Source of the DNA: Aureispira sp. CCB-QB1
GTDB taxonomy: Bacteria > Bacteroidota > Bacteroidia > Chitinophagales > Saprospiraceae
Length of the DNA: 64,000 nucleotides
Reading direction: 5' to 3'
Assembly (NCBI RefSeq): GCF_000724545.1
Contig: NZ_JHBV01000004.1
Location: 62,001-126,000, forward strand
A model generated the notes under the pieces. That model did not search any database. It was given only the letters and a program-made list of their open reading frames with translations, and was not told the DNA's origin. Positions 1 through 64,000 of this stretch are shown one piece after another; within the stretch, counting starts at the first letter, position 1, and the number at the start of each line of letters is the position of its first letter. The position numbers and the translations under genes are program-made.

Positions 1-122
1 TTGGAGTTTTATCTTCTTTAATTTTTCTTCGCAGACACTCTAATAATTCTCCTTATGCAACAGGGAATAGCACCGAAATTGATTTAGATGCTTTTGACAA
101 AGAGGAAGATGGAGGCATTTGA
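1..122 (+). CDS. 3' end of an unidentified gene (partial)
   Basis: One frame stays open from the left edge to a TGA at 120-122. It would end a protein with a short hydrophobic stretch (VLSSLIFLRR) followed by a polar acidic tail (DLDAFDKEEDGGI). That pattern fits the last membrane helix and cytoplasmic tail of a membrane protein. Only about 39 codons are visible, so neither the family nor the reality of the gene can be settled. Confidence 0.3.
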   Translation, partial: GVLSSLIFLRRHSNNSPYATGNSTEIDLDAFDKEEDGGI

Positions 123-324
123 GGAACGAAGAACAAAGGCTTTTTACATTTCTAGTTAATGAGGCATAGCATTTGCATGGATATATTGTATAGAAAAAAA
201 TAGTACGCCTAATTTTTTTCTTATAGGCAGAAAATCAATATTTTATTAGACCCCAATCGGGGATCTAACTGCCCCCAAATATTATCATATCAATCAATAA
301 CAAAGAAGTAATATCCCCTTATAT
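123..324. other. intergenic leader of the beta-glucosidase gene
   Basis: No gene is seen. The stretch is AT-rich except for a short GC stem (CCCC-AATC-GGGG, about 250-262) flanked by TAGA/TCTA, and a second run of C at 272-276. These could form a small hairpin in the leader. No convincing TAnnTTTG promoter was found. Confidence 0.35.
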
Positions 325-1779
325 ATGAATCGTAGAAATTTTCTTAAATTGTCTTCAACAGCCTTGAGTGCTGCTTTATTCTCTAATCCTTTAGACTTGT
401 TAGGAATGCCAATGAATACCCCTAGTTTTACCAAAGCAGATTTTGGACCTGATTTTAAATGGGGAGTGGCAGCTTCTGCTTATCAAATAGAAGGCGCTTG
501 GAACGAGGATGGGAAAGGTCCTTCTATTTGGGATACCTTTACACACAACAAACCCCATAAAATACGAAACAAACATAATTCGGATACTTCGTACAACTTT
601 TATCATAATTATAAAGAAGATATTGCACTAATCAAAGCACTCAATTTTGATGTTTTTCGATTTTCATTTTCTTGGTCTCGAATATTTCCAGAAGGTATCG
701 GACGTGTAAATCAAAAAGGAATCGACTTTTATCATCGAGTGATTGATCGTTGTTTAGAAAAAGGAATTGAGCCTTGGGCGTTGATGTATCATTTTGATCT
801 GCCCCAAGCTTTAGAAGACAAAGGAGGTTGGGCAAATCGAGATATCATCAATTGGTTTGATGAATACGCTCAAAAAGTAACCACAGAATATGGGGATAAG
901 GTAAAAACTTGGTTTGGACAGAATGAACCAATTGGCTTTACATTAGGAGGCTATTTGGCGATGTATCATGCCCCAGGTTATTTTGCCCCTCAAAAATTTT
1001 TGAAGGCTATTCATCATGCCTTGATGTGCCAAGCATCCTCTGGACGGATTATGCGAGAGAATGTAAAGGATGGTCAGGTTGGAGCAGCGCTTTCTTGTGC
1101 ATATGTAAGCCCTAAAAACCAAAAAAAGAAACACGTAGAAGCGGCACATCGAATGGATATTCTCCTTAATAGATTGTGCATTGAACCTCATTTGGGGTTG
1201 GGTTACCCAACGGAACGCTTCCCGTTTTTAGATAAAATTCACCGTTATGTTCAAGAGGGCGATTTAGAAAAGTTGAAATTTGATTTTGACTTTATAGGCT
1301 TACAAAACTATACACAATTTGTTGCTAGGCATGCTTTGCTGCCTTGTGTTTGGGCCTTTGAGCAAAAGCCAGAAAATAGAGGGGTGCCACCAGAAATGAT
1401 TACAGAAATGGGGTGGGAGGTTTGCCCAGAAGGTATTTACAAAATTATTAAGCAGTATGCTGCTTATGAAAATCTTCCTCCTATTATGATTACAGAAAAT
1501 GGCTGTGCCATGCCCGATAAATTGGAAAATGGGCGGGTACACGATACACGTAGAATTGAGTTTTATAAGAGCTATCTAGAACAAGTGTTAAAGGCTAAAA
1601 ATGAAGGGGTAGATATAAGAGGATATTTTGCGTGGACGATTATGGATAATTTTGAATGGGCAGAAGGTTTTGATCCTCGGTTTGGGTTGGTTCATGTCGA
1701 TTGGGATACTCAAAAGAGAACGATAAAAGATTCTGGACTTTGGTTTCAGGAGTTTTTAAAAGATGAACTGTACGACTAG
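325..1779 (+). CDS. GH1 family beta-glucosidase, Tat-type signal
   Basis: Glycoside hydrolase family 1 enzyme, 484 residues, a usual length for the family plus a leader. GH1 enzymes hydrolyse terminal beta-linked glucose or related sugars with retention. The acid/base glutamate lies in NEP (residues 200-202, E201) and the nucleophile in ITENG (E391). The N-terminus, MNRRNFLKLSSTALSAALF, has a twin-arginine RRxFLK pattern, so the folded enzyme is probably exported by Tat to the periplasm or envelope. The stop codon at 1777-1779 is followed directly by the ATG of an AraC regulator, so the two are cotranscribed and probably translationally coupled. The true substrate (cellobiose, laminaribiose, aryl glucoside) cannot be read from sequence. 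The family is certain; the Tat route is an inference from the motif. Confidence 0.93.
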   Translation: MNRRNFLKLSSTALSAALFSNPLDLLGMPMNTPSFTKADFGPDFKWGVAASAYQIEGAWNEDGKGPSIWDTFTHNKPHKIRNKHNSDTSYNFYHNYKEDIALIKALNFDVFRFSFSWSRIFPEGIGRVNQKGIDFYHRVIDRCLEKGIEPWALMYHFDLPQALEDKGGWANRDIINWFDEYAQKVTTEYGDKVKTWFGQNEPIGFTLGGYLAMYHAPGYFAPQKFLKAIHHALMCQASSGRIMRENVKDGQVGAALSCAYVSPKNQKKKHVEAAHRMDILLNRLCIEPHLGLGYPTERFPFLDKIHRYVQEGDLEKLKFDFDFIGLQNYTQFVARHALLPCVWAFEQKPENRGVPPEMITEMGWEVCPEGIYKIIKQYAAYENLPPIMITENGCAMPDKLENGRVHDTRRIEFYKSYLEQVLKAKNEGVDIRGYFAWTIMDNFEWAEGFDPRFGLVHVDWDTQKRTIKDSGLWFQEFLKDELYD

Positions 1780-2544
1780 ATGTTTGAGGAGGAACCTAAA
1801 TTTTACATAGAGCAAAATTGGGGCGTGTTTTGGGGGCGTTTTATCAACAATGCGTTTCATAAGCATTATGCTATTCAATTGAGCTTTGCCGAAGAAATGC
1901 CAGTACAAGTGATGACAACAGATGGGCATAAGCATATTTATGATTGTACATTGGTCAAAAGTAACGTGACGCATCAGCTGGTTTGTAATGGGCGACATTT
2001 AATCCTTTTATTTAGTCCAATTACTTCTATGGGACAATTTCTTTCTCAATTGAGTGCTGATGACGTAATTTTATTAAAACACTCTATTGCAGAGGAAGTT
2101 CAATTACTTTTGTCCCAATTAGTTCGCCGTCAAATTGATTTTAAAAAATTTATAGAATTAATTAAGATTCGTTTAGAGCAATTTAATGGTGCTTGTTTGA
2201 CGCAACGACATTTAGTAGATGAGCGGATAGAGCGTGCTTTATCGTATCTCGAAGCGAATAAGAATAGAGTCGTTCCTCTTGCCGAAATTGCCAAAGAAAA
2301 CTTTTTGTCTCCGAGTAGGTTTCTACACCTGTTCAAAGATGTCTTGGGAATTACTTATCGTAGGGCGCAGCTATGGATTAAAATTTGCCATTCATTCGCC
2401 TACCTTCAAAAACATAGTATTACAGATACTGCTTATCAATACGGCTTTGCGGATAGTGCCCATTATTCCAAAGTATTTAAACAAAACTTTGGCTTTTCGC
2501 CTAAGTTTTTAAAAACAGCCCTTCGCGAAGAAATACCCAAATAG
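1780..2544 (+). CDS. AraC family transcriptional regulator
   Basis: 254-residue regulator. The C-terminal 100 residues (about 148-250) form the double helix-turn-helix of the AraC family, including the conserved block YGFADSAHYSKVFKQNFGFSPKFLK near the end. The N-terminal 140 residues lack an obvious sugar-binding cupin signature but sit where the effector or dimer domain is expected. The start codon directly abuts the stop of the GH1 gene with no spacer, so this is the second gene of a two-gene operon and is the natural candidate to control it in response to the sugar. That role is inferred from position only. The gene ends 159 bases before the next one. Confidence 0.88.
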   Translation: MFEEEPKFYIEQNWGVFWGRFINNAFHKHYAIQLSFAEEMPVQVMTTDGHKHIYDCTLVKSNVTHQLVCNGRHLILLFSPITSMGQFLSQLSADDVILLKHSIAEEVQLLLSQLVRRQIDFKKFIELIKIRLEQFNGACLTQRHLVDERIERALSYLEANKNRVVPLAEIAKENFLSPSRFLHLFKDVLGITYRRAQLWIKICHSFAYLQKHSITDTAYQYGFADSAHYSKVFKQNFGFSPKFLKTALREEIPK

Positions 2545-2703
2545 AGAATAGCCATTTTGTACATGTTTTCTCTTTTTATTCATCGGATATTTGTGTAAGA
2601 ATTATAGTTTGATAACACAAGTTACACGATTGTCATAGTGATAATATCCCAACGAATTCTATTCTGTTGATATGGCGAATAAGTAGCAACAAATGAATAA
2701 AAA

Positions 2704-3441
2704 ATGAAATACACAGTTGTACTGACACCTCAAATGCAAAATACGTTATTGCGCCCTACTCGTATTTTGGATTATAATCACCCATCTATACAAGCATTAA
2801 TTGCTCAACAAAATTGGAATGCATTGGATACGATCAACAAAGTAAAGTCTATTTATAACTACGTGCGAGATGAAATTCTGTTTGGGTATAATACCAGTGA
2901 CGATATTAAAGCCTCTGAAGTTCTGAAAGATGGCTATGGGCAATGCAATACCAAATCAAGCTTGCTAATGGCTTTGTTGAGAGGTGTTGGAGTGCCGAAT
3001 CGAATTCATGGCTTTACAATTGATAAAGCTTTGCAAAAAGGAGCCGTTCAAGGCTTGTGGTATTGGTTAACCCCACAAAATATTCTGCATAGTTGGGTAG
3101 AAGTGTATATCGATGGAAGCTGGTATTTTTTGGAAGGCGTTATTTTGGATAAAACCTATTTAGGAGCTTTGCAAGAGCAAAATCGGGATTGTTCAACTAC
3201 TTTTTGTGGTTATGGAGCTTATACAGATTCGTTTCAAAACCCTCCTATTGACTGGAATTTAAATCACACCTACATTCAGAAAAAAGGCATCAACCAAGAT
3301 TTTGGTCGCTTTGATACACCCGATGCGTTTTATGCCAAGCACCAACAAAAACTAGGAAAATTGAAAGAATTGGTCTTTCAACACGTAGTTCGGCATACTA
3401 TGAATAAAAATGTACAGAATATACGGAAAAGGAAAAAGTAG
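2704..3441 (+). CDS. transglutaminase-like cysteine protease-fold protein
   Basis: 245 residues with a transglutaminase-like core. The catalytic cysteine is C81 in DGYGQCNTKS and the histidine is H129 in ILHSWVEVY. The third residue, usually Asp in a 'W-x-x-L-D' context, appears as E144 in WYFLEG; D149 a few residues later is an alternative. No signal peptide, so probably cytoplasmic. Proteins of this type are usually peptidases, or cyclising or crosslinking enzymes; the substrate is unknown. It follows the GH1-AraC pair in the same direction after 159 bases and seems to be a separate unit. Fold assignment is fairly secure, activity is not. Confidence 0.75.
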   Translation: MKYTVVLTPQMQNTLLRPTRILDYNHPSIQALIAQQNWNALDTINKVKSIYNYVRDEILFGYNTSDDIKASEVLKDGYGQCNTKSSLLMALLRGVGVPNRIHGFTIDKALQKGAVQGLWYWLTPQNILHSWVEVYIDGSWYFLEGVILDKTYLGALQEQNRDCSTTFCGYGAYTDSFQNPPIDWNLNHTYIQKKGINQDFGRFDTPDAFYAKHQQKLGKLKELVFQHVVRHTMNKNVQNIRKRKK

Positions 3442-3443
3442 TT

Positions 3444-3630
3444 GTTTTTTGGGGAATTGAATTTGATGGAGTAAGGAGCAATCAAGTTACTACATTTCCA
3501 AATCCATTTAGCTACGAAACCACCATCAAAGTAGAGAGTCTACGAATTAAGAGATGATGGCGAATTGTTGAATAACTTCTACAAGAAAAGTGATGGTTCG
3601 ATAAATCTTTGTAAGCATTTTTTGCTCTAA
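3444..3630 (+). pseudogene. decayed T9SS C-terminal sorting domain fragment
   Basis: Translating from about 3444 gives a stretch containing TTFPNPFSYETTIKVES, a typical start of a T9SS type A sorting domain (the YPNPF box). After about 3537 the homologous reading continues in another frame (YELRDDGELLNNFYKKSDG...) to a TAA at 3628-3630. The module therefore has a frameshift and no upstream body or start codon. It is best read as the remnant of the end of a secreted protein whose gene was lost by deletion. It sits between the transglutaminase-like gene and recQ. Confidence 0.6.
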
Positions 3631-3666
3631 GAGGATAAAAGAGTAAAAAAGCACCCTAATGTTTTA

Positions 3667-3706
3667 TAAAAAAGAAGCTGTCAGGATACGTTTCCTGGCA
3701 GCTTCT
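3667..3706 (-). terminator. rho-independent terminator of recQ
   Basis: Arms AGAAGCTGTCAGGA (3673-3686) and TCCTGGCAGCTTCT (3693-3706) pair over 14 positions with one G-U wobble. On the minus strand the stem is followed by a run of T (the A run at 3668-3673). It lies 25 bases past the recQ stop codon. Confidence 0.85.
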
Positions 3707-3730
3707 AATAGATTTATTTTTGCTTAGATA

Positions 3731-5944
3731 TTAATTGGCTTTCTCCGATAAGAAGGTCAAACGAACCAAAGCAATTTCTTCCATTGAAATGTCATCCTCT
3801 TCCAGCTCTTTTAATGCTTCGTCAAGCGAATCAGAAGTGGCCGTTGACATGAAATAATCCATAATATCCTCAAAAATCTCTTCGTCGAGCATTTCTTCTG
3901 TATAATAGTTAATATCTAGTTTGGTTCCAGAATTAACAATCATATACATTTCATGCAATAAGTCTTCCATAGACAAGCCCAACGTCTCGGCAATGTCCTC
4001 AAAAGGAATTTTTTTATCAATACTTTGAATGATCGTGACTTTGTTTTTAGATTTTTTAGCAACGGACTTAATGACAAAATCAACAGGGCGTATAATATCG
4101 TTGTCATCTACATATTTCTGAATTGCTTTGATAAACTCACGACCGTATCGGCGAGCTTTTCCTTCACTTACACCAGAGATATTTTTCATTTCTTCAATAG
4201 AAAGAGGGTAACGTGTCGCCATTTCCTCGATAGAGGGCTCTTGAAAAACAACAAAAGGAGGTACATCTTTTTGTTGCGCTACTTTTTTGCGAACAGCCAT
4301 CAAGATATTAAACAATGCTTTGTCCAAAACAGATGTATTGGCTTCAGCAGCAGCAGCTTCTTCTTCCTCTGCTTCTTTGATAAAATCATGATTCAACGCA
4401 ATTTTGAAAGAGGTAGGTTGTTCTATAAACGTTCGACCAGCAGGAGTTAGTTTTATAATGCCATACGTTTCAATATCTTTGACAAGTAAGTTATTAAGCA
4501 ATGCTTGTCTCAATATAGAGTTCCAATAATGCGCATCTTTATCTTTTCCAGTACCAAAAAGAGATAATTTGTCGTATTTGAAATCTAAAATATTTTTGGT
4601 TTTATTAGCAACGATAAAATCAACAATCTCTTTGATATGGCAATTTTCTAAAAGTTGCTCTACTACTCTTAGGGCTAGTTGAACATCTTGTTTGGCTTCG
4701 ATGGTTTCGCGAGGATACTTGCAATTATCACACATTTTTTCTTCACTACAACTACTATCGGTATATTCTTCCCCAAAGTAATGTAACAAGAATCGACGTC
4801 TGCAAGAAGACGTTTCGGAGTAGGCTATAATTTCAGATAGCAACTGACTACCCATTTCTCGTTCAGAAACAGGTTTGTCTCGCAAGAATTTTTCTAGTCG
4901 CAAAATATCTTTGTGCGAATAATAGGCAATGCATTTGCCTTCTAAACCATCTCGACCAGCACGACCTGTTTCTTGATAATAATTTTCAATACTTTTAGGA
5001 ATGTCATAATGGACAACAAATCGAACATCAGGTTTGTCAATTCCCATTCCAAAAGCGATGGTAGCACAAATGACGTCAATTTTTTCCATCAAAAAAGCGT
5101 CTTGCGTATCACTTCTTACTTTGGCATCTAAACCAGCGTGATAAGGAGCAGCATTAATGTCATTGACATTAAGTAGTTGAGCAATTTCTTCTGTTGCCTT
5201 TCTACTTTGAACATAAATGATTCCCGATTTGCCATTCATACTTTTGACAAATTGAACAATATTTTTTAGAACATCTTCTTTTTTTGCTTTCGGGCGGACT
5301 TCGTAGTATAAATTGTCACGATTAAAAGAAGAGACAAATTCGTTGTGATTGCTCATTCTAAGGGTTTTGATAATATCCATGCGAACCTTAGGAGTAGCAG
5401 TAGCTGTTAGGGCAATAATAGGAATTTGTTTTTCCATGGTTTCAATCATCGAACGAATGCGACGATACTCAGGACGAAAATCATGTCCCCACTCTGAGAT
5501 ACAATGCGCTTCATCAATAGCGATAAATGAAATATTGGTATTGGCAAAGAAAGTTAAGTTTTCTTCCTTGGTTAATGTTTCAGGAGCAACATATAATAAT
5601 TTGGTACGTCCTTCTGTAATATCTTTTTTGACCGCTTTGATTTGTGTGCGTGTCAAAGAAGAATTTAAAAAGTGTGCAATAGAATCTGAATCGGCAAAAG
5701 ATCGGATAGAATCTACTTGATTTTTCATTAACGCAATCAATGGAGAGATAACAAGCGCTGTTCCCTCTACCATCAATGCTGGAAGTTGATAGCACAATGA
5801 TTTTCCACCACCAGTAGGCATTATAACAAAGGTGTCGTGCCCACTCAAGATACTTTCTATAACTTCCTGTTGAGTGCCTTTAAATTTGCTAAAACCAAAG
5901 AATTTTTTCAGCGAATCGTGCAAGCTTATATTTTCTGTTTCCAT
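3731..5944 (-). CDS. recQ: ATP-dependent DNA helicase RecQ
   Basis: 3'-5' superfamily 2 helicase that unwinds recombination and replication intermediates. 737 residues, longer than the roughly 610 of E. coli RecQ. Visible in order: Walker A MPTGGGKSL (about 42-50), DEAH box (144-147), helicase motif VI QETGRAGRDG, the RecQ zinc-binding cysteines (SSCRRRF ... CSEEKMCDNC), a winged-helix region, and an HRDC-type domain (PFVVFQEPSIEEMA...). A helical C-terminal extension of about 120 residues, rich in acidic residues, follows. That arrangement is common in Bacteroidota RecQ. It is monocistronic, with a strong terminator downstream and about 1 kb of non-coding DNA upstream. Confidence 0.97.
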   Translation of the reverse strand: METENISLHDSLKKFFGFSKFKGTQQEVIESILSGHDTFVIMPTGGGKSLCYQLPALMVEGTALVISPLIALMKNQVDSIRSFADSDSIAHFLNSSLTRTQIKAVKKDITEGRTKLLYVAPETLTKEENLTFFANTNISFIAIDEAHCISEWGHDFRPEYRRIRSMIETMEKQIPIIALTATATPKVRMDIIKTLRMSNHNEFVSSFNRDNLYYEVRPKAKKEDVLKNIVQFVKSMNGKSGIIYVQSRKATEEIAQLLNVNDINAAPYHAGLDAKVRSDTQDAFLMEKIDVICATIAFGMGIDKPDVRFVVHYDIPKSIENYYQETGRAGRDGLEGKCIAYYSHKDILRLEKFLRDKPVSEREMGSQLLSEIIAYSETSSCRRRFLLHYFGEEYTDSSCSEEKMCDNCKYPRETIEAKQDVQLALRVVEQLLENCHIKEIVDFIVANKTKNILDFKYDKLSLFGTGKDKDAHYWNSILRQALLNNLLVKDIETYGIIKLTPAGRTFIEQPTSFKIALNHDFIKEAEEEEAAAAEANTSVLDKALFNILMAVRKKVAQQKDVPPFVVFQEPSIEEMATRYPLSIEEMKNISGVSEGKARRYGREFIKAIQKYVDDNDIIRPVDFVIKSVAKKSKNKVTIIQSIDKKIPFEDIAETLGLSMEDLLHEMYMIVNSGTKLDINYYTEEMLDEEIFEDIMDYFMSTATSDSLDEALKELEEDDISMEEIALVRLTFLSEKAN

Positions 5945-6958
5945 ACTCGAAAAGAGTTTCTTATTTGTTTTTCTCCATAAAGAGAAGGTAATCTATATCT
6001 TAAATATATAGAAAAAATGTTTGGCATGCTAGCGTGGGGAATTTTGCATTATTACATCTTTTAGCGCCCAAAACTGGGGTATTGAAAGTACAAAAAAATA
6101 ACTAGCAATTCAAAATTAAATGTATAATTTTCAACTTAATAAAACTCAAAAAAATAGCTTCATAGGCACACTCATAAACTGATTTAAGACCTTTAAGGAA
6201 TAGGACAGGCTTCAAAGATACCAACAATTCTATGGAATAAGGACAGTTTCTAAACCAGGTAATAAAGGACTATCATAGTGTAGCCAAAGCATCACTACAG
6301 CTTTTTTTGAGTTCAAAAAATCACTGATTTGCTATCAAAAATTATTCCTAAGTGGATAAGTGTCTAATCTAAATAAATAATAAGTTATTGATGATTTAAT
6401 TTTGCCCTCAATTTCTTTGAGTAATCGCGTTATATAGGTTATAATTAAGTTGTTCCAGTTGGATGTATAGTCACGTTATTTTTGTTTATACTATTCCTTT
6501 TTGGTACCACATGGGTTCCATTCCATTTTATGGCAAGGATTAACATCTCAAAAGTTAAAAAAAATAAGTAAGTGGACAGAAAAAAGTATAGTTAAAAATG
6601 TAATTGTTTTTAGTGCTGTTCAAAGAAAAAAATTGAAGTTTTAGCGGGCTAAAACGAGATTTTTTGATGAAGAACAGTGCAAAAAGAATTCTATTTTGCC
6701 TATAAATTTTTATGAACGATTACTTAGCACCTAATAGATAAAAGCAGGGCAATACTCGGTATTCGACATATATTCAAAAATAAAAAGTATAAGCTTAAGT
6801 TGTTATTTTATACATAGCTTATAGTTTTATTATAATCATTTTATTATTTTTATAATGAAAATTAGCGTTCTTTAGACTTAAAGAGAGTGAGTTATGTCTT
6901 TTTTATAAGCCCTAGAATGGGTTGAAGGATACGAAACAATTAAAAAATAAGAAATATA
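5945..6958. other. 1 kb non-coding region between recQ and the ABM-domain gene
   Basis: No reading frame here looks like a gene. The region holds the divergent upstream sequences of recQ and of the gene at 6959. It also holds one full-length copy of interspersed repeat B (about 6563-6735) and a small palindrome AATAC-TCG-GTATT near 6753. Two similar phrases (GGAATAGGACAG near 6198 and GGAATAAGGACAG near 6233) look like decayed repeats. Confidence 0.6.
6563..6735 (+). repeat. interspersed repeat B, copy 1
   Basis: Begins AAATAAGTAAGTGGACAG and ends ...GAACGATTACTTAG. The first 60 bases match the copy at 62399 closely, including the shared AAATAAGTA-GTGG-CAGAAAAA and TTTTAGTGCT blocks. The last 15 match the ends of the copies at 23171, 30056 and 62517. 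No coding capacity. Confidence 0.6.
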
Positions 6959-7255
6959 ATGATTATTAGATTTGTAAAAATGACTTTTCAAGAACAATAT
7001 GTAGAAGGTTTTTTAAAAGCTGTTGACGAACGAAAAGAACGGATTCGAAATTTTGAAGGCTGTACCTATCTTCAAATTGTTCAAGATATTCACCAGCCCA
7101 ATGTTATTTTTTCTCATAGTTATTGGGATAGTGAGGAAGATTTGAATAATTACCGACACTCTGATTTTTTTGGTGAAATATGGAAAGAAACAAAACCAAA
7201 ATTTGCTGCAAAAGCAGAAGCTTGGAGCGTACAGAATGTTTACGAATTGCCTTAA
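6959..7255 (+). CDS. ABM-domain (antibiotic biosynthesis monooxygenase fold) protein
   Basis: 98-residue single-domain protein of the dimeric ferredoxin-like ABM fold. The order fits the family: an opening beta strand (IIRFVKMTF), a helix with FLKAVDERKERIRNFEGC, the strand YLQIVQDIHQPNVIFSHSYWDSEEDLNNYRHSDFF, and a final helix. Relatives include quinol monooxygenases and many proteins of unknown role. No signal peptide. The AUG at 6959 is the only sensible start. It stands alone between two long intergenic regions. Confidence 0.75.
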   Translation: MIIRFVKMTFQEQYVEGFLKAVDERKERIRNFEGCTYLQIVQDIHQPNVIFSHSYWDSEEDLNNYRHSDFFGEIWKETKPKFAAKAEAWSVQNVYELP

Positions 7256-7661
7256 AGTTTATGGCATTAGTTTGAATCTTATTTTATATGAAAATAGTAC
7301 CACATTGGTTGTTCATAAGATGTTTTTGAAATTATAGGTTTTTTAAGCTTTAATAACCAATGTAGTATAAGGTGCTTTTTTTGTGTTTTTACCAGCCAAG
7401 CTTTTGCCAATTGAGCTTGTTGAGTAGCCCTGTCTAAGTCACACAAAAGCTAAAGGACAGGTCTACTTAGTAGTAATGTAGCTAAATATCACTTGAACAG
7501 AACAACTTTTTTTTTGTTTAATAGACATCAACCCTTTCTGTTGATTTGTTCTGAAAAAGCATTTTGGGAATGTTCCTTATTCGCCTTATTCTTATTAAAA
7601 GTAGCTCTTAAGCAACGACACTTATAGACCAACAAATTAACACAAATTAAAACTAAATGTT
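7256..7661. other. intergenic region with two inverted repeats
   Basis: Holds the 3' end region of the ABM-domain gene and the leader of the giant secreted protein. Two imperfect hairpins stand out: one about 7296-7367 (ACCACATTGGTTGTT against AATAACCAATGTAGT, 38-base loop, T run after it) and one about 7421-7469 (TGAGTAGCCCTGTCT against GGACAGGTCTACTTA). The first may terminate transcription. The second is of unknown use. Confidence 0.5.
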
Positions 7662-10600
7662 ATGAAGCAAATTTTATTTACACTATTACTACTTTGTAGT
7701 TTTTGGAACTATGGAAGTGGACAGATTATTTTTCGAGGATGTGAGGCAAGTTTATTAGGGGCTCAGGATTATACTTTTACACAAAATGGTACTACAAATG
7801 ATGGAGGGACTATTAGAAATACATTTGAAACATTACCAGCGGATTTTACTCAAAGCTGCCCCGCAGGTGTATGTGAACTTCGGATTATTTGGTCTATAGC
7901 AAATACAAGGTGGGAAATACAACTAGATAATGATGGACCTATAAATACACCAGATTATACAACTGCTGTTTTATATACTAATACAACTGCTTCTTTTCCT
8001 AATCCTCCAGATTTGTCATTAGGAACATGGGTAGATGCGGGCTCTTGTGGTGGAAGCGCAATTACTACATTATCAGGAAATGTTCAAAGCACAGTTTCTT
8101 CGGGGGCACCAGAAATAGATGTCTTAGGAAATGGTTTATCTATTGTAGATGGTGACGTGACACCTAGTGCTGGCGACGATACCGACTTTGGAAACGTTAC
8201 TGTCGGAGGAAATACAGCGCGAACATTCACTATTTCAAACACAGGTGGTACTGCAGCCTTGGATGTAAGTAGTATTAATTTGAGCGGAGCAAATGCAGGC
8301 GATTTTGCAGTGAGCGGTATTACATTGCCAGCCAATATAGCTGCTGGAGCGACTACAACATTTACACTAACATTTACGCCTGGAGCAGCTGGCGTTCGGA
8401 ATGCAACGGTAACGATTAATAACAATGATGCCGATGAAGGAACGTATGCATACGCTGTTCAAGGTACTGGCGTTGCAAACCCAGAGATAGATATATTAGG
8501 AAATGGTTTGTCTATTGTCAATGGAGATATTACACCTAGTGTTGGTGACGATACCGATTTTGGGAGCGTTAATGCTGGTGCAAATACAGTAAGAACATTT
8601 ACCATTTCTAATGCAGCAGGAACGGGGGTATTGAATGTGTCTAGTATTGTGGTAAGTGGAGCGAATGCAGGGGACTTTGTAATTGGTGGAATTACATTGC
8701 CTGCTAGTGTGGCAGCAGGGGCTACAACTACTTTTACAGCAACATTTACGCCATCAGCAGGTGGGGTGCGAAATGCAACAGTTACTGTCAATAATGATGA
8801 TGCAGACGAAGGAACATATAGTTTTGCAATACGTGGAACGGGCATATTACCATCCGTTGCAATTACAGAATGGATCGCCGACCCTTTGGCCAATGATTTG
8901 ACAGATGAGTGGGTAGAGCTGCATAACTTTGGAGCTACTCCAATTGATATTCAGAATTGGGAAATTGAAGATGAAGGCGTAGACGATGATGTTATTACAA
9001 CGACTAGTTTTATTATTCCCGCAGGAGGTTATGTTATTCTAGCTAGAAATAAAGCAATTTTTGAAGCACAGTGGTTGAATGGTTGCCCTTCTGCGAATGT
9101 AATTGAGGTAGCCGGTTTGACTTTAGGAAATGGTGCGGATGAAATTATTATAAAAGACAATAACGATATTGTTATTTGGTCTGTTGCTTATCAAAATGAT
9201 GATGTAACGGGAATTGCAGCACATTATACCGAAGCACCAACTTTTACGAATAGAATCTGGGGATCTGCTGCTAGTCCAGGAGTAGATCGAACAGGAAATG
9301 ATCCTGCAACGGGAACATTAGGCTATGAAAATAATAACGCAACAGCCGACCCCAACGTAATGACTTCGACAACAGGAGATATGGGAAGTCCTTTTAATGG
9401 TACGTATACACCACCTACAAAAGATCTTGTTCGTGGCGATGTACTAGATTTTGATGGTACCGATGATTTGGTGAGCGTTGCTGATAATGCTTCTCTGGAC
9501 ATAACAGGAGATGTTACGTTTGAAGCATGGGTATTGATAAAAGGAAATGCAGCTACTGGATTCCATACTATTTTGGATAAAACAGAAATAGCTGACAATG
9601 CCAACTACAGACCCTACATCAACAGTCCTGCTAACACAATGGGTTTTTATAATGGAACAACTGCCATTAATGCTTCTGCGGCTATTACTGCCAATGAATG
9701 GACGCATGTTTGTTGGGCTTATGACAATGGAACAGGGTTAATGACTTTTTATATGAATGGTGCTTCTGTTTTTACAGCAGCCACTAGTATGGGGGCAACC
9801 AATGATGGAATTTTGAGAATAGGTACAGATATTTTAGGACGATTTAGCAATGTCTTATTGGATGAAGTTCGCATATGGAATACTACCCGTACGGCAACAG
9901 AAGTTCGTGAAAATATGCACCTAACTTTAGAAGATTGTCCAACGGGCTTGGTGGCTTATTATCAAATGAATGATGGAACAGGTTCAAGTGCTTTGACAGA
10001 TCATTCTGGAAACTCTAATACTGGTACATTAACAAACATGGACCCTGCGACAGATTGGGTCAATTCAGGAGTTAATATAGGGAATGATGCAGGAAATGTT
10101 TCTAACAGTCAAACACTTGCTGTAGGAGCTGGTGTGAGTACGCAAAATTTTGCTACAGCTAATTTGAGCATTGATTTTACAGCACATTCTGTACCAGAGG
10201 ATTTTACCGTAACTTACCACAGGTTTACCCCCAATGCAACAACAGGTATTGTGGGATCGAATATCATTCAAAACCCAATGTGGACGATAGATAAAGCAAC
10301 AACTTTTTCTACTCAAACGATGGACTTAACATTTAATTTCCCTGTTACAACAATTACAACCGTTGATATTTGTCAACTCAATCTTTATAATCGACCAACA
10401 GGGAGTGATGGGGCTTGGACATTGGTACGAAAAGCATCAACCGTTAGTGGAACATCAGTTACCTTTAACGATATTAGTTTGACAGGACAGTTTATGGTTG
10501 TAGAGGACAACACAGCTATTCCTGCGGATATTGTTCGGGGCGATGTGCTAGATTTTGATGGAATTGATGATTATGTAGCTATTGGTAATTTAGGAAATGT

Positions 10601-13352
10601 TACAGATTGGACGATTGAAACGTGGTTCCGTCCAAATGGTCTAAATAATTATGAGAATATATTCCATACCGCTTTTCCTGGAGCAGGAACTTCAGATGAT
10701 GGCGTAAGGTTAGAGCTTAGTAATAATTTTGCCAATGGATTGCTTTATGTTTCGGTTTCTGGTAATGGTACTTTTAATCCATATACGATTGTACCATTAG
10801 GCGGTAATTTACCTGATGAATGGCACCACATTGCTATTGTTGGAGATCAAACGAATGGTAGAGTTATTGTTTATCTAAATGGAATAGAGGTGGTCAATAG
10901 TGTCAATGCGAACTGGCCTGCGAGCTTCTCTAATATGGTATTGGGGAGAGGTTTTGACGCTAATAATTTGGACAGAGAATTTTCGGGGCAACTGGATGAA
11001 GTTCGTATCTGGACAACGACACGTAGTGCAAATGAAATCCGTGAAAATATGCATTTAACTTTGGATGCTTGTGCAAACGGCTTGTTGACTTATTATCAAA
11101 TGAATGATGGAGTAGGCTCTGCTACCTTAGCCGATAAAACAGGGAATGGAAATACTGGGACATTAACGAATATGGATCCAGCTACAGATTGGGCAGCATC
11201 GGATGTCAATGTTGGAAACGATGCTTTGAGAAGTTCCAATAGCCAAACGATTAACGTTCCTTCGGGAGTAAGTACTCAGACTTTTGTAGCGGCTAATGCT
11301 ACCATGAGATTCTTTCAGCATTCTGCAACAGAAGAGATCACTGTTACTTATCAAGCGTTTATCCCAAATAGTATTGTAGGGGTGAATGCCACTAATTTGA
11401 TTCAAAACCCAATGTGGACGGTGAACCGATCGAATAATACTTCTAACTTGGTCGTAGATTATACGTTTAATTTTGCCCCAAATACATTTATTAGTTTGAA
11501 TCCTGCAAAATATGGTTTGTATTATCGCCCTATGAATTCTGGTGGAGCATGGACTAAAATTGCAGTTGCAAATACTGTAACTAATAATTCGGTAACGTTT
11601 GGAAAAATAAGTTTAACAGGACAGTTTATGGTCGTACGGGAGTCCGAAATTCTAGTTTCAGATGTACGTGGTAATATGTACGAGTTTGATGGTACGAATT
11701 TTATAGATCACTCTGCTACGGCTACCAACTTGCCAACAGGAAATGCTCCTAGAACAATAGAGGCTTGGATTAAAACTACCCAGTTAGGTTTGGGGAATAT
11801 TGTTAGTTGGGGAAGAAGAAGCAATAATCAAAGAAATAGTATGGCGGTTCGTGGCAATGTATTGGGCTTTGTAGGAGAACTTAATGATTACAATGGTACG
11901 ACTGTTATTAATGATGGAGCATGGCATCATGTTGCCATTACTTATGATGGAACAACCATGCGTTTTTATGTAGATGGGGTCTTAGATTTGGCTGTACCAA
12001 CGGCTACGAACTTAAATACAACCGATCAAAACCTTAGAATTGGAACAATTGCTTTGCCTTCTTCTGGTGAAAATTATCAAGGAAGTATCGACGAAGTACG
12101 TATATGGAATGTTGCTCGTACGCAAGAAGAACTTCGTGAAAATCGCCATTTAACCCTAAAAGGTAGTGAAATTGGATTAGTTTCTTATTATCAGTTTAAC
12201 ACAGATGACCCTATAGGAACAGCTGGTGGAGTAAAAGATGGTGTAGGAACAAATGATGGTACAACTGTAAATATGACAGGAGCCTCTTATGTTCCTTCAG
12301 AGGTAGCAGTAGCAGGAGGTGCATTTGATCGTATTCTTATTCCAGGACCAGGAGTGTACAATTTGCCGAATACTGATATTACCATACAGTTTGATGCCAA
12401 TACACCTAATGGAGAGATTGTTGTTTCTCGATTAGAAACTGAAAAACCACATGGCTGGGAAACTATTGGAGGAGATGTCGATGATGAGTATTTTGTGGTG
12501 AATAACTATGGTTCTAATGCCTCTTTTGATCCTTTGATTGATTTAACATTTGGTCGAATGAGTTATATTTCTGCGGCTGATGCAGCAGAACCGCAAGGCA
12601 ATTCACCTTTGCAATTGTTTAAACGTTCAGATAATGCTTTTGGAGCTACTTGGGGAGCTACTCTAGGTGGTGCCAATAATGCAACATCAGGAACGAATGC
12701 AAGTGTAAGCTATAATGCTACAAACAATGTCAACTCATTTTCACAACTCGTGATTGCCAATGTTGGTGGAACATCCGATCTACCCGTAGAATTGACAAAG
12801 TTTGAGGCAAAACGTCTGAATGCAGATAAGGTGGCATTAAATTGGGTCACAGAGACGGAGATTAATAATCAAGGGTTCTTTATCGAACGTATGTTAGAGA
12901 CTGAAAGTGAATTCAAATCTGTAACATTTGTAGATGGAAAAGGGCAGACTACTTCTGTTACCAATTATCAGCTTTTGGATGAAAATAGTTTTACAGGGGT
13001 GTCTTATTACCGTTTGAGACAAGTAGACTTTGATGGAACAACGACCTACTCACAAATCAAAGCAGTTGAAGGGGGTTCTACTAGAGACGAATACATGGAT
13101 GTGTCTATATATCCAAATCCTGTACAAAACGAACTACAAGTTCGATTTAATACTTTGCCTATCGGAGTAACATCCGCACAAATCACAATTACAGCAGCGA
13201 GTGGCAATGTATTACATAATTTTACAGCAGATATACAGTCGTATCAATTGCTAGAAATTAATGAAGTAGCACAGCTGCCAGCAGGTTTGTACTTACTTTC
13301 TATTGAATTTGATAATAAGGAACGTGTAGCTCAAAAGTTTATAAAAGAATAG
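7662..13352 (+). CDS. giant secreted multidomain T9SS protein (choice-of-anchor D, lamin-tail, three jellyroll domains)
   Basis: 1896 residues. A signal peptide (MKQILFTLLLLCSFWNYGSGQ) is followed by a region of about 125 residues, then two choice-of-anchor D repeats (about 149-269 and 271-394). Both repeats open with the near-identical phrase PEID-LGNGLSIV-GD-TPS. Next come a lamin-tail (LTD) domain (about 398-560) and three LamG-like jellyroll domains (about 592-806, 960-1183, 1335-1557). Each of these contains DEVRIW and a REN-HLTL motif. A fibronectin-like linker starting LPVELTKFEA follows. The protein ends in a T9SS type A sorting domain (about 1814-1896, YPNPVQNELQVRF). It is probably exported by T9SS to the surface as an adhesin or matrix protein, a role inferred from domains. 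A terminator follows. Confidence 0.92.
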   Translation: MKQILFTLLLLCSFWNYGSGQIIFRGCEASLLGAQDYTFTQNGTTNDGGTIRNTFETLPADFTQSCPAGVCELRIIWSIANTRWEIQLDNDGPINTPDYTTAVLYTNTTASFPNPPDLSLGTWVDAGSCGGSAITTLSGNVQSTVSSGAPEIDVLGNGLSIVDGDVTPSAGDDTDFGNVTVGGNTARTFTISNTGGTAALDVSSINLSGANAGDFAVSGITLPANIAAGATTTFTLTFTPGAAGVRNATVTINNNDADEGTYAYAVQGTGVANPEIDILGNGLSIVNGDITPSVGDDTDFGSVNAGANTVRTFTISNAAGTGVLNVSSIVVSGANAGDFVIGGITLPASVAAGATTTFTATFTPSAGGVRNATVTVNNDDADEGTYSFAIRGTGILPSVAITEWIADPLANDLTDEWVELHNFGATPIDIQNWEIEDEGVDDDVITTTSFIIPAGGYVILARNKAIFEAQWLNGCPSANVIEVAGLTLGNGADEIIIKDNNDIVIWSVAYQNDDVTGIAAHYTEAPTFTNRIWGSAASPGVDRTGNDPATGTLGYENNNATADPNVMTSTTGDMGSPFNGTYTPPTKDLVRGDVLDFDGTDDLVSVADNASLDITGDVTFEAWVLIKGNAATGFHTILDKTEIADNANYRPYINSPANTMGFYNGTTAINASAAITANEWTHVCWAYDNGTGLMTFYMNGASVFTAATSMGATNDGILRIGTDILGRFSNVLLDEVRIWNTTRTATEVRENMHLTLEDCPTGLVAYYQMNDGTGSSALTDHSGNSNTGTLTNMDPATDWVNSGVNIGNDAGNVSNSQTLAVGAGVSTQNFATANLSIDFTAHSVPEDFTVTYHRFTPNATTGIVGSNIIQNPMWTIDKATTFSTQTMDLTFNFPVTTITTVDICQLNLYNRPTGSDGAWTLVRKASTVSGTSVTFNDISLTGQFMVVEDNTAIPADIVRGDVLDFDGIDDYVAIGNLGNVTDWTIETWFRPNGLNNYENIFHTAFPGAGTSDDGVRLELSNNFANGLLYVSVSGNGTFNPYTIVPLGGNLPDEWHHIAIVGDQTNGRVIVYLNGIEVVNSVNANWPASFSNMVLGRGFDANNLDREFSGQLDEVRIWTTTRSANEIRENMHLTLDACANGLLTYYQMNDGVGSATLADKTGNGNTGTLTNMDPATDWAASDVNVGNDALRSSNSQTINVPSGVSTQTFVAANATMRFFQHSATEEITVTYQAFIPNSIVGVNATNLIQNPMWTVNRSNNTSNLVVDYTFNFAPNTFISLNPAKYGLYYRPMNSGGAWTKIAVANTVTNNSVTFGKISLTGQFMVVRESEILVSDVRGNMYEFDGTNFIDHSATATNLPTGNAPRTIEAWIKTTQLGLGNIVSWGRRSNNQRNSMAVRGNVLGFVGELNDYNGTTVINDGAWHHVAITYDGTTMRFYVDGVLDLAVPTATNLNTTDQNLRIGTIALPSSGENYQGSIDEVRIWNVARTQEELRENRHLTLKGSEIGLVSYYQFNTDDPIGTAGGVKDGVGTNDGTTVNMTGASYVPSEVAVAGGAFDRILIPGPGVYNLPNTDITIQFDANTPNGEIVVSRLETEKPHGWETIGGDVDDEYFVVNNYGSNASFDPLIDLTFGRMSYISAADAAEPQGNSPLQLFKRSDNAFGATWGATLGGANNATSGTNASVSYNATNNVNSFSQLVIANVGGTSDLPVELTKFEAKRLNADKVALNWVTETEINNQGFFIERMLETESEFKSVTFVDGKGQTTSVTNYQLLDENSFTGVSYYRLRQVDFDGTTTYSQIKAVEGGSTRDEYMDVSIYPNPVQNELQVRFNTLPIGVTSAQITITAASGNVLHNFTADIQSYQLLEINEVAQLPAGLYLLSIEFDNKERVAQKFIKE

Positions 13353-13382
13353 TTGCATGGCGTAGCTTAGGTTAAGTGAATA

Positions 13383-13424
13383 AAATAGCAGTACTATCAA
13401 TTAATTGGTGCTGCTATTTTTTTT
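13383..13424 (+). terminator. terminator after the giant secreted protein gene
   Basis: Stem AAATAGCAGTAC (13383-13394) pairs with GTGCTGCTATTT (13408-13419), one G-U wobble, followed by a T run. It starts 31 bases after the stop codon. Confidence 0.85.
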
Positions 13425-13656
13425 AGCCCAAAGAAATGGATTTAGAGCAAAACTTTGGACTGCTTGCATTGTGAAAGCTATGTTTAGAATTAAATGTTAA
13501 GATACTTTGATATTGAGCTTCAAATTTTTATAGAAAGATTGAAAAAAAAATGGTGAAATTTTAAACCTTTTTTGCTTTTTTAGGTTTATCTTAAATGCGA
13601 ATAGATTGTAGTGTTTACCCCCAAAACTCTTTGTATTATTCTTCAAACCATAGGTA

Positions 13657-14661
13657 ATGAAAGTAAAAGAATTGAGAGATATTTTATCTAAAATGCCCAA
13701 GGATAAATTATTGAATTTGTCTATTGAATTTTATAAACTGATACCTAAAGCACAAAAGGAAGTGATGGCTTTGGATGACTATATAGAGACATCGGGGCGT
13801 AAAAAAAACAAGAAACCTATTGTTTCCATCTCTCTCGCAGAATTAGAGCAGCAAATCAATCAATTTATCATTGATGTTCGAAACCAAGATTACCTATATC
13901 CCAATAAAACAATTGTTCGGAAAGAACGTTTAGCATGGCGGTCTAAAGTAAAGCGTTGGGGCAAAGCGTTGACAAAGAAAAATAGAACAGAGTTAAACTT
14001 TCCTAAACAAGCAGAGTTGTTGATCCAATTGTATCAAATTATTTGTGAATCTTGTGTTTACGAGTATTTTTCTGCTTACGATGCTTTTCAATCTATCGGA
14101 GTTAAACAAGTCGTTTTTTATAAGAATATTCTAAAATTACTGCAAAATATAGGAGACGACGAACAGATGCTTAACAAAGGTATTTCTCTAATTATCGAAA
14201 ATCCCTTAAATACATATACGTTGTATTCTGATTTGATTATTCAGTTTGTTAAGAGCATCAAAACAGAACGAAACTACATAAAAGCTCTCGAAGTGGCTAC
14301 TCATTTGTTACAAACAAATGGGTTTAATCGAAGTGATAGTCCAATTGAGCAAAAATGGACAGAAGAAGAAGAATACGAACAAGAACAGAGACACAACAAC
14401 TTGGTAGAATTGATTTATCGTTTGCATGCCAATTTTTCTGATTATTCCAAAGCTATCCAGTTTTATAAAAAACATTATTATTGTCTCAACGATGAGATAA
14501 AACTATATGTTTTGGTGCGTTTGTTATTTGAAAAGGGAAAGAAAAAATTGATCAAACAAGAAATTGAATTGGCGATCAAACAAGGCATTAAACCGCGTGA
14601 AAATCTGCTTAAATTGTTGGCGATGATTAATGACGAAAATTTATTGCCACAATATTTATAA
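13657..14661 (+). CDS. hypothetical helical protein
   Basis: 334 residues, not recognised. It is almost entirely predicted helix, lysine-rich, without signal peptide or membrane segment, so cytoplasmic. The first 30 residues (MKVKELRDILSKMPKDKLLNLSIEFYKLIPK) resemble a SAP-like or helix-loop-helix leader. The C-terminal half (about 150-330) has paired helices reminiscent of TPR-like or HEAT-like repeats (NYIKALEVATHLL, YSKAIQFYKKHYY). This could be a scaffold or nucleic-acid-associated protein, but nothing in the sequence proves it. It stands alone, with a copy of interspersed repeat A directly after it. Confidence 0.7.
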   Translation: MKVKELRDILSKMPKDKLLNLSIEFYKLIPKAQKEVMALDDYIETSGRKKNKKPIVSISLAELEQQINQFIIDVRNQDYLYPNKTIVRKERLAWRSKVKRWGKALTKKNRTELNFPKQAELLIQLYQIICESCVYEYFSAYDAFQSIGVKQVVFYKNILKLLQNIGDDEQMLNKGISLIIENPLNTYTLYSDLIIQFVKSIKTERNYIKALEVATHLLQTNGFNRSDSPIEQKWTEEEEYEQEQRHNNLVELIYRLHANFSDYSKAIQFYKKHYYCLNDEIKLYVLVRLLFEKGKKKLIKQEIELAIKQGIKPRENLLKLLAMINDENLLPQYL

Positions 14662-14674
14662 TCGACTATTAAGT

Positions 14675-14703
14675 TGTAGTAGCAGCGCAGCCAACTATTG
14701 AAG
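14675..14703 (-). repeat. interspersed repeat A copy
   Basis: Reverse complement reads CTTCAATAGTTGGCTGCGCTGCTAC, matching the consensus TAGTTAGCTGCGCTGCTAC shared with 22224, 36124 and 50105. It lies directly downstream of the helical hypothetical gene. Confidence 0.6.
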
Positions 14704-14745
14704 TTGTTGATTAGTAGTTTTTTTGTAAACGATAAAGTCTAACAA

Positions 14746-15666
14746 ATGCCCCAATTAATTATACCTGGAGGATCTGGTTTTTTAGGTTTGGAATTAGCAC
14801 GACATTTTGATGCTAAAGGTTGGGACGTGTGTGTGCTCTCTCGTCAAAAAAAAGCAGCTATAGGACGTATTCAATTTGAACAATGGGATGGAAAGACATT
14901 GGGAGATTGGACAAAGGTAATAGATGGAGCTGATGCCGTTGTAAATATGGCTGGTCGGACAGTTAATTGTCGTTACAATGCGCTTAACAGAAAACAGATT
15001 TTAGACTCTCGAATAAATTCTACAAGAATTTTAGGAGAAGCCATTGCACAAGCTCAAACAAAACCAAAAGTATGGATTAACTCTAGCTCTGCTACGATTT
15101 ATGAAGATACGAGAGGGCAGGCACCTGCCAACGATGAGTACAATGGAACGATTGGAACCGATTTTTCTATGAATATCTGTAAGGCTTGGGAAAAAGAGTT
15201 TAGAGCAGCACCAGTTGATTCGGTGCGAAGAATTGCACTTCGAACAGCTATTGTTATAGGAAAAGAGCCAGGAGGAGCCATGGAATATTTAATAAATCTT
15301 TCCAAGTTCTGGTTAGGAGGGACCCAAGGAGGTGGTAACCAGTTTATTAGTTGGGTACATCTATATGATTTTAGTCGTGTGGTAGAATTTTTAATTGAAC
15401 AAGCGCATATTGATGGAGTGATTAATTGTGCTGCCCCAAATCCTGTAACAAACAAGTCCTTCATGAAAGAATTGCGTCAACAGCTGGGGCGTTCGTGGGG
15501 ACTTCCTATCCCCAAAACGTTGTTGGAGATTGGCGCTGTATTTTTACAAACTCAAACGGAGTTGGTGCTTAAAAGTCGAAAAGTTGTCTCCAAACGTTTA
15601 GAAGACGAAGGATTTCAATTTGAATATCCGACCATTCAAGCTGCATTTAAAGAAATTTGTTCTTAA
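14746..15666 (+). CDS. TIGR01777-family NAD(P)-binding epimerase (YfcH-like)
   Basis: 306 residues, typical length for the family. A Rossmann nucleotide-binding motif GGSGFLG (residues 8-14) opens an atypical short-chain dehydrogenase/epimerase domain, with VNMAGRTVNCRYN and the SSSATIYEDTRG stretch typical of this group. The last 50 residues match the family's C-terminal DUF1731 domain (PIPKTLLEIGAVFLQTQTELVLKSRKVVSKRLEDEGFQF...). Family members have no settled substrate; a sugar-nucleotide or cell-division-related role has been proposed. Cytoplasmic. It converges with the lipoprotein gene, with only 2 bases between the stop codons. Confidence 0.9.
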   Translation: MPQLIIPGGSGFLGLELARHFDAKGWDVCVLSRQKKAAIGRIQFEQWDGKTLGDWTKVIDGADAVVNMAGRTVNCRYNALNRKQILDSRINSTRILGEAIAQAQTKPKVWINSSSATIYEDTRGQAPANDEYNGTIGTDFSMNICKAWEKEFRAAPVDSVRRIALRTAIVIGKEPGGAMEYLINLSKFWLGGTQGGGNQFISWVHLYDFSRVVEFLIEQAHIDGVINCAAPNPVTNKSFMKELRQQLGRSWGLPIPKTLLEIGAVFLQTQTELVLKSRKVVSKRLEDEGFQFEYPTIQAAFKEICS

Positions 15667-15668
15667 TT

Positions 15669-16268
15669 TTATTGATAAATATTAAAAGAGTCCAAAGGCG
15701 TATTAAAATAATTTTTATCAGATAAGTTTGACGTATCTACAGGCGTTGAGGCATTGAATGTTTCTTCCGCATCTTTATAAAGAAACCACTGCTTTTTTTC
15801 ACGGTCATATTTGAAGGTAAGGTGTCTAGCCCAACGGTTTTGACTACCTCCATAATGCTGTATAGAGACATATTGTTCATGTGCTATTAAGGCACTAAAA
15901 GGATCTCCCATTTGCCCTCCACAGTCAACGCAATAGACAGCTTTGTCATTTCTTGCAATGAGATGGAAGGAACCCGTGGAGTCTGCTGCCAAAAGTAATA
16001 AAGGGCGCAATGTTGGTTTGTTGTTGGCATAGTCAGATGTTTCTTCTTCTTTGTTTTTTTTCAAAATAAGAACAGCATCCTCAAATCCATCCGCATTAAA
16101 GTCGGTTGTTGCTTGACTAAGGATACTATGATTATCCAAAACAAATGAATCAATAGTCAAAACGACAGGTGTTTTAGTTGCTGTTGGCAATGCTGTAGGA
16201 GGGGAAGATGTATTACTCTTGTTATTACAGGAAATAATTAAAATACAGAGTAAAAATAATAAAGGCAT
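15669..16268 (-). CDS. hypothetical lipoprotein with a calcium-loop-like motif
   Basis: 199 residues beginning MPLLFLLCILIISCNN, a lipoprotein signal with a lipobox cysteine at residue 14. A proline/threonine-rich linker (about 20-35) follows. The phrase TDFNADGFEDAVLIL resembles the Asp-rich loops of FG-GAP or EF-hand-type repeats and is common in Bacteroidota lipoproteins of unknown role. Two cysteines (CVDCGG, about 112-115) might bind metal or form a disulfide. Function unknown. Its 3' end nearly touches that of the epimerase on the other strand, so the two transcripts probably overlap. Confidence 0.75.
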   Translation of the reverse strand: MPLLFLLCILIISCNNKSNTSSPPTALPTATKTPVVLTIDSFVLDNHSILSQATTDFNADGFEDAVLILKKNKEEETSDYANNKPTLRPLLLLAADSTGSFHLIARNDKAVYCVDCGGQMGDPFSALIAHEQYVSIQHYGGSQNRWARHLTFKYDREKKQWFLYKDAEETFNASTPVDTSNLSDKNYFNTPLDSFNIYQ

Positions 16269-16356
16269 ATTTGAAGTAATTAAAGATGAAGAAACGAAGT
16301 AGAGTTCCTAATTGACTAAGGAAAGAAGGAGTTTAGTGACTTGTTAGTTACTAACT

Positions 16357-16401
16357 AAAGCCCGCCTAATATCATTAAAGATTTAGGCAGGCTTTGAATT
16401 T
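16357..16401. terminator. hairpin between the muramidase and lipoprotein genes
   Basis: AAAGCCCGCCTAA (16357-16369) pairs with TTAGGCAGGCTTT (16383-16395) with one mismatch. The T run follows on the plus strand, yet both neighbouring genes run on the minus strand. It lies just past the muramidase stop, so it probably still ends that transcript, though less canonically. Confidence 0.6.
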
Positions 16402-16415
16402 TTTAAGAGAGCAAT

Positions 16416-18221
16416 TTAAACGATTTGAGAAAAACGTTTGTAAGCATTGGCTAGTTTTATGTCGTATTTATTTTTGGCATAAGCAGGCCCATTGTAACCT
16501 TTAGCTAAAGCAGCCCAATTTTTAGACGGACCTTGAACGTGTCTGATTAAGTTGTTATCTTTCAAGAATCCCATTAAACCACCCAATTGATTAATGCCAG
16601 GTTGGTACATTGCTTCTACAAATGACTCCACATTTGAGTAGCCAGCACTAGCATAATTAAAGCCCATGATTTGGAACTCTCCCCAAGAAGTAGATTTTAG
16701 AGCAGCCGTTTTATCAATTTTCTTAGCCAATTCTAGGCGGTCATATTCTCTCTCGTTCCATTTATAGTTTGTTTTTACCCATTTTGGATAAATGATATTC
16801 TCGTTGCCTTTTTGGAGAGCAGCAGGATTCTTACCTGCTTTTTTTAGTTCTCGCCAAAAGATATGCCCTTCAAACAAAATCTTAGGACGTCCATCGGGCA
16901 AAAATCCATTCCCCCCAGATTCTACAGCCTGAATTGCTAAGATAACCGCTACCTCAATACCATATTTTTTAGCAACATCATAGATACCTCCTCTGATACG
17001 ACCGATGCCTAATAGTGTATTCCATGTTTTGCCATTGGCATCAATGCGACCATCAGGTTTAGAGCTACCCACAAACTCCTTTTGGAATCGTTTGATAGCA
17101 CTTACTAGAGGAATATCTATAGTGGTATCTTCTTTTAAGTTGTAATTAAATTTAATCAATAGTTTTCTGACAAGAAGAACATCTTCTGGAAGGTTTGTAC
17201 CTTTGTGTCCAACAGATTTTTTTATTTTACTGGTAACACTTAATTCTTCTGGAAGTGGAGCATCACCTGTCGTAACAACCATTTTTTCATCATGAGGATT
17301 GTCATGAGGAGTTACTTTATTTAATTCTTTCCAAGTAAAACCATTAGGATCAACTCGACCATCAGGATTAGCGATACCTAGTTTAGCTTGAAAAGCTTCA
17401 ATCGCTTCAATAGTTCCAGGACCAGCATCGCCATCAATATCGAGATGAGCTCCTTTTTCGTGCAATAATTGTTGTACTAATTTCACATCATTAACGTGGT
17501 TGTCTCCATTCTTTCCAACAGAGCCTGTTAATGACTTAGCAGAGCCAGAGGTTGTTTGGTCTGGTGGTACGGATTGAGCATTTAACTTTTTCCAAGTAAA
17601 ACCATTGGGATCAATTCGACCATCAGGTTTTGGGAGACCAATACTTTGTTGAAATTCTTTGATGGCACGGATTGTTTTAAGACCACATTTACCATCTGGT
17701 GTTAACTTCAGTAACTGTTGAACGAGGATAACATCGTCCAGTTGATTGGTTCCTTTTTTACCAACTGAAGCTTTAATTTCGGTTGCTTTAGATGCTAGAG
17801 CTGTATTGGAATCAGTATCTGTTGTAGTTTCTTCAGAAGGGTTAGAAGTAATTCTCTTACTCAAGTTTTGCCAAGTAATTCCCTTGGGATCAATGCGACC
17901 ATCTGTTTTTTTGAAACCTAAGCTACGTTGAAATTTTCGTATGGCTAAATTGGTTTTAGGTCCTGCATGTCCATCGGCTTTGATGCCTAATAGTTCTTGT
18001 ACAAGTTTAACATCATTGTATTCGTTTTTGCCATTTTTACCTACCGAGTTATTAATTGTCTTTCGGGGAGGAGGGGGAGCTGCTTTTTCTAAAACAGGAT
18101 TCGCTGCAATTAGCTTTTTGGCATAAGGATCATGTTTGGATGTGTCATGGGGGTTGTTGTGAATGGTTAAATACTTTGCAATATCTTTTTGCAATTGACC
18201 AAGTTCCTCAATGAAATTCAT
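16416..18221 (-). CDS. N-acetylmuramidase with four peptidoglycan-binding-like repeats
   Basis: Cell-wall hydrolase. The C-terminal 190 residues match the N-acetylmuramidase (DUF3380) family, with the probable catalytic glutamate in IQAVESGGNGF and the family motifs ILFEGHIFWREL and SWGEFQIMGFNYASAGY. Upstream lie four repeats of about 65-70 residues, each like SVGK-GTN--DDV-LVQQLL ... DGRIDPNGFTWKKLN, of the peptidoglycan-binding type, joined by Ser/Thr/Pro linkers. The start used here (18221, MNFIEELGQLQKDI) gives 601 residues; an in-frame start at 18296 would add 25 residues that look untranslated. No signal peptide is visible, which is odd for a wall enzyme. Delivery by a contractile injection or type VI-like device, or release by lysis, is possible, but no such genes are nearby. 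Confidence 0.88.
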   Translation of the reverse strand: MNFIEELGQLQKDIAKYLTIHNNPHDTSKHDPYAKKLIAANPVLEKAAPPPPRKTINNSVGKNGKNEYNDVKLVQELLGIKADGHAGPKTNLAIRKFQRSLGFKKTDGRIDPKGITWQNLSKRITSNPSEETTTDTDSNTALASKATEIKASVGKKGTNQLDDVILVQQLLKLTPDGKCGLKTIRAIKEFQQSIGLPKPDGRIDPNGFTWKKLNAQSVPPDQTTSGSAKSLTGSVGKNGDNHVNDVKLVQQLLHEKGAHLDIDGDAGPGTIEAIEAFQAKLGIANPDGRVDPNGFTWKELNKVTPHDNPHDEKMVVTTGDAPLPEELSVTSKIKKSVGHKGTNLPEDVLLVRKLLIKFNYNLKEDTTIDIPLVSAIKRFQKEFVGSSKPDGRIDANGKTWNTLLGIGRIRGGIYDVAKKYGIEVAVILAIQAVESGGNGFLPDGRPKILFEGHIFWRELKKAGKNPAALQKGNENIIYPKWVKTNYKWNEREYDRLELAKKIDKTAALKSTSWGEFQIMGFNYASAGYSNVESFVEAMYQPGINQLGGLMGFLKDNNLIRHVQGPSKNWAALAKGYNGPAYAKNKYDIKLANAYKRFSQIV

Positions 18222-18370
18222 ATTAATAATGGTTTTTATAGTGTGTGTAACAGTAAGTTGGACATAACGGGGATATGCATTGATAGAAAAAATCAAATCA
18301 AATTACAATTAATTTTTGAGATATACAAGCAAAAACAATAATGACTAATTAGAAAGAACAACACAATACA

Positions 18371-18402
18371 AAAAAAAGCCCCTTCAGCAGAGCTGAAAGG
18401 GC
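18371..18402 (-). terminator. terminator of groL
   Basis: GCCCCTTCAGC (18378-18388) pairs with GCTGAAAGGGC (18392-18402) with one mismatch. On the minus strand a run of T follows. It starts 32 bases after the groL stop. Confidence 0.85.
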
Positions 18403-18434
18403 ATATTTTGAATGAATTTCCGAAGAAATCAATT

Positions 18435-20096
<1,662 letters not shown>

Positions 20097-20275
20097 TTAA
20101 AGAATAATACTTCGTTGATAATTTTGAACTTAAATCAAAATTGTAAAATAAATATCAAATGGATTATCAGTTTTAAGTTTTGGGTGTTAATAATTTAGCT
20201 GATAAGCAATTTGATGACGTTATTACGAAGTAATGAAATAATTGAATGTTAAATTATAAAGTGATTCGAGAGGCA

Positions 20276-20542
20276 TTAATCTAGAATCAAAAGGATGTCA
20301 TCTTCTTTCATAATCAAGAAATCTTCTCCTTGGTGAGAAACCTCTTGACCTGCATATTTGCCATAAAGTACAACATCGTTTACCTTTACAGTCATTGCTC
20401 GGTCTTCTTTACCAGGTCCAACAGCTATCACAGTTCCACGTTGTGGCTTTTCTTTAGCAGTATCTGGTATAATGATACCACCTTTAGTTGTTTCTTCTGC
20501 TGCTGCAGGTTTTACCAAGACTCTATCATTAATTGGTCTCAT
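20276..20542 (-). CDS. groS: co-chaperonin GroES
   Basis: 88-residue lid of the GroEL cage; its heptamer caps the ring. Canonical motifs include [12 protein letters not shown], the mobile loop region [29 protein letters not shown], and the final YAGQEV and [11 protein letters not shown]. It is the first gene of the groS-groL unit on the minus strand. No CIRCE inverted repeat was found upstream. Instead there is a sigma54-like element about 57 bases before the start that is also found upstream of clpB. Confidence 0.98.
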
Positions 20543-20598
20543 AATAAATGTTTTGTTTTATTTAGATTAATAAGATTAAAAGTTATAGCACACTATAA

Positions 20599-20613
20599 TC
20601 ATGTCTTGTGCCA
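20599..20613 (-). promoter_or_regulatory. candidate sigma54-like promoter element of groS-groL
   Basis: Minus strand reads TGGCACAAGACATGA, matching the -24 half of sigma54 promoters and their spacing, but with TGA instead of TGC at the -12 site. Thirteen of 15 positions equal the element upstream of clpB. TGTCA/TGACA half-sites lie further upstream (20634, 20676, 20697, 20718). No Bacteroidota TAnnTTTG box is seen here. Confidence 0.5.
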
Positions 20614-20873
20614 AGTCTATATTTGTGTCGTTCTGTCATATTTGTGCAGTTTGTTAGACTCGGCTTGTGTTATTTTGACAGGAGAGGTCTGGTTTTTGTC
20701 ATCAGAATGGAACAAATTGTCATAAAAAGAGTATAAGAATATCTTATCCTATACTCTATAAACTGCTTTGAAAAGAGCAAAACTAGTTCATCATTCTCAA
20801 TTATAATGAATTGGCTTCTATTCAAAAAAAATACCTAGAGTATTGACCTAATTAAAAACTAAAAAAAATCATT
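20614..20873. other. divergent upstream region of groS and the LRR gene
   Basis: Holds four TGTCA/TGACA half-sites for the groS side and the leader of the LRR gene. No gene is supported. No ATG in frame precedes the LRR gene within the last 100 bases. Confidence 0.5.
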
Positions 20874-22208
20874 TTGACTGACGAATTTAAACAAGAGAAA
20901 GCAAGCTTATTTGCATTAATTCAATCTGGAGATGAAAACAACGTAGATATTGCTATTCAAATTATGAAAGGCGATGTTGCTTTGCAGCGAGCTTTTGTTC
21001 AAGATGCTTATATGATTATAGAACAATCGTGGCATTTGAGAACAATCCAAGGCGTTCTGAGGGCTGCGGAAGATACTCCTGCGGCAAAAGCTACTTTAAA
21101 AAAACGCTATGCTTCTTTGCTGCATTTGGTAAGTACATTGACTCATAACAGCAACAAGTTGACAACGCTGGTTTCTGTGGTAGATGCTTTTCAGAGTTAT
21201 TACTTATACAGACCTTCTGGTTGGCAACCAACCGCAAATGACAAGGAAATTATGGCAACACTTCCTGTTCAAACCTTAAATTTGCGAGATCGTTGCTTTA
21301 GTCGTTTACCTGACTGGATGGGTTATTTAACCCAATTAAAAACATTAATCCTCAGTAGAAATGTATTGAAGGTACTGCCCGATTCTATTTGTAATTTGAC
21401 TCGTTTGGAGCATCTAGATTTGCAAGAAAATGTTCTAGAAACATTACCTCAAAATATCGGGAACTTGACGGCTCTAAAAACACTAGAATTGCGGAAGAAT
21501 AGTTTTCAGGTATTGCCCGATTCTATAGGGCAATTAATAGGCTTAGAGGAATTGAGTTTGGAGTACAATCAATTGACCGCTATCCCAGTTTCAATAGGTC
21601 AAATTCAGCGATTGGTAAAACTAGATATTTCGGATAATAATCTTACACATTTACCTGAAGAAATTGGTGCTTTTAGCAATTTGGTTGAATTGGATGCTAG
21701 GAATAATCAGTTGGAAAGTTTGCCTTCAAGTTTGCAACAGTTGACCAAACTCGAAATTTTGTGGTTGTCCAACAATCAACTGGCAGATTTGCCGAATTGG
21801 GTGAGTGCCTTTAAAAAATTGAGAAAATTGCATCTGTCCAACAATCAACTCAAGCATTTACCTTCGGTAATTACGGCTTTATCCAACCTAAAACGCTTGT
21901 ATTTGCACAACAATCACCTTACCACATTACCCGATGATATTGGACAATTATCAAGTTTAAATTATATTGATTTAGATGAAAATAATATTCAGTTGTTGCC
22001 AGAATCGTTAGGGGACTTGATCGCTCTACGAGAAATACGCTTGTTTAATAATCCGATTGAAAAATTACCTGCTCGGTTGATCGAATTGCCAAACTTCAAA
22101 GAAATTGGACTAGGAGATACGCCTATTGGTCGCCAGTATGGAATTGAAGTTGTGCGTGGTCGAAAAGAAGTCGTAACCTTACTACGACAGGTTTCGGTTG
22201 TGTTCTAA
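20874..22208 (+). CDS. leucine-rich repeat protein
   Basis: 444 residues. An N-terminal helical region (about 1-115) is followed by about 11 LRRs of 23 residues (about 130-420) of the form L--L-LS-N-L--LPD-I--L, as in plant-like intracellular bacterial LRR proteins. There is no signal peptide, so it probably acts in the cytoplasm as a protein-binding scaffold. The start is taken as TTG at 20874 because no ATG gives a sensible N-terminus. The next Met in frame would remove about 30 residues of the helical region. It converges with the radical SAM gene at 22255. Function unknown; LRR families are expanded in several Bacteroidota. Confidence 0.85.
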   Translation: MTDEFKQEKASLFALIQSGDENNVDIAIQIMKGDVALQRAFVQDAYMIIEQSWHLRTIQGVLRAAEDTPAAKATLKKRYASLLHLVSTLTHNSNKLTTLVSVVDAFQSYYLYRPSGWQPTANDKEIMATLPVQTLNLRDRCFSRLPDWMGYLTQLKTLILSRNVLKVLPDSICNLTRLEHLDLQENVLETLPQNIGNLTALKTLELRKNSFQVLPDSIGQLIGLEELSLEYNQLTAIPVSIGQIQRLVKLDISDNNLTHLPEEIGAFSNLVELDARNNQLESLPSSLQQLTKLEILWLSNNQLADLPNWVSAFKKLRKLHLSNNQLKHLPSVITALSNLKRLYLHNNHLTTLPDDIGQLSSLNYIDLDENNIQLLPESLGDLIALREIRLFNNPIEKLPARLIELPNFKEIGLGDTPIGRQYGIEVVRGRKEVVTLLRQVSVVF

Positions 22209-22223
22209 TAATAGAATAACTTT

Positions 22224-22255
22224 GTAGCAGCCCACCTAACTATTGAAGAATAGTT
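22224..22255 (-). repeat. interspersed repeat A copy with a small hairpin
   Basis: GTAGCAGC-CA-CTAACTATTGAAG matches the copy at 14675 on the same strand. The sequence AACTATT-GAAG-AATAGTT (22238-22255) forms a hairpin between two convergent genes and might help end both transcripts. The right arm reaches the last base of the radical SAM gene. Confidence 0.5.
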
Positions 22256-23112
22256 TACTCTCGATATGTTGATGGAATTCGTTCAAGAATTCCATCAGCA
22301 TATGTATGATATAGATTCAACTCATCCAAATGCACATAACCAATATGGCAGCCACAAGTTGCATTGATACAAGATTTAGGAGTTAGGCAATCTCTTATTT
22401 CATGTGTATAAATATTTCCTAAGACAGTATCAATAAAATGGCAACTGCGAACATCTCCATTTCCATCTACTGTAAAAGAAGTGTACCCTGCTTGGCAAGA
22501 TTTTCCTAAACTTTGGTGATGCATAGTATTGTAGCGAAACAGTGGGTCTGTTCTTTCGATTCTAAGAATATCTTCTTCTGTATAATAGTTAGGAATTCGT
22601 TTGTAGGCATTGGCCCAAACATAACGATTAGGGTTAATACTCGCTCTCAAGCGTTCCAAAATATCAATATCCTCTTTAAAAGCAACAAAACCAACACTAT
22701 ATTGAATGTTTAAAGCATCTAGTTGTTTGCATTTGTTAACAAATTTTTCTAGGCTAATTTGAGTTGGGTGGAAAGTCGTCCATAAGGCAAAAGAGTCTCT
22801 ATGAACAGCATCCATCCAATTGGTCGTACAAGATAAATTGGTTTGAATACTTACTTTTTTTACGTGTGGTAAATGACTTAGTTCGGTCATTGCCTCTTGG
22901 TAATATTTTCGAATCAAACCTTCTCCCCAAGGAGTAAATAAGATGCTTATTTGTTCCGAACGCCCTTTGACCCACTGGACAAAATTTTGTAAACGTTGCG
23001 CATCATCTGCTAGTTCTGCTCTAGTGTTTTTAGTTTTTGCAAATGGGCAGTAGGTGCACCCATAGTTGCAGCTCGATAGGAGACCACGGTATAAAATCGA
23101 CCAATGATTCAT
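22255..23112 (-). CDS. STM4011 family radical SAM protein
   Basis: 285 residues. The radical SAM cluster cysteines are C15, C19 and C22 in SSCNYGCTYCPF, at the extreme N-terminus. The C-terminal part has further cysteines (SCQAGYTSF, RSCHFID, SCINATCGCHIGY) that look like an auxiliary-cluster or SPASM-like region. Length, motif position and neighbours match the STM4011 family, named after a Salmonella protein of unknown role. It is the last gene of a leftward operon. The 193-base gap to the preceding gene is the longest in the operon and contains repeat B and a (TAA)8 tract touching the ATG. The reaction and substrate are unknown. Confidence 0.85.
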   Translation of the reverse strand: MNHWSILYRGLLSSCNYGCTYCPFAKTKNTRAELADDAQRLQNFVQWVKGRSEQISILFTPWGEGLIRKYYQEAMTELSHLPHVKKVSIQTNLSCTTNWMDAVHRDSFALWTTFHPTQISLEKFVNKCKQLDALNIQYSVGFVAFKEDIDILERLRASINPNRYVWANAYKRIPNYYTEEDILRIERTDPLFRYNTMHHQSLGKSCQAGYTSFTVDGNGDVRSCHFIDTVLGNIYTHEIRDCLTPKSCINATCGCHIGYVHLDELNLYHTYADGILERIPSTYRE

Positions 23113-23137
23113 AATAATAATAATAATAATAATAATT
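23112..23137. repeat. (TAA)8 microsatellite abutting a start codon
   Basis: Eight TAA units at 23112-23135. Read on the minus strand this is ATT repeats whose last unit runs directly into the ATG of the STM4011-type gene, so it occupies the whole ribosome-binding region. Confidence 0.85.
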
Positions 23138-23170
23138 AAGGCAAGAGTTTAGTAAGTAGTCTAATATATA

Positions 23171-23250
23171 TTAAGTAATCGTTCAGAAAAAAAATCTATA
23201 AAAATAAGGCTATTTTTTTGCTATAACTTTTTATGCCCACTTACTTAGAT
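23171..23250 (-). repeat. interspersed repeat B, copy 2 (shortened)
   Basis: On the minus strand it reads CTAAGTAAGTGGGCATAAAAA ... TTATAGCAAAAAAATAGCC and ends CTGAACGATTACTTA. It matches both ends of the copies at 6563 and 62399 but lacks their middle. Confidence 0.55.
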
Positions 23251-23305
23251 AAAAAAGCAGCGTTCGTTTTAATTATAGAACCAAATGTAGGGCTTTTGCT
23301 TAAGA

Positions 23306-24625
23306 TTAAGCCAATTCAAATCCTTGCATCATCGTACAAACTTGATCAGAATACAGCCAAGGACCAATGACATCAGAGAGTTCTAAGCCAGTTTGGTTGA
23401 GTTGCAGTTTATGGTTTTCTTTTGGAGCCAAATTAAGCGCATACAATTCCTGTAACTCTGGCAAATCATCCAAGGCATTGGTTCCAAAAAATTGATAGTA
23501 TGCTGCAAAATCTAAGTGTTGCCCTTCTAAAATGGATTTGATCACATATCGTCGCTGTTGTTCTTCTAAAGAGAGACGAGTGCCATAAAGTACCTTTTGA
23601 AAATCTTCTGTTGTTTTTTCGTTGTAATTATGGATAATATTTTTGATCCCTTTTCGTCCAACAGCATATTCCGAGCTATAATGTAACTTTTTGGTGTAAG
23701 AACGGGCACCAACTCCCAAACCTACCATGCCATCTTCAGGACTATTGTAAGGAGGAGCGGGCATCGTAGGGGCTTTCGTATTTCTAAAAATACGCATGGT
23801 CACTTGTTCGTATCCTTTTGACAATAAAAAATCCCGACCAAAACGATACAAGTTTAAACGGTGATCGTTCCAAGCTTTTTCTTTGAGTCCTAAACCTGTC
23901 AAAGGGCGCACATATAAAGGGTATAAGAAAATTTCCTCAGGCTGAAAAGCAATGCTTTGTTCCAGAGAATATTGCCACGAAGAAAGTGTTTGTCCTGCCA
24001 TCCCGTAAATTAAATCAATATTCATTTCAGGTATTCCCGAATCTTTGATGGTTTGTAGTGCTTGTTGTACTTCAGCCGTTTGTTGTGGGCGACCCAATGC
24101 TTTTGTTTCTTCTAGCAAAAAACTTTGAACACCAATACTAGCTCTAGTAGTCCCTTTTTCTTTTAATAAAGCTAATTTTTCGACACTGGCAGTTTTGGGA
24201 GACATTTCCACAGAACTAGGAATAGAAAGTAGATCTGCTCCCATGATGTCTTCAAGGATAAAAAACAAACGCTCTAAGTCTGTTGTACTCAAAAAGGTAG
24301 GTGTGCCCCCACCAATAGCCAATCGATTAAAATTGGCATCTCCCAAGGCTGCCTTTACTTCTGTAGCTTGGCGTTCTAAGCTTTGTATAAAAGGACTTTC
24401 GTGGGTCTCTTTGGGATTGGCAATAGTGAACAAGTTGCAAAAACCACAACGCATTTCACAAAATGGAACGTGCACATACAAAAAAAGTCGCTCTTTGTTT
24501 TCTTCACTCCAAACCTCCTTTAAAGAAAGTGGATTCTCAAAAGGTCTATAACTAGATTTGTGAGGGTAGGAATAAGCATAACCTTGAAAAAAATTATCAT
24601 TTATGATAGATTGTAATTTTGCCAT
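23306..24625 (-). CDS. STM4012 family radical SAM protein (HemN/HemW-like)
   Basis: 439 residues, related in sequence to the coproporphyrinogen oxidase/HemW branch of radical SAM enzymes. The cluster cysteines are C56, C60 and C63 in VHVPFCEMRCGFCNLF, followed by the GGGTPTFLS and SVEMSPKTAS motifs of this branch. The C-terminal winged-helix-like half is typical of HemW-type proteins. The neighbours (STM4011, 4013, 4014 and 4015 types) place it in the STM4012 family, so it should not be called a haem enzyme. It lies 41 bases after STM4013, same strand. Its chemistry is unknown. Confidence 0.87.
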   Translation of the reverse strand: MAKLQSIINDNFFQGYAYSYPHKSSYRPFENPLSLKEVWSEENKERLFLYVHVPFCEMRCGFCNLFTIANPKETHESPFIQSLERQATEVKAALGDANFNRLAIGGGTPTFLSTTDLERLFFILEDIMGADLLSIPSSVEMSPKTASVEKLALLKEKGTTRASIGVQSFLLEETKALGRPQQTAEVQQALQTIKDSGIPEMNIDLIYGMAGQTLSSWQYSLEQSIAFQPEEIFLYPLYVRPLTGLGLKEKAWNDHRLNLYRFGRDFLLSKGYEQVTMRIFRNTKAPTMPAPPYNSPEDGMVGLGVGARSYTKKLHYSSEYAVGRKGIKNIIHNYNEKTTEDFQKVLYGTRLSLEEQQRRYVIKSILEGQHLDFAAYYQFFGTNALDDLPELQELYALNLAPKENHKLQLNQTGLELSDVIGPWLYSDQVCTMMQGFELA

Positions 24626-24666
24626 TGTGTGGTATGAATATATAGGTGATAATGTCTAATGAAGTA

Positions 24667-25467
24667 TTATTTTTTTAACAAAACCTCTAAGTAAGGAACA
24701 GTCCAAACGTTAGAGTGCCCAATTCGATGCCCTGTGTAGCCGTCTTCTCCATAAGTAGTGCCATGATCCGCAGAACAAATGACAAAACTTTGTTGGCGGC
24801 GTTTATGGAGTGCGTTCATTAATATTGGTAATTGGCTATCTACATATTCCAAAGCAGCCGCATGACTTTCAATGGTGTCTTGCAAGTTATCATCCAAATA
24901 AAAGCAATTGGGCTGATGAATGGCAGAAATATTAATAAATAAGAAAACAGGGCTAGCCGTCTGGTTAAGCAAGTCAGCTGCTTTTTCAAATTGAACTTGC
25001 GTAGAATCCTTGTTGGTTACTCCGAATGATTCTTCCCAATAGCTCTCTTCAAATAAGTCTGGAAAAACATTACTTAATGGAGTTTGTTTGTTGAAAAAGC
25101 CAACGCCACCTATGCAAATCGTCTTAAATCCTTTTTGTTGTAGTCCTTTAACAATATTAGGGGCATCAAAGGTGCAAGTCCCTGCAACAGCCGTTTCGCT
25201 ACCTTCAAATCTTGTTGCAAAAAGACGCGGTTGCTTAGGAGCTTCAATAGGAGTTGGTAAAAAACCAGCAAAAAAGGCATGGTGAGCAGCATAAGTAAAA
25301 CTGCCTGGCGTATGCCGTTGTTCCCAGCCTTTGGGAGAAAGCCACTTAGAAAAATTAGGTAATTTGCCTTGTACCCAAAGCGTTTGAGCAACATCATAGC
25401 GTAGAGTATCTAAAGTTATAAAAACGAGATCACTGTCGGTGATAATTTCGTTCATATTATGCAGCAT
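24667..25467 (-). CDS. STM4013 family alkaline-phosphatase-fold hydrolase
   Basis: 266 residues with the fold of the sulfatase/alkaline phosphatase superfamily. The N-terminal metal-site strand VFITLDTLRYDVA, with T at the nucleophile position, and the C-terminal metal-binding motif SADHGTTYGEDGYTGHRIGH are both present. It is shorter than sulfatases (450 or more) and has no signal peptide, so it acts in the cytoplasm. The family, STM4013/SEN3800, is found only beside the two radical SAM genes here. It could release or transfer a phosphate or sulfate group on the pathway's substrate; that is inference from fold. Confidence 0.83.
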   Translation of the reverse strand: MLHNMNEIITDSDLVFITLDTLRYDVAQTLWVQGKLPNFSKWLSPKGWEQRHTPGSFTYAAHHAFFAGFLPTPIEAPKQPRLFATRFEGSETAVAGTCTFDAPNIVKGLQQKGFKTICIGGVGFFNKQTPLSNVFPDLFEESYWEESFGVTNKDSTQVQFEKAADLLNQTASPVFLFINISAIHQPNCFYLDDNLQDTIESHAAALEYVDSQLPILMNALHKRRQQSFVICSADHGTTYGEDGYTGHRIGHSNVWTVPYLEVLLKK

Positions 25468-25590
25468 GCAGGAAAAATTTTAAGATTAAACTTTGGAAAT
25501 TTATGCCAATGCACATTACTTTATGTGTATTGTACAATTGATTGTTAGTGTACTGTTTTTTAGTAGTAACTAGCGGATAATTAATTGGGT

Positions 25591-26250
25591 TTACAGAGTA
25601 TTAAACTCAAGAATATGCTCTATCGTTATATCTGGTTTTATCTTGTATATCCATTCTCTTTTGTGACTGACCCAAGCCGTTTTGATGCCTACTTTTGCGG
25701 CACCCTTTATATCATTAATAGGATCATCACCTACATATAATAGATGTTGCGGTTCCAGTTTCCATTGTTCTAATATTAATTCAAATAACTGTGTATCTGG
25801 TTTAGATAAATGATATTGTTGAGCAATGTGAATGGTTTCTGTAGAAAAAATAGAATCTAATTGAGCATTGCGAATTTTTCGGCTTTGATTACTGATGGAG
25901 CCATTGGTTAAGATTCCGATTCTATACTGTTGCTTTAACTTGTATAGCAATTCTCTTAAAGCTGGAGTTATTGGTGGCACATAACTACTGATATTAGCGT
26001 GTACATAGTTCCAAAAACTTGTTTCGTCCCAACCTTGAGGCTGGTAATAATGAATGAACCATTCAACGAATTCTTCTCGAGGTGTATATCCAGATTGATC
26101 GACATTTTCTATTTCAAAAGCTTCATTATTGAAATAGTAGTTGGGCATGTTTTCATCAAAAAACTGTTGCATACAAGCCAAAAAAGCAGCATTTCGATCA
26201 ATTAAAGTATTGTCTAGATCAAAGTATATTGTGCTTATCCCATCAAGCAT
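25591..26250 (-). CDS. HAD-superfamily hydrolase (YjjG-like)
   Basis: 219 residues. All four HAD motifs are visible: DLDNT (nucleophile Asp at residue 11, motif I), LTNG (motif II), the Lys of SKPD (motif III) and GDDPINDI (motif IV). A helical cap lies between motifs I and II. Such enzymes are usually small phosphatases of nucleotides or sugar phosphates. The start overlaps the end of the STM4014-type gene by 8 bases, a sign of translational coupling. A HAD gene is not a regular member of the STM4011-4015 set, so it is either an accessory enzyme of this lineage or a replacement part of the pathway. Confidence 0.85.
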   Translation of the reverse strand: MLDGISTIYFDLDNTLIDRNAAFLACMQQFFDENMPNYYFNNEAFEIENVDQSGYTPREEFVEWFIHYYQPQGWDETSFWNYVHANISSYVPPITPALRELLYKLKQQYRIGILTNGSISNQSRKIRNAQLDSIFSTETIHIAQQYHLSKPDTQLFELILEQWKLEPQHLLYVGDDPINDIKGAAKVGIKTAWVSHKREWIYKIKPDITIEHILEFNTL

Positions 26251-27385
26251 ACTCTTTTTCTTTTATATAGTTTATAGTACTTGTGTAGGTATCCATATTG
26301 TTGATCAATACATTGGGTAATAAATCTCCAAATGCATTGGCTTCTAAGATATAACTTTTTTTTAAGGTATTAGAAATCATGACATCCATTCCTGCATAAG
26401 TTGTGTTGGGTAAAGTAGCAACCGCTTTCTCTGCTAAATGGCTCATTTGTTGCCATTTATCGAAGCCAATAATGCGCTTGACTTCTTGAATGCTGCCTCT
26501 CTGATTGCCCAAATGTAAATTGGTCATAGGAGATTGACTTTGTCGCACTACTACTTGTTTGGTTTTCCCACCGATAACAACCATTCTTAAATCAAAGGTG
26601 CCTCCTTCTACAGATGCTTTGGGAATCCATTGTTCAACGAGTATCCCTTCTTTGGCTAAAGTATTGACCAAATAGGCAATTTCTTTAGAGTTGTTGTAGG
26701 TGCGAATTTTTAGTGAATTAAATAATTTGGCAGAAGTGGCATTTTGAACCAGCTCTACAGAAGTAATTGCTTGTACTTTACTTCCTTTAATTCTAAAGGC
26801 AATGACTCCTGATGCAGAAGAACCATGAATCGGTTTGATAAACACGCTTCTCCATTGTTGTTGTCGCATTTGAGTAAGCAAATCATCATAATTTTTAATA
26901 TGGTATAAAGCTGGCGCAACAGTAATGTTATGTTCTACAAAATGTTGGTGACAACTTGTTTTATCAAACATCAGTTGAATGCCTTCAATGCTGTTAATTA
27001 ATTGAACCGTAGGATATAGATCAATTTTTTGTTGCAATTGATTTAGAAAAGTGACAAAACCAAGATGGTGTTGTTTCAAAAACTGTATGCGTCCTTTTTC
27101 AAAAGGCAATTGATCAACAGATTCCAAATCAATAGAATCGGCATTTCTTAAATCAGGATGATGGGCACCTAGCTTTAAAAAAGCACAGTGAACCGCCCAA
27201 TTTTCACCAGGGGATTCAATTCTCAAATAGTTGGTTTGAGCGAGTATAGGATGTAAATCTACCTTTTGTTGTAAAACATCTAAATAAGAGACAACAAAAG
27301 GGGCAGTAAAACCTTGGGATTTTACTGCCTCTATGAAGTATTGACAACGTCTATTTTCAGGATTCCCGATTAGCGTAAATTGCAT
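26243..27385 (-). CDS. STM4014 family ATP-grasp-like protein
   Basis: 380 residues with an ATP-grasp-type layout: an N-terminal domain (about 1-125), the lysine/glycine motif VFIKPIHGSSASGV, a central domain ending in QWIPKASVEGGTFDLRMVVIG, and the metal/ATP-site end ILEANAFGDLLPN. ATP-grasp enzymes join a carboxylate to an amine or thiol through an acyl phosphate, so a peptide or amide ligation step is likely. The substrate is unknown. It is second in the operon, after the LRR protein (17 bases), and overlaps the HAD gene by 8 bases. Confidence 0.82.
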   Translation of the reverse strand: MQFTLIGNPENRRCQYFIEAVKSQGFTAPFVVSYLDVLQQKVDLHPILAQTNYLRIESPGENWAVHCAFLKLGAHHPDLRNADSIDLESVDQLPFEKGRIQFLKQHHLGFVTFLNQLQQKIDLYPTVQLINSIEGIQLMFDKTSCHQHFVEHNITVAPALYHIKNYDDLLTQMRQQQWRSVFIKPIHGSSASGVIAFRIKGSKVQAITSVELVQNATSAKLFNSLKIRTYNNSKEIAYLVNTLAKEGILVEQWIPKASVEGGTFDLRMVVIGGKTKQVVVRQSQSPMTNLHLGNQRGSIQEVKRIIGFDKWQQMSHLAEKAVATLPNTTYAGMDVMISNTLKKSYILEANAFGDLLPNVLINNMDTYTSTINYIKEKEYA

Positions 27386-27402
27386 GTGTATAATGGATCC
27401 AA

Positions 27403-28335
27403 TTACTCTGATACAGAAATATAACGGTCGTCCTCGTCTGCGTCAGGTTCCCTTTCTTTTAGATCTACCTTAATTCCCAAATCTTCTAATTTTTCTGCCC
27501 ATTCATCCGAAATAAAGTTGTGATGCAAATCTAGTTTTTTTAGGTTTTTGATAGCAGGATTATCCACCAATGCTTCTGCACCTCTATCATCAATTATTCC
27601 TCTAGAAAAATCCAATGTCTCAATACGATCTAAAATAGGATCTCCTTTCATGAGTTGAGCCAATTCGTTCGCAATTTCACTATTTCTAAGACCTAGATAT
27701 TTTAGAGAAGGTAGGTGGTTGGTTTTGCCTTCAGCTCCTCGGTAAGCAATTGCAACTTCTTCGGGAGTAGCATTAAAGCCATAATAATCAGAACCTAGCC
27801 ATAATTCTAAATGTTCTAAAGCCGGCAAATTAGCTTTTGATAACTCAGCATAAACAGATTTGTCTAATCCCCCTGTTTGAATGACTAATTTCTTTAAGTT
27901 GGGATGATTGATGTCTCCAAAACTCAAGCCGTTGCCACCACGAACTTGATAAAACTCTAAGTTAGGTAAGGCAGCTAAAAGAGGACCATGATTACAGTTT
28001 TCAATCCAAGAAACTTCATTTTCTTCATAGGTAATGTCTCCTGTAAAGATGCCTTTGATGTGCTGCAATTTATCTTTATTGTCAACCAATAATTGAAGAA
28101 TAGATTTGGGAGAGTCATCGTGCTCAGGTCCCCAATATCCAATGACAAAGCTGTCTATTTCTCCCAGTTTAGGGTCATTCAAAAAAGCGGTTAGCATATT
28201 TTTGACCTCATCTTCTGGACCATCATATTCTGTACGAAAACGATACGCTAAATCTGGATTTTCGATACCTTTTTCTATATCAAAATCCACTACTTTTTTC
28301 TTGTTAAAGTAAAATGCATTTCTTGAAAATGTCAT
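27403..28335 (-). CDS. STM4015 family LRR protein
   Basis: 310 residues, first gene of the operon. The N-terminal third (MTFSRNAFYFNKKKVVDFDIEKG...) is followed by a region of irregular leucine-rich repeats (about 120-290, e.g. LPNLEFYQVRGGNGLSF, HLPSLKYLGLRNSEIANEL, LKKLDLHHNFISDEWAEKL). The end is strongly acidic. No signal peptide. It matches the STM4015 family both in content and in position beside STM4014. It is unrelated in repeat style to the LRR protein at 20874, so their closeness is probably coincidence. Likely a scaffold or binding partner of the pathway's peptide or enzyme; unproven. Confidence 0.82.
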   Translation of the reverse strand: MTFSRNAFYFNKKKVVDFDIEKGIENPDLAYRFRTEYDGPEDEVKNMLTAFLNDPKLGEIDSFVIGYWGPEHDDSPKSILQLLVDNKDKLQHIKGIFTGDITYEENEVSWIENCNHGPLLAALPNLEFYQVRGGNGLSFGDINHPNLKKLVIQTGGLDKSVYAELSKANLPALEHLELWLGSDYYGFNATPEEVAIAYRGAEGKTNHLPSLKYLGLRNSEIANELAQLMKGDPILDRIETLDFSRGIIDDRGAEALVDNPAIKNLKKLDLHHNFISDEWAEKLEDLGIKVDLKEREPDADEDDRYISVSE

Positions 28336-28387
28336 GATGTGTTTAATTAGGTGATGAATATATTTTTAGTATGCGTTTAATTTTTGT

Positions 28388-28418
28388 CAAATGTATCAAA
28401 AAAGTTATATTAAGTCAA
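28388..28418 (-). promoter_or_regulatory. promoter of the STM4015-4011 operon
   Basis: On the minus strand TTG (28416-28418), a 20-base spacer, then TACATTTG (28388-28395), an exact TAnnTTTG Bacteroidota -7 box. The -7 box ends 52 bases before the ATG of the first gene, a normal leader length. Confidence 0.75.
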
Positions 28419-28563
28419 GTCTTTTAACAAATTATTTACAAAATGAATTTAGTTGTATTCTTATTACTTATAATCGCCCACTTATTTTTAATTTTTTAGT
28501 AAAAAAATGTCTTTCATTTATTTGATAATCATTGTTTTGTGATTAGTTGTGTTTTGGGGGTGT

Positions 28564-28582
28564 ACTGTTGATTATCAACAGT
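28564..28582. promoter_or_regulatory. 9+9 palindrome ACTGTTGAT-T-ATCAACAGT
   Basis: Perfect inverted repeat with one central base, midway between two divergent units, the size of a dimeric regulator's operator. A related but imperfect sequence (GTATTGATTATCAACTG) lies near 47012 between the CotH and VTC genes. Confidence 0.5.
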
Positions 28583-28839
28583 ATTGTTAAAGCAGGTTAA
28601 TAAAAAATAAGGCTTAGTATATTGATGTTCAGAGTGTCAATAGCTCAATGGAATAGGGAATAACTTAAAGAAAAATTAATCGATCAATAAGCTAAATAAA
28701 GTTAAAAAATCTCTTTGAATAATTGCTTGCAAATAAGACTAAGTTTTAGTTGTAAACTAAAAAAAAAGTACTTGCCACGAAAATCATATCTCAAAGGGGC
28801 ATCTTTGGTTTTCAAAAACTAAAATAAACATTTAAATAC

Positions 28840-28869
28840 TTGATTTTTGTAAGTTATAGTTTATATTTG
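28840..28869 (+). promoter_or_regulatory. promoter of the GNAT gene
   Basis: TTG (28840-28842), 19-base spacer, TATATTTG (28862-28869). The start codon is only 26 bases downstream of the -7 box, with an unusually good Shine-Dalgarno (GGAGG, 28882-28886) for this phylum. Confidence 0.7.
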
Positions 28870-28895
28870 AACAAACCATTTGGAGGTAAAAAACT

Positions 28896-30008
28896 ATGGA
28901 AATACGAGAAATTCGACAACATCAATTGCAAAGCTATATAGATTCACCAGAATATAAAGCAGCAAAATATATTGCGATTAGCAAACACAGAGCGCTATCG
29001 CATATCCGAAATCCTCGTGTTAAGCCCAATGATTTGGTGTTGGTTTTGATTTATGAGAAAGGTGAAATGGTCGCTTACTTGGGCGTTTTTGCAGATGATT
29101 TGCATTTTTCTACAGGTATAGAACATGTAGGCTGGTTGAGTTGTATGTGGGTGAACCCAATCATGAGGGGAAAGGGCATTGCTAAAAAATTAATTCAAAC
29201 TGTTTTTGAAGCTTGGGATTACAAGATATTGGTGACAGAGTTTACGCCAGCAGCACATGGGTTGTACAATCGAACAGAACAGTTCTTAGATTTGGCAAAG
29301 CCTCAAGGAGTACGGGGCTATCTTCGTCTAAATTTAGCCTACCTTCTTCCAAAAAAAGAGCACAAATGGAACAAATGGAAGCCTTTTTTGAGTTGTATGG
29401 ATGGTGTGTTTAATCTGTTTAATGCTTTGCGTTTAAAGTGGTATCAAAATACTACTTTAACATCTCAAGGAATTTCGTTTGAATATCTATCAGAAATAGA
29501 TGATGAAGCTTGGGCGTTTATTCAAAAAAATAAAGCCAATGAATTAATGAATCGAAGTCGAACCGATTTGACATGGTTGGTTAAGAACCCTTGGTTGTTA
29601 TCGTCTAACTTAAAGGATCACAACGCCAAACGGTATCACTTTTCTGCGACAGATAGTTCCTTTACATTTTTAAACATAAAGGTATATGATCGAGCTTTTA
29701 ATATGCTTGGTTTTTTGATTGTAAGTATTCGGGGTGGAAATATGAAGATACCTTATGCTTACTTGCTAAATGGCGCAGAGGAACAAGTTTTAAGCGTTGT
29801 TTATGAGCATATGTTGGCAGCCAAGTTGGATATGTTAACCGTTTTTCATCCTGCTTTGGTTAAGGCGATTCAAGAAAAGCAATCTCCCTTTTTTAAGAAA
29901 AGAACTTTCAAGCGACATTATATTATAGGCAAAGTTCTGGGAGAGCAATTGGCGGCAACTCCAGATTTTGTAATTCAAGATGGTGATGCGGATGCTGCTT
30001 TTACATAG
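28896..30008 (+). CDS. GNAT-family N-acetyltransferase
   Basis: 370 residues, about twice the length of one GNAT domain. The acetyl-CoA motif is clear in the N-terminal half: GWLSCMWVNPIMRGKGIAKKLIQ, with R-G-K-G-I-A as the pyrophosphate loop. The C-terminal half (about 180-360) has no catalytic motif but a similar strand/helix rhythm and may be a second, degenerate GNAT-like domain. Cytoplasmic. The substrate is unknown. A strong Shine-Dalgarno and a good promoter lie directly upstream. It is divergent from the STM4015-4011 operon and may be unrelated to it. Confidence 0.85.
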   Translation: MEIREIRQHQLQSYIDSPEYKAAKYIAISKHRALSHIRNPRVKPNDLVLVLIYEKGEMVAYLGVFADDLHFSTGIEHVGWLSCMWVNPIMRGKGIAKKLIQTVFEAWDYKILVTEFTPAAHGLYNRTEQFLDLAKPQGVRGYLRLNLAYLLPKKEHKWNKWKPFLSCMDGVFNLFNALRLKWYQNTTLTSQGISFEYLSEIDDEAWAFIQKNKANELMNRSRTDLTWLVKNPWLLSSNLKDHNAKRYHFSATDSSFTFLNIKVYDRAFNMLGFLIVSIRGGNMKIPYAYLLNGAEEQVLSVVYEHMLAAKLDMLTVFHPALVKAIQEKQSPFFKKRTFKRHYIIGKVLGEQLAATPDFVIQDGDADAAFT

Positions 30009-30055
30009 AAGTTGCTGGTTCCTTATCGAGTAATGTTGTTTTTACAATGTGTATT

Positions 30056-30082
30056 CTGAACGATTACCTAGCGACCGCTAAC
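30056..30082 (+). repeat. fragment of interspersed repeats
   Basis: CTGAACGATTACCTAGCGACC matches the 3' end of repeat B (GAACGATTACTTAGCACC at 6713). It sits in the 115-base gap between the GNAT and kinase-like genes. Confidence 0.4.
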
Positions 30083-30123
30083 TCATGCAACAAACGATCA
30101 TTATTAATTAATTTCTTTTTTTT

Positions 30124-32775
30124 GTGGCAAAACGATATAAATTAGAAAAAAGCGGTGTTTGGATTACTCTTTCGACAAAACCTTTTGCAGGAGGAGGAGA
30201 GGGGAATTTATACAATATAACAGCGCCCAAAGAATTCAGAAAGTATGTTGCCAAGCTGTACCATCCACACAAACTAACGTCCATACGAGAGGAAAAAATT
30301 AATTACTTAGCAACCTATCCCCCAATACAATCCAAAGAGAATGCAGGAGCGCACAATTCGGTTATTTGGGTTAAAGATGCTTTGTACGATAAAAAAAAGT
30401 TTGTAGGTTTTATAATGCCCTACACCGAGGGAGAAAAATTAGAAATACTTTGTACTCCTAAGATACCTCGAAAATTGCGGCAAGAGTGGAAGCGTTTTGA
30501 CTTTAAACAATCGCCCAAAGCTTTGGAAATGCGCTTGAAATTATCCTTTAATATCTGTGCTGCTATTCATCAAGTGCATTCTATAGAACGCTATGTTTTG
30601 GTAGATATGAAACCTGATAACATCGTTATTCAAACGAATGGTTTGGTTTCTATTGTGGATACCGATTCGGTAGAGGTAGTAGAGTCAGGCAAAAGTCTGT
30701 TTGATGCTCCTGTCGCCACGCCAGAATATACACCCCCTGAGCATTATAAATTATTGGATTATGATGCCACAGAAAGAGAAGCATGGGATCGATTTGGGTT
30801 GGGAGTAATTTTATATAAATTGCTTTTTGGGATTCATCCTTTTGCAGCAAGTTCTGGCGCACCTTATGAGCAATTAACAACCTTGCACGACAAAATTAAG
30901 CATGGCTTATTTGTCCATCATCCTGCTAAAAAGTCTTCGTTTAAAATCATTCCACCTCCACATAAGGCTTTTTACAAATTAGATCAAAGCTTGCAAGACT
31001 TGTTTTTCCGTTGTTTTGTTGATGGGCATGAGAATCCAGAAATGCGTCCTAGTGCAGAGGAGTGGTGCGCTGCTATTTTGTTGTCTTTGGACGATGAAAC
31101 GGCTTACAAGCGCTATGGGCATATTTTAGGAGGAGGTTTTTATGCTTCCAAACCAAGATTTCCTTTGCCTTCTTCGAGAATCGATGTGCCTGGATATGCA
31201 ACACCAGCAGCGAAACTAGTGGAGTTGCATAAAAATAATAGATTGCCCAATCCTAAAGTGCGAACTCCTCAGCAACATGAATTGAAAGATTTTCAAGTGC
31301 AGAGCCTTAAAAAAGGAGAAAAGATAGCATTTATGATTGCGATTGTAATGATTTCAATTATTACAACTCCTTTTGGAGGGTTTCTATTTTGTTTTTATTT
31401 GTTGCATCGAACTAAGAAAAATTTCAAAACGGATGGTGCTTTTCGTCAGGCACAACGCATCAAGGAGAATTTAGCGCAAGTACAACGTAAATACTATCGA
31501 CAAAATCTGCGATTGCGTCAAAGTCGGAAAAAATTTAAGAAAAGTGTGCGTTGGGTTATTCCTAAGATAGAGCGTTTGGTAGAAGAGGTCAAAACAAAAA
31601 TAGAGGGTTTAAAAACTTATTTAAAAGAAAAAGATACCCAAGTAAAGGAATTAGAACAAAAAGCATTAGAGCAGTATCATTATTTAAATGAAAAATATGT
31701 CTCTAAAGCCAAAGAACATCGTGCCATTGCTCGAGTAGACGATGGACATTATAATAATTTGGCTAAAATTAGAATCGCTATTCATAATGCGCACAAAAAG
31801 GCAGTCGATGAATTGGTGAAGGATCAACCTATTCAAGAGAATCATCCTTTTATGAAAGAAGGAAAAATAGCTGTGGATAATTTGGTAAAGGATAAGAAGT
31901 TGAAAATTAGTGATTTGATTGGCGCTAAATTAACGGCTTTGTACAATGAACAAGAGGCAAAAATAAAATTATTGTATCAAGACATTCGGGAAGATACTTT
32001 TATTGAAAATCATTGGTCTCGATTGTGGAAAGGCAAACGAAATGTTGCAGAAGGGGTTAAGGATGAATTGAAAGAAGAATTTGAAGAACTTAAGCTATCT
32101 TCTATTTTGCAAATTTATAACATCAATTCTAGGACAGGTGAAATAACACTCAAAAATGGTCAGAAATTTAATATTAAATATTTTAGAGATTCTAAATTGA
32201 TTTTAAATAATTTGAAGCATTGGCATGATGAAACGAAGCATCAGTTGAGCATCTTAGACCAAGAAAAAGCGCTTTTGAAAAAAGAGTACCGACAAAAGGT
32301 AAAAGCTTTGGAAGAAAAAAAACGAATAGAGTTAAAAAACTTAGATCGTTTTAAACGGGGTGAGTTAGAAAAAGTGAAAATTGAAACTCAAAAGATCGTG
32401 TTGGGACAGCCCTTTGCCAATCTACAAGAGCAATATGAAACGGTTACTGAATATGTGACCGAATTGGAGACAGCTTATGAACAAGAAGAGGAAGAGGTGT
32501 TAAAAGATTATAAGGCTTTGTATGAGTCTATTATCAAAGATTGTGAATATAGAGCGGATAAAGTTACTAGAGATATAAAGGATTTGGAAGCTAAATTGCA
32601 TACTTATAATAAGAAGAGCAAACACCCCAAAGTTCAAAAAGCTTATCGAGAACTAGAGCAGGATTTAAAAGAATTAAAACAAATAATCCCTGAATATAAG
32701 ACCAAGGCATTTGAGATGAAGAAATATGAGCAGATCACGTTTAAAAATTACTTGCGCAAATTGCTTCGAGAGTAA
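30124..32775 (+). CDS. membrane-anchored kinase-like protein with long coiled coil
   Basis: 883 residues from a GTG start. The N-terminal 320 residues have a Ser/Thr kinase fold: glycine loop FAGGGEGN (21-28), lysine VAK (K44), catalytic loop LVDMKPDN (D161, K163, N166), metal-site VDTDS where DFG is expected (D179 or D181), and TPEYTPPE as the APE region. The HRD histidine and arginine are replaced by LV, and DFG by DTD. This variant set is typical of the COG4248 kinase-like group. A membrane helix follows (about 401-428), then about 430 residues of charged heptad-type helix, a coiled coil. Substrates are unknown. Whether it is an active kinase cannot be read from sequence, but the key Asp and Lys remain. 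Confidence 0.82.
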   Translation: MAKRYKLEKSGVWITLSTKPFAGGGEGNLYNITAPKEFRKYVAKLYHPHKLTSIREEKINYLATYPPIQSKENAGAHNSVIWVKDALYDKKKFVGFIMPYTEGEKLEILCTPKIPRKLRQEWKRFDFKQSPKALEMRLKLSFNICAAIHQVHSIERYVLVDMKPDNIVIQTNGLVSIVDTDSVEVVESGKSLFDAPVATPEYTPPEHYKLLDYDATEREAWDRFGLGVILYKLLFGIHPFAASSGAPYEQLTTLHDKIKHGLFVHHPAKKSSFKIIPPPHKAFYKLDQSLQDLFFRCFVDGHENPEMRPSAEEWCAAILLSLDDETAYKRYGHILGGGFYASKPRFPLPSSRIDVPGYATPAAKLVELHKNNRLPNPKVRTPQQHELKDFQVQSLKKGEKIAFMIAIVMISIITTPFGGFLFCFYLLHRTKKNFKTDGAFRQAQRIKENLAQVQRKYYRQNLRLRQSRKKFKKSVRWVIPKIERLVEEVKTKIEGLKTYLKEKDTQVKELEQKALEQYHYLNEKYVSKAKEHRAIARVDDGHYNNLAKIRIAIHNAHKKAVDELVKDQPIQENHPFMKEGKIAVDNLVKDKKLKISDLIGAKLTALYNEQEAKIKLLYQDIREDTFIENHWSRLWKGKRNVAEGVKDELKEEFEELKLSSILQIYNINSRTGEITLKNGQKFNIKYFRDSKLILNNLKHWHDETKHQLSILDQEKALLKKEYRQKVKALEEKKRIELKNLDRFKRGELEKVKIETQKIVLGQPFANLQEQYETVTEYVTELETAYEQEEEEVLKDYKALYESIIKDCEYRADKVTRDIKDLEAKLHTYNKKSKHPKVQKAYRELEQDLKELKQIIPEYKTKAFEMKKYEQITFKNYLRKLLRE

Positions 32776-32791
32776 AATCGCTATACTATAT

Positions 32792-32880
32792 AATAGTAGT
32801 TAGCTATCTGTGGTGCTACTTCGTGGTAGCTCCCTACGGTCGTGAGCTCACATCGCTCGGTTCGCTGCTACTGCGTGGTT
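32792..32880 (+). repeat. interspersed repeat A, longest copy
   Basis: Contains the unit twice: GTGCTACTTCGTGGT (32812-32826) and CTGCTACTGCGTGGT (32865-32879). The GC-rich stretch between them is full of short self-complementary pieces. It follows the kinase-like gene directly and can fold into hairpins. Confidence 0.6.
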
Positions 32881-32989
32881 TGAAAGGGCTAATGTTATCA
32901 GTAACTGCCAGAATTACCTGTTTTGCGCTATATTGGCATTTTAGATAGACTGGCATAAAATTGACTGTTGTTAAACTACTATAAACAAA

Positions 32990-33520
32990 ATGGAAACAAT
33001 TACTGTTAACTTTGGCAAATGGCGTTCAGGTCTGGTAGTTTTTATTAACCTGTTTTACTTAATAATTATCAGTAGTTGGCCCTTTTGGTTGGATGCAAGC
33101 ATCTCAATCATATCATTACCAATTGGAATTGTATTGTTAATCAATGCTCGAAGGGGATGGCAAGAACTAACGGGAAAAAGACCTGCTCTAATTATTGACA
33201 AAAGTGGAATCGTAGATAATATTCATTGGTATAGTCTAGGGCGTGTTACTTGGGATGAGATAGATTCTATTAAAACCAAACGGTTGTTGTTGGTGAAGAC
33301 AATTGCTATCTTTTTAAAAAATCCTCATGCAGTTGTTCAAAAAGAAAAAAGATTGATAAAGAGAGCTTTTCAGCGCCTCAAAACAATACTACAAGGAACA
33401 CCTATGGTACTTCAAACCAAAAACTTGGCAATCTCATACAATGAATTGGCTACCTTGTTGAGAGATATTGATTTTGACAAGCCTGATTTTATAGATATGT
33501 CCAAGCATTTGATTGATTAG
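32990..33520 (+). CDS. STM3941 family membrane protein
   Basis: 176 residues. Two close membrane helices (about 14-50) precede a soluble domain with the phrase PALIIDKSGIVDNIHWYSLGRVTWDEIDSI, the PH-like signature of the STM3941 family. These proteins are small inner-membrane proteins of unknown function. The gene follows the kinase-like gene in the same direction after about 215 bases, which include repeat A, so co-regulation is possible but not shown. The next small gene begins just after its stop. Confidence 0.75.
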   Translation: METITVNFGKWRSGLVVFINLFYLIIISSWPFWLDASISIISLPIGIVLLINARRGWQELTGKRPALIIDKSGIVDNIHWYSLGRVTWDEIDSIKTKRLLLVKTIAIFLKNPHAVVQKEKRLIKRAFQRLKTILQGTPMVLQTKNLAISYNELATLLRDIDFDKPDFIDMSKHLID

Positions 33521-33524
33521 AAGC

Positions 33525-33704
33525 ATGAAAGTATTAAAAATTGCGTTTGATAAAAGAAGACTGTGGAGCTTAGTTGGTGCATATTGCTTGAATCACCGAT
33601 TGACAAAACTAGGGCATTTAGAGTTGGTAACTCTTTTGGAAAATTATCAAAATGAAAATGGTTTTTCTAATGATTTTTTAAGGCACTTGCTTGGTGAAAA
33701 TTGA
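33525..33704 (+). CDS. small hypothetical protein
   Basis: 59 residues from the ATG at 33525 (MKVLKIAFDKRRLWSLVGAYCLN...), 4 bases after the stop of the STM3941-type gene. A TTG start at 33513 would overlap that gene and is less likely. It is basic at the N-terminus and helical, with no known domain. The tight spacing and protein-like composition support a real gene; nothing indicates its role. Confidence 0.5.
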   Translation: MKVLKIAFDKRRLWSLVGAYCLNHRLTKLGHLELVTLLENYQNENGFSNDFLRHLLGEN

Positions 33705-33810
33705 TGTAAAATACAAGCTTTAAAAATTAGGAAACCAAAATAAAACCGTATATATTAGAGCAGCCTTGTGCCTACTCTTATACAATTAATAAAACCAAAA
33801 TAAAACGAAC

Positions 33811-34518
33811 ATGTTTAATAAAAGTGAATTTAGAAAGTATGCTGTTAAGCATATGGGAATGACGGGAATGCACGTAGATACATATGCTGAGAAAACAGCA
33901 CAGCAAGCAATGAATATGGGAATGCCTAACATAACTGGTTTAACACCTTATATCATTGAAGAGCGTCAGTTGAATGTAGCCTCTATGGATGTATTTTCTC
34001 GCTTGATGATGGATAGAATTATTTTCTTGGGACAAGGAATTAATGATTACGTAGCTAATATTGTACAAGCTCAATTGTTGTTCTTAGAGTCTACAGATCC
34101 TAAGCGTGATATTCAAATTTTTGTTAATAGTCCTGGTGGTTCTGTTATTGCTGGTCAAGGTATTTATGATACAATGCAATACGTTACGCCTGATGTTGGA
34201 ACTATTTGTACTGGTTTGGCTGCTTCTATGGGAGCGGTATTGCTTTGTGCAGGAGCAGAAGGAAAACGTAGCTGTTTGCCACATAGCCGCGTTATGATTC
34301 ACCAGCCATTGGGTGGAATGCAAGGGCAAGTGACAGATATGGAAATCTCTTACAAGTTGATCAAAAAACTTCAAAAAGAGTTGTACGATATTTTGGCACA
34401 TCACACTGGACAACCTTATGATAAAATTCAAGAAGATTGTGAGCGTGACAACTGGATGACTTCTGAAGAAGCAAAAGCCTATGGGCTAGTCGATGAGGTT
34501 TTGGCTCGCAAAAAATAA
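33811..34518 (+). CDS. clpP: ATP-dependent Clp protease proteolytic subunit ClpP
   Basis: Serine protease of the Clp system; two heptamer rings degrade unfolded substrates handed over by ClpX. 235 residues. The catalytic triad is S139 (GLAASMGAVLL), H164 (MIHQPLGG) and D213 (ERDNWM), with the same spacing (25 and 49 residues) as the E. coli enzyme. An N-terminal extension of about 40 residues (MFNKSEFRKYAVKHMGMTGMHV...) precedes the conserved core and may be a propeptide. It is followed by its own terminator and then clpX. Confidence 0.97.
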   Translation: MFNKSEFRKYAVKHMGMTGMHVDTYAEKTAQQAMNMGMPNITGLTPYIIEERQLNVASMDVFSRLMMDRIIFLGQGINDYVANIVQAQLLFLESTDPKRDIQIFVNSPGGSVIAGQGIYDTMQYVTPDVGTICTGLAASMGAVLLCAGAEGKRSCLPHSRVMIHQPLGGMQGQVTDMEISYKLIKKLQKELYDILAHHTGQPYDKIQEDCERDNWMTSEEAKAYGLVDEVLARKK

Positions 34519-34600
34519 AACTTTGTTGCTCTCTTTTTTTACATTTTTCATATAAAATGTAAAAAAAAGAACCAAAATAACTTAAGATGATCAGTATACG

Positions 34601-34643
34601 ACCAAGTTGAATGGGTTTTGCTCGTTCAACTTGGTTCTTTTTT
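34601..34643 (+). terminator. clpP terminator
   Basis: ACCAAGTTGAA (34601-34611) pairs with TTCAACTTGGT (34625-34635), perfect 11 bp, then a T-rich tail to 34643. A weaker A/T hairpin is seen at 34539-34569. Confidence 0.85.
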
Positions 34644-34661
34644 AGAATAAATGTATATTTG
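34631..34661 (+). promoter_or_regulatory. clpX promoter, overlapping the clpP terminator
   Basis: TTG (34631-34633), 20-base spacer, TATATTTG (34654-34661). The -33 TTG lies inside the right arm of the clpP terminator. The clpX ATG is 92 bases further on. Confidence 0.65.
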
Positions 34662-34753
34662 CAGCTCAATTGAAAATTAGAATGGATTAGACAGATTGTT
34701 AAAAAGGTGCAATTGTAAGTCCATCATTACAAGTAGAATAAAACCAATTAAGA

Positions 34754-36019
34754 ATGACGAAGCCAGGAGCAAAATGTTCTTTTTGTCACAAGCCCAAAGA
34801 CCAAGCACTAATTTTAATTTCGGGTGTAGATGCCTATATTTGTGAATCTTGTGTAGAACAAGCAAAGGCAATCATTGAGGATGAAATTATGCCGTTTGAA
34901 CAAGATGGAGATTTGGCACAAGTGAATCCTATTGATGGCAAAGACATTACGATGCTGAAGCCAATGCAAATTAAAGAGCGTTTAGACGAGTATGTTATTG
35001 GTCAGGACGATAGCAAAAAGATTTTAGCTGTTGCTGTTTATAATCATTATAAACGAATTATGCAGCAAATAGAAGAAAAAGAAGAGGACGATGTAGAGAT
35101 TGAAAAATCAAATGTAGTAATGGTTGGACGAACAGGAACGGGAAAGACGTTGTTGGCTCGCACCATAGCCCGTTTATTAAACGTTCCTTTTACGATTGTA
35201 GATGCTACTGTATTTACAGAGGCTGGTTACGTTGGTGAAGATGTAGAGAGTATGCTGACTCGCCTTTTGCAAGCTTGTGACTATGATGTTGCCGCAGCAG
35301 AACGAGGTATTGTGTATATTGACGAAATTGATAAAGTTGCTCGTAAAAATGACAATCCTTCGATTACCAGAGATGTTTCTGGAGAAGGAGTACAGCAAGC
35401 TTTGCTTAAAATGTTGGAAGGAACCGATATTTTAGTACCGCCACAAGGGGGACGCAAACACCCCGAACAAAAATTAGTAAAAGTAAATACCAAAAATATT
35501 CTGTTTATTTGTGGAGGAGCTTTTGCTGGTATCGAAAAACAAATTGCAAAGCGTATTAACACGCAAGTAATTGGATTTAGAGGTAATGCAGAAGAGGAAG
35601 TCGATACAGAGAATCTATTGCAATATGTGTCTCATCAAGATTTGAAATCTTTTGGTTTGATCCCAGAATTGTTGGGTCGTATGCCTGTGTTGACACATTT
35701 AGATCCTTTGGATAAATCGGCATTGCGTCGAATTTTGACAGAACCTAAAAATGCGTTGATGAAGCAATATAAGCGACTGTTTGATATGGAAGGCATTGAT
35801 TTGGTGTTCTCGGATGAAGCGTTGGACTTGATTGTCAACAAAACAGTAGAATATAGTTTAGGAGCAAGAGGGTTGCGTTCTATATGCGAGGCAATTATGA
35901 CGGATGCAATGTTTGAAATGCCTTCTCAAGAAGGAGTGGAGACCTTTGAGATAACAGAGGATTATGCTGCGTCTAAATTAGGGAAAACCAAGTTATCTAT
36001 CTTAGAACAGGCACTATAA
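34754..36019 (+). CDS. clpX: Clp protease ATP-binding subunit ClpX
   Basis: AAA+ unfoldase that feeds tagged proteins to ClpP. 421 residues. Zinc-finger cysteines C8, C11, C30 and C33 (CSFC ... CESC), Walker [12 protein letters not shown], pore loop GYVGED, Walker B VYIDEID, and the RKH-type loop near GGRKHPEQK are all visible. A sensor-2 region (LGARGLRSI) follows. It lies 235 bases after clpP with its own promoter. The order clpP-clpX is common; clpB next door is not always linked. Cytoplasmic. Confidence 0.98.
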
Positions 36020-36077
36020 GAATTGATTAAAGCAATCATTTTATAATAATAGACATCGTCAATGGACGATTTGTATG

Positions 36078-36116
36078 GCAATAGCTCACTAAAGTATTTA
36101 GTGGGCTATTGCTGTT
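36078..36116 (+). terminator. clpX terminator
   Basis: GCAATAGCTCACTAA (36078-36092) pairs with TTAGTGGGCTATTGC (36098-36112), one G-U wobble, then GTTTT. It starts 59 bases after the stop. Confidence 0.85.
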
Positions 36117-36123
36117 TTACAAT

Positions 36124-36143
36124 CGTTAGCAGCGTAGCTAACT
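36124..36143 (-). repeat. interspersed repeat A copy (short)
   Basis: CGTTAGCAGCGTAGCTAACT reads on the minus strand as AGTTAGCTACGCTGCTAACG, matching the copies at 50105 and 14675. Confidence 0.5.
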
Positions 36144-36221
36144 CCTATGTTTTATAGACTAGCTAGAAAGTGGGATTTATTAGGAAATATAGTAGCATGA
36201 GACAGTAAATGTAATTTTTTA

Positions 36222-36292
36222 GACAAAATGTCATTATTTGTTTGTGCTTTTGTGACAAAATGTCTGTTGTTTTTGAGTGGCACACGACTTGA
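36222..36292 (+). promoter_or_regulatory. candidate heat-shock promoter region of clpB
   Basis: Two identical palindromic 11-mers, GACAAAATGTC, at 36222-36232 and 36254-36264 (start-to-start 32 bases, about three helix turns), precede TGGCACACGACTTGA (36278-36292). The latter matches the sigma54 -24 box and its spacing but has TGA for TGC. The same 15-mer, with two differences, and the same TGTCA/TGACA half-sites lie upstream of groS. Confidence 0.55.
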
Positions 36293-36437
36293 ATAGTCTA
36301 AGGCGAAGGTTAATGTATCAATACTCATGAAAAAAATTTTCGATCAACCTTCTCAAGATTTTTAATGTTAATAACATAGAGCCAACACATTAATAAAATA
36401 CTTGAAGCAATAACTTTAAAATGAAAATTAGAAAACA

Positions 36438-39062
36438 ATGAATCTAGAAAAATTCACTATAAAGTCTCAGGAAGCTATACAACGAGCACAACAACTTGCT
36501 ACAGAGTATGAACATCAGGCAATTGAGCCTGCTCACTTGATGAAAGCAATCTTGGAGACTGACGAAAACGTTACGCCTTATGTTTTTAATAAATTAGGGA
36601 GTAATCTAAACTTAATTAAGCAAGCAATAGGAAGCGTTATACAATCGTATCCAAAAGTTAGTGGTGGGAACCAGTATTTATCTCGTGGGGCAAGTGAGGT
36701 GCTTCAAAAAGCGCATTCATTTCTCAAAGAATTTGGAGATGAATATGTCTCTATAGAGCATATTTTACTGAGTATTTTAAAAACTAAAGATCAAGTATCT
36801 CAATTGCTCAAAGATAATGGTGTCACCGAAAAAGGTATGATTGCTGCTATCAAAGATTTGAGAAAAGGAAGCAAGGTAACAACTTCTAGTGCTGAAAATA
36901 GTTATAATGCCTTGGGCAAATATGCGATTAATTTGAATGAACGAGCTCGGGGTGGCAAGCTAGATCCAGTCATTGGTCGAGATGAAGAAATTCGTAGAGT
37001 TTTGCATATTTTAGCTCGCCGAACCAAAAATAATCCCATTTTAGTTGGGGCACCTGGAGTTGGTAAGACGGCTATTATAGAAGGATTGGCGCATAGAATT
37101 GTAGAAGGTGATGTTCCTGAAGATTTGCGCAGCAAAGAAATATATGCACTGGATATGGGAGCTTTGATTGCTGGTGCGAAGTACCAAGGAGAGTTTGAAG
37201 AAAGGCTTAAAGCCGTTGTTAACGAGGTAATTAGTGCCGAAGGAGATATCTTTTTATTCATTGATGAAATTCACACATTAATTGGTGCTGGTAAAACTCA
37301 GGGGGCTATGGATGCCGCCAATATTTTGAAACCTGCATTGGCACGAGGGGAGTTGAGAGCTATCGGAGCAACTACTTTGGATGAATATCAAAAGTATTTT
37401 GAGAAAGATAAAGCACTAGAGCGTCGTTTCCAAATGGTGGTGGTGGATGAGCCTAGCGAGGAAAATGCTATATCAATTCTTCGTGGGTTGAAAGAGCGTT
37501 ACGAAACGTACCACAAAATCAATATTACGGATGGGGCAATTGTATCGGCGGTTCAGTTATCTAACCGATATATTACCGATCGTCATTTGCCTGATAAGGC
37601 GATTGATTTGATTGATGAGGCGGCAGCAAGATTGCGTTTAGAAATGAACTCTATGCCAGAAGAATTGGATGAAGCCGAACGAAAAATTCGCCAATTGGAA
37701 ATTGAACGAGAGGCGATGAAGAGAGAAAAAGATAAGGAAAAAGTCAAACTCATCAATGAGCAATTGGCAAACTTGGAAGATCAACGTAATCAAATAAAGG
37801 CGCAGTGGGAAGCTGAAAAAGAAGTGGTATTGGGTGTCCAAAAGTTGAAGGAGGAAATTGAGGAGCTCAAACTAGCTGGTAGTCGTGCAGAGCGAGAAAG
37901 TGATTATGGTAAGGCTGCGGAAATTCGATACGGGCGTATTCCTGAATTGGAACAACAATTGGGAGCTATGAATGAGCAAATGCAAAAAATGCAAGAAAAA
38001 GGCAATCTCCTTGTCAAGGAAGAAGTAGATGCAGAAGACATTGCTGCCATTGTAGCAAAATGGACAGGAATCCCTGTGACGAGAATGTTGCAAAGTGAAA
38101 AAGAGAAATTAATTCATTTGGAGAAAGAACTGCACCAACGTGTCGTTGGGCAAGATGAAGCGGTAGAGGCTGTGGCTTATGCTATTCGCAGAAGCCGCAC
38201 AGGATTGTCTAATAAGAATCGCCCAATTGGTTCGTTTCTTTTCCTTGGTACAACAGGGGTCGGAAAAACGGAGTTGGCCAAAGCATTGGCAGAGTATCTA
38301 TTTGATGATGAAAACCTAATGACGCGTATTGATATGAGTGAATATCAAGAAAGACACTCTGTTAGTCGTCTAGTTGGTGCGCCTCCAGGATATGTAGGTT
38401 ATGATGAAGGGGGGCAATTGACAGAAGCCGTACGCCGCAAGCCTTATTCTGTTGTTTTGTTGGATGAAATTGAAAAAGCTCATCCCGACGTGTTTAACAT
38501 CTTGTTGCAGGTGTTGGAAGATGGTCGATTGACAGATAATAAAGGACGGGTTGTCAATTTTAAAAATTCGATTATCATTATGACTTCCAACATTGGATCG
38601 GATATTATTCAAGAGAATTTTGAAAAAATGACGGAAGAGAATAAGGAGGAAAACATTGAAAAAACTCAAAATATGGTTTTTGAAGTGTTAAAGCAATCTG
38701 TTCGCCCAGAGTTTCTTAACCGAATTGATGAAGTGGTCATGTTCCGACCATTGTCTAGAAAAGATATTCTGACCATCACTAAATTACAATTGAATCATTT
38801 GCGAGAATTGATGGTAGAACAAGGAATTCAATTGGACTTTACAGAACATGTAATGGATTGGTTGGCAAAAGAAGGTTTCCATCCCGAATTTGGAGCTCGT
38901 CCTCTAAAAAGAGTCATTCAACGTAGGGTATTAAACAAGCTTTCTGACGCCTTGTTGTTAGGAGATATAACGCCCAATAGCAAAGCGATCTTAGATGTAT
39001 TTGATGGTACGGTTGTTTTTCGTAAGCCTAAAGTTGAGGAAATAGAATACACTATAGAGTAA
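36438..39062 (+). CDS. clpB: ATP-dependent disaggregase ClpB
   Basis: Hsp100 chaperone that pulls polypeptides out of aggregates together with DnaK. 874 residues, full length. Domains: N-terminal Clp_N repeats (about 1-145), first AAA domain with GAPGVGKTAIIEG, the coiled middle domain (about 400-525) that contacts DnaK, and second AAA domain with GTTGVGKTELAKA and the GYVGYDEGG loop. No IGF/IGL loop for ClpP binding is seen, as expected. It follows clpX after 418 bases and has its own candidate promoter with the element shared with groS. Confidence 0.97.
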   Translation: MNLEKFTIKSQEAIQRAQQLATEYEHQAIEPAHLMKAILETDENVTPYVFNKLGSNLNLIKQAIGSVIQSYPKVSGGNQYLSRGASEVLQKAHSFLKEFGDEYVSIEHILLSILKTKDQVSQLLKDNGVTEKGMIAAIKDLRKGSKVTTSSAENSYNALGKYAINLNERARGGKLDPVIGRDEEIRRVLHILARRTKNNPILVGAPGVGKTAIIEGLAHRIVEGDVPEDLRSKEIYALDMGALIAGAKYQGEFEERLKAVVNEVISAEGDIFLFIDEIHTLIGAGKTQGAMDAANILKPALARGELRAIGATTLDEYQKYFEKDKALERRFQMVVVDEPSEENAISILRGLKERYETYHKINITDGAIVSAVQLSNRYITDRHLPDKAIDLIDEAAARLRLEMNSMPEELDEAERKIRQLEIEREAMKREKDKEKVKLINEQLANLEDQRNQIKAQWEAEKEVVLGVQKLKEEIEELKLAGSRAERESDYGKAAEIRYGRIPELEQQLGAMNEQMQKMQEKGNLLVKEEVDAEDIAAIVAKWTGIPVTRMLQSEKEKLIHLEKELHQRVVGQDEAVEAVAYAIRRSRTGLSNKNRPIGSFLFLGTTGVGKTELAKALAEYLFDDENLMTRIDMSEYQERHSVSRLVGAPPGYVGYDEGGQLTEAVRRKPYSVVLLDEIEKAHPDVFNILLQVLEDGRLTDNKGRVVNFKNSIIIMTSNIGSDIIQENFEKMTEENKEENIEKTQNMVFEVLKQSVRPEFLNRIDEVVMFRPLSRKDILTITKLQLNHLRELMVEQGIQLDFTEHVMDWLAKEGFHPEFGARPLKRVIQRRVLNKLSDALLLGDITPNSKAILDVFDGTVVFRKPKVEEIEYTIE

Positions 39063-39082
39063 AATAAAATTCTATTATAAAT

Positions 39083-39130
39083 AAGAAGTGCGTTCAGTGT
39101 CTAAAAGGGACTGGAGGCACTTCTTGCTTG
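39083..39130 (+). terminator. probable clpB terminator
   Basis: AAGAAGTGC (39083-39091) pairs with GCACTTCTT (39117-39125). The interior TCAGTGTC/GGGACTGGA can extend the stem. The T tract is weak. Confidence 0.55.
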
Positions 39131-39142
39131 TAACCAATTCGC

Positions 39143-39688
39143 TTAAATGGGGTGTTTCAAGTGCAATAAGCTGAATAAGAAAGCCCCCCAACCTAAGTAG
39201 CAGCCCTGCACAATCCATACAGGATACTTATCTCCAAAAATAAGCATACTAACAACAACGGTTGTTGTAGCAAAGGCAGCATAAACTAGGAATTTTTTCT
39301 TGCCAGCTAAGGAGCTATACCAGTTGTATAAAATGGAGGCAACGATAAAAAATGGAACATTTTCAATGATTAAAGCCAAGGCATCGCTGACACTATCTTT
39401 TTCCCAACCTAAATAAGCCATCAAAATAGGTCCCAAAACAATTCCGAAGCCACTTAACGCATAAACAGGAGGCAGTAAGATAAGTGCCAATTTAGATAAT
39501 GGTTTGAAATTGAGTAAGCTAATCATAACACCTACAGCTGCATATGGAAACAAAACATCAAAATCATGTTTAATCTTGCCTTCGTAAATCAGGTAGCCAA
39601 TTAATAAAGCGAGTATGCCACAAACAAGACCAACAACAATAGCATTAACAATGCTATAATGTCGTGTAGGAGAAGTTTCTTTTGCCAT
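39143..39688 (-). CDS. hypothetical multi-pass membrane protein
   Basis: 181 residues with about six hydrophobic segments (first at about 13-33, last at about 158-177) and short loops. The rhythm is that of a small integral inner-membrane protein. No family recognised. It follows scpB on the same strand after 24 bases, so the two form an operon, but nothing links it functionally to chromosome segregation. Confidence 0.7.
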   Translation of the reverse strand: MAKETSPTRHYSIVNAIVVGLVCGILALLIGYLIYEGKIKHDFDVLFPYAAVGVMISLLNFKPLSKLALILLPPVYALSGFGIVLGPILMAYLGWEKDSVSDALALIIENVPFFIVASILYNWYSSLAGKKKFLVYAAFATTTVVVSMLIFGDKYPVWIVQGCYLGWGAFLFSLLHLKHPI

Positions 39689-39712
39689 GATTTTATAATT
39701 GTTTTTGATTAT

Positions 39713-40276
39713 TTATTCCTCAACAACATCTCCAATTTCATTGTCTTCATGTTTAAATTCTTTGAGTTTTGGAAGCTCTTTGATGGACTTAAGACCAAAG
39801 TGCTGCATAAACTTTTCGCTGGTAGCATAGAGCAAGGGGCGCCCTACATCAGTAGAACGACCTGTTATGGTAATGAGTTCTTTTTCTAGCAATTTTCGGA
39901 TAGCATAATCACAGTTTACACCTCTTATCTTTTCCATTTCTCCTCTAGTAATAGGCTGGCGATAAGCGATAACAGAAAGCGTTTCTAAGGCAGATTTACT
40001 CAACTTTTTGTTGCTTCTTTGTTGAATGAGTACGCTGAGAGTGTCGTTAAATGCTGGTTTGCTTAGAAATTGATATCCATTGGCAATTTCTATGATACTA
40101 AAAGAAAAATTGTTGGTCATGTATTTTTGCTGTAAAGCAGTAATTTTATTTTGCAAGACCGTTTTGTCTAGCTCTTCGTCCAAAACAGATTCCAAGCACT
40201 GTTTGATTTCTTTTAAGGACATAGGGCTATCGCTAGCAAAAATCAAGGCTTCTATATGCAATGTTATATTATCCAA
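39713..40276 (-). CDS. scpB: SMC-ScpAB complex subunit ScpB
   Basis: 187 residues, the kleisin-associated subunit that helps SMC condense and segregate the chromosome. The two winged-helix domains are visible; KLSKSALETLSVIAYRQPITRGEMEKIRGVNCDYAIRKLLEKELI is the conserved middle block. The C-terminus is acidic. It heads a two-gene unit with the small membrane protein. scpA is not in this window. Confidence 0.93.
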   Translation of the reverse strand: MDNITLHIEALIFASDSPMSLKEIKQCLESVLDEELDKTVLQNKITALQQKYMTNNFSFSIIEIANGYQFLSKPAFNDTLSVLIQQRSNKKLSKSALETLSVIAYRQPITRGEMEKIRGVNCDYAIRKLLEKELITITGRSTDVGRPLLYATSEKFMQHFGLKSIKELPKLKEFKHEDNEIGDVVEE

Positions 40277-40758
40277 AATAAGGTATACTTTTTTCTACTT
40301 TTTATTAAAACAATGGAACAAAGCCAAGCAAATAAATGTTAGTTGACTGTTCTATGAAGGCGAAATTAGCAGTTTTATTACCTATTAACAAGTTCACAAC
40401 AATAAGTTTTTATAGTGGAATAAAAAAAGAGGTCTTATCCTATCTATTAATAATAAAAAAATTGTAAATTTCGGGAGTATGTATTTTGAGACAACAAAAA
40501 TTGGTTTGGACCTAATTAATCATCTAAATACATTTGTAGACTTTTATTGCAACACTTCTCAACAAAATTACTAGCCATTCATTTTGCGTGCGATAAGAAA
40601 ACGTTAGCAGTTTTATAAAATAAATGGTGTCTCTAAAGTAGATAAAACTACTAGCGAAGTGTTGTCATTCAATAGTCCGATATTTAATTACTCCGTAAAC
40701 AAATCAACGGAGTATTAATATTTATTATAATAAAATAAACAAAAATCCAATTAAAATT
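40277..40758. other. intergenic region with long structured leader
   Basis: Besides the promoter above, two inverted elements are seen. GCAACACTTC (40549-40558) is complementary to GAAGTGTTGT (40656-40665) over a 97-base gap. ATTACTCCGT ... ACGGAGTATT forms a 10-bp, near-perfect hairpin at 40687-40716. Both lie in the leader. The phrase TTAGCAGTTTTAT occurs twice (near 40364 and 40603). No gene. Confidence 0.5.
40505..40536 (+). promoter_or_regulatory. promoter of the YbjN-like/pspA operon
   Basis: TTTG (40505-40508), 20-base spacer, TACATTTG (40529-40536), an exact Bacteroidota TAnnTTTG box. The first gene begins 222 bases further on, which implies a long leader. Confidence 0.65.
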
Positions 40759-41169
40759 ATGATGTTGAACTACTTTGAAAAAGTAAAAGGCTATCTGTTA
40801 GATTTGGGACACGAAATCGTAGATGAAAATGCTCAAGATGGCATGTTGGTGGTGACAGATGAAAGCAAAGGATTAATGAACACAATGTTAGATTGTGAGG
40901 GCGAAATTTTAGTAATTGAGCAACATATTATTAACCTAGATTCTAACCAAACAGAAGCTTACAAACGCTTACTTCAAATTAATAGAGAGGTTGTTCATGG
41001 AGCATTTGTGTTAAATGAAGATGCAACCAAACTTTTGTTTAGAGATACTTTGCAGTTGGCCAATTTAGACTCTAATGAGTTAGAAGGTTCTCTAAATGCG
41101 TTGACCATTGCATTGGTCGAAAATACAGACGAGCTTTTAGGGTGGGCTGCGCATGAGCCAGTAGCTTAA
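40759..41169 (+). CDS. YbjN-like (type III chaperone-fold) protein
   Basis: 136 residues. The pattern of one helix, then antiparallel strands (GMLVVTDESKGLMNTMLDCEGEILVIEQHI), then two helices fits the YbjN/CesT-like fold of small dimeric proteins. The first codons MMLNYFEKVKGYLLDLG and the acidic composition are typical. No signal peptide. It precedes pspA by 61 bases on the same strand. This pairing suggests a helper of the PspA envelope-stress system, an inference from position. Confidence 0.7.
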   Translation: MMLNYFEKVKGYLLDLGHEIVDENAQDGMLVVTDESKGLMNTMLDCEGEILVIEQHIINLDSNQTEAYKRLLQINREVVHGAFVLNEDATKLLFRDTLQLANLDSNELEGSLNALTIALVENTDELLGWAAHEPVA

Positions 41170-41230
41170 TTGCTTTTTTATTTAGAACTCAATCATTCAT
41201 TTGTAAACAAGTAAACTCTTAATATAAATT

Positions 41231-42031
41231 ATGTGGGAATTTATCAAACGATTATTTAGAATAGGAAAAGCAGAAGCAAATTCTGCGGTAGATAAATTAG
41301 AACGTCCAATTACTATGACCAAACAAGGTATTCGTGATTTGAAAAAAGATTTGGACGAAAGCTTAAAAAGTTTGGCAGAAGTAAAGGCAACTGCTATCCG
41401 CTCTAAGCGAGAGGCAAATAACCACAAGGAAGCTGCTGAGGATTATAAGAAAAAAGCAAAAGCTTTGCTTCAAATGGCTTTAGATGGTCGAAAAGATGAA
41501 GCAGAAGCAAACCGCTTGGCAGCAGAGGCAATGGCTCGTAGAGAGGAATCTCTAAAATTGTATCAAGTGGCTAAAACCAATCAAGATAAATTTGAAGGTT
41601 TGGTAGCTAAAATGGAAAATAAAATCCGTATGCTGAAAGGTCAAGTTGCTAAGTGGGAAAATGAATTGAAAACATTAATTGCTCGTGATAAAGTGAGTAA
41701 AGCAACTGGTAAATTGAACAAACAATTGGCCAACATCGATTCTAGTGGAACATTATCAATGCTAGAAAAAATGAAAGAAAAAGTAGAGGAGCAAGAAGCT
41801 TTATCTGATGCTTATGGCGATATGGCTGCTGAAAGCAAAACAATCGATGAGGAAATTGATGCTGCTTTGGGAGATACATCTTACACTTCAAGTGCTGCAT
41901 TGGACGATTTAAAACGTGAAATGGGGTTGTTGCCAGCAGAAGAAAAAATTGAAATTAAAGAAAAAGCAGAAGAAACGATTAAGATTGAAGTAGATAAACC
42001 AGATACTACAGATTCTGATACTCCAGCTTAA
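41231..42031 (+). CDS. pspA: PspA/IM30 family envelope stress protein
   Basis: 266 residues. The family protects and remodels the inner membrane during stress by forming ESCRT-III-like coats. The long helix pair (about 25-190) has the usual charged heptad pattern (RDLKKDLDESLKSLAEVKATAIRSKREANNHKEAAEDYKKKAKALLQMALDGR), and the N-terminus MWEFIKRLFRIGKAEANSAV is an amphipathic membrane-binding helix. A Glu/Asp/Thr-rich tail of about 25 residues follows. It is the second gene of its operon, and a strong terminator follows. Confidence 0.88.
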   Translation: MWEFIKRLFRIGKAEANSAVDKLERPITMTKQGIRDLKKDLDESLKSLAEVKATAIRSKREANNHKEAAEDYKKKAKALLQMALDGRKDEAEANRLAAEAMARREESLKLYQVAKTNQDKFEGLVAKMENKIRMLKGQVAKWENELKTLIARDKVSKATGKLNKQLANIDSSGTLSMLEKMKEKVEEQEALSDAYGDMAAESKTIDEEIDAALGDTSYTSSAALDDLKREMGLLPAEEKIEIKEKAEETIKIEVDKPDTTDSDTPA

Positions 42032-42066
42032 TACGTTGAATGTATAGTGCGTTACTTTACGCTCAA

Positions 42067-42102
42067 AAAGGTTCTCAGCATTTTGTTGAGAACCTTTTTT
42101 TG
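42067..42102 (+). terminator. pspA terminator
   Basis: AAAGGTTCTCA (42068-42078) pairs with TGAGAACCTTT (42087-42097), then more T. It is 35 bases after the stop codon. Confidence 0.9.
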
Positions 42103-42388
42103 TAGATAGGCAAGCTAAATGATGAATTGTGTGAGTTGCCTAATTTGTTTTTTAATAAGTTGGTTTTTAGTGTGGTAGGAAATGACATTGAAAAAATATG
42201 CCCTTGGTAGGGTAAATATGAAACTTCTGTAAATTTATAGGAGACCAACTCGGATTATTTTTTGTATTTCTTGGTGCGATAGCTTTTGGTCTTTTTGGTT
42301 CAACAAATCAAAAAATGAGAAAGCCTGTATTTATTCATAGAAGCAGTTGGAGATGTATCCGCCGCTTCTTGTTTTAAAACCAAGATTT
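42103..42388 (+). other. leader of the beta-propeller gene
   Basis: AT-rich, no gene, no repeat. A possible weak promoter (TTTG near 42258, TAGCTTTTG near 42281) does not fit the consensus spacing well. Confidence 0.35.
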
Positions 42389-43921
42389 ATGAGATTATTT
42401 TTTTTTATATTATTTCTGATAGGAACAATAGATAGTAGTTCTGCTCAATTTAAAATCAAAGCAACAAAGTATATTAGTAGTCCTAGCGCTTCTGTTATTA
42501 GTGATGATGGAAAATACTTTTATCTTAGAAATGGGAAAGGCGTTGGAGTATATCGTATAAATCCTACCACCAAGTTGTTAGAAAATATTCAAGAGCTAAA
42601 AATATCGGGCAGCTCCAGTGAATTACTTTTGACGAAGGATAATCGGTTTGTTATCACAACCAATTTTTCAGATGGAGTATTATTAATATACAAACGAGAT
42701 CCTTCCAATGGAAAATTATCATTACATAAAAAATATGAACAAACCATTGACGGAAAAGGATCTATCAACAAGCCGATGGATATTGCTTTGTCACCAAGTG
42801 GACGCTATTTATTTTTAGCGGGTAATAAAACCCTAATGACACTTCGTTTCCAAGATGGTACGGCAACTTATCTGAGGCAACATGATTCGAAAGGTAGTCC
42901 TCATGGGACAATCTATTTTAGTACAGATGGAGAGTATGCTTTTATCGCATATTATGGCGATAATAGTTACTTTGGTCGAACAATACTGAAATTCAATGAC
43001 GAAACTGGAGAATTGTATGTTGTGGGAGACTTAAGAGAAGATTATCCTATTCCTGGTTCTTACTATTATTTTGGGAGAAAACAAAAACAATATACGGTGT
43101 CCGCAAATTTGGAATATATGAATTTTTCTCCTGATGGAAAAGATGTTTATATGGATGGCACGGAAAGTTATTCTAATGGCGGACGTGGTGCCATAATGCA
43201 TTATAGATGGGTAAATGGAAAACTAGTTTTGCAAAATGCTTATTATGAGTTGGCTGTAAAATACCAATTGGAAAATATCAAAAATATTTGTTTGGATGGT
43301 AGTGGGGGATATCTATATGTATTAACAGGTGGAGATGACTCTGGTATTCATATTTTTAAGCGAGACGCTCATACAGGTGCACTAACTTTTATTCAAACAT
43401 TTCATAAGAAAAATTATCCTCAAATTGCTACGCCTTATAGGGCTAGTTTTAGTGCCGATAACAAATATATTTATGTCTCTAATTATTTTGGAGGGAATGT
43501 TGTTGTATTAGAAAACTCCAATGCTAAGCCTAGTCCTCGTCAACAACAACAACTTAATGTAGATAATAAAGAGACTCCCCAACCAATTGTACAAGACATC
43601 CCTACGAATAATGTAAGTGATCATGATTGTCCTTATACATCGATTACGGAGGTGGAAATGAAAAGAATTGAAAATCAATTGAATGGCTTGGAAACCGAGC
43701 AAGCTCGTTATGACTTTGCTATGAAAACAGTGCAAAATCGTTGCTTAAAAACAATGCAAGTGTTGAAACTGGCACGTGTGTTTGAAGTGGAGTATATTCG
43801 ATTGGAATGGGTGAAGTTTGCTTATTATTATACCTCTGATATAGAGAATTTCTATTTGTTAGATACTTTATTTACCAACAAGAGGCTCAAGCAAGCATTT
43901 AAAGCATCTCTGGAAGGATAG
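42389..43921 (+). CDS. secreted beta-propeller protein with C-terminal DUF4476
   Basis: 510 residues from ATG 42389 (MRLFFFILFLIGTIDSSSAQ, a clear signal peptide). An upstream TTG at 42347 would place residues before it and is rejected. The middle (about 25-370) holds about seven repeated beta-sheet units with phrases like SPSGRYLFLAGNKT and SADNKYIYVSNYFGGNVVV, a lactonase/YVTN-type propeller. A linker of about 40 residues follows, then a C-terminal domain of about 90 residues (YTSITEVEMKRIENQLNGL ... YLLDTLF) that matches DUF4476, a helical domain common in Bacteroidota. It has no T9SS tail. Propeller substrate unknown; possibly a periplasmic sensor or binding protein. Confidence 0.82.
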   Translation: MRLFFFILFLIGTIDSSSAQFKIKATKYISSPSASVISDDGKYFYLRNGKGVGVYRINPTTKLLENIQELKISGSSSELLLTKDNRFVITTNFSDGVLLIYKRDPSNGKLSLHKKYEQTIDGKGSINKPMDIALSPSGRYLFLAGNKTLMTLRFQDGTATYLRQHDSKGSPHGTIYFSTDGEYAFIAYYGDNSYFGRTILKFNDETGELYVVGDLREDYPIPGSYYYFGRKQKQYTVSANLEYMNFSPDGKDVYMDGTESYSNGGRGAIMHYRWVNGKLVLQNAYYELAVKYQLENIKNICLDGSGGYLYVLTGGDDSGIHIFKRDAHTGALTFIQTFHKKNYPQIATPYRASFSADNKYIYVSNYFGGNVVVLENSNAKPSPRQQQQLNVDNKETPQPIVQDIPTNNVSDHDCPYTSITEVEMKRIENQLNGLETEQARYDFAMKTVQNRCLKTMQVLKLARVFEVEYIRLEWVKFAYYYTSDIENFYLLDTLFTNKRLKQAFKASLEG

Positions 43922-43927
43922 AGCAAA

Positions 43928-43967
43928 ATAAAAAACGATAATGAATCCACTTCATTATCGTTTTTTG
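43928..43967. terminator. bidirectional terminator between propeller and CotH genes
   Basis: AAAAAACGATAATGAA (43930-43945) pairs with TTCATTATCGTTTTTT (43951-43966), perfect 16 bp. The A/T flanks serve both converging genes. Confidence 0.9.
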
Positions 43968-43990
43968 AGTACGTATTAGTCAACCTAACA

Positions 43991-46915
43991 TTAATCACCC
44001 AAAATTTCTTGGTCAATTAGAATAAGTTTAGAACCAGGGAGAATTTTATGCAAAGTGCCTAAGTTTTCGCTAGTATAAGAATGCACACGGATAAATCCAT
44101 GACCGTACTCAGGTTTCTTTTGATAGGCAGAAAAACCTGTTTTGCAGTTTTTGAGCGAAACGTTGCTAATAATTGTTTTAGACAAATCTTTGGAGGCAAT
44201 CCCTATCACAGCATCTTCTATGGTTGTATTGATAACTCGTGCTGTTCCTTGCTCTCCCATAGAAATTCCTTTATCTCCTGCCTTTTTAATGGTACAATCT
44301 CGAATGGTGACAATACTGGTAGAAAAATCAATGGCATCGTTTCCTGTATTATTAAAATGACAATGAGCAACCGTTCCTTGACAAAAATCAGCATCAAAAC
44401 CATCTCCAAAAGTATTGCTAATCGTGTTATATTGAAAATCAAAGTCAGAGCGCACAATGTTTAAAATATCCTCGCAACTATTTTGAGTAAATGTAGTGTG
44501 ATAAATATCGACATTAGACTCATAAAAATTAACTGCGCCAGGCAAGTTCCAGCCTTTGTAAGAGAATGCTCCTAATTTAGAGAATAGCGTATGGTTAACC
44601 TGAGATTGCCCACCTGCTTGTATGACAGAAAAAGCACGAGCAGATTTATCACTCGACTTAACCACAATAGGAGCTGACTCTGTTCCTAAGAACTGTACTG
44701 GGGAATAGGAGAGGATAAAAGCGCTATTGACAATATCAATCTTAATACCAGGCTTAAATGTGATGTTATGACCAGCAGGAATAACAATGGGCTCATCAAT
44801 GACAACACTCTTGTTAAAGATGATGTGAGGTTGCCCTGGTGTATAAACATAAGCTGGATGATTTTCTCTCAAGGTACTTTTTAGTTCTTGTACTGGACTC
44901 AAGCCCTCAGGAATAGGCCAAGGATTGATGCTAACATAAAAGTCTTTATCAAGACCAAGCACTCGGTATACGAAAAATTTAGCATTGTCAGGAACCTTGA
45001 TTCGAACGCTATAGTCTGGCAAATCTCTAAATCTAGTCGTATAAAGAATTTGAGCTGTATCCAAGTAATTAATAACACCTCCTGATTGACTCATAGTACC
45101 TACTATTTCAATAGGAATTTGATGGCGATTGCAGACAGCAATTAGCCCTGGAGCTACTGTTTTGCTTTGAAGAGAGGCGCTATTGGGGTATAAGGCATTT
45201 AAAATATTGCTAGCTCGTTTATACATATAGTCAATAGAAAACGTATAATCTGGTTTCTCTTGTTGAACGACTTTTAAACGAGCATAAAGAGGCGTAGCAA
45301 TAGATTTTGTGAATCCCTTTAAGTAAGTCTCTTCGGCAAATTTTTCTAAATATTGATGGTATTTTCTTAAAAAACCATTGTCTCTAAATAACTTGCGATG
45401 CAATTCTTTATTCCCTTTGATGGCAGATAAATCAATGCCCAAAAATGGCTTTTCTGGTGTGTGATCCAAGCCAATTTCTGTAAAGCCATCAAAGCCTACA
45501 GGCTCTAGTTTTCCTGTAACTGGATTGTAGTAATAACGTTGGTTGTGCCATGCAATACCATGATAGCCTGCCGTAATATCCATAATAGCATAATACTTGG
45601 CAAGTAAATCTATATCAAAAATTTCCTCTGCTGGCTTTAAACCGTATTGATATTGGTAAAGTAATTTTTGTGCAATTTTGTATTGTTCTGCCAATACGGG
45701 CGTTTTGAACGTTTTTCCTTCTGAAAATGGTTTGATATCAGGGCTACCAACAACAAGTTCGCCATCCAAATCCGCATCTAAATTGAATTGTTGTAATTGA
45801 GCTTCCCAAAAACCACTTTCTACAAATCGAATAATGGGTCCTTCTTTTTTCTTCGAAAATTCAGGCAATTGTTTCAAAAAATGTTCTTCATAAACATACA
45901 ACCCCAAATCTTTGTGATTGAGTTTCATGTTGACAAAGTCGTAACGAGTGGTTAAGATGTCCTCATATTTGAAAAACTCATGCAAAACCCATTCAAACAA
46001 ATAGCCCCTTGTAGAAGGGTTTTGTAGAGAAAATGTTTTTAAGCGATTCCAAGATTTATCGGTTTGAGTGGACACCCGAAATGACCATTTGTCTCCCATT
46101 AGGTGATCTGTCCAATCCCCTTTTAAACGCATTTTGATGCTAATTTTTGCATCCTTTTGCTCTTTGGGAAAGATTGCTCCTTTTACCCAAGAATCATCAG
46201 AACTAATCAGCATACCCTGCTCTATGGCTTCATGGCGTTTTTGCTTTAGTTTGTTGTATTCTCCTTCTTTGACAAAAATATGGATATCGTCAGGCTGCCA
46301 ACTTTTGACAATAGACGCTTCATAAGAACTGTTTTTAGAATACGAAAGGTTGTCAAAATAGACAGGATCTTCATTAAAGTTAAAACAGTAAATTTTGAGT
46401 GTGTTTTCTTGCAATGGTTCTGTAACATCCAAAAACACTTCTACTTGTTGCCATTGATCTGTAAATTCGAATTGCTCACTTTGAAGATAAACTGCCTTGC
46501 CGTCAAGACTGGTTAGTACTAATCGACCAGCTTGTTTAGAAGGAGAACGCATCCAGACTTTTACTGTAATTTCATCGCCAACATAGACATCATTCAGCTG
46601 GGTCGAAAAACCATATGTAATTTTGTTTTTACTCAATTCAATAGAATAACTGCCTTCGTATGCTTCTGCCTTAGTTTGTGCAGCCGCACCACCTACTTTG
46701 TACCCATCCAAAACAAAAAAATCTCCTTCCTTTTTTTCTGCATTTGCTAGAAGGGTTCCTTTGATTTCTTTTTTGTTAAATGCATTCCACGCATAAGGAG
46801 CAACCACTACTATTCCAAGTATCAATAAAACGACTATTGATAAAGAGACTAGTTTTCTGAGTAGAATGCTTTGTTTTTGCTGTCTTTTTTTAGCAGAATT
46901 TGTTTTTATAATCAT
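43991..46915 (-). CDS. CotH-like kinase-fold protein fused to a beta-helix, membrane-anchored
   Basis: 974 residues. A membrane helix (about 21-43), an N-terminal carbohydrate-binding-like sandwich (about 55-200), then a CotH-type domain (about 210-560; MRLKGDWTDHL, KWSFRVS, DLGLYVYEEHFLKQLPEFSKK, GFDGFTEIGLD) that in other organisms is a protein kinase phosphorylating spore coat or surface proteins. The C-terminal third (about 690-960) is a right-handed parallel beta-helix with repeated N-x-I-x-x-C phrases. No signal peptide cleavage site is seen. It follows the VTC and DUF4956 genes on the same strand; that trio recurs in many bacteria. Role unknown; a surface or matrix assembly function is inferred. 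Confidence 0.85.
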   Translation of the reverse strand: MIIKTNSAKKRQQKQSILLRKLVSLSIVVLLILGIVVVAPYAWNAFNKKEIKGTLLANAEKKEGDFFVLDGYKVGGAAAQTKAEAYEGSYSIELSKNKITYGFSTQLNDVYVGDEITVKVWMRSPSKQAGRLVLTSLDGKAVYLQSEQFEFTDQWQQVEVFLDVTEPLQENTLKIYCFNFNEDPVYFDNLSYSKNSSYEASIVKSWQPDDIHIFVKEGEYNKLKQKRHEAIEQGMLISSDDSWVKGAIFPKEQKDAKISIKMRLKGDWTDHLMGDKWSFRVSTQTDKSWNRLKTFSLQNPSTRGYLFEWVLHEFFKYEDILTTRYDFVNMKLNHKDLGLYVYEEHFLKQLPEFSKKKEGPIIRFVESGFWEAQLQQFNLDADLDGELVVGSPDIKPFSEGKTFKTPVLAEQYKIAQKLLYQYQYGLKPAEEIFDIDLLAKYYAIMDITAGYHGIAWHNQRYYYNPVTGKLEPVGFDGFTEIGLDHTPEKPFLGIDLSAIKGNKELHRKLFRDNGFLRKYHQYLEKFAEETYLKGFTKSIATPLYARLKVVQQEKPDYTFSIDYMYKRASNILNALYPNSASLQSKTVAPGLIAVCNRHQIPIEIVGTMSQSGGVINYLDTAQILYTTRFRDLPDYSVRIKVPDNAKFFVYRVLGLDKDFYVSINPWPIPEGLSPVQELKSTLRENHPAYVYTPGQPHIIFNKSVVIDEPIVIPAGHNITFKPGIKIDIVNSAFILSYSPVQFLGTESAPIVVKSSDKSARAFSVIQAGGQSQVNHTLFSKLGAFSYKGWNLPGAVNFYESNVDIYHTTFTQNSCEDILNIVRSDFDFQYNTISNTFGDGFDADFCQGTVAHCHFNNTGNDAIDFSTSIVTIRDCTIKKAGDKGISMGEQGTARVINTTIEDAVIGIASKDLSKTIISNVSLKNCKTGFSAYQKKPEYGHGFIRVHSYTSENLGTLHKILPGSKLILIDQEILGD

Positions 46916-47103
46916 AGCTATAGTGGTTAATAGTCCGCTAATTTTTTAGTTTTTTGCTAAAAAGTATCTTAGATTAAGTTGATAATTAGGTTTTAGTGTG
47001 TTTGTAGGCTGTAGTATTGATTATCAACTGCGAAGCACTCACAACGTAATCTAATACGATTTTTGACAGACTAGTACTGGTAATACAACTGTAATACGTT
47101 ATC
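46916..47103. other. gap between VTC and CotH genes
   Basis: 188 bases with no gene. It holds the GTATTGATTATCAACTG motif (near 47012) that resembles the palindrome at 28564, and a short GTTGATAAT repeat. The CotH gene may have its own promoter here. Confidence 0.4.
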
Positions 47104-47736
47104 TTATTGTGTTAATAAAATACCATTGACGTACTTGCTATTTTTGGACAAGCGAAATGGCAAGAAACGTGTAATACGTCGTAAATCTTTTTCATCTTCT
47201 CGTTCGTACTTGAGTTCTACAATAACAACGTGATCTCTATGCAAGTACTGTTTAAAATTGGGAGAGTGTAGCAAAGAGTGGAATCGCAAATTAGAATCAA
47301 TTGTAATCCTAAATTTACCATCTTTGGTTCCCCAATACGAGCGTTCGTAAGAATTTAATAAAGTAGCTTGTAGTGCGAATTGTTGCGGAACCAAGTTGTT
47401 AACCTCTTTTTGCAATCCTTTGATACCAGATAATTCAAAAGGAGAAAGTGGAAAGGTAGTTTTACCTCCCAGCTCATTTTCCTTGTATTTTATTTCTAGT
47501 TTAGGAGCAATGATGGTTCTAATATCATCTCCATACCAACGGGCACGGTATTTTTTGCGAACATTAATCCCCATTAAATTTTCATTTAGACAAACCATAT
47601 TAGGAGTGTCAAAATAAATGTTGTTAACGGTTCTATTGGGATACAGTTTATAAAAAGAAGCGGGATGCGATTTTATAATCTGTCTAATGTGTGGCATGGA
47701 TAAGTTTTCCACCCTATATTTTCGTTCAAAACGCAT
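47104..47736 (-). CDS. VTC-domain polyphosphate polymerase-like protein
   Basis: 210 residues. The VTC domain opens with MRFERKYRV, the conserved basic strand that binds ATP and polyphosphate in yeast Vtc4, and includes NVRKKYRARWY and LEIKYKE; VELKYERE near the end is also typical. No membrane segments. It is about the length of one isolated VTC barrel. It is sandwiched between a DUF4956 membrane protein upstream (59 bases) and the CotH protein downstream. Activity as a polyphosphate synthase is only a family inference. Confidence 0.87.
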   Translation of the reverse strand: MRFERKYRVENLSMPHIRQIIKSHPASFYKLYPNRTVNNIYFDTPNMVCLNENLMGINVRKKYRARWYGDDIRTIIAPKLEIKYKENELGGKTTFPLSPFELSGIKGLQKEVNNLVPQQFALQATLLNSYERSYWGTKDGKFRITIDSNLRFHSLLHSPNFKQYLHRDHVVIVELKYEREDEKDLRRITRFLPFRLSKNSKYVNGILLTQ

Positions 47737-47795
47737 AACTGTATGAATTCGTAAGCCAACCTAAAATACTTTACAACACAGGTATGTTGATGTGT

Positions 47796-48470
47796 TTAGA
47801 CAATTAAGTCTGGTTGATCAACAATAGAAACGGTTGTATTGGGTGTAGAAGTAATAATTTGTTCTTGCATAGCAGTAATAGACTCTAAGCTAGAAGCTTT
47901 ACAAATAAATGTAATATCTACTCCAGTAGACATACGATCCATTCTTTTTAATTCTACATAATCCATTTTTTCTTTTAACACACTTACAAAAGCGTCAATA
48001 TTGGTTGTTTCAGAGGCAATATTAACATACAGCATATTTTCTTTAGAGTATCGGCTGCGATCTTGAATTTTGTAATTAATAAATAATAAAACCAAAATGA
48101 ATAAGACTGCAATACTAGCCAAAATAGGGTAGTTAGCTCCTGTTGCCAACCCAATACCAATCACTAGAAATAAATAAATTAACTCTTCTGGATCTTTGAT
48201 GGCAGCTCTAAAACGAACGATAGATAATGCTCCAACCAATCCCAGCGAAAGGGCAATAGATGTTTTGATAATTGTGATGATAAGTACAGTGGTCAATGCC
48301 AAAGGAATAAAGTTGGTAGCAAATTTTTTACGATTAGCCACAGCGTTACCAAATCGCATGTAAAATTGACCTAGTAATATACTTAAAATAGTTGCAACAA
48401 TTAGGTTGAGCAAAAATGCATAAATGTTAATAGAATTGTTGAAGTTCTCTACAAGTTGTTCTATGTTCAT
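47796..48470 (-). CDS. DUF4956 family membrane protein
   Basis: 224 residues, four hydrophobic helices in the N-terminal two-thirds (about 18-37, 50-75, 95-115, 118-135), including SLGLVGALSIVRFRAAIKDPEELIYLFLVIGIGLATGA, the conserved core of the family. The C-terminal 80 residues are a soluble alpha/beta domain. It is the first gene of the CotH-VTC-DUF4956 unit and probably places VTC at the membrane, possibly as a channel or anchor. Proven function is lacking. Confidence 0.9.
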   Translation of the reverse strand: MNIEQLVENFNNSINIYAFLLNLIVATILSILLGQFYMRFGNAVANRKKFATNFIPLALTTVLIITIIKTSIALSLGLVGALSIVRFRAAIKDPEELIYLFLVIGIGLATGANYPILASIAVLFILVLLFINYKIQDRSRYSKENMLYVNIASETTNIDAFVSVLKEKMDYVELKRMDRMSTGVDITFICKASSLESITAMQEQIITSTPNTTVSIVDQPDLIV

Positions 48471-48628
48471 GTTTGAATAACTGAGCTATTAGTTAAGTTA
48501 AATGGCAAAGGTTTTAAGCTCCATGGACCTATTTTTTAGGATTAAATAATAGTATGATTGGAGTTGTTTAAAAAACCGATAAGATTATAAAGGATAGTAA
48601 TAAAATATTACTATTGATATTTTCACGG

Positions 48629-48657
48629 CAAATATACTCAAATTGTCCTAAGCTCAA
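48629..48657 (-). promoter_or_regulatory. candidate promoter of the DUF4956-VTC-CotH operon
   Basis: On the minus strand TTG (48655-48657), 18-base spacer, TATATTTG (48629-48636). It lies 159 bases upstream of the DUF4956 start. Confidence 0.5.
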
Positions 48658-48796
48658 TAAGAAAACAGAAGTAATGTTAAGTTAAAGTAAACCAAGTGTA
48701 CTATGAACTTAAATTTTGAATAATGTTAGGTTAGGTTTTGATGGATTTTTCATCTATTCTTGAAATTAGATGAACGATAACGTTAAGGTATAAACA

Positions 48797-48848
48797 AAAA
48801 AAAGCCATGTTCGTCTAAGATGATATAAACAAACATGGCTTTTTTAGA
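48797..48848. terminator. terminator of the Skp/OmpH-like gene
   Basis: AAAAAAGCCATGTT (48798-48811) pairs with AACATGGCTTTTTT (48832-48845). On the minus strand the stem is followed by T, so it ends the gene at 48861. The two A/T flanks make it usable from both sides. Confidence 0.8.
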
Positions 48849-48860
48849 ATAGTTGTAGTT

Positions 48861-49373
48861 TTATTGGAGACCCAATTCAGTTTTCATCAAGTCCAAGATA
48901 TTTCTAGATTCATCAATGTACAAAAGAAATTGTCCCCCTGTATCTAAATCTATAATAGCGGTAAATTTGTGCTTTTCGGCTACTTTTTTTATACCAGCAT
49001 TTACCTTTTCGAACACAGGCTTTAATAATTCTTGTCGTTTGCCATCAATCTCTTTGCGAGCCGTTGCATAGTAATTTTGGATTTTTGCTTCAAGATTTCT
49101 AATTTCTTCGACTCTGGTTTCTTGCAGAATTTGAGCCATCCCAGCTTTTTCCTTCTCAAATGCGGCAACTTTAGCTTTGAGTTCATTTTCTAAAGCAGTG
49201 CCGACACCTTGTTTTTCGGTACTCATCTTTTCGATTTCAGCTTGGATGGTCTTTGCTTCAGGAAAAAGAGAAACTAATTTAGAAGAACTAAAAAAGCCAA
49301 TTTTTTCTTGTTGCGCGAAAGCAGATGAAGTGATTAAAAAACTAGAGATTAGGAATAAAAATAAATATTTCAT
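48861..49373 (-). CDS. Skp/OmpH-like periplasmic chaperone
   Basis: 170 residues. A signal peptide (MKYLFLFLISSFLITSSAFAQQ) is followed by the OmpH/Skp architecture: a strand near residue 25-33 (KIGFFSSSKLVSLFPEA), long charged coiled-coil arms (about 45-115) and a closing strand (FTAIIDLDTGG). In relatives this trimer carries outer-membrane proteins across the periplasm. It stands alone on the minus strand. A candidate -7 box (CAAAGATA on the plus strand, 49418-49425) lies upstream, but its -33 partner is weak. Confidence 0.88.
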   Translation of the reverse strand: MKYLFLFLISSFLITSSAFAQQEKIGFFSSSKLVSLFPEAKTIQAEIEKMSTEKQGVGTALENELKAKVAAFEKEKAGMAQILQETRVEEIRNLEAKIQNYYATARKEIDGKRQELLKPVFEKVNAGIKKVAEKHKFTAIIDLDTGGQFLLYIDESRNILDLMKTELGLQ

Positions 49374-49484
49374 TGTGTGAGGATTGATTTTTGGTAAAAT
49401 GATGGCTATTAAAATTTCAAAGATAACAGAATTTTGCTTTAACAGACGAATAGTTTACGGTATCAATATAACTGAAAAGGTGTT

Positions 49485-50081
49485 TTAATCATAAAAATCA
49501 TCAATAGGCATATTACCAATGATAATATCTCCGTACAAGGCTTGAACCTCCTTGGTATCAGTAGGTACTTTGGTTTTAGAAGAATTTTGAACAGCTCCCA
49601 GCTTACTAGATGTTTTAGGTGCCGTAGCTGCAACGTGCTTACGTGGATAAACAAACTGAACGTTGACTTGAATGGTTTGGTTGATAGCTTTTAACTGTTC
49701 TCCTTTTAAAATGACATTACCTTTTGATGTAAGGCTAGTTGGTATTTTTACGGTCACTTTAATGGTTTCCTTTAGTGCGTTACCGCCAATTGTGACCCCT
49801 TGTTTTAAGTTAGGAGCTTCAAGAACAAAGGTTCCCTCTTGTGATTTTGTAGTCAACTGATAGCGATTTACTTTTTGAAGCTGCTCTATAACGGTTTTGG
49901 GGTAATTGACACTAATTTCTACATCAACTACAATGTTTTTGGTTTTGCTTTGCTGAATAGAAAAGTTGCTATTTGGAATGTCAATTTGAATGGCATTTTT
50001 GTCTTTTACATTAAAAACCTGTTGTGCAAAACTGCTATTGGCAAACAATAGCACAGTCATTGCTAAAAATAATTGTTTCAT
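49485..50081 (-). CDS. hypothetical secreted protein
   Basis: 198 residues from the ATG at 50081 (MKQLFLAMTVLLFANSSFAQQ, signal peptide). A TTG further upstream at 50141 would translate interspersed repeat A and is rejected. The mature part has a beta-rich domain (about 25-150) with strand pattern IQIDIPNSNFSIQQSKTKNIVVDVEISVNYP and KETIKVTVKIP, resembling a small autotransporter-like or head domain. The last 50 residues are polar. No family recognised. Envelope-located; function unknown. Confidence 0.7.
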   Translation of the reverse strand: MKQLFLAMTVLLFANSSFAQQVFNVKDKNAIQIDIPNSNFSIQQSKTKNIVVDVEISVNYPKTVIEQLQKVNRYQLTTKSQEGTFVLEAPNLKQGVTIGGNALKETIKVTVKIPTSLTSKGNVILKGEQLKAINQTIQVNVQFVYPRKHVAATAPKTSSKLGAVQNSSKTKVPTDTKEVQALYGDIIIGNMPIDDFYD

Positions 50082-50104
50082 TAAATGGAATGTTTTGATT
50101 TGAT

Positions 50105-50134
50105 AATAGTTAGCTGCGCTGCTACTTCGTGGTC
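50105..50134 (+). repeat. interspersed repeat A copy
   Basis: TAATAGTTAGCTGCGCTGCTACTTCGTGGT is the most complete unit of the family seen in this window. It ends directly upstream of the hypothetical secreted gene on the other strand. Confidence 0.65.
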
Positions 50135-50141
50135 GTTGCAA

Positions 50142-50522
50142 CTGAAAGTTATGAACAAACTACTAGTTGTGATAGATAAGTATGTTTTAAATGAATGCTA
50201 ATTTATAAAGTACTAAGTCTACCAACGCCTATTTAGATGATTGGCTTAAGGTAGAAGTATACGCTTTCGTTGGTCAAAATTTGTGCCATGATATTTGAGT
50301 GAAATATGGTCGCATAAAAACTTATAGAGTATAAAAAGGAGGAAAAATGGGCTTCCAAAACGGACTAAAATAGCTCAAAATAGCCTTAAACAGCCATTTG
50401 TCCGTTTTGAATGTAAAATTGTCCGTTTTGAATGTTTGAAGTACTGTTACTTTGTGAGTATGAAAATAATATCCGTTTTCGTCCCAAATATTTATTATTT
50501 CAAATAACACAAATTTACTCCA
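50142..50522. other. intergenic region with repeated TCCGTTTT motifs
   Basis: GTCCGTTTTGAATG occurs twice at 50400-50413 and 50421-50434, 21 bases apart (two helix turns). An inverted relative, CCAAAACGGAC, lies at 50355-50365, and ATCCGTTTTCG at 50471-50481. All are upstream of the T9SS cargo at 50523. No gene in the region. Confidence 0.55.
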
Positions 50523-52601
50523 ATGAAATATTTATTTACATTCCCCATTGTGTGTTTAAGCTTCTTGATAAGCACCCATTTAGTAGGGCAAACAATAGAC
50601 GATTTAGCAGAAAAAAACTACAATCAACAAGCAACAGATTTATCCATTCTTCAGCAAGTCAATACGCATCAACCTAATCATGCAAGAACAGCACCTCCCG
50701 CCCCTGCTGCTACGGGGGATAATTTATGTGCCCCAGGAATGACGGCAACCTTAACAGCAACGGCATCTTCGGGCGGTACTCTTGATTGGTATAACGTTGC
50801 TTCTGGTGGCACTTCTATAGGAACAGGGGCAACATTTAATCCTGTGGTTACGTCAACTTCTAACTATTGGGTAGAAGAAGTTGTTGGAGGAGGGGCAGGA
50901 GGAAGCAATAACTTGGTTGCTCCTTACAACTCCAACAATGGGCAGCGAGGCTGTATGTTTGATTTGACAGCTGCCAATACGGTTACCATCAATAGCTTTG
51001 ATGCTAATTTATATGCAGGCACGACCGCCAATTATGAAATATATTATAGAGCAGGCACACATGTAGGTTCCGAGAATAACGCAGGCGCTTGGACATTGCT
51101 TGGTGGAGCAACAGGAATTACATCTGTTGGAAATAATCTACCTACATCCTTGCCAATTCCTGTTGGGGTGACTATCCCCGCAGGGCAAACGTACTCTTTT
51201 TATATTACGAATGATTTTGGAGGAGGTACATCTTATACAGATGGGACTGCTGTGGGCAATTTTTTAGCATCAGATGCCAATTTGACAATTTATGAGGGTG
51301 TTGGCAAATCGTATCCTTTTGGATTAACATTTGCAGTTCGAAATTTTAATGGAACCATTCATTACTCAACAGGCGGAGGTTCTTGTTCTAGCCCTCGGAC
51401 ATTGGTTACTGCAAATGTGAAAGAGCCCACATACGCTCCAACAAATATGTTGACTAGTTCTAATGCGAGCTGTACTGTAACGGAGTCGGGCGTTGATTGG
51501 ACCTATTATTACAATACAGCCAATCCTAATGATTTATTATTTGCGATTGCGCATGATCCTATGAATTTAGGGAATAATAATTTTACAGCACAAGCGCATA
51601 TCCAAGTACGAAACAACTCGACAACCAATTGTTATACAAGAGAAAATATTCCTCAACAACTTGCTCGTTTTGTAATGGGGCGTTATTGGAATGTAGATGT
51701 GTTGTCTGGAAATATTGTGGATCCTGTTTGGGTTCGTTTTTATTACCAAGCAGCAGAGCGTACAGCTATGAATGCGGCGGCGGCAGCTTGGCAGGGAACC
51801 AATGGAGGTGTTCAAAGTCCAGTTTACTTCTTTAAAACCAATGGCGCACCATTTAGTATTGCTTCATCTTTGCATTCAGAAGGTGTATACAATAGTTTGG
51901 AATTGACGAATTTTGTAGATAATCAAGCTGCTAGTAATGGAACTAACTATGTTGAAATTCATGATATCAATAGTTTTTCGGGAGGTGGTTTAATTACAGG
52001 AGTAGTGCCAGTAGGAGGGACAACGACAGGAACAGCAATTCTATTGGATTTAAAATTATTGGATTTTTCGGCTAAACGAGTTGCGCAGAGTGTGGATTTA
52101 ACTTGGCAGACCAAAGATGAATACAATATGAGTCATTTTGAGCTGCAACGTAGCCTTGATGGAGTTCATTTTGAAACAATTGCGCATACTTCTGCTCAAG
52201 CAAAAGGACAAGCCAATCATTATACATGGAAAGATGAAGTGCCTTATTTAGGACGAAATTACTATCGTCTAGGAATGGTTGAAATAGGAGGGGAGGTAAG
52301 ATATTCGGACGTAAGAGTCGTATCCCTAGAGGATGTAACACCTTATACGATGCGTGTGGCACCGAACCCTTTTGGAGATGCCTTAACAATAGAGGTATAT
52401 ACCAATTCGTCAGAAGTGACACCAACTTCTATTCTAGTTTACAACGCCCTAGGGCAGCAGGTGTATGCCGCTGAAAAAGTATTGCAAGGAGGGCAAGAAC
52501 GCATTCAAGTTGCAACAGCAGACGATTGGCAAACTGGATGTTATACCGTAGTGTTGCGTAGCAATCAATTTACACAACAAAAACAGGTTATTAAACAGTA
52601 A
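50523..52601 (+). CDS. secreted T9SS cargo protein with Ig-like domain
   Basis: 692 residues. A signal peptide (MKYLFTFPIVCLSFLISTHLVGQ) and a linker are followed by an Ig-like domain of the type CAPGMTATLTATASSGGTLDWYN, common in Bacteroidota surface proteins. Next come a region with an odd glycine-rich DYE-like stretch and two large beta-rich parts. The segment LKLLDFSAKRVAQSVDLTWQTKDEYNMSHFELQRS is the fibronectin-like connector seen in the giant protein at 7662. The C-terminus (about 615-692, MRVAPNPFGDALTIEVY ... QVIKQ) is a T9SS type A sorting domain. It is monocistronic and followed by a terminator. Confidence 0.88.
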   Translation: MKYLFTFPIVCLSFLISTHLVGQTIDDLAEKNYNQQATDLSILQQVNTHQPNHARTAPPAPAATGDNLCAPGMTATLTATASSGGTLDWYNVASGGTSIGTGATFNPVVTSTSNYWVEEVVGGGAGGSNNLVAPYNSNNGQRGCMFDLTAANTVTINSFDANLYAGTTANYEIYYRAGTHVGSENNAGAWTLLGGATGITSVGNNLPTSLPIPVGVTIPAGQTYSFYITNDFGGGTSYTDGTAVGNFLASDANLTIYEGVGKSYPFGLTFAVRNFNGTIHYSTGGGSCSSPRTLVTANVKEPTYAPTNMLTSSNASCTVTESGVDWTYYYNTANPNDLLFAIAHDPMNLGNNNFTAQAHIQVRNNSTTNCYTRENIPQQLARFVMGRYWNVDVLSGNIVDPVWVRFYYQAAERTAMNAAAAAWQGTNGGVQSPVYFFKTNGAPFSIASSLHSEGVYNSLELTNFVDNQAASNGTNYVEIHDINSFSGGGLITGVVPVGGTTTGTAILLDLKLLDFSAKRVAQSVDLTWQTKDEYNMSHFELQRSLDGVHFETIAHTSAQAKGQANHYTWKDEVPYLGRNYYRLGMVEIGGEVRYSDVRVVSLEDVTPYTMRVAPNPFGDALTIEVYTNSSEVTPTSILVYNALGQQVYAAEKVLQGGQERIQVATADDWQTGCYTVVLRSNQFTQQKQVIKQ

Positions 52602-52662
52602 ATGCAGAAAGACAAAATGTTATATCATCAAGCATTACTATACAATATAGAAAGATAGAGAT

Positions 52663-52723
52663 AGCTTTCGGGGGAAAGCTAGATTTGTTGCACACCACAG
52701 CTAAATTTTAGTTGTGGTTTTTT
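52663..52723 (+). terminator. terminator after the T9SS cargo gene
   Basis: CCACAGCTAAA (52695-52705) pairs with TTTAGTTGTGG (52707-52717), one G-U wobble, then TTTTTT. A smaller hairpin (AGCTTTC/GAAAGCT, 52663-52680) precedes it. Confidence 0.8.
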
Positions 52724-52856
52724 ATTTTTAGAAACAGAAAAAGAAAGCTTACTTTTAAACATGCTCTTATATTATTCAGTTATGTATTGGTAAGTGGATA
52801 GAAAAAATCATAAGTAGCAGCCTCATATCGCAACTCAAATCTAAAACAACAACTCT

Positions 52857-54200
52857 ATGTTCTTCTTTCGATTGATGATTGGATTTTTTTTAGCTATAAA
52901 TTGTTCTTTTGCGCAAACTGTTGATGAAAATTTAGAAAAATATTGGCATTATCGAGCTCGCTTAATTGGTACAAACAATGAATGTGGTTTTTTGGACATT
53001 GGTTTAGGTCGAGGAATGAGCTTGGCAGCTTCTGAGCGGTTTCCTGATGCCGATTGTGCGACGAACCATCATCTCAAAAACAATGATTGCCACCTTTCAA
53101 AAGGATCAGGGCGAATGCATTGGGGAGATGCAAGTCTTTATCATGGACTTTATTTGGCAATATTGGCATTAGAATATAAGAACTTAGAAATTGCGAAACA
53201 AAATACAGATGCTGTGGCTCAGGAATTGTGGTATGCTTTAGAAGCTTTTGAACGACTGGACTCGATGGCAGAAGTAGTCCTAGGGTTGCCTGGTAAAAAA
53301 GATGGTTTTTTTGTGCGAGATGATATAGACGGTGATTTTTATTTTAAAAAAAATACAGCGACCAATAAGCGTTTTTCGAATGAAAATGAGAGCTACAATT
53401 GTATGTCTTCTGCGATTAGCTGTGGCGAGCCTTCGGCAGAATCGGGTTCTTTTATTAGTCAAGATCAAGTGATTGGACTATTTATTGGATTTTGTATGAT
53501 CGATCAATTAATTCCCAATCAAAGATATCGGCATAATTTGCCAACTTTTGGCGAGAAAGTTCGTGTTAATGTTGATCGAATTGTTAGTTATATGATGAAA
53601 GACCGTTGGAAACTAAAAATGCCTGATGGTACCCCAATTCCTGATAAATGGGGAGGAAATGCAATTGGATTGAGCTTTCCAATTAGTACCATTGCCAATC
53701 AGTTGACCAAAGGAGAATATGAAAAAAATTACCACAAAAAAGGCGCTTTGCTTTTAGGTAGACCCATTTATGATTTGTTACAACTTTCTTTGGCTTTTCA
53801 ACATCCCACCAATGTCGTTTTAGCATTAGCAAGTATGAGCCTATTGCCCAAAAGAAGTTACAAAGCATTAGGACGAAAGAGCATCAAGCACGATGTTATT
53901 ATTTACCCTTTAATTCGATCTGTCTTATTTCATCAAAAGTTATTCAAAAAAATAAAACGCAGCGATTTTGAGTTGATCTTAAACGCTGCGCCCTATGATG
54001 GTCCCTGTTTTGGTTTAGAAGATTGTACGGCACCTAATGGATGGAAGTCGTTTAACCGATGGATTCATCCACATTTTAAAAATGGAAATCCCTATGGTAT
54101 TTATAGCGAACTGCCAGGGTTAGATTATATGTTGTTGTATAATTTGTATCATTATTATTATCACAAAGACTTGCCTAGTTATCAACAAAAACTACGCTAG
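52857..54200 (+). CDS. secreted protein of unknown function
   Basis: 447 residues with a signal peptide (MFFFRLMIGFFLAINCSFAQ). No known domain recognised. Six or more cysteines occur in the first 200 residues (NECGFLDIG, DADCATNHH, NDCHLSKG, NCMSSAISCGEP). Long helices (HWGDASLYHGLYLAILALEYKNLEIAKQ..., KNNATNK) suggest an alpha/alpha-barrel-like or helical lytic-type fold. The only motif that stands out is the C-terminal APYDGPCFGLEDCTAPNGWKSFNRWIHPHF. It converges with the TonB receptor gene; the stop codons are 16 bases apart. Could be an enzyme acting outside the cell, but that is a guess. Confidence 0.7.
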   Translation: MFFFRLMIGFFLAINCSFAQTVDENLEKYWHYRARLIGTNNECGFLDIGLGRGMSLAASERFPDADCATNHHLKNNDCHLSKGSGRMHWGDASLYHGLYLAILALEYKNLEIAKQNTDAVAQELWYALEAFERLDSMAEVVLGLPGKKDGFFVRDDIDGDFYFKKNTATNKRFSNENESYNCMSSAISCGEPSAESGSFISQDQVIGLFIGFCMIDQLIPNQRYRHNLPTFGEKVRVNVDRIVSYMMKDRWKLKMPDGTPIPDKWGGNAIGLSFPISTIANQLTKGEYEKNYHKKGALLLGRPIYDLLQLSLAFQHPTNVVLALASMSLLPKRSYKALGRKSIKHDVIIYPLIRSVLFHQKLFKKIKRSDFELILNAAPYDGPCFGLEDCTAPNGWKSFNRWIHPHFKNGNPYGIYSELPGLDYMLLYNLYHYYYHKDLPSYQQKLR

Positions 54201-54216
54201 TTCAATTGTAATTGGT

Positions 54217-56622
54217 TTAACCTTGTTGCTTGGCAGCGCGTTTAGCTTGTCTATTTGCCCTTTGTTCTTTATAATAACCTTTCTTAGGCTGTTTCCATTT
54301 GAAATTAAGTGTAATCGCAGGAATAACAGGAAATAGAGAAACTTGATAAGACTTTAATTCTACCTGTCCCGAAAGGGCATCTGTTTCGGGAGTGGTATAG
54401 GTGAAAAATACATTCTGACGATTGTAGACGTTGTAAACAGATAGTACCATATCGGCTTGAAACGGTTTTTGCTTTTTTGTTAATCGGAAAGATAAACTCA
54501 AATCCATTCGATGATAAGCTGGCAAACGAGCGGAGTTGCGTAATCCATATTCTAACGTTGGGGTAAAATTAACCATATACACAGACTTGATAGGAGTGTA
54601 CGGAGCACCAGAGCCATAGACAAAAGTAGAACTAACTGTAAACCAGTCAAAAATATCATAACTTAAAACAACAGACAAATCATGGGTTCGATCAAAGCCT
54701 GCTAGAAATGTTTTGCCTCGGATATTATCAAAAGTGCGCTCAGAACGAGAAAGCGTATACGATATCCAACCTGTAAAACGCCCTTTTTGTTTGCGCAAAA
54801 ACAACTCTAAACCATAAGCTCGACCACGCCCAGAGATAAACTGATCTTCTAGGTCTGTGTCTGGCGTAGGTGTATAATCTTCGGCATAATCCAGCTGATT
54901 GAATAAATCTTTATAAAAGACCTCAATAGAAGCCTCAAAAGTATTGTCTAAGAAGTTGTGGAAATATCCTAAGGCATATTGAAGCCCCCATTGAGGACGT
55001 ACTTTTTCTGTACTAGGCACCCACAAATCAGTCGGCAGTGTACTTGTAGAATTGCTAACCAAATGGACATATTGCCGTCCCAATGTTACTCCTGCTTTAA
55101 TGGATGAAAAAGGAGAAACTGTTGCTTTGCCACTAAATCTAGGTTCTACCCCAAAGTAGGTTTTGACGGGCTCTAACATGCCATACGTACGTGTAGTATC
55201 TACTTTGCCCGTATAAGGACCCACCTGTTGAAACATAGAGAAACGCATTCCTACATTAACACTAAAGATTTTACTAATTTTCCAATTGTCTGTAATATAA
55301 AGCCCTGCTTCATGCGAGCGTTTGCGGTCTGGATCAATGATAAAAGCTTCTTCCCCAGAAAAAGCCTCTGCTCTATTGGGAGTAAATGTATGATAAGTAT
55401 AATCTACCCCAAATTTGATTTGATGGCGAGGATTGGGATAATAGTCAAAGCTAACTTTTCCTCCAAAATCTCTAATGCCAGAATTTAGCTTAAATGAGAA
55501 TTGTTCTTGTCCTCCTGATACAGAAAAATCATAATCGTTGTAAACAAAAATAAAGTTCATAAAGAGTTTGTCATCAAAAATATGATTCCAACGTAGGGTT
55601 GCCGTGGCATTTCCATAAGGCATATCAAATACAAAACCTCGATCTGGATTTTTTAAATTTAGAACATCTCGTCCAAAATAACCACTTAAAAACAATCGAT
55701 CTTTGTCGGTGATTTGGTACTTTGCTTTGATATTCAAATCATAAAAATAATAGTTGGTTCCCTCAAAAGCGGTTCCTTGAATAAAAGGTTGGGCAACATC
55801 AAAAGCATACGTGCGTCTACCTGAAACAATAAATGAGCCTTTTTTAGGAACAATAGGACCTTGAACGGTTAACCTTGAAGAAATAATTCCAATACCTCCT
55901 TCTATACCAAATTTATCATCATAACCATCTTTCATTTGGATGTCAAGAACAGAAGATAATCTTCCTCCATAGTTGGCAGGCATTCCTCCTTTGATAAGCG
56001 TTGCTTTTTTAATTGCATCTGAATTAAAAACAGAGAAAAAACCTAACAAATGCCCCGCATTGTAGACAACTGCTTCATCTAGCAAAACTAAGTTTTGGTC
56101 AATACCACCGCCACGAACAAAAAATCCTGCGGTTCCTTCTCCAGCAGATTGTACGCCAGGCAATAGTTGGATGGTTTTTAGCAAATCCACTTCTCCCATC
56201 AAAGCAGGAAGTTTTTTTATCTCGCTCATCTCCAATTCTACAGTTCCCATTTGAGTGCTTTCCACATTGGTATTTCCACGTTCGTCTGTTACAACAATAA
56301 CAGAATCAAAAACAGCACCACTAGATAGTTCAATATTAAACGTCGTATCTTGCGTTAGATTAATGGTTATTTTTTTATCCTCATAACCAATATAACTTGC
56401 TACGATAGTGTATTGACCTGGTTTGAGGGATAAAGAGTAAAAACCATAAACATTAGATGTAACACCGTCCAAGGTGTTGTTCTCGTCATAAATGTTGGCA
56501 TAAATTAAATCTTCTCCACTTACAGCGTCCTTGATGTAGCCGCTCATAGTAACTCGTTTTTGGGCGAATAGAGATGTGCTCAATAATAGAAAGAAGCAGA
56601 AGAGTTTATAGTTAACTTGCAT
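54217..56622 (-). CDS. TonB-dependent receptor with carboxypeptidase-like leader domain
   Basis: 801 residues. A signal peptide (MQVNYKLFCFFLLLSTSLFAQ), a carboxypeptidase regulatory-like (CarboxypepD) domain (about 25-105, TMSGYIKDAVSGEDLIYANIYDENNTLDGVTSNVYGFYSL), a TonB plug (about 110-240; KKLPALMGEVDLLKTIQLLPGVQSAGEG...FFVRGGG) and a 22-strand-type outer-membrane barrel. The order fits the small-substrate branch of Bacteroidota receptors rather than the SusC pair type, as no SusD gene adjoins. The substrate is unknown. The next genes upstream are a two-component pair, which may control it. Confidence 0.9.
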   Translation of the reverse strand: MQVNYKLFCFFLLLSTSLFAQKRVTMSGYIKDAVSGEDLIYANIYDENNTLDGVTSNVYGFYSLSLKPGQYTIVASYIGYEDKKITINLTQDTTFNIELSSGAVFDSVIVVTDERGNTNVESTQMGTVELEMSEIKKLPALMGEVDLLKTIQLLPGVQSAGEGTAGFFVRGGGIDQNLVLLDEAVVYNAGHLLGFFSVFNSDAIKKATLIKGGMPANYGGRLSSVLDIQMKDGYDDKFGIEGGIGIISSRLTVQGPIVPKKGSFIVSGRRTYAFDVAQPFIQGTAFEGTNYYFYDLNIKAKYQITDKDRLFLSGYFGRDVLNLKNPDRGFVFDMPYGNATATLRWNHIFDDKLFMNFIFVYNDYDFSVSGGQEQFSFKLNSGIRDFGGKVSFDYYPNPRHQIKFGVDYTYHTFTPNRAEAFSGEEAFIIDPDRKRSHEAGLYITDNWKISKIFSVNVGMRFSMFQQVGPYTGKVDTTRTYGMLEPVKTYFGVEPRFSGKATVSPFSSIKAGVTLGRQYVHLVSNSTSTLPTDLWVPSTEKVRPQWGLQYALGYFHNFLDNTFEASIEVFYKDLFNQLDYAEDYTPTPDTDLEDQFISGRGRAYGLELFLRKQKGRFTGWISYTLSRSERTFDNIRGKTFLAGFDRTHDLSVVLSYDIFDWFTVSSTFVYGSGAPYTPIKSVYMVNFTPTLEYGLRNSARLPAYHRMDLSLSFRLTKKQKPFQADMVLSVYNVYNRQNVFFTYTTPETDALSGQVELKSYQVSLFPVIPAITLNFKWKQPKKGYYKEQRANRQAKRAAKQQG

Positions 56623-56861
56623 TGTTTGTTAAGGCTAATTTATCAATCAATACGACTATCTATCAGAATAGGATGCTTAGTCGTTCGGTGCTTTGTGGTG
56701 TCGTTTTTAAATTTACTACAATTAAAATGATTTTGCTAGAAAAGAGTTTAGTGAAAACCTTAGAATTATAAAAAATAGCTATTCCTTAACATTCCAACAT
56801 GGTGTGCGTATTTTTAAGGCAAAAAAAAATTAAAATCCGAAAAGAGAATAGGGCGTTTTTA

Positions 56862-58853
56862 CTAAATAGAAAAATATAAGGTAATTCTTGTTCCTGTAGA
56901 TGGTTCTGGTCCTAGGTCATCTGTTTGTATCCGAATTTCTTTCTGCATGGTTTGATTCAAAAACTGAATTCTATGTTGAATAGCTTCTGTTGAAAAACCT
57001 GTATGAAGATGCAGTGTTTTTTCTTTCATTTCATTGGCTTTTTCTTGTCCAATTCCATTGTCCTCAATTACACAAACCAAAAAATCCCCCTCAATACGAA
57101 ACTCAACCAAGAGCTTTTTTAACCCTTTTTTGTGAAACAATCCATGTTTGATGGCATTCTCGATATAAGGTTGAATAAACATGGCAGGTATTTGAATCTC
57201 TGTTTGTTGTTCAAGGGAGACGAGGCAATTAAAGGTGACATTTAATTGTTCGCCAAAACGTAATTTTTCAAGATCAAGATAAAGGCTTAAAATTTCCAAT
57301 TCGTTGTTCAAAGAAATGAATTGTTCTTTGGAAGACAAGAGAATTTTTCGGATTAAGGCACTAAATTTTCCTATATAAATGGTTGAGTTTTTAATGTCTT
57401 TCATTAGCACCAAATCCTGAATGGAATTGAGTGCATTGAAGATAAAGTGAGGGTTCATTTGTGCTTGAAGGGCTTTTAAACTAAGCAAGGCTACTTCATC
57501 TTGTTTTTGCCGTTCAAGTTGTTCATAAGCAATATTTAAAGCTATTTTTTGTTGCCTAATAATTCTAAGCCGAGATGAGATATAGAGCAATAATAGCAGG
57601 ACTAGCAGCGTAAAGATAACCACTCCCATTAAGTTTCTTTTGCTCTGAATAGCCCTTTCGTTGGATAGTAATAATTCTTTTTGGGTTAATTCCTTTTCAA
57701 GTTTGTGCTGATTGGTTCTATATTTGGTTTCTAGAGAGGCAATCAAGGTAGCATTTTTACCTTTTCGGAGGCTATCTACCATGTTAAATTGGTTTTTTAA
57801 TAGTTCCAATGCTCCTTTGTAGTCTTTTTTTAGTTCAAAAAAGTTTCTTTTAACTTGATAATAATTGATCAAAAGGGAGGGGTTCTTGAATTTAGGAGCA
57901 ATGGCATCTAGTTCAGCAACAATTTTTTGCAGTTCAAGTACATTTTTCCTAGCAACATGTATTTTTCCTATAAGCGTAAGTGTTTGACTTAAAACCTTAA
58001 TGTCTTTTACCTTCTTAGCTATTTCTAACGCTTTTTCATAAAACGGAATGGCTGTTAGAGTATCTTTTTTCTTGAGGTAGGCATTGGCAACGACACTATA
58101 AGAAAGAGACAAGCCGTGAAGATTGTTCACTTGTTTTTTAAACTCAATGGCTTTTAATCCATAATAAATCGTACTATCTATTTGCTTTTGTTTCAGAAAA
58201 AAAGTAGCTAAATTACTATAAACTAATCCAAAACAATAAGGTGTTCTAGAAGAGGGTAAGTCATCGCAAATACCCGCACATTTTTGATTGTATTGAATGG
58301 CTTTGGCGTACATTTTTTGACTATAAAAAAGACCGCTTAGACCAATATAACAAGAAGCTACAATCTCTGTCAATTGGTTTTCTTTAGCAATTTTTAAAGC
58401 ATTTAGATACTTTTGAGTGGCCTCAGATAGGTCGCCCTTCATTTGTAATAATGAGGCATGTTCGGTTAAAACACCTAAGTGTTTTTTTTTATCGGACACA
58501 TGAGGCAAATAGCTATAAGCTTCTTCAATAACCGTAAGGGCTGAATCAATGGTATTGGTAGAGGTTAGGTAATAGCTGTAGTAGATACACAAACCTATCA
58601 AATGATGGTATTGTTTGTACTCTTTTGCCAGTCGAATACCTTCAAGAATGTAGACAATACTCTTTTCTGCATCCTTTCGAATCGTCTTCGTACTTAATTC
58701 AAGTAAAATTTCCAATTTAAGTGTGTCATGAGGACTTGTTTCTAAAGCGATTTCGAGAGAATCTAGTATGGCATCTTGTGCTTTAGAAGTAGACGGTTGT
58801 ATAAAGAAAAATAGGCAAAAAATATAGAATAAACGGACGTAATATTGTTTCAT
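56862..58853 (-). CDS. LytS-type sensor histidine kinase with TPR sensor
   Basis: 663 residues. Signal peptide (about 1-25), TPR-type helical repeats in the periplasm (about 30-370), one membrane helix (about 407-427), a coiled linker, and the His_kinase domain with the phospho-acceptor H469 in QAQMNPHFIFNALNS. The HATPase domain has the N-box IQPYIENAIKHG and GIGQEKANE. It is preceded on the same strand by the LytTR regulator (31 bases), so it is the second gene of that unit. The sensed signal is unknown. Confidence 0.9.
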   Translation of the reverse strand: MKQYYVRLFYIFCLFFFIQPSTSKAQDAILDSLEIALETSPHDTLKLEILLELSTKTIRKDAEKSIVYILEGIRLAKEYKQYHHLIGLCIYYSYYLTSTNTIDSALTVIEEAYSYLPHVSDKKKHLGVLTEHASLLQMKGDLSEATQKYLNALKIAKENQLTEIVASCYIGLSGLFYSQKMYAKAIQYNQKCAGICDDLPSSRTPYCFGLVYSNLATFFLKQKQIDSTIYYGLKAIEFKKQVNNLHGLSLSYSVVANAYLKKKDTLTAIPFYEKALEIAKKVKDIKVLSQTLTLIGKIHVARKNVLELQKIVAELDAIAPKFKNPSLLINYYQVKRNFFELKKDYKGALELLKNQFNMVDSLRKGKNATLIASLETKYRTNQHKLEKELTQKELLLSNERAIQSKRNLMGVVIFTLLVLLLLLYISSRLRIIRQQKIALNIAYEQLERQKQDEVALLSLKALQAQMNPHFIFNALNSIQDLVLMKDIKNSTIYIGKFSALIRKILLSSKEQFISLNNELEILSLYLDLEKLRFGEQLNVTFNCLVSLEQQTEIQIPAMFIQPYIENAIKHGLFHKKGLKKLLVEFRIEGDFLVCVIEDNGIGQEKANEMKEKTLHLHTGFSTEAIQHRIQFLNQTMQKEIRIQTDDLGPEPSTGTRITLYFSI

Positions 58854-58884
58854 AAGGGGACTAAGTTAGGACATAGGAAAGGCG

Positions 58885-59634
58885 TTAGAAAAGATTTAGA
58901 TAAGAGATGTGTTCTTCAAAACTTTTCTTTTTTTCTCTAGCAACTTTCGCATTAATATTTTCGGATAACGTGAGTTGCCCCTCACCTTTGAAGTATTTTT
59001 TTATATGATTGATATTGACAATAGAGGAGCGATGAACTTTGTAGAATTGTAAATGGTTTTGTGTGAGTTTTTCAAAAAACTTAATGCTTTTGCTGATTAA
59101 AATTGGTTTAGAGTTGGTTTGCCATACTTTGGTGTAAGCGCCATCGGCTTCTATCAAGATAATTTTCTTTGTTTCAATAAAAATTAAGCCTTCAGCAACA
59201 GGCAAGGCAATATTGTGAATAATATTTTTTGTTAAATTAGATTTTAAAGCCTGGAGTCTTTCATACATAGTCGAAGTTTGAACTTTTTGTCTGAGTTTCT
59301 CAACGGCTATTTCTAATTTTTCTAATTCAATAGGCTTGAGTAAATAATCAATAGCAGAGAGCTCAAACGCTTGTATGGCGTATTCATTATGCGCTGTTGC
59401 AAAGATCAATTCAAAATTTACTTCTTTAAAAAAAGAAAGCAATTCTAGCCCTGAATATTGGGGCATTTCGATGTCACAAAAGACAACATGTGGCTCTAAT
59501 TTATTAATTTGCAAAACGGCATCGGGTACGTTAGAACATACTGCAACAATTTGCAAATCAGAGAAGAAGGTAGTGATTAAGTTTTTTAAAACACGCCGCC
59601 CTCTTTCTTCATCATCAATTATAATGACTTTCAT
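58885..59634 (-). CDS. LytTR-type response regulator
   Basis: 249 residues from the ATG at 59634 (MKVIIIDDEERGRRVLKN). A start at 59697 would add an unlikely leader. The receiver domain has the acidic pocket IDDEE and the phosphorylation site D54 in VVFCDIEMPQYSG; the DNA-binding LytTR domain (about 145-248) follows, ending SSIVNINHIKKYFKGEGQLTLSENINAKVAREKKKSF. It heads the regulator-kinase unit. The target genes are unknown; the TonB receptor on the same strand is a neighbour. Confidence 0.9.
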   Translation of the reverse strand: MKVIIIDDEERGRRVLKNLITTFFSDLQIVAVCSNVPDAVLQINKLEPHVVFCDIEMPQYSGLELLSFFKEVNFELIFATAHNEYAIQAFELSAIDYLLKPIELEKLEIAVEKLRQKVQTSTMYERLQALKSNLTKNIIHNIALPVAEGLIFIETKKIILIEADGAYTKVWQTNSKPILISKSIKFFEKLTQNHLQFYKVHRSSIVNINHIKKYFKGEGQLTLSENINAKVAREKKKSFEEHISYLNLF

Positions 59635-59697
59635 AGGATGATTGGAATCGTAGAAAAATTTGAGATTTAATTGTTGCTGTAATATAGTATAAAACAA

Positions 59698-59998
59698 TTT
59701 CTTTTAAAAAAATATAAATTTTAAAAGCACTTTTAGGTAGCCTAATGCTCTAAAAAAAAGTAAAAATTTACCATCCATCAACTGAAAACTAACGGTTGAT
59801 TAATCGATTATAATATACTCGTTTTTACTTTTTGAGCATTACTTTGCTGGACGTAGTTGATGCATAGAAAATTAAAAATTGGAATGTTAGAAAAATGATT
59901 TAGAACTTATTTTAAATCGTTAAGATTTGTATTTTGAGTTCTGTAATACTTGATGTTGTCATCAAAACCATTTTTGTAAAACGCTAAAACAAGCAATC
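59698..59998. other. divergent intergenic region
   Basis: No gene. Besides the inverted repeat at 59743, a small palindrome TTGATG-TTGT-CATCAA (59950-59965) lies just upstream of the next gene and could be an operator. Confidence 0.5.
59743..59841. repeat. 99-base inverted repeat
   Basis: Left arm TAATGCTCTAAAAAAAAGTAAAAA (59743-59766) and right arm GTTTTTACTTTTTGAGCATTA (59821-59841) are complementary over about 20 positions with a 3-base indel. The middle contains a second pair, TCAAC/GTTGA. It lies in the divergent region of the response regulator and the next gene. Confidence 0.6.
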
Positions 59999-60334
59999 AT
60001 GAAAAAGTACTTGATCTTAATTCCTTTATTTTTATGTTTAGGAACAAATCTTTTTGCTCAATTTGATAATCAAACCTGTGAAGAACTACTAAAACCTTAT
60101 GTTAAATCCAATAAAGATTTTGCAAAGATGAATATTGCGACTTTGGATTTCTCAAAACATCATCAAAAGTTTGATATCAATTGGTTACTAGATTTTAAAT
60201 TTAACTTTATGGATAAGGTATTGGATGTAGAATACACAACAGATAAAGGGACATTCCATCTGTATATTCCATATATTGAAATTATAAAAATTAATACTAG
60301 TAAAACTTCATTGGATATTATTGTAAGAGATTAA
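59999..60334 (+). CDS. small secreted hypothetical protein
   Basis: 111 residues with a signal peptide (MKKYLILIPLFLCLGTNLFAQ). The mature 90 residues are beta-rich, one cysteine (C27), no known family. Probably periplasmic or surface-associated. A palindrome 34 bases upstream and a terminator downstream suggest a single-gene unit. Confidence 0.6.
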   Translation: MKKYLILIPLFLCLGTNLFAQFDNQTCEELLKPYVKSNKDFAKMNIATLDFSKHHQKFDINWLLDFKFNFMDKVLDVEYTTDKGTFHLYIPYIEIIKINTSKTSLDIIVRD

Positions 60335-60378
60335 AACCATTGAAGAGTTGTTGACTTACGCAATGAACTTAAAAGAAT

Positions 60379-60412
60379 TAAAAGGCTGCTTATTAGAGCG
60401 GTCTTTTTTTTG
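60379..60412 (+). terminator. terminator after the small secreted protein gene
   Basis: AAAGGCTGCT (60381-60390) pairs with AGAGCGGTCTTT with two G-U wobbles, followed by T. Confidence 0.65.
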
Positions 60413-60543
60413 AAATAAAGAATGAATTAAAAAAAACAAAGCATAAAATTGTAGAATCCACCTAGGCTTTGTAATTTCAGCCTGTAAAAATAATGTACCC
60501 ACATAAAAGACAAAAAAAAGAACTACTTATAAAAACATAGATT

Positions 60544-61527
60544 ATGGCAATGAGAAAAATTCGTATGCGCGAAGCCTTGAGAGAGGCAATGTCAGAAGAA
60601 ATGCGTAGAGACGAGAACGTATTTTTGATGGGCGAAGAAGTAGCAGAGTATAATGGAGCATACAAAGTTAGTCAAGGCATGTTGGATGAGTTTGGTCCCA
60701 AACGCATTATCGATACGCCAATTGCAGAGTTAGGTTTTGCAGCAATTGGAGTAGGAGCAGCCATGGGAGGTGTCCGTCCAATTGTAGAATTTATGACTTG
60801 GAACTTTGCTGTGTTAGCATTTGATCAAATTGTCAACCACGCTGCGAAAATAAACTCTATGTCTGCGGGGCAATTTAAATGCCCAATCGTATTTAGAGGA
60901 GGAACAGGTTCGGCAGGACAATTGGCACAACAACATTCTCAAACATTTGAAAGTTGGATGGCTAACGTTCCTGGTCTAAAAGTTATCTCTATTTCTAACG
61001 CTTATGATGCAAAAGGTTTGTTGAAGTCGGCGATTAGAGATGAAGATCCTGTTTGTTTTATGGAGTCCGAACTGATGTATTCAGATATGGGAGAAGTTCC
61101 AGAAGAAGAGTATTTGATTCCTATTGGAAAAGCAAATGTTGTTCGTGAAGGAACGGATGTTACTATTACTTGTTTTAATAAATTAGTAAAAGTAGCCGTT
61201 GCTGCTGCCGAAGAATTAGAAAAAGAAGGTATTTCTGTAGAAATTATTGATTTGCGTACCATTCGCCCGTTAGATGAGGCGGCAATTATTCAGTCGGTCA
61301 AGAAAACAAATCGCTTGATTGCATTGGATGAATCATGGCCTTTTGCAGGGGTATCGTCAGAAATTGCTTATCGCACACAAAAGCATGCCTTTGACTATTT
61401 GGATGCTCCTGTTACGAGAATCAATAGTTTGGATGTGAGTATGTGTTATGCGCCAACTTTAGTAGATGCTTTCTTGCCTTCTGCTGAAAAGGTAATCAAA
61501 GCTGTAAAAGAAGTACTTTATCGTTAA
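60544..61527 (+). CDS. pdhB: pyruvate dehydrogenase E1 component subunit beta
   Basis: 327 residues, typical length. With the alpha subunit it makes the thiamine-diphosphate enzyme that decarboxylates pyruvate for acetyl-CoA synthesis. Family motifs: FLMGEEVAEYNGAYKVSQGM, IDTPIAELGFAAIGVGAAMGGVRPIVEFMTWNF, QLAQQHSQTFESWMANVPGLKV. The TPP-site Glu lies in TPIAE. The alpha subunit is not in the window, so the pair is split in this genome. It stands alone and is followed by a terminator. Confidence 0.95.
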   Translation: MAMRKIRMREALREAMSEEMRRDENVFLMGEEVAEYNGAYKVSQGMLDEFGPKRIIDTPIAELGFAAIGVGAAMGGVRPIVEFMTWNFAVLAFDQIVNHAAKINSMSAGQFKCPIVFRGGTGSAGQLAQQHSQTFESWMANVPGLKVISISNAYDAKGLLKSAIRDEDPVCFMESELMYSDMGEVPEEEYLIPIGKANVVREGTDVTITCFNKLVKVAVAAAEELEKEGISVEIIDLRTIRPLDEAAIIQSVKKTNRLIALDESWPFAGVSSEIAYRTQKHAFDYLDAPVTRINSLDVSMCYAPTLVDAFLPSAEKVIKAVKEVLYR

Positions 61528-61562
61528 TAATAAACCCCTTTTTTAGAGGTTTTAGAGATATA

Positions 61563-61596
61563 GAAGCCATCTGCAAATTGTTTGTAGATGGCTTTT
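61563..61596 (+). terminator. pdhB terminator
   Basis: AAGCCATCTGCAAA (61564-61577) pairs with TTTGTAGATGGCTT (61581-61594), then TTTT. Confidence 0.9.
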
Positions 61597-61632
61597 TTCT
61601 GGGCGATTATTTAATTGTGATTTCATACTTAT

Positions 61633-62274
61633 TTACCCAAGCCCAGGACTTCGAATAACGCGTCGTTTTTTGATTCTTTTAAAGGTATAAGCGACATTTA
61701 AGCCTAATGTTATACTATTATAATAATTGTAATTAGTACTATTAGGATGGTTGTCTTGGCGGATTTTGATTAAATCATACACTCCATAAAGCCGTACAGC
61801 AAAACTAGGGGTGATTTGATAAGCGATGGCTGCTCTAGGACCTAGATGCAAAGTAGGTGTTTTAAAAAAAGGAATGTCTGAATGCACAATAGTGATAAAC
61901 TCTATTCCAACATCAAAAGAAAGCTTTGAACTGGCTTTGAAAGAGCATAGGACAGGGACAGTCACACAATGCATTGCTCTATAGTTATTGACAAAGTTGG
62001 AATCGGATTGATGATTTCCTAAAAAGAACCGAATGGCATAAAAACCTCCCCAACGAATGGCTATTTTGTCGCTAACATGTTTTTCTACAAATAACCCACC
62101 ATTTATACCAGGATGTAAATTTCTGAGAAATAGTGTTTTTTGAGGACTCGGAATATTTCCTGCAAAGTTAAAACCTGCTTCTAGACCTATAGATGTCTGT
62201 GCTAGGCTCGAAAATGACAAACATAGACAAAGTAATAAAGCTAAAAAAGGTGTTTTAATATTTGTAGTGGACAT
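61633..62274 (-). CDS. outer-membrane beta-barrel protein (PorT/OmpA-barrel type)
   Basis: 213 residues. A signal peptide (MSTTNIKTPFLALLLCLCLSFSSLAQ) is followed by an 8-10 strand barrel of about 180 residues, opening with GLEAGFNFAGN and having alternating aromatic strands (WGGFYAIRFFLG, FAVRLYGVYDLIKI, LGLNVAYTFKRI). This is the common small 'outer membrane beta-barrel' family of Bacteroidota. The C-terminus is basic (KRIKKRRVIRSPGLG) and unusual in lacking a final aromatic residue. Function unknown. Confidence 0.78.
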   Translation of the reverse strand: MSTTNIKTPFLALLLCLCLSFSSLAQTSIGLEAGFNFAGNIPSPQKTLFLRNLHPGINGGLFVEKHVSDKIAIRWGGFYAIRFFLGNHQSDSNFVNNYRAMHCVTVPVLCSFKASSKLSFDVGIEFITIVHSDIPFFKTPTLHLGPRAAIAYQITPSFAVRLYGVYDLIKIRQDNHPNSTNYNYYNSITLGLNVAYTFKRIKKRRVIRSPGLG

Positions 62275-62398
62275 CGTGATAAGGATAACTTGCTAATAAG
62301 AAAGTAAAAAAGCAACGACTATATAGTAGTGGTGCAACTAAGTACTAATATAACTTATTATTATAACTTAGAAAGAAGTTCATATGCTGCTTGGTATA

Positions 62399-62534
62399 AA
62401 AAATAAGTACGTGGGCAGAAAAACATATAGCTAAAAAATAGACTTATTTTAGTGCTAATTAAAGAGAAACAATGCAGCTTTACCTGTGGTGCTATTTCGT
62501 GGTTTATATGATTTTTTTGAACGATTATTTATAA
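62399..62534 (+). repeat. interspersed repeat B copy 3 with a repeat A fragment inside
   Basis: AAATAAGTACGTGGGCAG...TATAGCTAAAAAATAG and TTTTAGTGCT match copy 1 at 6563. The end GAACGATTATTTA also matches. Between them lies GTGGTGCTATTTCGTGGT, a repeat A piece (62485-62502). Confidence 0.6.
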
Positions 62535-62535
62535 C

Positions 62536-64000
62536 CTAAAAAGTATCATAAACTCCTCGCTCTACAGGTACTTCAAGGAAGCCTAAGGAACCAGGTTTTA
62601 CACGAATAAAAAAGCTCCAAGTTTGTCGTTCGGGTTGCCAACTCAAACCCATTTGCCAACAGTGTAAATCTCTAGAAAATGTAAAGTCAGGGAATGTAAT
62701 TCGTTCGTCTTTAAAACTATATCCAATGTTTCCGACTCGAATGCCCCAGCCTTTGGATAGGTTGATAAAACCAGAAAATGATAGTTGATGTGCTGTCACA
62801 ACGGTACTATCCACCCCATCTATATATCTATTGTTAACAATCAAGTTGTAACCAATATTAATGTTTTTGATCAGTTCAAACTGTTTTTTGTCCTTGTCTT
62901 CTTTGACCCCTTTCTTTCTAAAGATGTCTCTCAAATCCTTAGAAGTAATACTTGTAGAAGCATTAAATGACATAGACGTAACTCGCACAAGTCGTTTGCT
63001 TAGTGTATACTCAAAGGTGTTGATTCTTGCATTATTTTCTGGATTGGCAGCATAAGGATCAAAAGTAGACGAAAAGCGAATATTAATTTTTTTGAACAAA
63101 GTAGTATTGACATTAAAATTAATAGGAGATAGGTGCAGTGAATCCGCTGCGATGTTATAATTACCACTAATGGTCGCCGTAGGAATGAGAACAATTTTCT
63201 TAAAAGGTTCTTTATTTAAAGAATCTTGCAGTGGTTTTTTGACTTTTGCCTCAAACCTTGTACCGATAGAATAGGTTAATAGAGCAGTACGCCCAGAGGG
63301 GGGGGCAAAAGCAAAGTAATTGTAGCGGCGCAACTGTTCTGGATAGCGAGTATCTGTTTGCACCGAATCGTAATAATAATCGTAGGCGTTCTCATAACTA
63401 GGTTCCCAGTTGAATCCTACGGTTGGAGAAATAACTGCTCGAAGACTTTTTAGTGCCCCCCAATTAAATTCACCAGTAGCATAAATTTGAGTATTTACAT
63501 TTACCCCTGCACTAAATTTATGGGTGCTAAAAAAGCCATATTCTCTATAATTATCAACTGTTCCATAGGAAGTCGTATCGGTGGCATCACTAGGATTAAC
63601 GACTGGGGTAGGGTCTAAAAATTGGCGGTTGCGATAAAAGAACCATCGTTGAGAATAATTGACATTGGGCTGAACGTTGATGACCTTAAATAGCTTGAAT
63701 GAAAAATTGAGTCTAGGACTATGGGTAATGCTATAGTTCATATTCTCAATGGCTTCTTCTAGACCTCCAGGCTGAAAAAGAGCCGTGTCGGTCGTTGTAA
63801 TGGTATTGCTACCATTCATATTGTAACTAAATCCAATGCGCTCGTACCAACGTTGCTTTCCTGAAATATTTTTTCGTTTAAATGGAAAGATTTGATTCAT
63901 ATTGAATGTCAATTGCGGGAACGTAATTGTCATGGCATTGGTTTGGGTATTTTGACTGTGAGACAGCCTTGCCGATATCGAAAAAGGCGTACCTAGAAAA
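62536..64000 (-). CDS. lptD: LPS-assembly protein LptD, C-terminal part (partial at window edge)
   Basis: The open frame runs from the stop at 62536 to the right edge with no start, so the N-terminus lies outside. The visible 488 residues are the beta-barrel that inserts LPS in the outer membrane together with LptE. Typical Bacteroidota features are GTPFSISARLSHSQNTQTN, FPFKRKNISGKQRWYERIGFSY and the end FSRDLHCWQMGLSWQPERQTWSFFIRVKPGSLGFLEVP. A Met at 63933 lies inside the conserved domain and is not the start. A complete protein would be about 900 residues. Confidence 0.85.
   Translation of the reverse strand, partial: FLGTPFSISARLSHSQNTQTNAMTITFPQLTFNMNQIFPFKRKNISGKQRWYERIGFSYNMNGSNTITTTDTALFQPGGLEEAIENMNYSITHSPRLNFSFKLFKVINVQPNVNYSQRWFFYRNRQFLDPTPVVNPSDATDTTSYGTVDNYREYGFFSTHKFSAGVNVNTQIYATGEFNWGALKSLRAVISPTVGFNWEPSYENAYDYYYDSVQTDTRYPEQLRRYNYFAFAPPSGRTALLTYSIGTRFEAKVKKPLQDSLNKEPFKKIVLIPTATISGNYNIAADSLHLSPINFNVNTTLFKKINIRFSSTFDPYAANPENNARINTFEYTLSKRLVRVTSMSFNASTSITSKDLRDIFRKKGVKEDKDKKQFELIKNINIGYNLIVNNRYIDGVDSTVVTAHQLSFSGFINLSKGWGIRVGNIGYSFKDERITFPDFTFSRDLHCWQMGLSWQPERQTWSFFIRVKPGSLGFLEVPVERGVYDTF

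Follow-up and report, generated by a model that had tools for sequence, protein, structure and literature searches.

Six leftward open reading frames, all intact, occupy positions 22255-28335 in the ORF listing of the window (the whole 64-kb stretch of DNA analysed here), just as the preliminary description of this DNA had it. The family names it had proposed for five of them are borne out, in that STM4015, STM4014, STM4013, STM4012 and STM4011 each pass the cut-off of their NCBIfam model, and the remaining one encodes a HAD hydrolase (PF13419). The features are as follows:

28388..28418, minus strand: promoter-like TTG-N20-TACATTTG upstream of STM4015 (pattern scan, near-chance frequency)
27403..28335, minus strand: STM4015-family LRR protein, 310 aa, the proposed substrate or carrier (NF038076, 296 bits vs cut-off 275)
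27403..27432, minus strand: C-terminal codons DDRYISVSE plus stop, with the terminal Glu310 as proposed attachment site (tail conservation)
26243..27385, minus strand: STM4014-family ATP-grasp ligase, 380 aa (NF038074, 372 bits vs 175)
25591..26250, minus strand: HAD-IA phosphatase, 219 aa (PF13419 and HAD-IA models)
24667..25467, minus strand: STM4013-family hydrolase or phosphotransferase of the alkaline-phosphatase superfamily, 266 aa (NF038075, 391 bits vs 250)
23306..24625, minus strand: STM4012-family HemN-like radical SAM enzyme (NF006067, 566 bits vs 380)
22255..23112, minus strand: STM4011-family radical SAM enzyme with SPASM-like C-terminal cysteines (NF038073, 375 bits vs 200)

The 8-base overlap of the HAD gene with STM4014 (26243-26250) is as previously noted, and the remaining gaps measure 17 (4015/4014), 123 (HAD/4013), 41 (4013/4012) and 193 bases (4012/4011). 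Since no terminator-like site was reported in these gaps (4 in the whole stretch against 4.2 expected), it is possible that the six genes form one transcript. The 'one good promoter' described earlier does exist as a match at 28418-28388, but such matches occur at near-chance frequency: the pattern, which we take to be the Bacteroidota-type consensus, has 3 matches on the window's minus strand, where mononucleotide shuffles give 1.9 on average, and sigma-70-type matches are likewise close to chance (33 vs 24.5, sd 4.8).

The genes travel together, as expected of one modification or biosynthetic cassette. All five families co-reside in 60 of the 80 loci compared, across many phyla, the 80 being the best of 576 by similarity to STM4013, a choice that therefore favours owners of an STM4013 close to that of the window; some sampled genomes may also duplicate species already among the named loci. 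Of the 20 incomplete loci in this set, 12 lie near a contig edge and 8 do not, and in the 13 genomes behind incomplete loci STM4014 and STM4015 match in the same nine, while STM4013 occurs without STM4014 or STM4015 in four. Among 98 actinomycete genomes, STM4011, STM4014 and STM4015 exceed their cut-offs in the same ten (at E 0.001 the STM4014 model matches in 43, mostly weak general ATP-grasp hits). The neighbourhood analysis asked for at the outset thus finds the genes conserved together across phyla, phosphate-handling enzymes included. An apparently minimal cassette in Bacteroides finegoldii (4015-4014-4011 only) was discounted: the spaces between its genes contain short ORFs similar to the beginning of STM4013 and the end of STM4012, so the locus looks decayed.

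The Salmonella record has the same order, 4015-4014-4013-4012-4011, with all five families over cut-off here; it differs in carrying a HAD-IIB gene after STM4011, whereas our locus has a HAD-IA gene between STM4014 and STM4013. The HAD gene had been regarded as a local addition, a view that we abandon: a relative is present in 28 of the 80 loci (best 80 of 576), directly 5' of STM4013 in 27, by a single phmmer query that will miss distant HADs, and in a Bacteroides record a HAD-IIB-like domain is fused to STM4011. The protein contains the strings DLDNT, TNG, KP and GDD at HAD-motif-like places, and presumably these are the HAD motifs. HAD and DUF6745 are the commonest neighbour clusters among those identified. 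An APS-kinase-like gene overlaps STM4014 in locus L027 and lies beside the cluster, on the opposite strand, in L044; it clusters with genes in L003, L042 and L056 and with a kinase-plus-nucleotidyltransferase protein in L015, which is only suggestive of regular membership.

The literature is almost silent on the cassette. Four of the five NCBIfam models are typed hypothetical or subfamily, without function; we found no open paper on what the cassette does: in 5.39 million open papers the family names searched are absent, and any of the five Salmonella gene names turn up in two, in each case as a single table entry. An iron-stimulon paper (PMC10434189) was, by its excerpt, unrelated. A defence-system reading was dropped, as the six proteins had just two matches in PADLOC-DB 2.0.0, both weak (STM4012, 33.5 bits; STM4011, 21 bits).

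STM4012 bears on a further explanation, namely that ordinary enzymes lie adjacent by chance and that STM4012 belongs to the haem pathway, which the preliminary description had named as grounds for refutation. The protein is indeed HemN-like, with HemN 1olt as best solved match, but its scores of 142 bits to TIGR00538 (HemN) and 138 to TIGR00539 (HemW) fall below the cut-offs of 325 and 205, and among the models listed it exceeds that of its own family only. Moreover, the genome encodes separate HemN (435 vs 325) and HemW (287 vs 205) proteins, both over cut-off. We reject the haem assignment on this sequence evidence and consider chance adjacency highly improbable, contradicted as it already is by these two proteins and by the co-occurrence of all five families across phyla. 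The motif C56-x3-C60-x2-C63 of STM4012 keeps its three cysteines in 74 of 74 homologues. In STM4011, whose best solved match is SkfB, C15, C19 and C22 are likewise constant (74/74), as are C206, C224, C248, C253 and C255.

A conserved C-terminal tail on STM4015 is the new observation of this work. The LRR protein (solved homologue, 2ra8) ends in a variable acidic linker followed typically by R-[YF]-x-x-V-x-Glu-stop: the terminal Glu is present in 113 of 117 copies, Tyr or Phe at -6 in 111 and Val at -3 in 100, and of the 15 best-conserved columns only that of Glu310 holds a charged residue. We considered that the count might reflect a profile containing the tail, yet a profile cut before it recovers the same 117 ORFs and the same 113 with Glu (some ORF starts are over-extended, which leaves the C-terminus unaffected). 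By comparison, 57 of 976 other ORFs in the loci end in Glu (a mechanical choice over 88 loci that includes false ORFs in GC-rich genomes), and in the other cassette families the residue terminates STM4013 in 2 of 88, STM4014 in 0 of 76, STM4011 in 4 of 74 and STM4012 in 0 of 75. Either Glu codon may be used, and any of the three stop codons, so selection acts at the protein level. All four exceptions are paralogues whose loci also hold intact copies.

This holds beyond the enzyme genes as well. In the ten actinomycete genomes 21 of 21 STM4015 copies keep the tail, at least one of them also belonging to the first set, as do five of six copies that are separated from the enzymes by some 100 kb or lie on other contigs (L147, L148, L149 and two of three in L151); one L151 paralogue and a weaker LRR match (G317, locus L167) have lost it. 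At a contig edge in L016, a pentapeptide-repeat protein encoded next to two STM4015 genes has a C-terminal tail of this kind, a single case; its relatives in the fetched loci amount to one weak match that lacks the tail. Is the tail a tag borne by many other proteins? A strict DNA pattern, which would miss the L016 protein, matched 34 times in 28 genomes against 7 for the reversed pattern, and of the 30 matches fetched (4 were left out) 23 fall at the C-terminus of an STM4015, one at the end of a 41-codon STM4015-like remnant (L114) and six at the end of no listed ORF of at least 40 codons, so that a general tag is unsupported.

Because such a substrate-like tail is conserved on it, the LRR protein is more likely a substrate or carrier than the passive scaffold proposed before. 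No short precursor peptide was seen among ORFs of at least 60 aa, and the earlier remark that none is visible is probably beside the point, as the LRR tail may take the place of such a peptide.

Which enzyme might act on the tail? In STM4014 the presumed active-site residues K142, K184, D334, E348 and N350 are invariant (58/58 homologues), and its structure is predicted with a pLDDT of 96.1. The nine top-ranked matches of the model are ArgX, LysX and RimK (Z 24.1-22.1), headed by ArgX bound to LysW. On a par with the lowest of these is glutathione synthetase (21.9), and then come, at slightly lower scores, D-cycloserine synthetase (21.2), inositol phosphate kinases (21.0) and D-Ala ligases (20.9). 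The predicted fold thus places STM4014 narrowly nearest to ligases that extend a protein C-terminal Glu, although fold similarity alone leaves the acceptor unfixed, with other ATP-grasp enzymes scoring close behind. By sequence, STM4014 is far under the cut-offs of LysX (TIGR02144, 16 vs 276 bits) and RimK (TIGR00768, 28 vs 143 bits).

The parallel to LysW lies in two features, a tail closing with Glu and an ATP-grasp ligase that shares the LysX/ArgX fold; an excerpt of PMC10433800 gives the C-terminal Glu of LysW as the attachment point. LysW, however, is a small Zn protein ending EDWGE and not a 310-aa LRR protein ending DDRYISVSE, and in place of LysZ/LysY/LysJ/LysK-type genes, none of which was found among the nine window genes scanned, there are two radical SAM enzymes. 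RimK, which extends the C-terminus of ribosomal protein S6 (RpsF) according to an excerpt of PMC10092738, likewise is an ATP-grasp ligase working on a protein C-terminus, with a tied structural score; here the proposed substrate is another protein, encoded in the cassette itself together with radical and phosphate enzymes.

The graspetide ligases PsnB and MdnC, ATP-grasp enzymes crystallised with precursor peptide, are also among the Foldseek matches of the STM4014 model, and they lend some weight to the idea of the LRR protein as a large RiPP-like precursor. In that case the tail would serve as core peptide and receive the modifications within itself (on the -6 aromatic, as a macrolactone or amide made by STM4014, or as C-C bonds made by STM4011/4012), with cleavage perhaps releasing a small product. 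The short conserved motif after a variable linker, the presence of two or more STM4015 copies in 28 of the 80 loci (best 80 of 576), and the SPASM-like cysteines and SkfB match of STM4011 would all fit. Besides its terminal Glu, however, the tail has no constant nucleophile or other reactive side chain (position -2 is mostly S, G, A, T or Y, and the aromatic may be Phe), and the two commonest identified neighbour clusters are neither protease nor exporter, even if transport genes do lie beside the cassette in two single loci (L007, L008). We regard such a precursor as unlikely.

Alternatively, the tail could be a mere recognition handle, a docking, degradation or localisation signal, with the enzymes making a free small molecule that the LRR protein senses or binds. 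C-terminal motifs can serve as binding peptides and LRR domains commonly bind partners, and the four genomes with STM4013 in the absence of STM4014 and STM4015 indicate that the LRR protein is not needed by every part of the set. Yet it is the very last residue of the tail, a Glu, that is conserved best, and the ligase that occurs together with it has as its top-ranked structural relatives enzymes acting on a C-terminal Glu, which makes this alternative quite improbable in our view.

We therefore favour, at roughly even odds (about 0.52), a scenario in which the C-terminus of the LRR protein is the target of the cassette that encodes it. STM4014 would activate a carboxylate of the STM4015 terminal Glu as an acyl phosphate and join an amine-bearing group to it, by analogy with ArgX/LysX on LysW or RimK on S6; STM4011 (SPASM-like) and STM4012 (HemN-like) might then remodel the tethered group, and STM4013 and the HAD protein might add or remove phosphate. 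No co-substrate, or supply of one, is evident. The presumed active-site residues D20, T58, D234 and H235 of STM4013 are invariant (52/52 homologues), and EptC-type transferases are the first matches of its model. Against the Cys or Ser that formylglycine formation in sulfatases calls for, it has Thr58 at what we take, from the superfamily motifs, to be the nucleophile position, a presumed likeness to EptC/MCR-type phosphoethanolamine transferases, of which its 266 residues match only the soluble part.

Many loci and genomes have several STM4015 genes, in some cases remote from the enzymes, which makes end product a likelier role for the modified LRR protein than transient carrier. A more elaborate version, to which we give only tentative and clearly lesser credence, is that an amino acid or amine, once joined by the ligase to the LRR C-terminal Glu, is converted by the two radical SAM and two phosphate enzymes into a new group, cofactor-like or warhead-like, that remains attached to the protein, LRR paralogues (and once a pentapeptide-repeat protein) being alternative bearers of the same tail. 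If the proposed ligation is right, a repeat protein would join the few known cases of C-terminal ligation as carrier or bearer, tied here to radical chemistry, and a long-known but function-less gene set found across many phyla of bacteria, with Salmonella and gut Bacteroides among its owners, would gain its first testable job.

The six ORFs of the preliminary description, running leftward, are all present in the ORF listing of the window. Five of them belong to the STM4015, STM4014, STM4013, STM4012 and STM4011 families, each above its curated cut-off (NCBIfam), and the sixth is a HAD hydrolase (Pfam). These families are already named, without function; two open-access papers contain any of the Salmonella gene names.

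22255-28335, leftward: cassette of STM4015 (LRR), STM4014 (ATP-grasp), HAD, STM4013, STM4012 and STM4011
20874-22208, convergent, adjoining the operon: ordinary LRR protein ending LLRQVSVVF, with no STM4015-family match (NCBIfam) and no tail
30124-32775: protein of 883 aa, with a protein-kinase domain at its N-terminus and weak similarity to PD-T4-6 defence kinases

Among the best 80 of 576 loci, found by similarity to the window's STM4013, all five families occur together in 60; of the other 20 of these best 80, 12 lie close to a contig edge and eight do not. STM4014, STM4015 and STM4011 exceed their cut-offs in the identical ten of 98 actinomycete genomes. Of the 13 genomes from which incomplete loci came, the same nine have matches to both STM4015 and STM4014 (over cut-off in four and eight, respectively); four of the 13, G422-G425, lack a match to either genome-wide, and STM4013 is the sole cassette family in their fetched loci (L069, L092, L065, L088). 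Among 296 Bacteroidota genomes the window's own alone passes the STM4015 cut-off; in one other (L003) a match of 273.6, just below cut-off, adjoins STM4014, STM4011 and STM4012, and a further two carry partial LRR matches. A Bacteroides finegoldii plasmid record carries a cassette that looks decayed: its STM4014 and STM4011 genes are separated by short ORFs similar to the first part of STM4013 and the last part of STM4012 (L155:8998-9364). The cassette of L058, titled Comamonas sp. (9.0 Mb genome), resembles those of Myxococcus, and the title is possibly wrong.

STM4015 ends in an acidic, variable linker followed by a short motif. We collected 117 ORFs above 100 bits from the window, L003, five plasmid loci and genome loci, excluding own-genome duplicates (L001, L002, L006) and two weaker matches, one with a terminal Glu and one (L028) without. 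The terminal Glu is present in 113 of the 117, Tyr or Phe at -6 in 111 and Val at -3 in 100, and 94 of 113 tails have at least three net acidic residues at -22 to -8. A profile truncated ahead of the tail recovers the identical 117 ORFs, 113 with terminal Glu; the residue ends 57 of 976 other ORFs from the same loci. Of the 15 most conserved columns, Glu310 alone is charged; Leu, Gly, Ser and Pro make up the rest. The four exceptions (in L025, L033, L040 and L053) share their loci with intact copies, and the tail-less LRR gene at L028 has a full, tailed STM4015 elsewhere in its genome (L158). Eleven of 12 STM4015-like ORFs from the 13 genomes behind incomplete loci, some repeating first-set copies, end in Glu. 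The solved Bacteroides fragilis homologue 2ra8 reads ...YPMITE at 349-354 of 362, and its final eight residues, beyond those displayed, may be a tag. Conceivably, the tail is a docking or degradation signal. In the open-access papers searched, which cover only a minority of the subscription literature and no bioRxiv preprints, neither the tail nor a link to C-terminal ligation was found.

At least two STM4015 genes occur in 28 of the best 80 of 576 loci. Ten actinomycete genomes hold 21 copies, all with terminal Glu, and seven of them have two or more. Copies also lie apart from the enzymes: about 100 kb away in G396 and on other contigs of the fragmented assemblies G394 and G360. The Calothrix genome has three such copies, two of them tailed, at a distance of about 4 Mb from L025. 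At L016 a pentapeptide-repeat protein adjoining two STM4015 genes ends ...EIGEHRYELVGE; as a single case at a metagenome contig edge, it is a lead only.

How might such a tail be used? K142, K184, D334, E348 and N350 of STM4014 are present in 58 of 58 sequences and, by our reading, correspond to the Lys, Lys, Asp and ExN positions that PMC4431377 describes for ATP-grasp enzymes. With the predicted structure (pLDDT 96.1), Foldseek places ArgX in rows 1-3, two in complex with LysW, followed by D-Ala ligases, the graspetide ligase PsnB and RimK. VIA-align returns ArgX, RimK and LysX in rows 1-9 (Z 24.1 to 22.1, 265-277 residues, rmsd 2.7-3.2), with glutathione synthetase next at 21.9, tied with the ninth row. 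According to PMC10433800, the attachment point of LysW is its C-terminal Glu, whose change to Ala makes a haloarchaeon an arginine auxotroph; PMC10092738 describes RimK as adding glutamates to the C-terminus of RpsF. The core of our case is that the STM4015 tail and the modelled STM4014 ligase fold, found independently, would indicate the same reaction. We envision that STM4014 would join a group to the C-terminal Glu of STM4015; other acceptors, however, are compatible with the fold alone.

After this ligation, STM4013, STM4012 and STM4011 would act on the tethered group. STM4013 keeps D20, T58, D234 and H235 in 52 of 52 sequences; its model most resembles EptC, a phosphoethanolamine transferase, and related enzymes, and also matches sulfatases, while by sequence nucleotide pyrophosphatases and sulfatases are the best solved matches. 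Given Thr58, a phosphate enzyme is more likely than a sulfatase. STM4012, whose best solved matches are HemN and the radical SAM methyltransferase NocN, keeps its three radical SAM cysteines in 74 of 74 sequences; STM4011 likewise keeps its three in 74 of 74, together with five further cysteines. STM4011 resembles the C-terminal part of SkfB and an anaerobic sulfatase maturase. The strongest rival to C-terminal ligation is a RiPP-like reading of the cassette. STM4013 also occurs in a different cluster on a Streptomyces albidoflavus plasmid (L013:4875-8324), with MoaA-like radical SAM, dTMP-kinase-like and NUDIX genes, and the Ti plasmid record pTi-SAKURA has a distant STM4013-like gene (L011:7001-7864, 107 bits), the rest of the cassette being absent from that stretch.

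A relative of the window's HAD is found in 28 of the best 80 of 576 loci, directly upstream of STM4013 in 27; record titles place them in, among others, Bacteroidota, Pseudomonadota, Myxococcota, Verrucomicrobiota, Planctomycetota, Desulfobacterota and Lentisphaerota. In the Salmonella record a gene annotated as Cof-type HAD-IIB overlaps STM4011, and a single Bacteroides finegoldii protein combines STM4011 (residues 12-291) with a HAD-IIB-like domain (at about 298-496, scoring 70 bits against the Cof model, cut-off 137); no relatives of either HAD-IIB were found in the other loci searched. Different HAD classes are joined to the same cassette, which suggests that a dephosphorylation step is part of the pathway. 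Among other neighbours, a DUF6745-type gene lies near at least 17 loci (15 of the best 80 of 576; for example L007, L009, L034 and L049), whose record titles mainly name actinomycetes and Chloroflexota; the count is a minimum, since clustering missed the one annotated at L012. One ORF with APS-kinase-like and nucleotidyltransferase-like domains adjoins the cassette at L015:749-1519.

By carrier type and ligase family score the cassette is no member of the LysW pathway. By analogy, it may nevertheless work like that pathway, though outside it.
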